DNA of 35,376 nt from positions 1 through 35,376 of the forward strand of contig CALVVS010000010.1 of assembly GCA_944363925.1 (NCBI GenBank), written 5' to 3'. Below the pieces are notes generated by a model. That model had not been told where the DNA came from and made no database searches. It worked only from the letters and a program-made list of their open reading frames with translations. Positions 1 through 35,376 of the stretch are shown piece by piece. Origin of the DNA: an uncultured Bacilli bacterium (GTDB lineage Bacteria > Bacillota_I > Bacilli_A > RF39 > UBA660). The translations under genes were made by a program, and so were the position numbers. The stretch's first letter is position 1. Each line of letters starts with the position of its first letter.

Positions 1-81
1 TAGTCTAAGTCAATTTACCTAAATTGGTTCTTTTTTATCCTTCAATTTGCCAAATTGATAGTTTTTTAATTTTTTTGAAAA
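1..81 (+). other. two AT-rich imperfect hairpins with T-tracts
   Basis: Two similar short inverted repeats lie in tandem: CAATTTA/TAAATTG at 11-26, followed by a T-tract, and CAATTTG/CAAATTG at 43-57, followed by a longer T-tract. In the plus orientation they could end a transcript entering from the left, but the loops are very small and no coding end can be assigned inside the window. No gene is seen here. Confidence 0.3.
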
Positions 82-102
82 AGGCTGCTTTTTAGGCAGC
101 CT
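82..102 (-). terminator. terminator of the comEA-comEC transcript
   Basis: AGGCTGC (82-88) pairs with GCAGCCT (96-102). Read on the minus strand, the stem is followed by TTTTTC and further T-rich sequence. It sits just past the comEC stop. A second small inverted repeat, CGCTAA/TTAGCG at 116-131, overlaps the stop codon. Confidence 0.75.
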
Positions 103-125
103 ATCTATATTGAAACGCTAACGCA

Positions 126-2147
126 TTAGCGGACAGTTTTGATGGTGAGATTTTTTAGGTTTATTTTTATCGCACCATCATTTTTAGTAGTAAAAATTTT
201 ACTATTTTTTAAGGTTTGTAAAGTTATTTGGTGGGGGTGACCATACACATTGTTTTTTCCGGCAGAAATTAAAGATATCTTAGGAGATACTTTATTTATA
301 AATTCTTTTGACGTACTAGTGTTTGAACCATGATGTCCTACTTTTAATATATCCATTTTAGGCAAATTATATGTATTTAACAAATATTTTTCGGTTTCTT
401 TTGAAGCATCTCCCATTAATAATATATTCTGATTTTCTATTTTCGTATAAATAATAAGACTATCATCGTTTTCATCATGGTTATTTAAGTTATTTAAAAA
501 ATTTAATTTTACATTACTTATTTTTATGCTACCTTTAGAAATATTGATAGCTTTTTTATTAAAGTTTTTGACTATTTTATTTTCTAGAGCATTATTTTCT
601 TTATTTAAGATTAAATTATTTATTTTAAAATTTTTTATTAGATTTAAAGCCATCCCAGCATGATCAAAATCACCATGCGTTAATATTAAATAGTCTAAGT
701 GGTTAATACCTTCTGATTTTAAATAAGGGATAGTAATGTTTTTGGCAATATCATATGGCTCTTGGCCTTTATAGTTTTGTGTTCCACCGGTATCAATTAA
801 GATATTTCCCTGATTATGTTTGAGTTTGATTAAAATAGAGTCGCCTTGCCCGACATCTAGCATGGTGATGGACGAATTTGGGTTAAAATAATTTATATTA
901 TGATGGATAATTAGGATAATAAAGAAGATTATGAGATAGTTTTGTTTTTTGGACCATTTATATAAGATAAAGGTTATTAAAAGATAATATCCGGCAAAGG
1001 CAACAATATTAATATGGCAAAGAGTGAGATTTAAAAAGCTGATTTTAGAGATGTTCAAAGAGGCATTTTCCATTATTTGGATTAAAATAAATAAAAGGTT
1101 ATCTAATGGTTTGAAAATGAAGGTTAAGAGGGCGAAAGGATAGATAATGAAGGTCATAATGGGAACAAAATAGAGATTTATAAGTGGTGATAGTAAGTTT
1201 AGCTGAAAGAAATTATTTATTAATATAGGAGCGCTTGCTAGAAAGGCAATTAACGATATGGCTAGATTTTTAGAAAAATAGCTTCTTTTTTGACTAATTA
1301 TTTTTGAAAAGGCTATTAAGTAAAAGGTTATAACAAATGATAGAAGAAAGCCCAAGTTATAGATATAAAATGGGTTATATATTAATAAAATTGCGCAGGT
1401 GATGACAAGTAAGGTTAAGGTATCTACCTTTAATTCAAACTGTTTATTAATAGTTATAATGATAAAGAAAATTGTGGCTCTTAAAATAGAGGCTTGAAAG
1501 TTTGTTATAAAAAGATAAAAAATAAGGATTAGGATGGTTAAAAAATACGATATATTTTTAGTAAAGATTTTATTTAAAAGAAAAAGGAGCAGGCAAGAAA
1601 ACATGGTTATTTGGGCTCCTGATATTGCTAGCAGATGGCTAATACCATTTATTTGATAGCTATTTTTGACATTATCATTTATGTTATTATCATTACCTAA
1701 GACTAAGGCGTTTAGATATGTTTTTGTTTTGAATTTTTTAGTATGGTTATATAAACTATTTTTGATTTGATAAAATATGTTTGTCTTATGGCTTACTATT
1801 TCTAATTTAGTGGCTAGAAAAGTATAGTTTATTTTTTCTGAGAGAAGATAGTTTTGATAGTTAAAAAGATTAAAGTTAGTGTTTGGATTTGGAATTTTTA
1901 TTTCACCAGTTGCTTTAATTTTTTGGCCAAATTTACAGCTTAAGTTATCATAATAAGTGATTAAAATGTTTTCTTTACCTTTTATTTTGAAGACGGTTTT
2001 ATTATCATCTACTTGGCAATCATAAATATAGCCTTCGATTTGTTTATCATTTATAGAGTATTTACTAGCAGGTTTATTATTTATAGAAAATATTATATAG
2101 ATGATGAGAAAAATACTAAGTGGTAATATTATTTTTAATTTTTTCAT
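126..2147 (-). CDS. comEC: ComEC/Rec2-type DNA uptake channel
   Basis: Inner-membrane channel that passes one DNA strand into the cytoplasm during natural transformation. The N-terminus has one membrane anchor and a small OB-like DUF4131-type region. A long polytopic Competence domain follows (roughly residues 145-415, starting near the motif NGISHLLAISGAQ). A C-terminal metallo-beta-lactamase-like domain opens with MLDVGQGDS (about residue 428) and carries THGDFDHAG (about 488) and VGHHGSNTS. Length (673 aa) is normal for the full three-domain protein. I start at ATG 2147, where the hydrophobic N-terminus begins. An in-frame GTG at 2162 is possible but lacks a clear ribosome site. The gene overlaps the end of comEA by 32 nt, so the two are probably translationally coupled. 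The family is recognised with high confidence; whether this organism is competent is not shown. Confidence 0.93.
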   Translation of the reverse strand: MKKLKIILPLSIFLIIYIIFSINNKPASKYSINDKQIEGYIYDCQVDDNKTVFKIKGKENILITYYDNLSCKFGQKIKATGEIKIPNPNTNFNLFNYQNYLLSEKINYTFLATKLEIVSHKTNIFYQIKNSLYNHTKKFKTKTYLNALVLGNDNNINDNVKNSYQINGISHLLAISGAQITMFSCLLLFLLNKIFTKNISYFLTILILIFYLFITNFQASILRATIFFIIITINKQFELKVDTLTLLVITCAILLIYNPFYIYNLGFLLSFVITFYLIAFSKIISQKRSYFSKNLAISLIAFLASAPILINNFFQLNLLSPLINLYFVPIMTFIIYPFALLTFIFKPLDNLLFILIQIMENASLNISKISFLNLTLCHINIVAFAGYYLLITFILYKWSKKQNYLIIFFIILIIHHNINYFNPNSSITMLDVGQGDSILIKLKHNQGNILIDTGGTQNYKGQEPYDIAKNITIPYLKSEGINHLDYLILTHGDFDHAGMALNLIKNFKINNLILNKENNALENKIVKNFNKKAINISKGSIKISNVKLNFLNNLNNHDENDDSLIIYTKIENQNILLMGDASKETEKYLLNTYNLPKMDILKVGHHGSNTSTSKEFINKVSPKISLISAGKNNVYGHPHQITLQTLKNSKIFTTKNDGAIKINLKNLTIKTVR

Positions 2148-2796
2148 AGATGCTGTCACCAATACCTGAGACGTTTTTAATATCTTCTATTTGTTTAAAA
2201 TTTCCATTTTTTTCACGATAATCGATGATGGCTTTAGCTTTGGCCTCGCCTATTCCATCTAATGTTTGGAGCTCAGCGCTAGTTGCTTCATTGATGTTAA
2301 TTTTGCCAGAAGGAGTTATGGTTTCATTAGTATCTTTTTTGTTTTTATTATTATCTAATTTAGCTTTTTCATCTTCTTCTTGGATGCAAGCATCGTTACA
2401 TGGTGGACATTCGATTTTAGGTTCGTTCATCTTTTCAATTTCGGTTTTGGAATAGACGATGATGACCATTTCATCTTCTAATTTTTTACTTAAGTTTATG
2501 TTGCTAGTATCGCTAGTTTTGGTTAAACCACCAGCTTTATTTATGGCATCTAAAACAGTATTTTGCTCAGTTAATTCATAGACGCCAGGTGTATTTACTT
2601 CACCTTTAACATCAACTATTACTTTATTATTAGTTTCTTTAGGAGGTTGCTCTTCTTTTTCGGTTATTTCCGGTTTTGTTTCAACTTCGCTTTCGGTATC
2701 TTTTTCCATACTATATGTATCATAAATAGTAAAAACTGTAAAAATTGCAAATATGATAATAAAAATTTTTCCTTTATGTTTTTTTAATAATTTCAT
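2116..2796 (-). CDS. comEA: ComEA-type DNA receptor
   Basis: Membrane-anchored DNA-binding protein that hands incoming DNA to ComEC. Residues 8-25 form a single membrane anchor. An acidic, Glu/Thr-rich linker follows, then an SLBB-like domain (about 58-115, containing VDVKGEVNTPGVYEL). A second charged spacer has the cysteine cluster CPPCNDAC. The C-terminal helix-hairpin-helix DNA-binding module begins at INEATSAELQTLDGIGEAKA (about 168-226). Length (226 aa) and domain order match Bacillus ComEA. The CPPCNDAC cluster in the linker is not a standard feature and might form a disulfide. Stop is TAG at 2116, inside the start of comEC. comEB is absent between them. Confidence 0.93.
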   Translation of the reverse strand: MKLLKKHKGKIFIIIFAIFTVFTIYDTYSMEKDTESEVETKPEITEKEEQPPKETNNKVIVDVKGEVNTPGVYELTEQNTVLDAINKAGGLTKTSDTSNINLSKKLEDEMVIIVYSKTEIEKMNEPKIECPPCNDACIQEEDEKAKLDNNKNKKDTNETITPSGKININEATSAELQTLDGIGEAKAKAIIDYREKNGNFKQIEDIKNVSGIGDSIYEKIKNNITT

Positions 2797-2835
2797 TATT
2801 TTTCACCTCTATATATAAACATACGACAAAAAAAT

Positions 2836-2865
2836 AAAAATTCCTTTTATTTTTTAGGAATTTTT
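2836..2865 (-). terminator. terminator after ftsW
   Basis: AAAAATTCC (2836-2844) pairs with GGAATTTTT (2857-2865). On the minus strand it is followed by ATTTTTTT. It overlaps the last codons of ftsW and separates ftsW from comEA. Confidence 0.7.
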
Positions 2866-4019
2866 ATTGTTTTATTTTTGGATTCAATACATATTCTTTG
2901 AACGATGGCTAATGAGGCAATTAATGATAAAACGAAACTACCACCATAACTTAGGAACGGAAGTGGAACTCCGGTTAAAGGAATTAGGCCAAACATACCA
3001 CCTAAGTTAATAAAGATATGAATAAATATATAGCTGACAATACCGATACATATATATCTTCCTCTTAGGGTTGAGGCTCTTGCACCAATAACGGATATTC
3101 GGTAAAGAACAACTCCATATAGTAAGAAGATAAAGATTGTACGATAAATGCCATATTCTTCGGCAATAATAGCAAAAGCTGAGTCCGTATGAGGCTCTGG
3201 AATATAAGAATATTTTTGTTTACTTTTACCAATGCCAAGTCCCCAAAGTCCACCATCATTGATAGCTATATAACTATTACAGACTTGGTATCCACCATTT
3301 TCATAGTTACCGCAGGGGTCTAAGAAGGAGGTAAATCTACTTATTCTAGCATCATTTAATATATACCCTTGTTTTAGGTATATGACCAACAAAGCAAGGG
3401 CGCCTAAGATAATCATTAATATAAAGGTTTTAATTTTATCGATTTTTAAAATAGGACTAGCTAAAAACATCATACCAACGATAAATAAAGTTATGAGAAA
3501 TGTTCCAAAGTCTTTTTGAAGGACAATAATGGCTGGAATAATTAAAGCTATTAAAAGCATTGTGGCAATGATATCATAATGTTTTATATTAACGGTTCTT
3601 AGTTTTCGATAGTTTTTTTCAAACAGAATTGCCAGCATGGCAATAATGATTGGCTTTGAAAATTCACTTGGCTGCAATTTTATTATTTTGAGATCTATCC
3701 AGTTTTTAGAACCTGATAGTTCTTCAAAGGTTAAGGCCCAAAGATTTAAAAAGATGACGGCGACAAATAAAACTGGGACAATTATCTTATAATATTTTGT
3801 ATCTGTTTTGATGATAATGGCTCCGGCTATGAGGCCTATAACAATGAAAGCTAGTTGTCTATAAAAATAGTAATATATTGAAACGTCATAATTTACAACA
3901 GCAGCTCTTGATGAGGCTGTAACAATGTTTAAAAGGCCAAAGATAAACAAGGCTGCAGAGGCGATTAATAATGGTTTATCTAAGTCTTTTAAAAGTTTGA
4001 ACAAAGATTTTTCTTTCAT
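2847..4019 (-). CDS. ftsW: FtsW/RodA/SpoVE-family peptidoglycan glycosyltransferase
   Basis: SEDS-family polytopic membrane enzyme that polymerises lipid II together with a class B penicillin-binding protein at the septum. About ten membrane segments over 390 aa. Diagnostic motifs: WIDLKIIKLQPSEFSK (107-122), PEPHTDSAFAIIAEEYG (274-290) and GLIPLTGVPLPFLSYGGS (344-361). The PLPFLSYGG form and the PEPHTD loop favour FtsW/SpoVE over RodA, but a RodA role cannot be excluded from sequence alone. A clear AGGAGG ribosome site precedes ATG 4019. It has its own promoter upstream and a terminator behind it, so it is probably monocistronic. Confidence 0.88.
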   Translation of the reverse strand: MKEKSLFKLLKDLDKPLLIASAALFIFGLLNIVTASSRAAVVNYDVSIYYYFYRQLAFIVIGLIAGAIIIKTDTKYYKIIVPVLFVAVIFLNLWALTFEELSGSKNWIDLKIIKLQPSEFSKPIIIAMLAILFEKNYRKLRTVNIKHYDIIATMLLIALIIPAIIVLQKDFGTFLITLFIVGMMFLASPILKIDKIKTFILMIILGALALLVIYLKQGYILNDARISRFTSFLDPCGNYENGGYQVCNSYIAINDGGLWGLGIGKSKQKYSYIPEPHTDSAFAIIAEEYGIYRTIFIFLLYGVVLYRISVIGARASTLRGRYICIGIVSYIFIHIFINLGGMFGLIPLTGVPLPFLSYGGSFVLSLIASLAIVQRICIESKNKTIKIPKK

Positions 4020-4042
4020 GTCTCGCCTCCTATTCTTATATA

Positions 4043-4071
4043 ATCATAGCATATTCTTACATTTTTGACTA
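4043..4071 (-). promoter_or_regulatory. promoter of ftsW
   Basis: On the minus strand TAGTCA (4066-4071), a 17-nt spacer and TATGAT (4043-4048), a plausible housekeeping promoter 24 nt before the start codon. Confidence 0.5.
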
Positions 4072-4110
4072 GATGATGTTTTTTAAAATATAAAATTAGG
4101 TATTTCTAAT

Positions 4111-4137
4111 ATACGGTTTTTTACTTTATCATAAACT
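4111..4137 (+). promoter_or_regulatory. candidate sporulation (sigma-E/K type) promoter of the YjcZ-like gene
   Basis: ATA (4111-4113), 16 nt, then CATAAACT (4130-4137). This fits the CATA-type -10 of the mother-cell sporulation sigma factors (SigE CATACANT; SigK CATANNNTA). No good TTGACA/TATAAT pair lies at this spacing. A sigK gene is present in this window. Assignment is inference. Confidence 0.4.
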
Positions 4138-4163
4138 ATATTAGAATAGATAGGAGGTATTAT

Positions 4164-4319
4164 ATGTATTACTATGGTGGGTATCAAGGCTATGGCTGCC
4201 CTTCTTATGGTGGTGGCTATGGCGGTGGATACGGAACAGGCTATGGCGCAGCAATTATTTTAGTTCTATTTATTTTACTTGTAATAATTATCGGAGCTAG
4301 AGCTTGGTGTAATAACTAA
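4164..4319 (+). CDS. YjcZ-like small Gly/Tyr-rich membrane peptide
   Basis: A 51-residue protein with a perfect ribosome site (TAGGAGG) before ATG 4164. The first 28 residues are Tyr/Gly-rich (MYYYGGYQGYGCPSYGGGYG and on). They are followed by one hydrophobic helix (AAIILVLFILLVIIIGARAW) and a short CNN tail. This matches the tiny one-helix YjcZ family of spore-forming Bacillota, whose members are sporulation or spore-coat associated. It is flanked by a CATA-type promoter and a strong terminator, so it is probably a free-standing transcription unit. Function beyond family membership is unknown. Confidence 0.8.
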   Translation: MYYYGGYQGYGCPSYGGGYGGGYGTGYGAAIILVLFILLVIIIGARAWCNN

Positions 4320-4323
4320 AAAT

Positions 4324-4345
4324 AAGGTCATTGGACCTTTTTTTC
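4324..4345 (+). terminator. terminator of the YjcZ-like gene
   Basis: AAGGTC (4324-4329), loop ATTG, GACCTT (4334-4339), then a T-run. It also overlaps the end of the converging minus-strand gene at 4328. Confidence 0.8.
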
Positions 4346-4917
4346 TTTATACATTTGTATTTTATTTAAAATATCTTGTCTAAGAAAATTGGTTTCTTTT
4401 ATTTTTTGTAAATCTAATATATCTTTTTTTCTACCAGCTTTTTCTTTAGACATTTTAATAAATTCTAGAGACATTGTATGATATATTTTGTTATCTGATG
4501 ATTGATATTTCATAAGATAATCCGTTATATTTTCTACTTGAATTGTTTTAGTTTTAAAAGTTTTTGTTTGAGCATCATATGAATATTGATAAATTATTTT
4601 ATTTTTGATAATAAAAGGATATATTCCTACTTTAATATTATTTATAAAAATTTCAAATCCATAGTCTTTGTTTTTAAATTTAAACTATCTAGCTGTTTTT
4701 GATATACGCTATATTTTTGAGCTAGAGTTCTAAGGGTATTCATATCTTTTATATCACATATTAAGTCGATATCACTATGAAGACGGTTAGAGTCTTGATT
4801 TAGCAATAAATATGGTACTATACCACCAGCAATATATAGTTTTACATTTATATTTGATGTTTCTTTTTCTATTTTATCCAATACTTTTTTTATTTGAGTT
4901 AATGTGTATTTTTCCAT
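4328..4917 (-). pseudogene. nucleotidyltransferase-fold gene split by a -1 frameshift
   Basis: The 5' frame (4917 down to about 4672) begins MEKYTLTQIKKVLDKIEKET and carries YIAGGIVPYLLL and LHSDIDLICD. This is the GG...DxD pattern of Pol-beta-type nucleotidyltransferases. It closes in a short tail at 4642. The continuation is open in the -1 frame, with no gap in homology-like character: NKDYGFEIFINNIKVGIYPF, then a charged helical end down to TGA 4328-4330. Restoring one A in the A5 run at 4671-4675 (minus strand) rebuilds one protein of about 196 aa. The junction also reads as two candidate slippery heptamers (T TTA AAT, T TTA AAA), so programmed -1 frameshifting is an alternative to mutation or sequencing error. 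Such proteins often occur as antitoxin or accessory nucleotidyltransferases; substrate unknown. Confidence 0.7.
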
Positions 4918-4987
4918 TTATTATCACCTAAATTTATTATACCATGAAATATCATAAGTGACTTATTTTCATATGATTTTTAACTTT

Positions 4988-5896
4988 TTATAGTGATAAT
5001 TCATATGGGTCATTTTGGGTGCCTGTGCCTCCAGTGATTTTGACCTCAGAGCTTAGATAGACGGCTGGTCGGACCGCAATGCCGGCATAGACGCCGTTGG
5101 TGAAGTTGCCGACATTGCCGTCGGAATCCACATAAAACGCATAGCTAGAGATGCCAGCAAAAGGCGACAAAGTCCACCAATAAGATACACTAGTTGTATC
5201 CATCCATCCTGTATTTACACAACTACTATAATTATCATTATTTAAACTAAATGAACCACAGCTATTTTTATTACTATTACTCCTTATATACTCTGATACG
5301 GTTGCTAAAGCAACTTTGCCGTTCCATTTTGTTCCATTTTCATTAGTTATTTGATCTGCTAAATCATCATTATCATTTGTTACGGCACCTATACTCCAAT
5401 CTTTGGCAACAATTTGACTTTGGGCTGTTGAATTTAATTCATTATAATACGTTCCATTTAAGTATGTATTTAAACTGGCTGGCCTTGCCCAATTATTCTT
5501 GCCAGAGCTATCCCATACTATATTACCTATACTTTCATTTTTCATTATCTTTATTGTTCCATCTGGCTCTATTGATATTATGCGCCAGCCGGCTTGTTCA
5601 TTATTAAAGGTTACATAATTATTTGGATTTCCACCTTTATAAAAATATCTACCATCCTCATATTCATCTTCATATAATCCATCTCCCGATGTTACTATAT
5701 CAGTATTATCTAATATTGTATCTCCTGCTTTAGGTGGAAAACATACTCCATATAGTTCATCTATAGCTCCTTGCACATCAGTACTTGAAAGACCACTTTC
5801 AGTATTATCATATGTCACATCATTTGAAGGGAAATATGTCGCGGCTATTACGCTTATTGTACATGCTGATATTATTCCTAATAAAAAGCCTGGCAA
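4988..5896 (-). CDS. secreted lectin-like surface protein A (N-terminus interrupted by TGA)
   Basis: A paralogue of the protein at 14224-15156. The hydrophobic signal (LPGFLLGIISACTISVIAA) is followed by the shared motif ATYFPSNDVTYDNTESGLSS and TDVQGAIDELYGVC. Then come the shared blocks DGLYEDEYEDGRYFYKGG, AGWRIISIEPDGTIKI and LNTYLNGTYYNEL. The C-terminus (YWWTLSPFAG ... IAVRPAVYLSSEVKITGG) resembles the C-type-lectin/DUF6273-like folds seen in variable receptors. The best ribosome site (AAAGGAGG) serves ATG 5929, but that frame meets TGA at 5902-5900. The open part begins with TTG 5896, three bases beyond the stop. So this is either a nonsense-mutated gene or one translated by reinitiation. 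The last ~170 bp is GC-rich and codon-atypical. Divergent from an XRE regulator. Likely exported and surface-attached; ligand unknown. Confidence 0.7.
   Translation of the reverse strand: MPGFLLGIISACTISVIAATYFPSNDVTYDNTESGLSSTDVQGAIDELYGVCFPPKAGDTILDNTDIVTSGDGLYEDEYEDGRYFYKGGNPNNYVTFNNEQAGWRIISIEPDGTIKIMKNESIGNIVWDSSGKNNWARPASLNTYLNGTYYNELNSTAQSQIVAKDWSIGAVTNDNDDLADQITNENGTKWNGKVALATVSEYIRSNSNKNSCGSFSLNNDNYSSCVNTGWMDTTSVSYWWTLSPFAGISSYAFYVDSDGNVGNFTNGVYAGIAVRPAVYLSSEVKITGGTGTQNDPYELSL
5005..5175 (-). other. GC-rich, NNY-codon block: candidate variable region
   Basis: Within protein A's C-terminal domain, bases 5041-5160 contain 65 G/C of 120 (54%). The adjacent 5221-5340 holds 34 of 120 (28%). 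Of the 29 codons before CGA-CCA (Arg-Pro of VRPAV), 26 end in C or T and 17 end in C. This is unlike the A/T-ending usage of neighbouring genes and uses CGA rather than AGA for Arg. The encoded segment (FAGISSYAFYVDSDGNVGNF and on) is exactly where the paralogue B differs most. The pattern fits a region rewritten from an AAY-rich template or swapped from another cassette. No template repeat or reverse transcriptase is seen in this window. Confidence 0.5.
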
Positions 5897-5899
5897 ATA

Positions 5900-5929
5900 T
5901 CATTTAAAGAAATCTTTTATTTTTTTCAT
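5900..5929 (-). other. SD-headed 9-codon start of gene A ending in in-frame TGA
   Basis: AAAGGAGG precedes ATG 5929. The frame reads MKKIKDFFK, TGA (5902-5900), TAT, then TTG 5896 in phase with the rest of gene A. Reading TGA as a residue would give one continuous signal peptide like that of paralogue B (MKLVKKVFKNRFF...). A TGG-to-TGA change is the simplest explanation. Confidence 0.75.
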
Positions 5930-5958
5930 TAATTAACCCTCCTTTACTTTATATATGA

Positions 5959-5987
5959 AGTATAACATATTTTTAATATCTTGTTAA
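5959..5987 (-). promoter_or_regulatory. promoter of gene A
   Basis: Minus strand TTAACA (5982-5987), 17-nt spacer, TATACT (5959-5964). It is a near-consensus housekeeping promoter about 30 nt before ATG 5929. The -35 lies inside the neighbouring palindrome. Confidence 0.7.
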
Positions 5988-5999
5988 GATATATCTTAA
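5984..5999. promoter_or_regulatory. perfect 16-bp palindrome, likely XRE operator
   Basis: TTAAGATATATCTTAA is a perfect palindrome overlapping the -35 of gene A and lying between gene A and the divergent XRE regulator at 6093. Its position predicts repression of gene A, and perhaps of the regulator itself, by that XRE protein. This is inference from position. Confidence 0.55.
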
Positions 6000-6092
6000 T
6001 AATTTTTAATGGTATTAAGTTCTTTACACTTTAACTTTATAATTTATATATAATTAAGTTTTGTCTTAAACATGTAAAGGTAGAGTGATATA

Positions 6093-6353
6093 ATGAAAGC
6101 AATGGAATTAGTTGGTTTAAATACTAAATGGTATAGGTATCAAAATAGGCTTACGCAAGAACAATTTGCGAATAAGACGAAGTTTAAAATGGCCTATATT
6201 AGTACTATTGAAAATGGTGATGCGAATTTAACTTGTAAGAATATAGATAATATTGCCAAAACATTTGGGATAAGTGTTGATTTACTGTTTAACGAAGCGA
6301 CAGCCAAGTCAGCTAGAAATTTACCTAAACGCGTTGATTTATATAAAAATTAA
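6093..6353 (+). CDS. XRE-family regulator divergent from surface protein A
   Basis: An 86-residue single-domain helix-turn-helix protein. The HTH_3/Cro-CI fold covers about residues 7-62 (LTQEQFANKTKFKMAYISTI, then ENGDANLTCKNIDNIAKTFG). A short basic tail (LPKRVDLYKN) follows. It is a DNA-binding regulator in the cytoplasm. Head-to-head with gene A, with a 16-bp palindrome between them, it most likely controls gene A. The ribosome site is weak or distant (AAAGG about 12 nt upstream). No own promoter is obvious. The target is inferred from position only. Confidence 0.85.
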   Translation: MKAMELVGLNTKWYRYQNRLTQEQFANKTKFKMAYISTIENGDANLTCKNIDNIAKTFGISVDLLFNEATAKSARNLPKRVDLYKN

Positions 6354-6366
6354 GGCTTTTTTTATT

Positions 6367-6395
6367 TTGACATTTTTTTATTATAAGTTTATAAT
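6367..6395 (+). promoter_or_regulatory. consensus promoter of def
   Basis: TTGACA (6367-6372), exactly 17 nt, TATAAT (6390-6395). It lies directly after the XRE stop codon and gives a leader of about 80 nt before def. The leader holds no obvious structure. Confidence 0.75.
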
Positions 6396-6482
6396 ACTCT
6401 TTGCTTTTTAGATGTAAATAATTAATGTTTTTTATTTATTTACTGACAAATATGATAAAATAGATATATATGGAGGTGGAAT

Positions 6483-7031
6483 ATGTTTAAACCTTTAAAA
6501 ATTTTAGATGAAAAGCACAAAATTCTTAGACAAAAAAGTAAGGAGGCCCAGCTTCCTTTATCTAAAGAAGACAAAAAAACAATTGATCAAATAATTAAGC
6601 ATTTAACATATAGTCAAATAGAGAAATATGCGGAAAAATATGATTTAAGGCCTGGTATGGGACTTGCCTTCCCACAGCTTGGGGAACTTAAGAGAATAAT
6701 TGTTATTGTGCATGAATACGAAGATGAGAAGTTTAGAAACTATGTGATAGTTAATCCCAAAATAATTAGCCACTCTGAGGAAAAAGTGGCTTTAGAAACT
6801 GGCGAGGGATGCCTTAGTGTAAACCGTGAAGTTGAAGGACATGTTCCTAGATATGCGAGAGTGACAATTACTGGTTATGATCCTGACGGTGAGAAAATAA
6901 CAATCAGGGCTAGAGAAGATTTGGCGGTAGCTTTCCAACACGAGGTCGATCATTTGGACGGAATTTTATTTTTTGACAGAATTGATAAAAAGAAACCATT
7001 TTTTAATGAAAATGAAATTAGGTTAATTTAG
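6483..7031 (+). CDS. def: peptide deformylase
   Basis: Removes the N-formyl group from nascent proteins. It is a metal enzyme, and all three signature motifs are present: GMGLAFPQ (58-65), EGCLS (108-112) and HEVDH (153-157). The Cys and the two His residues supply the metal ligands and the Glu is catalytic. Length (182 aa) and the insertion between residues 40 and 57 fit the type 2 enzymes of Gram-positives. TGGAGGTGG gives a strong ribosome site. The stop is 11 nt upstream of the next start, so it is probably cotranscribed with the arylsulfotransferase-like gene, an unusual pairing with no obvious functional link. Confidence 0.95.
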   Translation: MFKPLKILDEKHKILRQKSKEAQLPLSKEDKKTIDQIIKHLTYSQIEKYAEKYDLRPGMGLAFPQLGELKRIIVIVHEYEDEKFRNYVIVNPKIISHSEEKVALETGEGCLSVNREVEGHVPRYARVTITGYDPDGEKITIRAREDLAVAFQHEVDHLDGILFFDRIDKKKPFFNENEIRLI

Positions 7032-7042
7032 GGGTGATTTAT

Positions 7043-8773
7043 TTGAAAAAAATAATTGCGAAATACATTATATTAATTGTTTTTACTTTTGCTATTTCAA
7101 TATTTATATACGAATATATAATGGAAAATAAGCCTATTGATACAGAAAATGATATATTTGCTATGCAAAATCAAAGTGAGGTTCAGTATTTAAGCAATAC
7201 TAATTATACAATTGATAATCCAAATGTTATTTTAAATCCATATGGTAATTCACCACTTTCGGCTTTAATAGTTTTTCAAACTAAAGATTTAACGACTTCA
7301 ACTGTAACAATTAAGGGGAAAGATGGTGCTAATGATTTAAAACACACTTTTACACCGGCGAAAGTACATATTTTACCTATTTATGGACTTTATGCAGGCT
7401 ATGATAACAAGGTTATTATTGAGGCTAGTGGTAAACTTACGGAAATTACGATTACAACCGCTCCTTTGCCTGATGATTTTTCAAAAGTAACTGATTTATC
7501 TAATGCAAATTTTGATACTGATGAATTTTATTTTACAACGCCGGAAGAAATTGGCTACACAGCAGCTTATGACCAAAATGGCGAGGTTAGATGGTATTTA
7601 ATTGGCGATTACAAATGGGATATTCAAAGACTAAATAATGGACATATTTTACTTAGTAGTGATAAAATATTAAGGAAAAATTACAGTATTGGTTTAATTG
7701 AAATGGATTTACTTGGAAAGATTTATTACGAGTATACTGTACCTGGCGGATATCATCATGACGTATATGAACTTAATAATGGCAATTTACTTTTAGCTTC
7801 CAACAAATTAGGAAGGTCTACTGTAGAAGATGTGGCAGTGGAAATTGACAGAGCTAGCGGTAATATTGTTAAGGAAATAGATTTATATAAAATTTTACCG
7901 GGTAAGAAAAATGGTAATTGGTTTGGTATGAATTCAGTAAATTACGATATTAGTACTAATTCAATTACAATATCTGGATATAATGGCAATATGATTGTTA
8001 ATTTAGACTACCCTACTTTAGATATAAATTGGATTATTGCAGATGAAGATAAAGTTTCTGATGATTATAAGTCATATTTATTAAGAGCTGATGGTGATAT
8101 TGATTATCCAAATAAGCCAGAATCAGTTAATTTACTAAACGATAATAAAATGGTGTTTGCGAGTGAAATTAATGGTAAAAAACATTTACTTACTTACAGG
8201 ATTGATTATACTAATAGAACAGTTAAAGAACTTGATGATTATGAATTACCAACTAATGAGGAGACATATCTGGAGATTTTAGGTGAAGATGATTTTATAA
8301 TTACTCAAGGTCATACGCTTATGGAAATTCAAAATAGTAAAAAAGTTATTAGTATGAATGTTAATTCGACTTTATATAATACCAAAAAAATGAGCTTATA
8401 TGCCAATGATGTTTATACTGGAGTATATGGTGTAAGGCTTGGTAGTTTAGGCGAATCTAAAGTGATCGATAATTTTTTACTTTTAAGCGCAAAGAGTGAT
8501 GATGAGATTTTAGATAAATACAATATATCGCTTTACAAAGATGTATATGGTCTAAAAGTAAGTGGAACTTTTAAAGAAAGTGACGATGTTCAAATAGTTT
8601 TAGATAATGTTTTAGACAAGAAAACTTACAGTTTATTAACACCTGAGAATTCTAACAAAAAGGTTGTTGCATCACGTTATATTAGTGAAGATGGTATTAA
8701 AGGTAAATATTATATATATTTGAAAGTTAATGGGACTATTTACAAGTTACATAAATTTGTTAATTTTTATTAG
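7043..8773 (+). CDS. membrane-anchored arylsulfotransferase (ASST)-like protein
   Basis: One N-terminal membrane anchor (LKKIIAKYIILIVFTFAISI) places a 540-residue domain outside the cell. The next part (SNTNYTIDNPNVILNPYGNS to about residue 140) resembles the Ig-like N-terminal domain of ASST proteins. It is followed by the beta-propeller ASST domain with GEVRWYLIGDYKWDIQRLNN and GYHHDVYELNNGNLLLAS. ASST enzymes move sulfate between phenolic compounds without PAPS. Which His is catalytic here cannot be settled by eye, so activity is inferred from family. I prefer TTG 7043, correctly spaced after AGGGGTGA, over GTG 7034 inside that ribosome site. It ends in a shared bidirectional terminator. 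Confidence 0.75.
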   Translation: MKKIIAKYIILIVFTFAISIFIYEYIMENKPIDTENDIFAMQNQSEVQYLSNTNYTIDNPNVILNPYGNSPLSALIVFQTKDLTTSTVTIKGKDGANDLKHTFTPAKVHILPIYGLYAGYDNKVIIEASGKLTEITITTAPLPDDFSKVTDLSNANFDTDEFYFTTPEEIGYTAAYDQNGEVRWYLIGDYKWDIQRLNNGHILLSSDKILRKNYSIGLIEMDLLGKIYYEYTVPGGYHHDVYELNNGNLLLASNKLGRSTVEDVAVEIDRASGNIVKEIDLYKILPGKKNGNWFGMNSVNYDISTNSITISGYNGNMIVNLDYPTLDINWIIADEDKVSDDYKSYLLRADGDIDYPNKPESVNLLNDNKMVFASEINGKKHLLTYRIDYTNRTVKELDDYELPTNEETYLEILGEDDFIITQGHTLMEIQNSKKVISMNVNSTLYNTKKMSLYANDVYTGVYGVRLGSLGESKVIDNFLLLSAKSDDEILDKYNISLYKDVYGLKVSGTFKESDDVQIVLDNVLDKKTYSLLTPENSNKKVVASRYISEDGIKGKYYIYLKVNGTIYKLHKFVNFY

Positions 8774-8776
8774 AAA

Positions 8777-8804
8777 AAACGTTAGATCTATTTCTAACGT
8801 TTTA
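8777..8804. terminator. bidirectional terminator between ASST-like and pilin-like genes
   Basis: An 11-bp perfect stem, AAAACGTTAGA (8777-8787) with TCTAACGTTTT (8794-8804), and a 6-nt loop. It has A/T tracts on both sides and overlaps the stop of the minus-strand gene. Confidence 0.85.
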
Positions 8805-9218
8805 TTGATAGGCTTCATAACCATCGGTTTGATAATTAGTGCCACATTTTAAAAATGGTTTATATGAGATTTTAGCGCCATCTTGAATAAATTCAACATA
8901 ACCTGTACACTCAGTATTTTTATCATTGGGGTCTATTAGTTTTTCTAAGTATTTTTCTTTTCTTAGCATAGAATAACTTAATTCCCAAACTGCAGTTTCA
9001 CTTGAGTTACCGGAATATGTATCATTTTGATATCTTTCAGCGGCTTGTTTTAATTCATCTTCTAAATCCTTATAAGTAATTTTTTCTTTTTCAGGTTCAG
9101 ACTGCATTTCAGCGTTTGGAACAATACTTTGGTATATTGAAGAGATAATTAATATACATATAAAACCAACGGCAAAGATGATAACAAATTCTTTTAAACC
9201 AAATCCTTTTTGATTCAT
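8802..9218 (-). CDS. type IV pilin-like protein
   Basis: A 138-residue protein with a class III/IV prepilin start. KGFGLKEF puts Gly before a predicted cleavage site, Phe at +1 and Glu at +5, followed directly by a hydrophobic helix (FVIIFAVGFICILIISSIY). The globular part has two Cys (TECTGYVEF and LKCGTNY) that could form a C-terminal disulfide. Members of this family are processed by prepilin peptidase and assemble into pili or pseudopili. The start ATG overlaps the Nudix regulator's TGA stop (ATGA), so the two are co-translated. No assembly ATPase or peptidase is present here, so its machine must lie elsewhere. It could also be an orphan minor pilin of the competence pilus. Confidence 0.65.
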   Translation of the reverse strand: MNQKGFGLKEFVIIFAVGFICILIISSIYQSIVPNAEMQSEPEKEKITYKDLEDELKQAAERYQNDTYSGNSSETAVWELSYSMLRKEKYLEKLIDPNDKNTECTGYVEFIQDGAKISYKPFLKCGTNYQTDGYEAYQ

Positions 9219-9874
9219 ATTCTTTTACCTTTCATTTTATCAATATTAAATCTATATAAAGTTCCTGGTCTACCGCTAGCTTTAGCTTGTTTAAAACCAG
9301 TGTCAACAACTAAGTCTTGATTTACAAATTTTTTATGAAAGTTTCTTCGGTCAATTGGTTTATTCAAGACATATTCATAAAAGTTTTGAAGTTCTGGCAA
9401 TGTAAAATCGCTTGGGAAGAATTTGATAAGTATATCATCATAATTTGTTGTAATTTTTTTTCTAAGTTCAGTTATAACTTCGTTTATTATCTGTTCATGA
9501 TCAAAACCTAATTTTGGAAGTTCATCAATTTGAAACCAAGCATTATCACTAGTATTTTGCTTAATATCAGTTAAAGTTTTATCGGTAATAGCTATAAAAG
9601 AGCTGGCAATTACCCTTTCATTTTTTAGACGATTAAGATTACTAAAAGTTCTAGTTTGAAAGATTGTTCCTTTATCAAGTCCAGTAGCCTTTTTATAAAT
9701 ATTCTCAGCATTTTGTTCGAGTGTTGTCTCATTATCTAAAGTACTACCTGGAATAATCCAATAACCTTTATAAGGTTCATTTTTCTTTTTTTCAAGATAT
9801 ATTTTTAGTTTTCCCTCATCAGCTGATAGAATAAGTAATAATGTTTCAATAACATTATAATAAGATTTTTCCAT
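9215..9874 (-). CDS. NrtR-type Nudix-domain transcriptional regulator
   Basis: The N-terminal part (about 1-135) is a Nudix fold (KGYWIIPGSTLDNETTLEQN). The Nudix box has lost the usual REUxEExGU acidic core: it reads ENIYKKATG. This suggests ligand sensing rather than hydrolysis. The C-terminus (about 150-219) is the winged-helix domain typical of NrtR-like regulators (FTLPELQNFYEYVLNKPIDR, then NFHKKF and GRPGTLYRF). Such proteins usually bind a nucleotide or ADP-ribose-like ligand and repress NAD or sugar genes. Here the gene lies under a consensus promoter and a perfect 18-bp palindrome, so it is probably autoregulated. It forms a two-gene operon with the pilin-like protein by ATGA overlap. 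Confidence 0.8.
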   Translation of the reverse strand: MEKSYYNVIETLLLILSADEGKLKIYLEKKKNEPYKGYWIIPGSTLDNETTLEQNAENIYKKATGLDKGTIFQTRTFSNLNRLKNERVIASSFIAITDKTLTDIKQNTSDNAWFQIDELPKLGFDHEQIINEVITELRKKITTNYDDILIKFFPSDFTLPELQNFYEYVLNKPIDRRNFHKKFVNQDLVVDTGFKQAKASGRPGTLYRFNIDKMKGKRI

Positions 9875-9886
9875 AAAATCACCCTT

Positions 9887-9904
9887 TGCGTAAAAATTTA
9901 CGCA
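9887..9904. promoter_or_regulatory. perfect palindromic operator of the Nudix regulator
   Basis: TGCGTAAAAATTTACGCA has 8-bp perfect arms (TGCGTAAA/TTTACGCA) around a 2-bp centre. It lies at the expected transcription start, between the -10 box and the ribosome site. I find no second copy in this window. Confidence 0.75.
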
Positions 9905-9906
9905 TT

Positions 9907-9935
9907 ATTATATATCTCTTTTAAATAATTGTCAA
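9907..9935 (-). promoter_or_regulatory. consensus promoter of the Nudix regulator operon
   Basis: Minus strand TTGACA (9930-9935), 17-nt spacer, TATAAT (9907-9912). It is a perfect sigma-A match, so it is likely strong unless repressed at the adjacent operator. Confidence 0.8.
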
Positions 9936-9941
9936 TTTGAG

Positions 9942-10439
9942 CTAATTTTGGGTATTTTTTATTTTATCATAGGTGATAGCTACCGCATATTTAAAATTAT
10001 GGTTGGCTTCTATTTTCATCATTAAATCATTGTATTCTTCATTTTCTATTGGGTATGAAAAAATACATAAATCTTCGGCTTCAACATTTTTTTTGGTTCT
10101 TAAGGCTGCTTCTAATACAGCTATATCAGAGGTTATTTTGTCATACTTATCAGTATTTTTATAGGCTAATATGGCTTTTATCATTATAAAAGTTATGATA
10201 CTATGATCATATTCTTTTTCAAAATATTCATCTAATAATTTTACTTGTTCACGGTAATCGTTAGTATTACTTAGGCATGAGTAATCTTTTTTATATAATA
10301 GCATTACTAATTTTACTAAGTCATATTTTTGAAATTTTTGTTTATGTATAGTATAGTTTATGGCTTCATCTACAATATCATATACTGGATTTTCTAATTC
10401 TAATTTTAGTTTTAAATTTAAGATTTGTTCATCAGTCAT
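9942..10439 (-). CDS. hypothetical alpha-helical protein
   Basis: A 165-residue soluble protein that I do not recognise. It begins MTDEQILNLKLKLELENPVY, is rich in Lys, Asp, Tyr and Ile, has no signal peptide or membrane segment, and looks mostly helical. AAGGGG stands about 7 nt before ATG 10439. It lies between the consensus promoter of the Nudix operon and the terminator of the DUF1700 gene, and seems to be transcribed alone. No motif suggests a catalytic role. Confidence 0.7.
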   Translation of the reverse strand: MTDEQILNLKLKLELENPVYDIVDEAINYTIHKQKFQKYDLVKLVMLLYKKDYSCLSNTNDYREQVKLLDEYFEKEYDHSIITFIMIKAILAYKNTDKYDKITSDIAVLEAALRTKKNVEAEDLCIFSYPIENEEYNDLMMKIEANHNFKYAVAITYDKIKNTQN

Positions 10440-10486
10440 GTTTTATCCCCTTTTCTACTATATAATATTATAGCAAAAAATAAGCT

Positions 10487-10509
10487 GAAAAAAAAGAGCG
10501 ATTGCTCTT
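10487..10509 (-). terminator. terminator of the padR-DUF1700 operon
   Basis: AAGAGC (10494-10499), loop GATT, GCTCTT (10504-10509). A long T-run follows on the minus strand. It overlaps the stop codon of the DUF1700 gene. Confidence 0.8.
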
Positions 10510-11929
10510 ATGGTTCTATATTTTTCATGGTATTTGAGTTAGCGCTAATTTCAACATTAACATTATTTAGTTTATCATAATTATATATTTTACCGTCTTT
10601 TAGGTTGTCAATGAAGTCGTTATAACGCTTTTTCTCACTATTATAATCACTATTATACTCATAGCTAAAGGAAATATAATTATATGGCTTTTTACACAAA
10701 TGTTTTTCGTTTGGACTTTCACATGCATAGCTTTGGAAATGATAATTTGGTTCGTTATATATTTCAATTTTGTCACTATCTTGATAATATGTATAGGTTA
10801 TTTTAAAGGTATTATCTGGCAATGTTTCGTCAACTTTTTTGGTCAAGTCACCATTTAGATTAAAGTTAATATAAATATTTTTATCGGTATTAAATGTTTG
10901 GGTTTCGGTTTTGGTTTGAAAATTATCTGATGGTTTATTTATGTATTCAATACTTGTTATCATGTCTATAAAGAACATAGCTCCAAAAATACTAACGGCA
11001 AGACCTATAAAAAATGGAATAATTGACACTTTTCCTTTGGAAAATGTAAGATTATAAATTAAGATGGTGAACCATATGAATAAAGAGGAAATGCCTAATA
11101 ATAATACAGTTAAACCAAAGAGGTTAATGCCTTTAATCCAGTAGAAGACCGTGACAAATAAACCAAAGATAACTAAAGCGTCAAGGAAAAATAATGGAAG
11201 TAGAATAAGGATAACAACCCATATTTTGACTATTAAGAGTAAAACTGAGCCAATAGTTGGGCCATTTTTATTATTTCTTTTTACTGGTCTACTATTTATT
11301 TTAGTTTCTTTTGTTTGGTTTGTTTCTTGATTTTTGATTTCTTGTGGCTCGGAATTTTTTTTGAAGTATTCTTTAAATAAAGCGACAATTATAAGCAAAG
11401 CAATACCGAGATAAAGGGCGATAAAAAGTAGTAAGATAAAGATTTTTACTAGGCCACTTATGGGCGTGAAAAATGTTTCGGCAAATGAGAAACCTAAATT
11501 TTTAAAAAATCTAAAAGGTATGGTTAATACGGCGAATATGATAAGGGTACAAAAGATTTTAATAATTATTTCAAAAGCTAAGTTAAGATTACTTTCAGCA
11601 TCGTTTTCTTTGATATTATTGGCAAAATCTCTTGTCATATCAGCAAGTTTATTCGCACCTTTTTTAATCAATTTTTCGCCTTCTTCAGTAAATTTACCGA
11701 AATTGCTTTCTTTTTGATTATATTCAGTGTTAATTTTATAGGCATCTAATATCCCACTAACTAATTCATCTAAGTTGCCGAAATCTTTAACGGCATCTTC
11801 TTCAGTTTGACCATGTTTGACTTTTTCTTCGATAGTATCTTTATATTCATCGATGATGTCTTTTCGTTCTTGCTTATTTAATATGGATAATTCTTTTTCT
11901 AATTTTTCTAGAAACTCTTGTTTATTCAT
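10508..11929 (-). CDS. HAAS/DUF1700-domain membrane protein
   Basis: The N-terminal ~75 residues are the HAAS (DUF1700) helical domain (MNKQEFLEKLEKELSILNKQ, then ERKDIIDEYKDTIEEK and GQTEEDAVKDFGNLDELV). Several membrane helices follow: two around residues 125-195, after which comes a charged loop, then four to five between about 225 and 325. A polar domain of about 145 residues forms the C-terminus and is probably extracellular. Such proteins almost always pair with PadR regulators, as here, and are thought to act in membrane-stress or signalling circuits. I start at ATG 11929, at HAAS position 1 and correctly spaced from AAGGAG. It overlaps the end of padR by 8 nt. Confidence 0.8.
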   Translation of the reverse strand: MNKQEFLEKLEKELSILNKQERKDIIDEYKDTIEEKVKHGQTEEDAVKDFGNLDELVSGILDAYKINTEYNQKESNFGKFTEEGEKLIKKGANKLADMTRDFANNIKENDAESNLNLAFEIIIKIFCTLIIFAVLTIPFRFFKNLGFSFAETFFTPISGLVKIFILLLFIALYLGIALLIIVALFKEYFKKNSEPQEIKNQETNQTKETKINSRPVKRNNKNGPTIGSVLLLIVKIWVVILILLPLFFLDALVIFGLFVTVFYWIKGINLFGLTVLLLGISSLFIWFTILIYNLTFSKGKVSIIPFFIGLAVSIFGAMFFIDMITSIEYINKPSDNFQTKTETQTFNTDKNIYINFNLNGDLTKKVDETLPDNTFKITYTYYQDSDKIEIYNEPNYHFQSYACESPNEKHLCKKPYNYISFSYEYNSDYNSEKKRYNDFIDNLKDGKIYNYDKLNNVNVEISANSNTMKNIEP

Positions 11930-12245
11930 GTGCATCACTCTCCTTAATAAAGTTATTTACAGAATCGCTAAATTCGGTCCATGTTTCTTTTAACTGTTTT
12001 AATCTATTTTTACCAAGTACAGTTATTTTATAATATTTTCTAGATGGTCCTTCAGTTGATTCTTGCAGATATGTTTCAAAGTAATTTTCGTTGGTTAGTC
12101 TTTTTAGTAATGGATAGATTGTTCCTTCACCGACACCGACTACTTTAGAGACTTCTAGGACTAGTTCATAACCATACATGTCTCTTTTATTGACGGAGAC
12201 TAAAACGATTAATTCTAAAACACCTTTTTTGAATTGTGAGTTCAT
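11922..12245 (-). CDS. PadR-family transcriptional regulator
   Basis: A 107-residue winged-helix protein. The PadR signature covers residues 8-80 (VLELIVLVSVNKRDMYGYEL, then GEGTIYPLLKRLTNE and GPSRKYYKIT). This is followed by a helical dimerisation tail. Short PadR-s2 proteins of this type repress their own operon and a membrane partner, and respond to hydrophobic compounds or envelope stress. Here the partner is the overlapping HAAS/DUF1700 gene. A consensus promoter lies just upstream, and AACTAC...GTAGTT repeats flank its -35, so autoregulation is likely. The inducer cannot be read from the sequence. Confidence 0.9.
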   Translation of the reverse strand: MNSQFKKGVLELIVLVSVNKRDMYGYELVLEVSKVVGVGEGTIYPLLKRLTNENYFETYLQESTEGPSRKYYKITVLGKNRLKQLKETWTEFSDSVNNFIKESDAHE

Positions 12246-12264
12246 AAATCACCTCTTTAAGTAG

Positions 12265-12293
12265 ATTATATTCCAACTACCTTGCATTGTCAA
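12265..12293 (-). promoter_or_regulatory. consensus promoter of padR-DUF1700
   Basis: Minus strand TTGACA (12288-12293), 17 nt, TATAAT (12265-12270). Inverted AACTAC / GTAGTT half-sites about 28 nt apart, one of them in the spacer, may form the PadR operator. Confidence 0.75.
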
Positions 12294-12344
12294 GTACTAA
12301 ATTATAAAAAGTAGTTAGGTTTTTGTCAATTAAAGGAAAAACAA

Positions 12345-12373
12345 TTGAAAATAATGCTTATTTGTAGTATACT
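12345..12373 (+). promoter_or_regulatory. promoter of the 12397 gene
   Basis: TTGAAA (12345-12350), 17 nt, TATACT (12368-12373), directly upstream of AGGAGG at 12383. It may drive only the next gene, because a terminator follows that gene. Confidence 0.65.
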
Positions 12374-12396
12374 TATTTTAATAGGAGGCTATGAAA

Positions 12397-12921
12397 ATGA
12401 ACGATAAAGATTTTAATTCAATTGGTTTTAAATCTTCTTATGGCAATGATTATTTTAATGATAATCCAGAGATTAGAACAAACAAAAACATTGAAACTTT
12501 AGATAGACTTTTAAGTGAAGCAAATTATGGAGATGATGTGTCTGACTCTTTTAGTTTGGACAATCAATATAGTGATTTTGATGGTGATAAGTTAAATAGT
12601 TCATTTTCTAGTATGACTTCAAGCCCAGCTGAAGAAGATCCTTTAGAAAAAACAATGGATATTAGTAATGTTAGTTTACCTGAGATGAAAGAGCTGCAGG
12701 CTAAATTACATGAGATATATGATGATCCTAGTGATGAAGAGGTAAATGTTCAAGAAGGTCAAAATCAAAGTAAAGGAAAATCATTAGTTAAAGCTACTAA
12801 ACAAGGAATTGCTTTTTCTAATGGTAATATGACAAGAACATTTTTGGACTGCGTAGTATTATGTTTTATTACGGCATCTATGGGATATGGTATGTTTATG
12901 TATATATTGACACACATTTAA
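12397..12921 (+). CDS. acidic hypothetical protein with C-terminal membrane anchor
   Basis: A 174-residue protein, not recognised. The N-terminal ~130 residues are Asp/Ser/Asn-rich and look unstructured (DKDFNSIGFKSSYGNDYFND and on). A short basic stretch (KGKSLVKATKQG) follows, then one C-terminal hydrophobic segment (TFLDCVVLCFITASMGYGMF). This suggests a tail-anchored protein with a cytoplasmic acidic region. I start at the second ATG (12397), 8 nt after AGGAGG; the first ATG (12391) is only 2 nt from it. It has its own promoter and terminator and stands just before sigK, but no functional link is evident. Confidence 0.7.
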   Translation: MNDKDFNSIGFKSSYGNDYFNDNPEIRTNKNIETLDRLLSEANYGDDVSDSFSLDNQYSDFDGDKLNSSFSSMTSSPAEEDPLEKTMDISNVSLPEMKELQAKLHEIYDDPSDEEVNVQEGQNQSKGKSLVKATKQGIAFSNGNMTRTFLDCVVLCFITASMGYGMFMYILTHI

Positions 12922-12938
12922 GGCTTTGGCCTTTTTTT
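12920..12938 (+). terminator. terminator after the 12397 gene
   Basis: AAGGC (12920-12924), loop TTTG, GCCTT (12929-12933), T-run. It overlaps the stop codon of the upstream gene and separates it from sigK. Confidence 0.75.
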
Positions 12939-12988
12939 TATTTCTTTTTATTTTTTATTTACATATATTTTTACTAGAGGTGTGTTTA

Positions 12989-13681
12989 ATGTTTGAGTTT
13001 TTAAAAAAGTTATTTAAAGATTTTTATCTTTTTACGGCTTCTTATTCAAATAATGTATTTCCGGATCCTTTATCTAAAGAAGATGAAGAGAAATACATTA
13101 AATTAGCAAATATGGGTGATAAGGATGCTAGAAACAAGTTAATCGAACACAATTTAAGGTTAGTCGCACATATTGTTAAGAAGTATGAACATGGATTAGA
13201 GATGAGTGATGATTTAATTAGTATTGGGACGATTGGGCTTATTAAAGGGGTCGATAGCTACTCTTTTAAGCATAAAACTAGACTGACAACTTACTGTGCG
13301 AGATGTATTGAAAATGAAATATTGATGTTTTTTAGGTCTGATAAGAAAAACAGTAAAAATATAAGTATTGATGAACCGATTGGTTTTGATAAAGAAGGAA
13401 ATGCGATTACTCTTTTAGATATTTTAAAAACAGATAAACCTGATTTTGCTTTGGACTTACACGTGCAAGATAATATTAAGCTTTTAAAAAAATATTTTCA
13501 GGTTTTAACTGATAGAGAAAAAGAAATTATTATTAAAAGATATGGTTTAGATGGCAAAGATGAAATAACGCAAAAGGAAATTGCAAAAGAACTTGGAATT
13601 TCTAGAAGTTATGTTTCTAGGATTGAAAAAAGAGCTCTTACAAAGATGCTCAGGGAGTTTATTAAAGATAAAAAAGGTTAA
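12989..13681 (+). CDS. sigK: sporulation sigma factor SigK
   Basis: RNA polymerase sigma-70 family factor of the late mother-cell type. The N-terminus resembles pro-SigK (NVFPDPLSKEDEEKYIKLAN). Region 2 follows (ARNKLIEHNLRLVAHIVKKY and DLISIGTIGLIKGVDSY), then RLTTYCARCIENEILMFFR. A region 4 helix-turn-helix ends the protein (LTDREKEIIIKRYGLDG, then ITQKEIAKELGISRSYVSRI). The match to Bacillus SigK is close. The 230-aa frame is continuous, whereas many spore-formers carry sigK split by a skin element. The ~20-residue leader before NVFPDPLS could be a pro-sequence. Start ATG 12989 follows AGAGGTGTG. The gene converges on the XRE gene, overlapping its end by 4 nt. Presence of sigK supports sporulation ability or recent ancestry. 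Confidence 0.9.
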   Translation: MFEFLKKLFKDFYLFTASYSNNVFPDPLSKEDEEKYIKLANMGDKDARNKLIEHNLRLVAHIVKKYEHGLEMSDDLISIGTIGLIKGVDSYSFKHKTRLTTYCARCIENEILMFFRSDKKNSKNISIDEPIGFDKEGNAITLLDILKTDKPDFALDLHVQDNIKLLKKYFQVLTDREKEIIIKRYGLDGKDEITQKEIAKELGISRSYVSRIEKRALTKMLREFIKDKKG

Positions 13682-14115
13682 TTTTTTTCTCTGCCTAAAA
13701 TTAAATCTATAGAAAAATTTGGATAAATTTTACTTAGATTAAACAAGAAACTAGTTGGGATTAAATAAATGGCATTTTCATAATGCGCATAAGCGGATTG
13801 GCTGGTGTTTATTACTTTAGCTACTTCACTTTGCGTTTTTTTGTTTTTTATGCGAATATTTCTAAGATTCTTCCCTACTACTTTCAAATCAATTTTAAGT
13901 GGTTTATATTTCTCATTATTATTGGTTAGACCGAATAAATAGTCTAAGCTTAAATTATAAGTATTGGCAAAGTCAATTAGTTTTTTTAATGGTATAGTAT
14001 CTTTACCCGTTTCCCAGCCGGATACCGTCGAATATGTGACACCTAATATTTCAGCTATTTCTTTTTGTTTTAATTCTAAATTTTCCCTACAATATCTTAG
14101 GTTTTTTACTATCAT
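13678..14115 (-). CDS. tandem-HTH XRE regulator divergent from surface protein B
   Basis: A 145-residue protein with two Cro/CI-type helix-turn-helix domains. The first is at about 3-62 (LELKQKEIAEILGVTYSTVS) and the second at about 78-140 (KTQSEVAKVINTSQSAYAHY). Each is followed by the usual YLFGL or ILGRE end. A duplicated HTH in one chain suggests recognition of paired sites. Two ATTT...AAAT palindromes lie between this gene and the divergent surface gene B. GGTGA precedes ATG 14115. The arrangement mirrors the XRE/gene A pair at 4988-6353, although the two regulators differ in architecture. Control of gene B is inferred from position. Confidence 0.85.
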   Translation of the reverse strand: MIVKNLRYCRENLELKQKEIAEILGVTYSTVSGWETGKDTIPLKKLIDFANTYNLSLDYLFGLTNNNEKYKPLKIDLKVVGKNLRNIRIKNKKTQSEVAKVINTSQSAYAHYENAIYLIPTSFLFNLSKIYPNFSIDLILGREKN

Positions 14116-14146
14116 AAATCATTTCACCAACATTATTTTGACATTC

Positions 14147-14178
14147 ATTTGGGAAATTATAATATTTCTTGGGGAAAT
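14147..14178. promoter_or_regulatory. paired palindromic sites in the gene B control region
   Basis: ATTTGGGAAAT (14147-14157) and ATTTCTTGGGGAAAT (14164-14178) share ATTT...AAAT arms and a GGG centre. They lie 6 bp apart, upstream of a TATAAT at 14194-14199 that has no good -35. Two sites fit a two-HTH regulator. The poor -35 would allow activation as well as repression. Confidence 0.45.
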
Positions 14179-14223
14179 AGACTAAAAATATGTTATAATC
14201 ATAATAGGAGGTATGAAAGAAGT

Positions 14224-15156
14224 ATGAAATTAGTAAAAAAAGTATTTAAAAACAGGTTTTTTATATTTATAACTACGGCTTTGATATTTAGTGTGATTGG
14301 AGTATCAGCGGCAACTTATTTTCCTTCTGATGATGTAACATATGATAATACAGTAAGTGGGCTTTCTTCTACTGATGTACAAGGAGCGATTGATGAGCTA
14401 TACGATGTTTGTTCTACACCTGTAACACCACTTATAACGGTAAATGATTTAATTAAAAATGTAGTTACGGTTGGCGATGGCCTATATAAAGATGAGTATG
14501 AAAATGGAAGATACTTTTATAGAGGAACAGACCCTGATAATTATATAACATTTAATGGAGAAAAGGCTGGCTGGCGAATATTATCTATTAATTCAAATGG
14601 GACGGTTAAAATTATTCGCTCTGATAGCATAGGAAATAGGCAATTTAACAATTCTTTTGGAGGCAATGATTGGTCCTCTTCTTCGCTCAAAACATACTTA
14701 AATGGCACATATTATAATTCTTTAACTGATAAAGATAAAATAGCAAGCTCAAGTTTTAGTGTCGGTGGTATTGATGATGAGTTTGATGGTTTAAGCACTA
14801 TAGTCAGTTCAGAAAATAGTTCTAAATGGTCGGGAAAGGTAGGTTTAATAACCGTTTCCGAATATATAAGAGCAAATAATGATGAAACTTGTGACAATAT
14901 ATATGACCATAACAGCAATAATGATATATGTTTAAATTCAAATTGGATATATAATGACAACTCAAGCTTTTGGACTTTAACCCCAGATGATGGCAGTAGT
15001 AGAAGAAGGGTTTACTATATATATTATTTTATAGATGCTTGTTGTGACACAAATATTACTGATTCTCATCAAGTTAGACCTGCCGTTAATCTTATATCTA
15101 GTATTAAATTACGTGGGTTGGGGACGAAAGAAAATCCTTATACAATTGAAACCTAA
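14224..15156 (+). CDS. secreted lectin-like surface protein B
   Basis: A 310-residue paralogue of protein A. The signal peptide MKLVKKVFKNRFFIFITTAL runs to about GVSA. Then come the shared module ATYFPSDDVTYDNTVSGLSS, TDVQGAIDELYDVC, and the blocks DGLYKDEYENGRYFYRG, AGWRILSINSNGTVKI and LKTYLNGTYYNSL. The C-terminus (SFWTLTPDDGSSRRRVYYIY ... QVRPAVNLISSIKLRG) is the lectin/DUF6273-like part. Unlike A, this end keeps the AT-rich local codon use, and its residues between WTLTP and VRPAV are wholly different from A's. I start at ATG 14224, 12 nt after AGGAGG; the ATG at 14213 touches that site and opens only four codons. Likely exported and surface-displayed; ligand unknown. Confidence 0.8.
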   Translation: MKLVKKVFKNRFFIFITTALIFSVIGVSAATYFPSDDVTYDNTVSGLSSTDVQGAIDELYDVCSTPVTPLITVNDLIKNVVTVGDGLYKDEYENGRYFYRGTDPDNYITFNGEKAGWRILSINSNGTVKIIRSDSIGNRQFNNSFGGNDWSSSSLKTYLNGTYYNSLTDKDKIASSSFSVGGIDDEFDGLSTIVSSENSSKWSGKVGLITVSEYIRANNDETCDNIYDHNSNNDICLNSNWIYNDNSSFWTLTPDDGSSRRRVYYIYYFIDACCDTNITDSHQVRPAVNLISSIKLRGLGTKENPYTIET

Positions 15157-15166
15157 TAAATATGCG

Positions 15167-15195
15167 AAAAGAAGACTTTTGATTAGTCTTCTTTT
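15167..15195. terminator. bidirectional terminator between gene B and ileS
   Basis: AAAAGAAGAC (15167-15176) pairs with GTCTTCTTTT (15186-15195) around a 9-nt loop that holds the ileS stop. T-tracts occur in both directions. Confidence 0.85.
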
Positions 15196-17924
15196 TCATT
15201 TAATGTTTCTACTATCTCATGACATCTTGGACATAGATGGTCAGTTAAATCGATTTCATTAAAGTAATTCCAACATCTTTCACATCTTTCACCGTCGAAT
15301 TTTTGAACTTGAACTTCGCAGTATTCATATTTTGGAAGTTCTTCGGCAGTTAAGATGACATCTGAGACAATTAATAATTGTTTTAAATTAGAAAGAATTG
15401 GTTTTAATGTTTCTTTATCTTCATCTCTTAATTTTAAGAATACTTTTGCTTCTAAAGATTTACCAATGATTTTTTCATTACGGGCTTCTTCTAGGGCTTT
15501 ATAGACATCATTTTTGATACCGAAGAATAAGTCAAAGATTTCTTTTAGTTCGACTTCATTTTTGTAAGTTTTAACTTCTGGGAAGTTTTCTAAGTGAATA
15601 CTTTTTTCTTTTTTACCTGGAAGTAATTGGTATACTTCTTCTGATGTATATGGTAAAATTGGAGCCATTAATTTAATTAAGGCAGTTAAAATTTCATATA
15701 AAACTGTTTGAACACTTCTTCTTACATAACTATCATCTTTTTCAATATATAAGATATCTTTAGTAAAGTCTAAATAGAAATTAGATAATGAATTAACATA
15801 GTTATTGATAATTTTATAGATTTCATCATAGTTATAGTTATCATATTCTTTGATTACTTTAGAGATAATTTCATTTAATTCAACTAACATATATTGGTCT
15901 ATTTCTTTTAGTTTATCGTAATTTACTTTATCAGTATCTGGATTAAAATCAAATAAGTTTCCTAACATAAATCTATAAGTATTTCTAATTTTACGGTAAG
16001 ATTCTTTGACTTGGGATAGTAATTCATCACTAAATCTAACATCTTCGGTATAGTCAACACTGGCAACCCAAAGTCTTAAAATATCGGCGCCTTGTTTTTT
16101 GACAACATCCATTGGGCTTACGACATTACCGATACTTTTACTCATTTTTAAACCTTTACCGTCTAAAACAAAGCCGGCTGAAACTAGTTCTTTATATGGG
16201 CTGTGACCACTATAGGCCATACTACAGATTAATGATGAATTAAACCAACCACGATACTGGTCTGACCCTTCTAGATAAACATCGGCTGGATATGGTAATT
16301 TTCTTTCTAGTAAAGTACCGGCCCAAGATGTTCCAGAATCAAACCAAACGTCCATGATATCAGTTTCTTTAGTAAAGTTACCGTTTGGACTAGCTGGATT
16401 TGTATATCCTTTTGGAAGTAAATCTTTGGCATCTTTTTCAAACCAAATATTTGAACCATATGTTCTAAATAGTGAGGCAACATGCATCATAACATCATAA
16501 TCGACAATGGCTGAGCCATCTTCGTTATAGAAAATTGGAATTGGAACTCCCCACGCTCTTTGTCTAGAGATGCACCAGTCTCCCCTATCTTTAATCATGT
16601 TATAGATTCTAGTTTTACCCCAATCAGTATGGAATTTAACATTGGTATCTAATTCATTTAAAATTTCATCTCTTATTTTATCAACACTACAGAACCATTG
16701 TTTTGTAGCTCTAAAGATAATTGGTTTTTTAGTTCGCCAATCATGCGGATATGAGTGAGTTATTTTCTTTAATTTTAATAAATAACCATTTTCTTTTAGC
16801 CATTTTGGAATTTCTTTATTAGCTTCTTCAACTGAAAGGTCTTTAAAAATACCTGATTCTTCGTTTAAAATTCCTTGATCATTTACACCATTTACCATAC
16901 CTAAATTATATTTTTTACCAATTAAGAAGTCATCTTCACCATATGAAGGAGCGGTATGAACAAGACCAGTTCCAGCATCTAAAGTGACATGAGAACCGGT
17001 AACAACTGGAGAGATTCTATCCATAAATGGATGAGCATATTTAATACCTTCAATATCACTTCCTTTAAAGGTTGATACTTTTCGATATTTTTCAAAGCCA
17101 AATTCGTTCATTAAATCTTTTAAAAGTTCTGTGGCAACAATATAATATTCTTCCCCTACTTTAACTTTAGAGTAGTCAAAGTCTGGTCCAACGCAAACAC
17201 CTAAGTTACCTGGTAAGGTCCAAGGGGTTGTGGTCCAAATAACTAGTTTGTCTCCTTCTTTGACATATTTATTACCTTCTTTAACAGTAAAGGCTACGTA
17301 GATTGAAGGATCAGTTTTATCTTTATATTCGATTTCAGCTTCAGCTAAAGCGGTTTCACTACTTGGTGACCAATAAACTGGTTTTAGGCCTTGAAAAATT
17401 AGACCTTTTTCGGCCATTTTAGCAAATACTTCTATTTGTCTAGCTTCATATTCTTTATTTAAAGTAATATATGGATGGTCCCAGTCAGCTATAACATTTA
17501 ATTTTTTAAAGTCTTCCATTTGAGTTTCAACTTGTTTTAAGGCATATTTTTTACAATATTCTCTAAATTCAGCGGTTGACATGCTTTTGCGGTCGACACC
17601 ACTATTGGTAACAGCTTGTTCAATTGGAAGGCCGTGAGTGTCCCAGCCGGGAATATATTCAACATAATATCCTTCCATCATTTTGCAGCGATTGATAAAG
17701 TCTTTTAAGATTTTATTTAAAGAGTGACCTAGATGAATATTACCGTTGGCATATGGTGGGCCATCATGAAGAATAAATGGTTTATTGTTTTTATTTTTGT
17801 TTTTGATTAAGTTATATAAGTCCATTTCGTCCCATTCTTGGCGTTTTAGGACTTCATTTTCAGCTAAGTTACCGCGCATTTTAAATTCGGTTTTGGGCAT
17901 TAATAATGTGTCTTTATAATCCAT
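15183..17924 (-). CDS. ileS: isoleucyl-tRNA synthetase
   Basis: Class I aminoacyl-tRNA synthetase that charges tRNA-Ile and edits Val in its CP1 domain. Signatures: HLGH (64-67) after GPPYANGNI, KMSKS (593-597), the CP1 editing segment with WTTTPWTLPGNLG, and a C-terminal zinc site (CERCWNYF and CPRCHEIV). The length of 913 aa matches the bacterial type with the zinc domain. ATG 17924 is 9 nt after AAGGAG and gives MDYKDTLLMPKTEF, the usual start of this family. It appears to be the last gene of the operon from the hydrolase at 21579. I see no T-box directly before it. Confidence 0.97.
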   Translation of the reverse strand: MDYKDTLLMPKTEFKMRGNLAENEVLKRQEWDEMDLYNLIKNKNKNNKPFILHDGPPYANGNIHLGHSLNKILKDFINRCKMMEGYYVEYIPGWDTHGLPIEQAVTNSGVDRKSMSTAEFREYCKKYALKQVETQMEDFKKLNVIADWDHPYITLNKEYEARQIEVFAKMAEKGLIFQGLKPVYWSPSSETALAEAEIEYKDKTDPSIYVAFTVKEGNKYVKEGDKLVIWTTTPWTLPGNLGVCVGPDFDYSKVKVGEEYYIVATELLKDLMNEFGFEKYRKVSTFKGSDIEGIKYAHPFMDRISPVVTGSHVTLDAGTGLVHTAPSYGEDDFLIGKKYNLGMVNGVNDQGILNEESGIFKDLSVEEANKEIPKWLKENGYLLKLKKITHSYPHDWRTKKPIIFRATKQWFCSVDKIRDEILNELDTNVKFHTDWGKTRIYNMIKDRGDWCISRQRAWGVPIPIFYNEDGSAIVDYDVMMHVASLFRTYGSNIWFEKDAKDLLPKGYTNPASPNGNFTKETDIMDVWFDSGTSWAGTLLERKLPYPADVYLEGSDQYRGWFNSSLICSMAYSGHSPYKELVSAGFVLDGKGLKMSKSIGNVVSPMDVVKKQGADILRLWVASVDYTEDVRFSDELLSQVKESYRKIRNTYRFMLGNLFDFNPDTDKVNYDKLKEIDQYMLVELNEIISKVIKEYDNYNYDEIYKIINNYVNSLSNFYLDFTKDILYIEKDDSYVRRSVQTVLYEILTALIKLMAPILPYTSEEVYQLLPGKKEKSIHLENFPEVKTYKNEVELKEIFDLFFGIKNDVYKALEEARNEKIIGKSLEAKVFLKLRDEDKETLKPILSNLKQLLIVSDVILTAEELPKYEYCEVQVQKFDGERCERCWNYFNEIDLTDHLCPRCHEIVETLNEKED

Positions 17925-18040
17925 AAAATACATCTCCTTATTTTACTTTTATTTTGAATTAATTTTAATATTTGATTAAAGGCTATAATTTTGTCATTTA
18001 TGACTTTTTCATCTGCACCATTATTAGTCAAAAATTCCAT
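17900..18040 (-). CDS. possible small protein between ddl and ileS
   Basis: A 46-codon frame with an excellent ribosome site (AAAGGAG 8 nt before ATG 18040). The start overlaps the ddl stop (TAATG) and the end overlaps the ileS start by 25 nt. The product begins MEFLTNNGADEKVINDKIIA and ends in a basic/hydrophobic tail (SKIRRCILWIIKTHY). No relative is recognised. It may be a real small protein or a translational coupler between ddl and ileS. It fills what would otherwise be a 115-nt gap. Confidence 0.45.
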   Translation of the reverse strand: MEFLTNNGADEKVINDKIIAFNQILKLIQNKSKIRRCILWIIKTHY

Positions 18041-19236
18041 TATTTAACTCCTTTTTTTATTCCTTGACTACCATTATATTCACTTAAAATGTTTGATGTA
18101 AAGCTTGAAGTTTTACGTTTTTCATTTTTGTAATCTTTAATAGCTGATTTAATTATTTCATCAGTTAGAGTTTTATAATCTTTGCCTTTTGGTTTATATA
18201 AGTAAAAGGCAAGAGAACCTGGAATAGTATTTGGCTCGTTGACATAAATTTCGTTTGTTTTTTTATTTACAAGATAATCGATACGGCAAACACCTTTTAA
18301 GTTTAGAACTTTGAATACTTGTTTAGATATTTTGTATATCTGTTTTTCCATATCTTCTGAGATTTTAGCTGGTATTTCAAATTCACTTGTGGACATGGAA
18401 TTTGGCATTTTAGGGCTTCCTTTAATCCCTTTGCCTTTACCACCACCTAAGTATTTATCTTCAAAGGTTAAAAGTTCATGTTTCATTTTCATTTCAGCAA
18501 TTAAACTAGTTTCAGAATATTCATAGTTACCGCAGACAGCGCAGTTTAATTCTAGAAGATTAGGAATCATTTCTTCGACTATTATTTTCTTTTCGTATTC
18601 TATGGCTTCATCTATTTTAGCCTTTAATTCTTCTTCATTATGGGCAACGCCAATTCCAATGGTACTACCTAAATTAGCCGGCTTAACAATAACAGGATAA
18701 TTCAAGGTTTCTATTTGCTTGATTATTTCATCTTTATTTAAAGCATATTCATAATCATAAAACCATATGTATTTAGGGGTTTTAATATTATTAGCTTCTA
18801 GTACTTGTTTTAAGACAACTTTATCTTGACCTAAAGCGGCTCCTAAGACTGATGGGCCGACAACAGGAAGACCTAGTGTTTCCAAGTAGCCTGACAGACT
18901 TCCGTCTTCAACTCCTTTACCATGAACTACTGGGAAGGCAACATCGATAGTGTTTATGCTACGTCCAAAAAGGCCTTTGATTTTTTGTAAAACGATGTCT
19001 TTTCCTTTACGGCAAATGGTTATTTCTTTAACATATTTTTTCATACTATCAAAATATTTAAAGGTTTCCATATCTCTTAGGGCATTACCGGTATAAAAAT
19101 GACGGTCTTTACTAATATAGATAGGAATTATTTCATATTTTTCTTCATCAATATTTTCCATAGCTTGCAAGGCAGAGATGATACTTACTTCGTGTTCTAC
19201 TGAATCACCACCAAAAAATACTCCAACTTTAATCAT
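18040..19236 (-). CDS. ddl: D-alanine--D-alanine ligase family enzyme (divergent subfamily)
   Basis: ATP-grasp ligase that joins two D-Ala for peptidoglycan precursors. N-terminal VGVFFGGDSVEHEVSIISAL and HGKGVEDGSLSGYLETLGLP are family signatures. PVIVKPANLGSTIGIGVA is the ATP-grasp core. The C-terminal acidic metal site is VNEPNTIPGSLAFYLY. Two departures from textbook Ddl stand out: a Gly/Lys-rich insertion after FEDKYL (GGGKGKGIKGSPKMPNSMS), and SLAFYL where Ddl usually has MTSHSL, next to the second D-Ala subsite. At 398 aa it is longer than typical Ddl (about 300-360). It lies 14 nt after the membrane-anchored Mur ligase. A D-Ala-D-Ala product is likely but not proven. Confidence 0.85.
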   Translation of the reverse strand: MIKVGVFFGGDSVEHEVSIISALQAMENIDEEKYEIIPIYISKDRHFYTGNALRDMETFKYFDSMKKYVKEITICRKGKDIVLQKIKGLFGRSINTIDVAFPVVHGKGVEDGSLSGYLETLGLPVVGPSVLGAALGQDKVVLKQVLEANNIKTPKYIWFYDYEYALNKDEIIKQIETLNYPVIVKPANLGSTIGIGVAHNEEELKAKIDEAIEYEKKIIVEEMIPNLLELNCAVCGNYEYSETSLIAEMKMKHELLTFEDKYLGGGKGKGIKGSPKMPNSMSTSEFEIPAKISEDMEKQIYKISKQVFKVLNLKGVCRIDYLVNKKTNEIYVNEPNTIPGSLAFYLYKPKGKDYKTLTDEIIKSAIKDYKNEKRKTSSFTSNILSEYNGSQGIKKGVK

Positions 19237-19250
19237 TATAAATCACTCCT

Positions 19251-20846
19251 TTATTTTTCATTAAATATATCTGGTAAATCATTTTCTAAAAGCACATAAG
19301 TTTCTTTTTCTTTTAAGGTTTGAATTAGTGGAAAGGCTTTTAGAACGTCATTTATGATGTGAATTTTTTTCTCATCATATTGTTTTTCTTTTAAACCTTC
19401 TAAAATCGGTTTTGTTTTTTCGGCACCTACTAGGATAACTTCGTCGGCGCTGGCGGCTATTTGCATGCCGAATTCTTTATTTTTTTGATATTCCTCATCG
19501 CCTAGTTCTATCATGCCTGGAGTTACGACGATATGTTTACCGGGCATCATTTTTAGAACATCAAGGGCCATTTTCGCGCCGGTTGGGTTAGAATTATAAG
19601 CATCGTCGATGATGTTTAAATCACCGTTTTTCTTTAATTCTAGACGATGTTCAACTGGTTTTACTTTGGCAACTCCAGCTTTAAGTTGATCTATGGTCAT
19701 GCCAAATTCACGGCCTAAGGCAATAGCGGCTAAAATGTTATAAACATTAGCATAACCTAATAATTTAGTTGTAAATTTATATGGCGTGTCACTACCCTTA
19801 AAATAACAATCAAAGGTTGTGCCACTTGGACTTAAGGTTATGTTTTTAGCTCTAACGTCGACGTCAGCGTTTTCAATGCCTATCCATTTTATTTTACAGT
19901 TGTTTTTGATTTTATAGCTTCTTTGCCAATTATCATCACCATTTAATATACCAACACCATCACTTGGCAAGGCTTCGATTAATTCGAATTTGGTTTTTTG
20001 AATATTTTCTCTACTACCAAAGGTGGCTAAATGGGCAACGCCGATTTTGGTGATAATACCATATTTAGGATGAACTAAATCACAAAGTTCTTTAATATCC
20101 CCGCTTTGGCAAGCACCCATTTCAGCAATGAAGACATCGGTGAATTTATCTAAGTAGTTATTGATAGTAATCATTAAGCCAAATGGTGTATTGAAGTTTT
20201 TAGGGGTTGGCAAGGAATTATATTTTATATTTAAGATATCGTTTAAGATGTTTTTACTACTAGTTTTACCATAACTTCCAGTGATACCGATGACTTTTAA
20301 AGATTTCATACTTTTAATTTTGCGAGCGGCTTTAGCTTTAAAATAAAGACCTACTAGGCTTTCAATGGGGGTATTTATTAAAAGAGCAATTAATATATAT
20401 AAATTATTTAAGTAAGCAAATAAGCCTAATATTAAATAAAAGTAAATTAGATTTTCTTCATTTACAAAGATGGACATAATAATTATTGGAAGTAAGATTA
20501 CGATGGTGTTTGTGAAAACTAATCTTTTAACTCTAGCGGTATATTTGAGTGGTAATTTATTTTGTTCATGTTTTTGATTTAACAGCAAATTAACAGATAG
20601 AAATACATACAAGACGATAAAACATATCATTAGAAGTGTTTTATTAGTTATAGGTATAAAGATAATTAATAGAGCAAATAAAGCATTAAGGTTTTTAAAT
20701 ACTTTAGCTTTATTGTTATTTATCCATTTTAAATAGGTTTTTTTACGATTATATTTATTTTGCTGAAGCATGTGTATAGAATCTTTACTTCTTAATATGA
20801 CATAGACAAAATAAACGATAACCGATATTAAGAATTCTTGGGTCAT
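19251..20846 (-). CDS. membrane-anchored Mur ligase family protein (MurF-like)
   Basis: The C-terminal ~350 residues are the Mur ligase catalytic and C-terminal domains. The P-loop is GITGSYGKTSSK (187-198), with PTPKNFNTPFGL, EMGACQSGDI, HLATFGSRENIQKTK, NGDDNW and DDAYNSNPTGAK. The last two and the SYGKTSSK form resemble MurF, which adds D-Ala-D-Ala to UDP-MurNAc-tripeptide. The usual N-terminal UDP-binding domain is missing. In its place are about 175 residues with four or five membrane helices (near 1-18, 52-90, 107-127, 133-157). It starts 1 nt after the hydrolase stop and precedes the divergent Ddl, so the three act together. It may modify a membrane-bound, lipid-linked precursor instead of the soluble nucleotide. 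Confidence 0.8.
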   Translation of the reverse strand: MTQEFLISVIVYFVYVILRSKDSIHMLQQNKYNRKKTYLKWINNNKAKVFKNLNALFALLIIFIPITNKTLLMICFIVLYVFLSVNLLLNQKHEQNKLPLKYTARVKRLVFTNTIVILLPIIIMSIFVNEENLIYFYLILGLFAYLNNLYILIALLINTPIESLVGLYFKAKAARKIKSMKSLKVIGITGSYGKTSSKNILNDILNIKYNSLPTPKNFNTPFGLMITINNYLDKFTDVFIAEMGACQSGDIKELCDLVHPKYGIITKIGVAHLATFGSRENIQKTKFELIEALPSDGVGILNGDDNWQRSYKIKNNCKIKWIGIENADVDVRAKNITLSPSGTTFDCYFKGSDTPYKFTTKLLGYANVYNILAAIALGREFGMTIDQLKAGVAKVKPVEHRLELKKNGDLNIIDDAYNSNPTGAKMALDVLKMMPGKHIVVTPGMIELGDEEYQKNKEFGMQIAASADEVILVGAEKTKPILEGLKEKQYDEKKIHIINDVLKAFPLIQTLKEKETYVLLENDLPDIFNEK

Positions 20847-20847
20847 A

Positions 20848-21579
20848 CTACTTCTCCTTTATAAAGTTTCTAATGATGGAAACTGTTTGATAGAGCCTTT
20901 CTAAATAAGCATAGTGGGTACACCCTTCATAAGGTATGACAGCGGCGTCTTTGATGAGGCTTTCAAGTTCATAGGCGTCTTCAATTGGTACGGCAGCATC
21001 ATTGGTACCCCATATGATGATGGTTGGGCATTTGATTTTTTTGACGTTTTCAGTAATGTCAGTATTGACGTGTTTTACTAGTACTTTGCGCATCATGGGA
21101 CTGGCATTACGATAGTCAGTAGAACCCATATGTTTTTTCATGGCCTCAGCTAGTTTATTTAAACCCGGAATTGTTTTTAATTTTTTTAGGGCTCTAACTT
21201 TTAGGCTATTAGAATTTTTCCTTATTTTAAATGGGCTAGCGAGTAAGATTAATTTTTTGACCTCAAAAGTACTGGCATAAAGCAAGCTTAATTTACCACC
21301 AAAAGAATGCCCAATTAAAATCGGATTTTGAATTTTTAGGCTTTCAAGTAACGCATGAATCATTGAAACAAAATCTTGCAAAGACCATATTTCTTTGGGT
21401 TCTTCACTTTTTCCATGTCCCGGAAGGTCAATGATTATCACATCATAATCGGTTAATCTATCCCCTACTGGTTTCATCATTTCGATATTTTGACCCCAAC
21501 CATGAAGTAAAACGACTGCTTGTTTATTTGGATTACCATATCTTATATAATTTATATTAATATTTTTATAATTGAACAT
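20848..21579 (-). CDS. alpha/beta-fold hydrolase
   Basis: A 243-residue serine hydrolase. Oxyanion region VVLLHGWGQN, then IIDLPGHGKS, nucleophile elbow IGHSFGG, acid WGTNDAAVP and His in EGCTHYAYLE complete the triad. No signal peptide, so cytoplasmic. ATG 21579 follows AGGTGAC; the upstream in-frame GTG lies inside that ribosome site. It is the first gene of an operon with the membrane-fused Mur ligase (1 nt away) and the divergent Ddl. That suggests a role on a cell-wall precursor or D-amino-acid ester or peptide. The substrate is not visible in the sequence. Confidence 0.85.
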   Translation of the reverse strand: MFNYKNININYIRYGNPNKQAVVLLHGWGQNIEMMKPVGDRLTDYDVIIIDLPGHGKSEEPKEIWSLQDFVSMIHALLESLKIQNPILIGHSFGGKLSLLYASTFEVKKLILLASPFKIRKNSNSLKVRALKKLKTIPGLNKLAEAMKKHMGSTDYRNASPMMRKVLVKHVNTDITENVKKIKCPTIIIWGTNDAAVPIEDAYELESLIKDAAVIPYEGCTHYAYLERLYQTVSIIRNFIKEK

Positions 21580-21597
21580 TTTTGTCACCTACATTTA

Positions 21598-21627
21598 ATT
21601 ATAGCATATCATTTACGTTTTAAGCAA
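21598..21627 (-). promoter_or_regulatory. promoter of the hydrolase-Mur ligase-ddl-ileS operon
   Basis: Minus strand TTGCTT (21622-21627), 18 nt, TATAAT (21598-21603), 18 nt before ATG 21579. The -35 is weak and the -10 perfect. Confidence 0.5.
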
Positions 21628-21672
21628 TAAAATCAAGTGTAAAGGCCGAAATTATTTGATTTTATATTTATA

Positions 21673-21699
21673 AAACCGCCCTATTTTAGGACGGTAGTT
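21673..21699 (-). terminator. terminator of sepF-divIVA
   Basis: On the minus strand CCGTCCT pairs with AGGGCGG (one G-U pair) around AAAAT, followed by TTTTA. It sits just after the divIVA stop. Confidence 0.7.
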
Positions 21700-22179
21700 T
21701 TACAAATCTAAATGGTCTATGTCATCAATAATTTCAAGCTGGGATTCAATAATATTTTTAAGGCGATGTTTTAAGACATTAATATTTCTTTTCATAGCAT
21801 CAGCATCGCTTTCAATTTTTTCAGCTTTCATTAGAGCGTCATTAACAATTCGGCTAGCATTTTTTTTGGCATCTTCTAAGATGATTTCACTTTCACGGTG
21901 AGCGGTTATTTTTAATTGATCAGATGTTTTTTGAGCCATCATGATAGCTCTATTTAAGGTGTTTTCCATCCTTTCATATTGTTCTAATTTTTCTTTAAGG
22001 CCATCTGCACTTTTAATATTTTCTTTTAGCTGTTTTATTTCTTCATTTTGACTTTCTATCAATTTATTTTTTTTATCGATATCAGCTATCATTTTTTCAA
22101 CTCTTTTGATAACTTGATCTAGAAAGTTATTTACTTCATCGGGATCATAGCCCCTCATTACTCGTGTAAATTTTTCCAT
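21700..22179 (-). CDS. divIVA: DivIVA-family protein
   Basis: Coiled-coil protein that marks curved membrane at poles and septa and recruits division or sporulation factors. FTRVMRGYDPDEVNNFLDQV is the conserved N-terminal motif. The rest (about 25-150) is heptad-rich coiled coil (KLIESQNEEIKQLKENIKSA and on). Compared with Bacillus DivIVA, the first nine or so residues are absent, and the membrane-inserting Phe17 position is Met8, with the following Arg kept. An in-frame TGA six codons upstream rules out a longer start in the standard code. It lies 37 nt after sepF, matching the sepF...divIVA-ileS neighbourhood of Bacillota. Membrane binding may differ from the model protein. Confidence 0.9.
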   Translation of the reverse strand: MEKFTRVMRGYDPDEVNNFLDQVIKRVEKMIADIDKKNKLIESQNEEIKQLKENIKSADGLKEKLEQYERMENTLNRAIMMAQKTSDQLKITAHRESEIILEDAKKNASRIVNDALMKAEKIESDADAMKRNINVLKHRLKNIIESQLEIIDDIDHLDL

Positions 22180-22216
22180 AAACCTTATTTCACCTCACCG
22201 TTTTGCCCTACATTAT

Positions 22217-22621
22217 TTACCACTCAATATCTATATTATTATTATCGTGAATTCCTTTTCCTTCGGTATCGTTTGTGATTTTTCCTTGAACACTAACGTT
22301 ATTTGGAGTACATAAGAAAATTCCTCCACCTATTTTTTGTAAGTCTCCACCTATTGCATAAATTGTTCCACTTAAGAAATCGACAATTCTTTTAGCTTGT
22401 TCAGGGGTTACTCTTTTTAAGTTGACAACAACTGTATTACGTTTTTTTAAATGGTCAGCTATTTGTTGGGATTCTGAATAAGCTCTTGGCTCTAATAGAA
22501 TCATTTTAGCTCCACCTTCTTCAGTTAAAGCTTCTTCAGCTTTTAAATCATAGTACTGATCATTTGAAGGTGCGGAAAAGACATCTTCTTCTTCACCCAT
22601 GATTTTTTTTATCAAACCCAT
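22217..22621 (-). CDS. sepF: SepF, FtsZ membrane anchor and septum protein
   Basis: A 134-residue cell-division protein. The short amphipathic start (MGLIKKIMG) is the membrane-targeting helix. An acidic linker follows. The SepF core (about 40-112) has [40 protein letters not shown] and [20 protein letters not shown]. SepF polymerises and bends to link FtsZ to the membrane. A perfect AGGAGG lies before ATG 22621. It is upstream of divIVA on one transcript. The other genes common in this cluster (ylmE, ylmG, ylmH) are not between them. Confidence 0.95.
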
Positions 22622-22818
22622 ATTTATCCTCCTTAGTTTAATACTTTTGCTATTAATAATTTTATCATAGATTTAGTAAAAAGAAAATGTTTTTTATTTT
22701 TCTTTTGTTATTTTGTGTAAAGTAAACCTTTAAATACGCTCTTTTTAGATAAAATTTTATTTTTTAAAGCATTTTATTTATTTTTTTGGTAAAATGTGGT
22801 TGAAGGATGATTTGTTTT

Positions 22819-24093
22819 ATGAAGAAAAAAAGACGGAAAAAGAAAAGTAAAAGATTTATTTATATTATTTTGTTTATTGTATTGGTGGGTCTTGCCAGTT
22901 ATTTTTTACTAAATGGTGATACTTTTTTAAATAAGGTTAATTATGATATTAGTGGGGATATTACTTATTATGATCGGTACGGAATTCACCTTAATTTTAA
23001 AGGTAAGTTTAGTTTAAACGAAGAATACAGTTTGCCAACTTTAGTTCTAAGTAATGGAACTTATGAACAAATTATTGATTGGAAACTTGAAAATGATGGC
23101 CATGATTATAGTTTTGAAACTAGTGAATATATAAATGATGGAGTTAATTTAGAAAAACTAAAGATTGGATCATATTATTTAATGATTAAGGTCAATCATT
23201 TGGAGGAAAGTGAATATTTTCCACTAGTTAATAAAACAGATTATGACGATATGGTTTATTACACTTTAACTAAAAATGGTTCAAATAAAAAAATAAATAT
23301 GACATGGGATCGTTTTGAGGGACATGAGATTTTAGGATTTCATATAGAAAATACTAAGTTACCTGATGATGTTTATGATATTACGATTGATCCTGGTCAT
23401 GATGGTAATGATGCAGGTACGATTGTCTGTGCGAACGGCGAAGTTCCAAATAAGGCGGGCAAATGTGCGACTAGTAAGGCTTATAAAGAGTCTGATATAA
23501 ATTTTACTGTTTCTAAGGCTTTGAAAGATGAGTTAGAGAAGTTAGGTTATAAGGTTAAACTTACTAGGGATAGTAAGGAGGATACTTTACCAACTTATGG
23601 CAAAATGGGAAGTGGAACAACAGCTAATGCGACAAAGTCTAAGTTCAATTTTGCACTTCATCATAATTCATCTAATGTACCTGGTGGTATGTCTAGTACT
23701 TATGGTTTAGAGGTTTATGTAGCTGGGAATAGTAAGTTTGATTTAGCTAGATTACTAGTGGATAATGTATGTAAATATGGCGATACTTCTACTTCAACTA
23801 AAAAAGAATTCAAGGTGGAAAATGGAATTTATCAAAGATTTTTCGATGATGGAGTTACACCTTATTATTATATGATCAGAGAAGTTGGTGGAATTGCAAC
23901 TTATGCTTATGTTTATGGCAGTAATACCAAGTATGATGAAAATCCATATTATAATTCTAATAATACAGCTGAAGGTTATTTACTAGAGTTAGGGTATATC
24001 GACAATGTTAAAGAGCTTAAAAATATTTTAGATAATCCTAATGGATATGCGAGGGGAATAGCTTTAGCTTTAAAAGAATATTTAGATAATTAA
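22819..24093 (+). CDS. N-acetylmuramoyl-L-alanine amidase (Amidase_3)
   Basis: Cell-wall hydrolase that cuts the amide bond between MurNAc and the stem peptide. A basic start (MKKKRRKKKSKRF) and one hydrophobic segment act as anchor or signal. A polar domain of about 150 residues with no recognised repeats follows. The catalytic Amidase_3 domain comes last: ITIDPGHDGNDAGT (first His), YKESDINFTVSKAL (Glu ligand), FALHHNSS (second His) and YLLELGYIDN (catalytic Glu). I start at ATG 22819 after GAAGGATGA. An earlier ATG at 22807 has no ribosome site. Divergent from sepF, so it may help in daughter-cell separation. No SH3b or other wall-binding repeat is seen. Confidence 0.9.
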   Translation: MKKKRRKKKSKRFIYIILFIVLVGLASYFLLNGDTFLNKVNYDISGDITYYDRYGIHLNFKGKFSLNEEYSLPTLVLSNGTYEQIIDWKLENDGHDYSFETSEYINDGVNLEKLKIGSYYLMIKVNHLEESEYFPLVNKTDYDDMVYYTLTKNGSNKKINMTWDRFEGHEILGFHIENTKLPDDVYDITIDPGHDGNDAGTIVCANGEVPNKAGKCATSKAYKESDINFTVSKALKDELEKLGYKVKLTRDSKEDTLPTYGKMGSGTTANATKSKFNFALHHNSSNVPGGMSSTYGLEVYVAGNSKFDLARLLVDNVCKYGDTSTSTKKEFKVENGIYQRFFDDGVTPYYYMIREVGGIATYAYVYGSNTKYDENPYYNSNNTAEGYLLELGYIDNVKELKNILDNPNGYARGIALALKEYLDN

Positions 24094-24126
24094 AAGAGCT
24101 ATTATGAAAATAAGTTAGCTCTTTTT
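24092..24126. terminator. bidirectional terminator after the amidase
   Basis: AAAAGAGCTA (24092-24101) pairs with TAGCTCTTTT (24116-24125), with T-runs in both directions. It is shared by the amidase and the converging basic hypothetical gene. Confidence 0.8.
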
Positions 24127-24907
24127 ATCTATATTTTTTGATTAATTTTTTATTTATTTTTCTACTCTTTCGATGATTTAATATAGCAAGCGGGGTGGCT
24201 AATAATACGCCATGAATTATTTTTTTGGTGGTCAGTGCAGCTAAGGCTAGTCCAAAGAGAAGCTTTGCGGTAAAGGTACTAAAGACAGCTACATGGTTTG
24301 TTTTTTTCTTTTGAAGTTTATATTTGGGTTTTGGGCTATTATTTATATTGGTAATGTTTTTTATTTTTTTCTTGGGCATTTTTTTAATTGTTGATACTTT
24401 ATTAAGCTGTTTTTCTTTGGGGTTAAAAGTTTCTTTTTTAGGGTTTTTGCTTTTTGGCTCTTTTTTTATTTTAATATTTTTATTTTCTTTAGGTTTACCG
24501 ATATGCTTGGTGTTTTTTTGATTTTCTATTTTTTTATTTTGGTTTGACATATTAATAATTACTTTGGTTTTTTTAGGAATATTAGGGGTTATGACAACAA
24601 TTTTACCAAATAATGTTTTTTGCTTGCTTATAGATAAGATAGTGTTTTTATTTTTGGCTGATGTTTCTTTTTGAGGCTTATTTTCTATAGTATTTACTAC
24701 TCCGCCTGGCTCATCACCTATCAAATCTAGTAATTTTTGATTTAATATTAGCACTAAAATATCATAAGATTTTTTGTCATTTTTTATATGATATTTTAGG
24801 TAATTTTTTGTTTTAGATGTTTTGGCTATTGTTTTTTGTTTGATATTTAATTTTTGATTGAAAAGAAGTTTTTTAAAATGTATTTTGATTAATTTGAATT
24901 TTGGCAT
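24125..24907 (-). CDS. extremely Lys/Asn-rich hypothetical protein
   Basis: A 260-residue protein, not recognised. Lys is by far the commonest residue, with Asn, Ile, Thr and Pro, giving a very high pI. About residues 55-68 (LNQKLLDLIGDEPGG) are acidic for this protein. A hydrophobic C-terminal part (TFTAKLLFGLALAALTT, then HGVLLATPLAIL) could form one hairpin or two helices, and is followed by a very basic end (RKSRKINKKLIKKYR). The ribosome site is weak (AGGAAA). It lies 17 nt beyond glyS and may be the end of that transcript. The skewed composition partly reflects the AT-rich genome, but the uninterrupted 260 codons argue for a real gene. No function can be given. Confidence 0.6.
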   Translation of the reverse strand: MPKFKLIKIHFKKLLFNQKLNIKQKTIAKTSKTKNYLKYHIKNDKKSYDILVLILNQKLLDLIGDEPGGVVNTIENKPQKETSAKNKNTILSISKQKTLFGKIVVITPNIPKKTKVIINMSNQNKKIENQKNTKHIGKPKENKNIKIKKEPKSKNPKKETFNPKEKQLNKVSTIKKMPKKKIKNITNINNSPKPKYKLQKKKTNHVAVFSTFTAKLLFGLALAALTTKKIIHGVLLATPLAILNHRKSRKINKKLIKKYR

Positions 24908-24924
24908 AAGGTTTCCTATTAATT

Positions 24925-26295
24925 TTAAAATTTGATTTTTTCATTTAGGTAATTTTCTAAATCTTCTATTTTGACAATATCTTGTTTCATGGTATCTCTA
25001 TCTCTTACAGTGACTGTTTTATTATTAATTGTTTCATCGTCAATGGTTATACAAAATGGAGTTCCGGCAATATCTTGTCTTCGGTATCTTTTACCAATAT
25101 TACCGGTTTCATCATAGGTTACCATGAAGTTTTTAGATAAGTCATTATAGATTTCGATTGCTTTTTCTTGATGATGTTTTTTAACAAGGGGTAAGATAGC
25201 GGCTTTATAAGGAGCTAGAAAAGGATGAAAATGCATGACTTCTCTGGCTGTGCCATCTTCTAAGGTTTGATTTTCATAGGCATTACACAAGATGGCTAGG
25301 GCTAATCTATCGGCACCAACGCTGGATTCGACAACTGTTGGCAAGATTTTTTCGTTGGTATCAGGGTCTAGATAACGCATTTGATTGCCCGAATACTGTT
25401 CATGTCTTGATAAATCGTATGTTCCTCGATGGTGAGTTCCCCAAAGTTCATCAAAGCCAAAAGGAAATTTATACTGAATATCACAGGCAGCTTTACAATA
25501 AAATACTAGTTTTTCATGATCTTTAAATCTAATATTTTCTTTTTTTATACCTAAGTCTAATAAGAAATTCCAAGCTTTTTGTTTATATTCTTCATAAAAG
25601 TTCATGGAGTTTTCTTCTTTACAGAATAGTTGATGTTCCATCTGTTCAAATTCGACGGTTCTAAAGGTAAAATTACCTGGTGTGATTTCATTTCTAAATG
25701 CTTTACCTATTTGACCAATACCAAATGGCAATTTAGCGCGCATAGATTTTTGAACGTTTAAAAAGTTAACAAATTCTCCTTGAGCGGTTTCACCTCTTAA
25801 ATATACTTTAGAGGCATCATCTTTGATAACTCCCCTACTTGTTTCGAAAAGTAGATTAAACTGTCTAATTTTAGTCCAATTTGATTTACCACATTTTGGA
25901 CATTTAACATTATTTTTAGTGATATAATCATATAGTTCATCATCGCTCATGGAATCGCCATCAATATTTGGATTAATGGCTTCGACTAATTTATCAGCAC
26001 GCTGCCTTGATTTACATTCTTTACAATCGATTAGTGGATCTGAAAAGTTTTGAACGTGACCAGAGGCTTCCCAGACTTTAGGGTTCATAAGGATAGTGGC
26101 ATCAACGCCATAGCTATATTTACTTTCTTGGATAAATTTTTTCCACCAAGCTTTTTTGAGGTTGTTTTTAAGTTCAACGCCTAATGGTCCATAATCCCAA
26201 GTGTTGGCTAGTCCGCCATATATTTCGCTTCCTTGAAATATAAAACCATATTGTTTACAAATACTGACTAATTTTTCCATTGTTATTTTTTCCAT
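24925..26295 (-). CDS. glyQS: glycyl-tRNA synthetase, dimeric single-chain type
   Basis: Class II synthetase that charges tRNA-Gly. At 456 aa it is the alpha2 type, not the alpha/beta GlyQ/GlyS pair. Start MEKITMEKLVSICKQYGFIF is typical. Class II motifs: motif 2 with FRNEITPGNFTFRTVEFEQM and motif 3 with SSVGADRLALAIL. GGLANTWDYGPLGVELKNNL and CxxC pairs (CKEC, CPKC) are also present. The ribosome site AGGAGG precedes ATG 26295. A T-box leader upstream makes expression respond to uncharged tRNA-Gly. Confidence 0.97.
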   Translation of the reverse strand: MEKITMEKLVSICKQYGFIFQGSEIYGGLANTWDYGPLGVELKNNLKKAWWKKFIQESKYSYGVDATILMNPKVWEASGHVQNFSDPLIDCKECKSRQRADKLVEAINPNIDGDSMSDDELYDYITKNNVKCPKCGKSNWTKIRQFNLLFETSRGVIKDDASKVYLRGETAQGEFVNFLNVQKSMRAKLPFGIGQIGKAFRNEITPGNFTFRTVEFEQMEHQLFCKEENSMNFYEEYKQKAWNFLLDLGIKKENIRFKDHEKLVFYCKAACDIQYKFPFGFDELWGTHHRGTYDLSRHEQYSGNQMRYLDPDTNEKILPTVVESSVGADRLALAILCNAYENQTLEDGTAREVMHFHPFLAPYKAAILPLVKKHHQEKAIEIYNDLSKNFMVTYDETGNIGKRYRRQDIAGTPFCITIDDETINNKTVTVRDRDTMKQDIVKIEDLENYLNEKIKF

Positions 26296-26307
26296 AATTT
26301 CCTCCTT

Positions 26308-26431
26308 TTAAATAAAAAACTCCTAGATATATAAGGACGATTTCTCGCGGTTCCACCTTATTTATTCTAGAAGAATCTCTCTTTAATATATGGCTCGAGG
26401 TTTCCAAGCCTGTCATCGCCTTTCAATATAC
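26308..26431 (-). ncRNA. glycyl T-box leader (compact)
   Basis: The minus strand holds the T-box core GGTGGAACCGCG (26346-26357). It is flanked by AATAAGG and CCTTATA, which form the antiterminator stem. An alternative UCCU/AGGA pairing precedes TTTTTT (26315-26320) as the terminator. Upstream are a small hairpin (ATTCT/AGAAT) and a short Stem I-like element (GGCGATGACAGGC...GAGCC). Only about 74 nt lie between the predicted transcription start and the T-box, roughly half of what the Bacillus glyQS leader has, so Stem I is reduced. A GGC that could serve as Gly specifier is present near 26416, but its pairing is not certain. The terminator stem looks weak. Confidence 0.85.
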
Positions 26432-26437
26432 ATATTA

Positions 26438-26466
26438 ATTTTATGTTTTTATTTTGATTTAGTCAA
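26438..26466 (-). promoter_or_regulatory. promoter of the glyQS T-box leader
   Basis: Minus strand TTGACT (26461-26466), 17 nt, TAAAAT (26438-26443), immediately after the recO stop. Confidence 0.65.
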
Positions 26467-26469
26467 TAG

Positions 26470-27210
26470 TTAGTTTGTTAATTTTTGTAAATTTTTAATG
26501 AAGTTTTTACTTTTTAGGTATAGACCAGTATATCTAGAGTAGTAATCGTCTAAAAACATATTGATTTCGTTTTTAGATTTTGGACTGATATCTAATTTAG
26601 AGATTTTTTCGATATCTACATAATAAAATAATCTAATTAGTTTAATTGTTTTATCTGATACTATTTTTTCGTTAGTATAGCAATCTTTACAGACATAGCC
26701 ACCACGATAGCTAGATAATGTGACAATACCCTTTTTTTTACCACAAACAGCGCAGGCATCAATTATGGGCATGACACCTAAGAATTCTAAGTATTTGAGT
26801 TCTAAAATATTCATAATGACTAATGGATCAAAGCCTTCATTTATTTTTTTGAGACTTTGAATTAATAAATCAAAGATATGGTGGTCATTATTTTGTCTGA
26901 TTACGCCTTCACTAAGTTCTAACATATAAGCGGCATAGCTAATTGATGTGATGTCTTTTTTTAGATTTTTAAAGTTATCTAGGATGCTGACTTCTTTTAG
27001 GGTCGAGATTTTATTTTCTTTATAATAGATAATAAAGGTTCCATAAGTGAGTTTTGAGGAAACACTACGGAGAGGGCTTTTTAAGTTTTTACAACCTTTG
27101 GCCATAACGGAAATTAGTCCTTTTTCTTTGGTTATGACATTTAATATTTTACTGGTTTCTCCATAGCTAGTATCACTCGCAATTATTCCTGTTACTTCTT
27201 CTAGGTTCAT
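26470..27210 (-). CDS. recO: DNA repair protein RecO
   Basis: Recombination mediator that loads RecA at gaps with RecR. The N-terminal OB fold (MNLEEVTGIIASDTSYGETS, then KILNVITKEKGLISVMAKGC) is followed by a helical domain with a zinc site, CAVC and CKDC (about 155-180). Length 246 aa is normal. Start ATG 27210 follows AGAGG and lies inside the yqzL frame. Gene order era-yqzL-recO-glyS is the conserved Bacillota order, so it is probably cotranscribed from upstream. Confidence 0.95.
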   Translation of the reverse strand: MNLEEVTGIIASDTSYGETSKILNVITKEKGLISVMAKGCKNLKSPLRSVSSKLTYGTFIIYYKENKISTLKEVSILDNFKNLKKDITSISYAAYMLELSEGVIRQNNDHHIFDLLIQSLKKINEGFDPLVIMNILELKYLEFLGVMPIIDACAVCGKKKGIVTLSSYRGGYVCKDCYTNEKIVSDKTIKLIRLFYYVDIEKISKLDISPKSKNEINMFLDDYYSRYTGLYLKSKNFIKNLQKLTN

Positions 27211-27295
27211 CTTTTTCCTCTTTTTCTTTATATTTTAAATAGTATTCGATTTTACCAGTTAACCTAAATAAATTCCACAAATCTTCTTTATTCAT
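27173..27295 (-). CDS. yqzL: YqzL-like small protein
   Basis: A 40-residue protein (MNKEDLWNLFRLTGKIEYYL, then KYKEKEEKDEPRRSNRNNCE) in the era-recO gap, matching Bacillus YqzL in position and in the WNLFxxTGxIxxYLxxKE pattern. AGGTGA precedes ATG 27295. It ends in TGA at 27173 and overlaps recO by 38 nt, so translation is probably coupled. The molecular role of the family is not known to me. Confidence 0.85.
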   Translation of the reverse strand: MNKEDLWNLFRLTGKIEYYLKYKEKEEKDEPRRSNRNNCE

Positions 27296-27335
27296 TTTAA
27301 TCACCTATTTATATTGTGGCAGTGGGTAGAAGATT

Positions 27336-28223
27336 TTATTCAGTAAAGTCATTAAAATTAAATTCGGTTAAATATTTTTCTCTATCGCGCCATTTTTCAA
27401 TGGTTTTAACATATAATTCTAGGTATATTTTAGTATTTAATATTTTTTCTAAATCTTGTCTAGCTAACGTGCCAATTTTTTTAATCATACTGCCACCTTT
27501 ACCGATAATGATTTTTTTTAAGGCATCTCTATCGACGATAATAGCGACATTGATGATGTTTTTATCTTTATCTTTGATAATTTTTTCGGTTACACAGGTT
27601 ACAGAGTGCGGGACTTCTTCTTTGGTTAGCCATAATATTTTTTCTCTAACGATTTCGGCGATCATAAACTGGGTACTTCTATTGGTGAGGGTTCCTTCTT
27701 CAAAGTATTTGATGTTATCTTTTAGGTATTTTTTTATTACTTTTAATAGTTCGTCTATGTTTTTATTTTTTAAAGCGGATACCGGAACGATGTCGGCAAA
27801 ATCATATAAATCTTTATATTCGTTTATTTTTAAGAATATTTCATCTTTAGATAGGCCGTCTATTTTATTTATGACTAAGATGACTGGCTTATTTATGTCT
27901 TTTAGTCTTTGAATAATATATTTATCGCCTTTACCAAGCCCAGCTTTAGCATCTATTAAAAAGCAGACAATATCGACATCATCGATACTATAATATGCGC
28001 CTTTATTTAGTATTTGACCTAGTTTATTAGAGGGTTTATGAATACCCGGTGTATCGACAAAGACAATTTGGGTATCGTTATCATTATATATTCCCTGAAT
28101 AATATTTCTAGTGGTTTGGGGTTTATCAGATGTTATGGCTATTTTGGTACCGATGATTTGGTTAATTAGGGTTGATTTTCCAACGTTTGGTCGGCCGACA
28201 AAACTTACAAATCCTGCATGCAT
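27336..28223 (-). CDS. era: GTPase Era
   Basis: Ribosome-assembly GTPase that binds the 3' end of 16S rRNA. The G domain has G1 GRPNVGKST, G3 DTPGIH and G4 NKID. The C-terminal KH domain has VREKILWLTKEEVPHSVTCV and DALKKIIIGKGGSMIKKIG. At 295 aa it is complete. AGGAGGATAAT provides the ribosome site, and the start lies 1 nt after the dgkA stop. It belongs to the yqfC-to-recO operon. Confidence 0.97.
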   Translation of the reverse strand: MHAGFVSFVGRPNVGKSTLINQIIGTKIAITSDKPQTTRNIIQGIYNDNDTQIVFVDTPGIHKPSNKLGQILNKGAYYSIDDVDIVCFLIDAKAGLGKGDKYIIQRLKDINKPVILVINKIDGLSKDEIFLKINEYKDLYDFADIVPVSALKNKNIDELLKVIKKYLKDNIKYFEEGTLTNRSTQFMIAEIVREKILWLTKEEVPHSVTCVTEKIIKDKDKNIINVAIIVDRDALKKIIIGKGGSMIKKIGTLARQDLEKILNTKIYLELYVKTIEKWRDREKYLTEFNFNDFTE

Positions 28224-28224
28224 A

Positions 28225-28626
28225 TTATCCTCCTATAAGTTCGATAAATTTTGGAACAAAGATTAAACTTCCGATGATGATAGATGTTAGACCAAAGACT
28301 AAGACAGCGGCAGCGGCAGTATCTTTAGCTATTTTAGCTAAGGGATGGACTTCTTTAGTGACTAAGTCAATGGTGGCTTCAATACTGGTGTTGATTAATT
28401 CAGTGGCAATGACTAGACCAATGATTAAGGCAAGAACTAACCACTCAGTTAAGGATATTTTGAAGAAAATACCGGCTAATATGACTAAGATAGTAGCTAA
28501 TGTATGAACTAGAATATTTTGTTCATATTTAAAGGCATATTTTAGGCCATCAAAAGCATAAGTAAAACTTTTGAATAGTCTATGAAAGCCTTTCTTTTTT
28601 AATTCATCTCTTGAGACCGTAGGCAT
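28225..28626 (-). CDS. dgkA: undecaprenol/diacylglycerol kinase
   Basis: A small integral membrane kinase of 133 aa. The signature ELINTSIEATIDLVTKEVHP and IAKDTAAAAVLVFGL is that of the DgkA family. Three hydrophobic segments are visible. In Gram-positives the enzyme phosphorylates undecaprenol for wall synthesis. ATG 28626 follows AGGAGG and overlaps ybeY by 23 nt. In Bacillus, cdd lies between dgkA and era; here it is missing and dgkA abuts era. Confidence 0.93.
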   Translation of the reverse strand: MPTVSRDELKKKGFHRLFKSFTYAFDGLKYAFKYEQNILVHTLATILVILAGIFFKISLTEWLVLALIIGLVIATELINTSIEATIDLVTKEVHPLAKIAKDTAAAAVLVFGLTSIIIGSLIFVPKFIELIGG

Positions 28627-29053
28627 CTAAAATTTCCTCCTGTTTTTGAAACATTATTTTTTCTTCTTCTTTAGTCATATGATCATATCCTAGTAAATGA
28701 AGTAAGCCATGAACCGTTAAAAAGCCCATTTCTCGTGTTAAACTATGGCCATATTCTTTAGCTTGAGCTTTCATTTTAGGGATACATATATAAATATCTC
28801 CCAGTAATCTACCAAATTCAAAGTCAATATTGGCTTCGCCATCTTCTAGGGCGAAACTGATGACATCTGTTTCTCGGTCGATTTTGCGGTAATCTCTATT
28901 TATCTGTCTTATTTTTTCGCTATCTACGAAAATGACATTGAAGTTGACGTTTTTTAAATTTTCATGTTTTAAGGCAAATTCGATTATCTTTTTTTCTTCA
29001 TCTAAGTCTATTTTTTCGTTTGTTTCATTGAATATTTCAAAATTGTTCATCAT
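28604..29053 (-). CDS. ybeY: YbeY endoribonuclease / rRNA maturation factor
   Basis: A metal-dependent RNase in 16S rRNA 3' end maturation. The UPF0054 signature HGLLHLLGYDH carries the three metal-binding His. DRETDVISFALEDGE and RLLGDIYICIP precede it. At 149 aa it is normal. It ends in YGLKR-TGA, one of the clear uses of TGA as a stop. The start overlaps the vanZ stop (TAATG). PhoH (YbeZ), its usual partner gene, is not next to it. Confidence 0.96.
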   Translation of the reverse strand: MMNNFEIFNETNEKIDLDEEKKIIEFALKHENLKNVNFNVIFVDSEKIRQINRDYRKIDRETDVISFALEDGEANIDFEFGRLLGDIYICIPKMKAQAKEYGHSLTREMGFLTVHGLLHLLGYDHMTKEEEKIMFQKQEEILDAYGLKR

Positions 29054-29664
29054 TATACTCCTAATTCTATTATGTTAAACATGTACATAGCCATTAAAAC
29101 TGTACATAACACTATAATTATATTATAAACAATAGGATTTTTCAACACTTCGGGCAGGTGGTTATTTATAAGATTTAAAAGTTTATAGATCAAATACCCA
29201 AGCATACCACCGATAATATTTAAAATGATATCGTCAATATCGAAAATTCTACCGATTAAAAGTTGGGTGGTTTCAATAGAAATGGATACTAGCATAATTA
29301 ACAAAAAAGCAGAATATGGCTTTTTTAAATCTAAATAATAGGAAACGAAGAAACCATATGGCAAAAATAAAATAATATTGCCTAAAACGTTTTTGATAAA
29401 TAGGTTACTTCCAAAGTTATATCTAAACATTTCTTTGAAGGGAATAAAGTTAGAACTAGACCAACCGACATCTTGAAAGGTGACGACATAAAAGAGACAT
29501 AGAACGTAGATAATAAATATTAAGGCAAGAAGTTCTCTATAAAAAACTATTTTTTGTTTATTTTTGATTAAATAGACTAATCTCATACTTATAGCTATAA
29601 CACTACTAATTAAAATGGTTGGCCAAACTTCGCCTAGTATTTCTAAAAGGCTTTTTCTAATCAT
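29053..29664 (-). CDS. VanZ-like family membrane protein
   Basis: A 203-residue protein with about five membrane helices. Between them are the VanZ family pieces FVVTFQDVGWSSSNFIPFKE-like (VTFQDVGWSSSNFIPFKEMF), NVLGNIILFLPYGFFV and FDIDDIILNIIGGMLGYLIY. VanZ proteins give low-level teicoplanin resistance in some hosts, but most chromosomal relatives have no known role. GGGTGATGTAA serves ATG 29664, 5 nt after the yqfD stop. It stands where Bacillus has phoH. Its N-terminal helix comes after a short hydrophilic start. Confidence 0.85.
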   Translation of the reverse strand: MIRKSLLEILGEVWPTILISSVIAISMRLVYLIKNKQKIVFYRELLALIFIIYVLCLFYVVTFQDVGWSSSNFIPFKEMFRYNFGSNLFIKNVLGNIILFLPYGFFVSYYLDLKKPYSAFLLIMLVSISIETTQLLIGRIFDIDDIILNIIGGMLGYLIYKLLNLINNHLPEVLKNPIVYNIIIVLCTVLMAMYMFNIIELGV

Positions 29665-29669
29665 TTACA

Positions 29670-30818
29670 TCACCCAATTAAAGCATAGTCTGTAATGTTT
29701 TCATAAACAGCGAAAAACATTTCTACTTCTACTATACTCTCTTTTACAGTACTTTTCAAATATTTACTACGGATGATATATTCTTCTTCGTTGAGGTTTT
29801 GTTTTATGTTATCTTCGGCTTTTTGTTTGGCTTTAGAGATGGCCTGTTCAACGGTTAGTATTTCGTCTGTGACGTTTGTTTCATATTGGGTTTGTTTAAC
29901 AAGTTTTAAGGGTATAATATTATGTTTTATGATATCTTTTTCTTGAATTTGTTTAGTTTTGAATTTATTTAAAGTAAGTTCTAAGGTATGATTTAAAAAT
30001 TTGATGGCATAGATATTTTTTGTTTTACCAGTTTTAGTGGCAGTTTGGGTAAATAATGGATATTCGGTTTTGGTAACATACCAAACTTCGGCAAAGGCTT
30101 TTCCTTCGGCTTTGACTTTACCTTTAACTTCTTCGTTAAAGATTAATTCGCCATTAATGATTAGGTCTCCTTTTTTGACATAATCGTTCATGTCTTTGAC
30201 AATATCGCCTTTTTCGGCAATGACTTTTTTTAAAACACCATCTTTTTTAGCAATGATATTTCTTGGGGTATTATCTTCTTCTTTTTGAACGATGGTGCGC
30301 TCTTCTACTCTAACTGTATATTTAGTACCGGAATTTTCGATTTCTAGCCACTCTATTTTATCTGGGTATTTATTTAAAATTTTTTCTTTTATTTGATTTA
30401 GTTTATTATAAGATTTTTTGAAGGAATATTTTTTGATGCCTTCTTTTTCTAATTCAGTTAAAATTAGTTTACGGATATCTTTGTTTGAGTGGATAACTTC
30501 AATATTAAAGATGATATGGGTAAATATTAAAAATATTATGAAAAATATACTAATTATTATTAGAATGTGTTTAGATATTTTTAGGTTTCTTTTTATTTTT
30601 ATAAGTCCAAAAACATCTAATTCGGTTATTTCGTAGATGCTTTTTATTTTTAATATTTCAGCATAATCTTTTTTATAAATGATAATATCAGCTTCATTTT
30701 TATTTATATATTTTATATTTAATATTTCGATTTTTTTTGTTCTTAGTTTTTTGATGAACCTATTTATATTTTTTCCTTTAATGTTTAAGGAAATTTTACT
30801 TTTTAATTTTTCAATCAT
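29670..30818 (-). CDS. yqfD: sporulation protein YqfD
   Basis: A 382-residue protein with a cytoplasmic N-terminal ~90 residues, one membrane segment (SKHILIIISIFFIIFLIFTH) and a large outer domain. The outer domain has WLEIENSGTKYTVRVEERTI, IIAKKDGVLKKVIAEKGD and VKKGDLIINGEL. This is the YqfD layout; in Bacillus the gene is SigE-controlled and needed for efficient sporulation. The ATG overlaps the yqfC TGA (ATGA). Its own stop is TGA at 29670. Confidence 0.9.
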   Translation of the reverse strand: MIEKLKSKISLNIKGKNINRFIKKLRTKKIEILNIKYINKNEADIIIYKKDYAEILKIKSIYEITELDVFGLIKIKRNLKISKHILIIISIFFIIFLIFTHIIFNIEVIHSNKDIRKLILTELEKEGIKKYSFKKSYNKLNQIKEKILNKYPDKIEWLEIENSGTKYTVRVEERTIVQKEEDNTPRNIIAKKDGVLKKVIAEKGDIVKDMNDYVKKGDLIINGELIFNEEVKGKVKAEGKAFAEVWYVTKTEYPLFTQTATKTGKTKNIYAIKFLNHTLELTLNKFKTKQIQEKDIIKHNIIPLKLVKQTQYETNVTDEILTVEQAISKAKQKAEDNIKQNLNEEEYIIRSKYLKSTVKESIVEVEMFFAVYENITDYALIG

Positions 30819-31048
30819 TGAAATAAAATATTTTTTATTTTACCTATAATTAAAAGTTCATCATTAAGTAGTTTGGAAATAGTTAGGTTTTCGCCTTTAA
30901 TGATTACATGTCCCCGATTATATCTTACAATGATTTTAGTGTCGTCAAAGTGGTCAATTTCTTTATAGTTTTGAATATCTATTTTATTTATGAAAATTGT
31001 TATTTTGAATTTGTCTTCTAAAACATAACTTCGAAGATTATCCAGCAT
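30815..31048 (-). CDS. yqfC: sporulation protein YqfC
   Basis: A 77-residue YabP/YqfC-family protein (MLDNLRSYVLEDKFKITIFI, then YKEIDHFDDTKIIVRYNRGH, and VIIKGENLTISKLLNDELLI). I choose ATG 31048, three bases after GGGTGAT, rather than ATG 31060, which has no ribosome site and lies within the candidate promoter/hairpin. It overlaps yqfD by ATGA, as in other spore-formers. It is probably the first gene of the yqfC-to-recO operon. Hairpins and a SigE-like promoter precede it. Confidence 0.88.
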   Translation of the reverse strand: MLDNLRSYVLEDKFKITIFINKIDIQNYKEIDHFDDTKIIVRYNRGHVIIKGENLTISKLLNDELLIIGKIKNILFQ

Positions 31049-31051
31049 GAT

Positions 31052-31077
31052 ATCACCCATAAAATTATATGGGTGAT
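31052..31077 (-). promoter_or_regulatory. inverted repeat enclosing the yqfC ribosome site
   Basis: ATCACCCATA (31052-31061) and TATGGGTGAT (31068-31077) are perfect 10-bp arms around a 6-nt loop. In yqfC mRNA the 3' arm is GGGTGAT plus three bases before ATG 31048, so the ribosome site would be closed. It also spans the -10 of a candidate promoter, so a DNA operator role is equally possible. Confidence 0.6.
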
Positions 31078-31092
31078 TTTGTTTAAATATAC
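31064..31092 (-). promoter_or_regulatory. candidate SigE-type promoter of yqfC
   Basis: Minus strand GTATATT (31086-31092), 14 nt, CATATAAT (31064-31071). This is close to the SigE pattern KMATATT-N14-CATACANT. yqfC-yqfD are SigE genes in Bacillus. The predicted start gives a very short leader beginning near GGGTGAT. Confidence 0.45.
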
Positions 31093-31139
31093 TAATAAAT
31101 CGTTATGATTTCATCATAGATATGATATTTATAAGTCAT
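31092..31139 (-). CDS. possible 15-codon leader ORF before yqfC
   Basis: ATG 31139 is preceded by AGGTGAT and reads MTYKYHIYDEIITIY, then TAG. The ribosome site is itself paired in an upstream hairpin (31143-31173). It is too short to judge by composition. Reported because its start site copies the layout of the yqfC start (GGTGAT-N3-ATG). Confidence 0.25.
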   Translation of the reverse strand: MTYKYHIYDEIITIY

Positions 31140-31142
31140 TTT

Positions 31143-31173
31143 ATCACCTAAATATATTTTAAAATATGGTGAT
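31143..31173 (-). promoter_or_regulatory. second ATCACC...GGTGAT inverted repeat
   Basis: On the minus strand ATCACC, ATATTTT, AAAATAT, a 5-nt bulge, then GGTGAT, followed by N3-ATG at 31139. Both arms and the adjacent palindrome ATATTTTAAAATAT can pair, hiding the ribosome site of the 15-codon frame. Confidence 0.5.
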
Positions 31174-31186
31174 TATAAAAAATGTC

Positions 31187-31215
31187 AAAAAAAGCAAAAG
31201 GGTCTAACCTTTTAC
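31187..31215 (-). terminator. terminator of nfeD-SPFH
   Basis: On the minus strand GTAAAAGG pairs with CCTTTTGC around a short loop, followed by TTTTTTT. It overlaps the SPFH stop and separates this unit from the yqfC operon. Confidence 0.75.
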
Positions 31216-32105
31216 TTCTTATCTTTAAACATTTCAGAAATTGTGGTTCCTAAAGTGGCTAAGTCTTGCAAGTTTGATGGAACGATTATTTTAGTAGCCT
31301 GTCCATTAGCCATTTTAGCTAAGGCATCGAAGCTTTTTAGAGTTAATACTGATTTATCAGCACCAGCTTCTTTTAGTTTTCTGATTGCTTCGGCTTCGGC
31401 CTCGCTTCTTTTTAATATAGCTTCAGCTTCACCTTCGGCTTTTTTGATCTGAGCTTCTTTAGAAGCTTCAGCTTGCAGAATAAGGCTTTCTTTATTACCT
31501 TCAGCAATTAAGACACTTGATTTCTTTTCGCCTTCAGCTTGCAGGATTTTTTCTCTTCTTTCTCTTTCAGCACGCATTTGTTTTTCCATTGCATCTTGAA
31601 TATCGCGAGGTGGTAATATATTTTTTACCTCAACACGATTGATTTTTATACCCCAAGGGTTTGTTGCTTCGTCCAAGATTGAACGCATTTTGGAATTGAT
31701 AATGTCTCTTGATGTTAGAGTTTGGTCTAATTCTAATTCACCAATGATGTTTCTTAAAGTTGTGGCAGTTAAATTTTCAATGGCTCTAACAGGGCTTTCA
31801 ACGCCATAAGTATATAATTTAGGATCGGTAATTTGATAATAGACAACTGTATCTATTTGCATTGTAACATTATCTTTGGTAATAACAGGCTGTGGTGGGA
31901 AATCTTTAACTTTTTCTTTTAAGCTAATAGCCCCAACAGAAGCATATCTATCGATGAATGGAATTTTAAAATGAAGGCCATTTGTCCATGTCGCATAATA
32001 TGATCCCAATCTTTCAATAATATAGCACATTGATTGTGGGACAATTTTGACATTTGGGACGATAATAATAAAAACTAAAATTAAAATAACTATAAGTATC
32101 GGCAT
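31212..32105 (-). CDS. SPFH/band-7 protein (QmcA/stomatin type)
   Basis: A membrane scaffold of flotillin/stomatin kind, 297 aa. One N-terminal helix (MPILIVILILVFIIIVPNVK) is followed by the SPFH domain (VPQSMCYIIERLGSYYATWT, then VGAISLKEKVKDFPPQPVIT). An Ala/Glu/Lys-rich coiled coil follows (about 190-255) and a C-terminal SDA-like helix. Members form rings around membrane patches and bind proteases or NfeD partners. It starts 3 nt after the nfeD stop, the usual pairing. A role in membrane quality control is inferred from family. Confidence 0.92.
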   Translation of the reverse strand: MPILIVILILVFIIIVPNVKIVPQSMCYIIERLGSYYATWTNGLHFKIPFIDRYASVGAISLKEKVKDFPPQPVITKDNVTMQIDTVVYYQITDPKLYTYGVESPVRAIENLTATTLRNIIGELELDQTLTSRDIINSKMRSILDEATNPWGIKINRVEVKNILPPRDIQDAMEKQMRAERERREKILQAEGEKKSSVLIAEGNKESLILQAEASKEAQIKKAEGEAEAILKRSEAEAEAIRKLKEAGADKSVLTLKSFDALAKMANGQATKIIVPSNLQDLATLGTTISEMFKDKK

Positions 32106-32107
32106 AT

Positions 32108-32533
32108 TTACTCTCCTATCTTTTCGACTTTTATTTTTACCCCTTTTATTTCTAACACTTTAACGGAATTACCTTCTTTAATGGCTTTGTCAGCATATGC
32201 GGTCCATTTTTTACCATCAACTTTTACTTCACCGTCATCATTTTTCTTGATAGCTTGGGTGACAACACCAGTCATACCAATAATTCGGTCAATATTAGTT
32301 TTGACTTTGTGTTGTTTAAAGAATTTAGTTAGAAATGGTTTGGTGGTAATTAATAATATGACACCAACTATAACAAATGCTGCAAATTGAATTATATAGT
32401 TGCCGACAAATAGTGATATTATTAGAGCAATGATACCACTTACAACAAACCATATAGTAGTTAAATTAACAGTGGTAATTTCAATTAAAGCAAGTAAAAT
32501 AACAATAATTAACCATACTACCCATTGTTCCAA
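32108..32533 (-). CDS. NfeD-like membrane protein
   Basis: A 141-residue short NfeD protein with about four hydrophobic segments (about 5-80) and a C-terminal OB fold (about 85-138: RIIGMTGVVTQAIKKNDDGE, then VDGKKWTAYADKAIKEGNSV). It lacks the long protease domain. Such proteins pair with SPFH proteins, here directly downstream. The start is TTG 32533, since AGGAGG is correctly spaced and no ATG lies near. Confidence 0.88.
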   Translation of the reverse strand: MEQWVVWLIIVILLALIEITTVNLTTIWFVVSGIIALIISLFVGNYIIQFAAFVIVGVILLITTKPFLTKFFKQHKVKTNIDRIIGMTGVVTQAIKKNDDGEVKVDGKKWTAYADKAIKEGNSVKVLEIKGVKIKVEKIGE

Positions 32534-32587
32534 ACTTATCTCCTCCTACTTATATAGTATAGCATAGTGCTTTATAAATTACAATAA

Positions 32588-32610
32588 AAGCGCCTAAGTA
32601 TTTGGCGCTT
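32588..32610 (-). terminator. terminator of the DUF1292/coiled-coil unit
   Basis: AAGCGCC (32588-32594) pairs with GGCGCTT (32604-32610). On the minus strand a TTTTATTG tract follows. It lies between nfeD and the end of the 32629 gene. Confidence 0.75.
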
Positions 32611-32628
32611 AAAATTCGCGTAAAATTA

Positions 32629-34131
32629 TTATCTTGTTTTACCTTTATGATATTCTGGTTCAGCTGTTGGCATTGGCATAGTATAATCATAAATTAAATT
32701 ACTATCTTTATAAAGATTATTATTTATTTCATTGGTATTAATTTGCTCATTTGTGATAGGAGATGTTTTCCAATCAGCTGTTACTTTGCCATCAAAAGCA
32801 GTTATGGTTCCAGGATAATCTGGGTTTGAAGAATTTAGAACAATAGGTTCTTGGGCGTTTTTTTGGTCTTTAAATTCTTCATCCATTTCACTTATTAATG
32901 AAGAATTATCATCAGTTTGTGGAGCAATTTCATGACTTTCCTCAGTTTCTTTTGGTGTTACATCTTTTTCATTATCATTTTTTGAAGTTTGACTTTTTTT
33001 ATTATGTTTAAATTTGGCCTCTTCTTCTTTAAATATGTCATCTATATACTTTTTAGAATTAAAAGTTGTTTCTTTGGTGTCTTTCTCTTCTTTTTCTGGA
33101 GTTAACTGAGCAATAATTTCATCCATTTCAGCTATCTTATCGTTAGCTTTATCACTTTCATTATTTAAAGTTCTTAGGCTAGAACCAGCTTTTTGATTTT
33201 GTTTATTAAGATCAACGTTTTCAGCTTCGCGTCTAGCAATATCTTCTTTTAATGATTTTATTGTTTCTCTATTTTCTTTAACTCTAGCTCTTCTATTTTC
33301 AACTTCATCACTTAATTTATCTTTTTCAATTTGACGTTTAGCTTCTTCGGCTTCAGTAATTCGCTTAATTGTTTCGGCTTGTTTAAGTCTAACATTAGTA
33401 AAATCTTGGTCAGTAAGTAATTCGCCAGCTTTGGTTTTATTTTCTTTTTCTTGAACAGAGAAAGAATTATAATAGTCTTCCCAAGTGTTGAATTGAATTA
33501 GATCACCATATTTTTCTTGTAAATCAGATAATATTTCAGTATCTGGTTTATTTATTTTTGGCTCTACTTTAGCTTTTGGATTATTGTTTCTTTGGTCTTC
33601 AATAATATGTAAGTTAATTGGAGTAACTGTTTTTACTGGTTTTTTAGCATTATTTTTTGCTTCCATTTCTTCTTTGGTTACAGTTCTACCACCAATAGTT
33701 TTAACAGTTTCATCTGTTTTTGAATCTGTTGGAATAGGCTTAACCTCTTCTTTTTCTTCTTTATTGTGTTTTAAGCTATTAATAAAATTACCAAAAATTG
33801 AAGTAGTAGGAGCTGGTTCTTCTGTTTCTTTAACATTTCCTTGAGTATTTTCAGTAGTATCTATAGTGGCAGATGGTGCTGGTAGAACATTAGTTGGTTC
33901 TTCATTTTCTTCTACTTTTTCTTCAGTAAGTTTTGCAGCTAATGTGTTTAATTTTTTAGCAACAAATAATTTTATACCAGGAATTACTTTAATAGATACT
34001 TTTCTTATGAAAGCATTATATAATTTTCTGAGTGCATTTGTTCTTTTACTATTTAATTTAATTTTATTATCATCTTCAATTTGACTGACTGGAATCATTT
34101 TATCTATTTCCATGATTTCTACATTTTCCAT
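32629..34131 (-). CDS. long charged coiled-coil hypothetical protein
   Basis: A 500-residue protein, not recognised. The first ~60 residues include a basic hydrophobic patch (ALRKLYNAFIRKVSIKVIPG, then IKLFVAKKLN). A long Glu/Lys/Thr/Pro-rich region follows. A predicted coiled coil of about 110 residues (near 250-350: LKQAETIKRITEAEEAKRQI, then ESDKANDKIAEMDEIIAQL) precedes another disordered acidic part and a Pro/Tyr-rich end. No signal peptide or clear membrane helix. ATG 34131 follows GAGGAGTGAT; an in-frame ATG at 34161 is less likely. It starts 4 nt after the DUF1292 gene, so the pair is coupled. A cytoskeletal or scaffold role is possible but only a guess. Confidence 0.7.
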   Translation of the reverse strand: MENVEIMEIDKMIPVSQIEDDNKIKLNSKRTNALRKLYNAFIRKVSIKVIPGIKLFVAKKLNTLAAKLTEEKVEENEEPTNVLPAPSATIDTTENTQGNVKETEEPAPTTSIFGNFINSLKHNKEEKEEVKPIPTDSKTDETVKTIGGRTVTKEEMEAKNNAKKPVKTVTPINLHIIEDQRNNNPKAKVEPKINKPDTEILSDLQEKYGDLIQFNTWEDYYNSFSVQEKENKTKAGELLTDQDFTNVRLKQAETIKRITEAEEAKRQIEKDKLSDEVENRRARVKENRETIKSLKEDIARREAENVDLNKQNQKAGSSLRTLNNESDKANDKIAEMDEIIAQLTPEKEEKDTKETTFNSKKYIDDIFKEEEAKFKHNKKSQTSKNDNEKDVTPKETEESHEIAPQTDDNSSLISEMDEEFKDQKNAQEPIVLNSSNPDYPGTITAFDGKVTADWKTSPITNEQINTNEINNNLYKDSNLIYDYTMPMPTAEPEYHKGKTR

Positions 34132-34135
34132 TTTA

Positions 34136-34399
34136 TCACTCCTCATTTCTAATAATTTCACGCATTACTTCTTTGACTTCTTGCCACTCATCACTTGGAA
34201 TTTTGTTTAATTGATAGCCTTTTTCATTTTCATTTAATATGGCAGCATGGATTGTTTCCATGTCGTTATCATCAATTTCATTAAAAGTATACAAAATATA
34301 TTTTTTTCCAGTTTTTTCTAGTTCGAAGCATAGTAAAATTTCAGCTTCGACTTCCTCTCCGCTTGATTTTTTTACTTTAAGTATTTGCTTTGTATCCAT
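34136..34399 (-). CDS. DUF1292-family protein
   Basis: An 87-residue protein with the DUF1292 layout (SGEEVEAEILLCFELEKTGK, then KYILYTFNEID, and WQEVKEVMREIIRNEE). The family is common in Bacillota and its role is unknown. ATG 34399 is right for GGAGGGGG; the in-frame ATG 34414 overlaps that site. A consensus promoter lies upstream. It is probably bicistronic with the long coiled-coil gene. Confidence 0.85.
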   Translation of the reverse strand: MDTKQILKVKKSSGEEVEAEILLCFELEKTGKKYILYTFNEIDDNDMETIHAAILNENEKGYQLNKIPSDEWQEVKEVMREIIRNEE

Positions 34400-34424
34400 A
34401 CAAGCCCCCTCCATTCTATTATTA

Positions 34425-34453
34425 ATTATAGCATACGCTTTTTACATTGACAA
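34425..34453 (-). promoter_or_regulatory. promoter of the DUF1292 operon
   Basis: Minus strand TTGTCA (34448-34453), 17 nt, TATAAT (34425-34430), 26 nt before ATG 34399. Confidence 0.75.
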
Positions 34454-34560
34454 CTTTTTTTTGTAAAGTCCTTTACTTTTTTAGACATTTATATTTTGTT
34501 ATTATCAATTATGATTATTATAATTTTGTTTCAATTATTTTTTTGTCGATTTATGTAAGA

Positions 34561-35223
34561 TTATTTATAAATTATTTGGGCTTTGCCATGACAATAAGTA
34601 GTGATTAAATCAATGATTTCACTAGCTACTTCTATGAGATATTCAGTACTGGTGTTTTCGTTACCTTCAATAGTTATGAGGATGTTTTTGGTGTCTTTAG
34701 TTATTTGAACTTCTTTATTTTGGCTAGTTTCTAGCTTTTGAATTATTTTTTCTTTATCTTCATAGATGTATTCATTTGGGTTTATTTGTCTTAATTCACC
34801 ATTTTGATCTATATAAGTACTGGTGTTTTGCGCAAGTTTTAAGGTAATGTTACCATTTATTTTATCTTTATCACAAATAAATATTGGAAGTCTAGAGTCT
34901 AAGAGGACTATATTATATAGATGATATAGTACATTTTCACAAGGTATGGTTTCTTTTTTTAAGAATTTTTTTAAAATTAGTTCGTTTACTGGAGTGTTTT
35001 TTCTTCTTTTAAGGCCAATTTCTTTATGAATTTTATGAAATCCTCTTAGAATTAAATCTGTTTCTATATCAAAGTTTTGATATTTTTTATGTAGGGCGTT
35101 ATAAGCTTTTTCTTTAAAGTCTAAGAATTTTTTTGTTTCTTTATTTATATTGACGCCATCTATAGTTATGACAATAATTTTTAAGCCCAAATTTAATACT
35201 TCACGGGTGACTGCAAATTTCAT
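34561..35223 (-). CDS. stand-alone B3/B4 domain protein (PheRS-beta-like)
   Basis: A 220-residue protein of the COG3382 type, resembling the B3/B4 domain of the phenylalanyl-tRNA synthetase beta chain, where mischarged Tyr-tRNA is edited. Visible pieces are HKEIGLKRRKNTPVNELILK, LYNIVLLDSRLPIFICDKDK and INGNITLKLAQ. After that come IDQNGELRQINPNEYIYEDK and a final beta/helix unit (KNILITIEGNENTSTEYLIE). Stand-alone relatives are thought to act on tRNA or small molecules; activity is unproven. GGGGG precedes ATG 35223. It is transcribed alone from a near-consensus promoter. Confidence 0.75.
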   Translation of the reverse strand: MKFAVTREVLNLGLKIIVITIDGVNINKETKKFLDFKEKAYNALHKKYQNFDIETDLILRGFHKIHKEIGLKRRKNTPVNELILKKFLKKETIPCENVLYHLYNIVLLDSRLPIFICDKDKINGNITLKLAQNTSTYIDQNGELRQINPNEYIYEDKEKIIQKLETSQNKEVQITKDTKNILITIEGNENTSTEYLIEVASEIIDLITTYCHGKAQIIYK

Positions 35224-35255
35224 AAATACCCCCTATTTTTAATTTTTATATAGTA

Positions 35256-35284
35256 ATTATACATTTTTTTAAATTAAGTTTCAA
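35256..35284 (-). promoter_or_regulatory. promoter of the B3/B4 gene
   Basis: Minus strand TTGAAA (35279-35284), 17 nt, TATAAT (35256-35261). The remaining 35285-35376 contains no frame that I can support; a plus-strand TTGACA sits at the very edge. Confidence 0.7.
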
Positions 35285-35376
35285 GGGAAATACAAAAAGG
35301 GATAGTGTAAAATAGTTTTGGGATAAAGTATACAAAAAGGAAGACCTTTTGTTAAAATGTAATTGACAAAAACATT

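Follow-up and report, generated by a model that had tools for sequence, protein, structure and literature searches.

The analysed stretch of DNA (the window, 35,376 nucleotides) belongs to a draft bin of 1.44 Mb that is 76% complete with 2.4% contamination. The host genus is known from metagenome bins alone, several relatives having come from animal gut samples, and a deformylase gene neighbouring the gene under study has close relatives in uncultured Bacilli records, including some from sheep and other animal gut samples. The gene of protein A, a second member of its family (paralogue B) and the parts discussed below are:

4988-5896, minus strand: open reading frame of protein A, a DUF6273 protein (PF19789, E 1.1e-8), 302 aa long if the TTG is the start codon; its N-terminal segment is hydrophobic, and an AlphaFold2 model with its fold matches indicates a C-type-lectin-like domain
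4988-5062, minus strand: C-terminal framework past the variable block, with the stop codon, conserved among paralogues in the alignment
5063-5077, minus strand: downstream anchor GCGGTCCGACCAGCC, matching the GC-rich end common to template and target of two diversity-generating retroelements (DGRs) on contigs C2 and C13; putative site of an IMH-like element
5075-5161, minus strand: variable block of 29 codons, 26 of them ending in C or T, 53% GC; very probably a DGR-type variable region (VR)
5162-5170, minus strand: upstream anchor TTGTCGCCT, codons L-S-P, common to the C2 template and the templates of the related genome G002
5900-5902, minus strand: in-frame TGA, codon 10 from an ATG at 5929 that is preceded by the ribosome-binding site AGGAGGG; a sense codon in the orthologues
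14149-15156, plus strand: paralogue B, DUF6273, with an AT-rich block at about 14986-15072 (GC 0.30)

The TGA may reflect an assembly error, a pseudogene or the use of the TTG as start; translation may begin at this TTG, or the gene may be unexpressed.

The AlphaFold2 model of protein A had a mean pLDDT of 86. It matched a gut IgA peptidase in the N-terminal part that contains DUF6273 (9qa6, Z 16.8 over 195 residues); residues 31-322 of this peptidase have been named DUF6273 (PMC12402451). Lower Z scores were obtained with numerous C-type lectins and with TvpA, a DGR protein of Treponema (2y3c, Z 5.3), and the variable block was located at the C-terminal end of the predicted C-type-lectin-like fold. 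Sequence matches in the PDB were all weak and unconvincing, such as that to F-box only protein 2 (E 0.003). Among the PHROG families, a Hoc-like head decoration family was matched (E 1e-6), but over residues 206-287 of protein A only, for which reason no function was assigned from it; no relatives of the protein were found in viral contigs. Most likely, the DUF6273 family displays lectin-like binding tips at the cell surface, where protein A would presumably be anchored through its N-terminal hydrophobic segment.

Composition and codon usage of the block

The GC content of positions 5041-5160 was 0.542, compared to 0.283 at 5221-5340 and 0.295 for the whole window, in agreement with the contrast reported in the preliminary description, and the GC peak of the window fell on the C-terminal-coding end of the protein A gene. 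In sampled parts of the genome, none of 12,429 windows of 120 bp outside the DUF6273 gene family reached 0.54 (mean 0.302, sd 0.062, maximum 0.525). A recount also confirmed that 26 of the 29 codons preceding VRPAV end in C or T (5075-5161, minus strand). Among the six-frame open reading frames of at least 150 aa in the window, this density was found in the protein A gene alone (4 of 9,337 sliding windows), the next-best 29-codon window having 25 such codons.

The foreign codon usage first described for the block was borne out for GGC (5/29 against 4/245 codons in the remainder of the gene) and GTC (2/29 against 0/245), but not convincingly for GCC (1/29 against 6/245), and the single CGA lies in VRPAV, immediately outside the variable block. 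The extent originally given, 5005-5175, contains the variable part (about 5075-5161), but its start was too generous, because 5005-5062 is shared C-terminal framework. The alignment with paralogue B placed the difference between the two proteins at the same position as the anomaly, as had been claimed.

The DUF6273 family in the genome and genus

About three dozen places related to protein A were detected by blastn in the same draft genome, and matches to PF19789 were found at 41 places, not all of which are demonstrated DGR targets. Across 44 genomes of the same genus, the DUF6273 counts ranged from 0 to 41. A block could be delimited in 27 paralogues as a variable stretch between W-x-L-S/T-P-like and (V)RP-like motifs. 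The fraction of C-ending codons in these blocks reached 0.68, whereas it never exceeded 0.18 in the 60 codons upstream; their GC content ranged from 0.28 to 0.63, being at least 43% in 14 of the 27, with the same anchors. The block of paralogue B is interpreted as a variable region that is old and has decayed, and the gradation from fresh GC-rich to decayed AT-rich blocks would document how DGR targets arise, spread and fall out of use. At the orthologous locus in related species, DUF6273 genes with very different block sequences were present, an observation compatible with variation between cells or strains but not specific to it.

Two DGRs in the same assembly

The RVT_1 profile matched three places in the genome, two of which are DGRs. 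In both, a reverse transcriptase (RT), an Avd protein and a template repeat adjoin a DUF6273 target. Both RTs carry the GxxxSQ motif of DGR reverse transcriptases, as LPIGNMTSQ and LPIGGLSSQ, and the Avd proteins matched NF033474 with E 9e-14 and 3e-13. The parts located are:

L012:8206-11506, minus strand: DGR of contig C2, in the order target, template, MutS domain I protein, Avd, RT
L012:10604-11506, minus strand: DUF6273 target of the C2 DGR
L012, about 10360-10466, minus strand: C2 template, LSPNSGNSNNVFNVNNNNGNFNNNNANNTNAVRPAV
L012:9658-10068, minus strand: MutS domain I protein, between the template and Avd
L012:9314-9664, minus strand: Avd (NF033474, E 9.3e-14, under the NCBI score cut-off; PF22296, over the cut-off)
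L012:8206-9339, minus strand: RT (RVT_1, E 2.6e-18; GxxxSQ)
L013:11809-12735: DUF6273 target of the DGR of contig C13

The best PDB match of the C2 RT was the reverse transcriptase 8ub7 (E 4e-33), which we take to be the Bordetella phage DGR enzyme. In the C13 DGR, a transposase-like ORF (L013:10463-11644, plus strand) splits the target from its template; past this ORF come the template, a protein of 119 aa with no convincing family assignment, Avd and the RT. Directly 3' of the DGR templates there is a conserved 74-nt hairpin-forming spacer (L012:10283-10356, minus strand), present in 17 of the 44 genus genomes, which is probably part of the template RNA.

When each template was compared with its own target over 90 nt, the C2 pair showed 17 mismatches at template adenines and none elsewhere, and the C13 pair 13 at template adenines and one at another base.

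The substitution pattern in protein A

The nearest paralogues of protein A are C17 (L015:6735-7697) and C14b (L016:9726-10655), and a 28-codon block is common to all three. Within it, A differed from C17 at 17, 8 and 3 sites and from C14b at 14, 16 and 3 sites for codon positions 1, 2 and 3, respectively, whereas the 60 codons upstream gave 3, 3 and 13 differences in both comparisons. The ratio of changes at positions 1 and 2 to those at position 3 was thus 25:3 (C17) and 30:3 (C14b) in the block against 6:13 upstream (Fisher p = 8e-5 and 1.5e-5). C17 and C14b, identical to each other over the 180 nt upstream, had 20 differences in the block, none of them at a third position.

Compared with the C2 template, A showed changes at 21 of 33 template adenines against 9 of 66 other bases (p = 1e-6), an optimistic figure since the gapped alignment was chosen to favour identity at non-adenine bases; with a single gap, 22 of 35 adenines and 20 of 76 other bases were changed. 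With a relative's template and the sister copies as reference, the NNY pattern of A is a strong bias and not a strict confinement. When the adenines of the C2 template were randomised, the resulting sequences had a GC content of 0.62 +/- 0.04, with 25 of 28 codons ending in C or T and no stops.

In this assembly, two relatives of protein A are accompanied by full sets of DGR components and by template/target pairs with adenine-specific differences, and A itself presents a matching pattern. From the adenine-specific pairs of the two DGRs, together with the bias of A and its paralogues towards codon positions 1 and 2, the block of protein A is very probably DGR-written, as the variable region of a dispersed DUF6273 target. 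Against this reading stand the three third-position differences that separate A from each sister copy, the in-frame TGA near its normal start, the weaker contrast in the single-gap alignment, the draft state of the bin, and the results of the template searches described below.

The missing template

The preliminary description predicted a near-identical template next to a reverse transcriptase. No template for the block of A, with its 28-codon spacing, was found in the 76%-complete assembly by pattern searches, blastn or a template-spacer model, nor in the 44 genomes of the same genus by pattern and blastn searches. A covariance model of the C2-type template 3' spacer had a single match in the genome, that of C2, and none for A. 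The alternative prediction was a set of silent partial cassettes: none was seen for A in the assembled part of the genome, and the family genes listed are mostly full-length, though family members do recombine with one another. The earlier proposal that the block was written or swapped from another locus within a C-type-lectin fold is well supported as regards the DGR class, by the two DGRs with adenine-specific DUF6273 pairs, the NNY pattern and anchors of A and the predicted lectin fold, but not as regards a matching template.

The template of protein A may lie in the quarter of the genome that is missing from the assembly, or may have been lost or altered, and we infer that A itself was written by a DGR whose template is now absent or unassembled. 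As no matching template was found and an in-frame TGA follows the normal start, A is best read at present as an orphan or a remote or fossil target, any activity being hypothetical. The case also shows that an anomaly of codon endings and composition in raw sequence can expose a DGR target with no template nearby.

RT-less units and inserted elements

Signs of DNA-level exchange were found in the family. C17 and C14b are mosaic: their sequences upstream of the block are the same, whereas 26 of 75 positions differ over the 25 codons past it. In the related genome G002, two loci without RT (L081 and L097) each contain a target VR, a C-terminus, a spacer, a template copy and a second C-terminus. 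Over the repeat, these template copies show no difference from the template beside the RT, whereas VR and template differ at 18 of 36 and 20 of 36 adenines, with one of 69 other bases changed in each unit. Since the template copies carry no mutations, their transfer most likely took place at the DNA level and not through mutagenic cDNA. In another RT-less unit, G012:C31 (L090), the second copy resembles the template on the left and is mutated on the right, which would fit a crossover within the repeat.

Templates were also found to be interrupted. In the present genome, a tyrosine-recombinase element lies inside a template at AACGTGTT (G000:C18, L041, about 6030-6100), and the same insertion at AACGTGTT was detected in the DGR templates of several related species (L099, L084, L091 and L092); one junction of the element carries the palindromic CGTGTTTTATTAGACATGTCTAATAAAACACG.

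Together, the RT-less units, the tyrosine-recombinase insertions in templates and the mosaic paralogues suggest the hypothesis that recombination both spreads and retires DGR targets; a VR that lacks a template, like that of A, would be explained in this way.

Alternative origins of the block

The same observations bear on the strongest alternative, gene conversion or recombination between paralogues, by which the block would have been copied as DNA from a family member and not reverse-transcribed into A. The mosaic of C17 and C14b, the movement of VR-TR segments by DNA-level recombination in relatives and the failure to find a template for A all speak for it. However, no second identical copy of the block, and hence no such donor, exists in the assembled part of the genome, where the best other copies have 75% identity over 126 nt; moreover, copying alone would not yield differences that avoid third positions and would merely move a block already made by a DGR. 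We therefore regard gene conversion as a rather unlikely origin of the block.

Positive selection of the ordinary kind, acting on a binding loop with no retroelement involved, would likewise concentrate changes at codon positions 1 and 2. It leaves unexplained the absence of third-position changes among the 20 differences between C17 and C14b, the adenine-only template mismatches, the rise in GC and the RT and Avd genes beside targets of the same family, and was rejected as very improbable. Acquisition of a GC-rich domain by horizontal transfer from a different organism, for which the sharp composition edges and foreign-looking codons might be taken, is the least credible and was also rejected, as the closest relatives of the block reside in the same genome, where more than half of the measured paralogues share its anchors and raised GC, and the C2 template of that genome accounts for its composition and codons.

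Proposed mechanism

In the reading preferred here, DGR writing, the reverse transcriptase and Avd would copy an A-rich template with AAC/AAT codons, introducing random bases wherever the template has an adenine. The resulting cDNA would take the place of the corresponding part of a DUF6273 gene, bounded by the anchors TTGTCGCC and GCGGTCCG. AAY codons of the template would so become NNY codons in the target, which would explain why so many codons end in C or T, why a GC-rich island stands in an AT-rich genome and why stops are lacking; both the raised GC and the codon endings are taken as by-products of reading an AAY-rich template with random bases at A. The written residues would fall at the C-terminal end of the C-type-lectin-like domain, where DGR proteins bind their ligands.

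It is also conceivable, and we put it forward tentatively, that RT-less units made of a target end, a spacer and a template spread by recombination into other DUF6273 VRs, where a single RT diversifies them in trans, and subsequently lose the template, leaving fixed receptors like A. If true, a large set of displayed lectin-like receptors would be built up by these bacteria in this way. No description of RT-less VR-TR cassettes of this kind came up among the papers searched, which is not proof of their absence; DGR fragments without RT have been described in Nanoarchaeota (PMC4372165).

Comparison with known systems

DUF6273 proteins are already known as DGR targets in phages, namely the tentaclins of phages nd4 and nd12 and those of Faecalibacterium prophages, with VRs that map to the C-terminus of the DUF6273 domain (PMC10743442; PMC11792537). 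The proteins described here share with them the DUF6273/C-type-lectin-like domain and a VR at its C-terminal end, but are chromosomal, carry an N-terminal hydrophobic segment and occur by the dozen in one genome. What is new is the number of targets and the RT-less VR-TR cassettes in relatives.

Large dispersed sets of targets have been reported for cyanobacteria, with 219 CLec paralogues in 21 genomes, and for Thiohalocapsa PB-PSB1, with 9 DGR loci and 15 targets in 7.95 Mb; there, CLec targets are scattered and remote, some lack a matching template, and mobile elements damage DGR loci (PMC7517822; PMC10907252). The present case is alike in its dispersed remote targets, some of them templateless, and in the mobile elements that damage its DGR loci, and differs in having 41 DUF6273 places in a 1.44-Mb genome, another host phylum and another target family.

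With the DGR of Bordetella phage BPP-1, the system shares the RT, Avd, the template, a C-terminal VR in a C-type-lectin fold and adenine-specific mismatches, whereas the additional MutS domain I protein of the C2 DGR, the many dispersed targets and the missing template of protein A set it apart. The notable features of this case are the number of targets and the host; DGR-diversified lectin-like proteins, up to about 40 per genome, would be placed in a small-genome genus of uncultured Bacilli.
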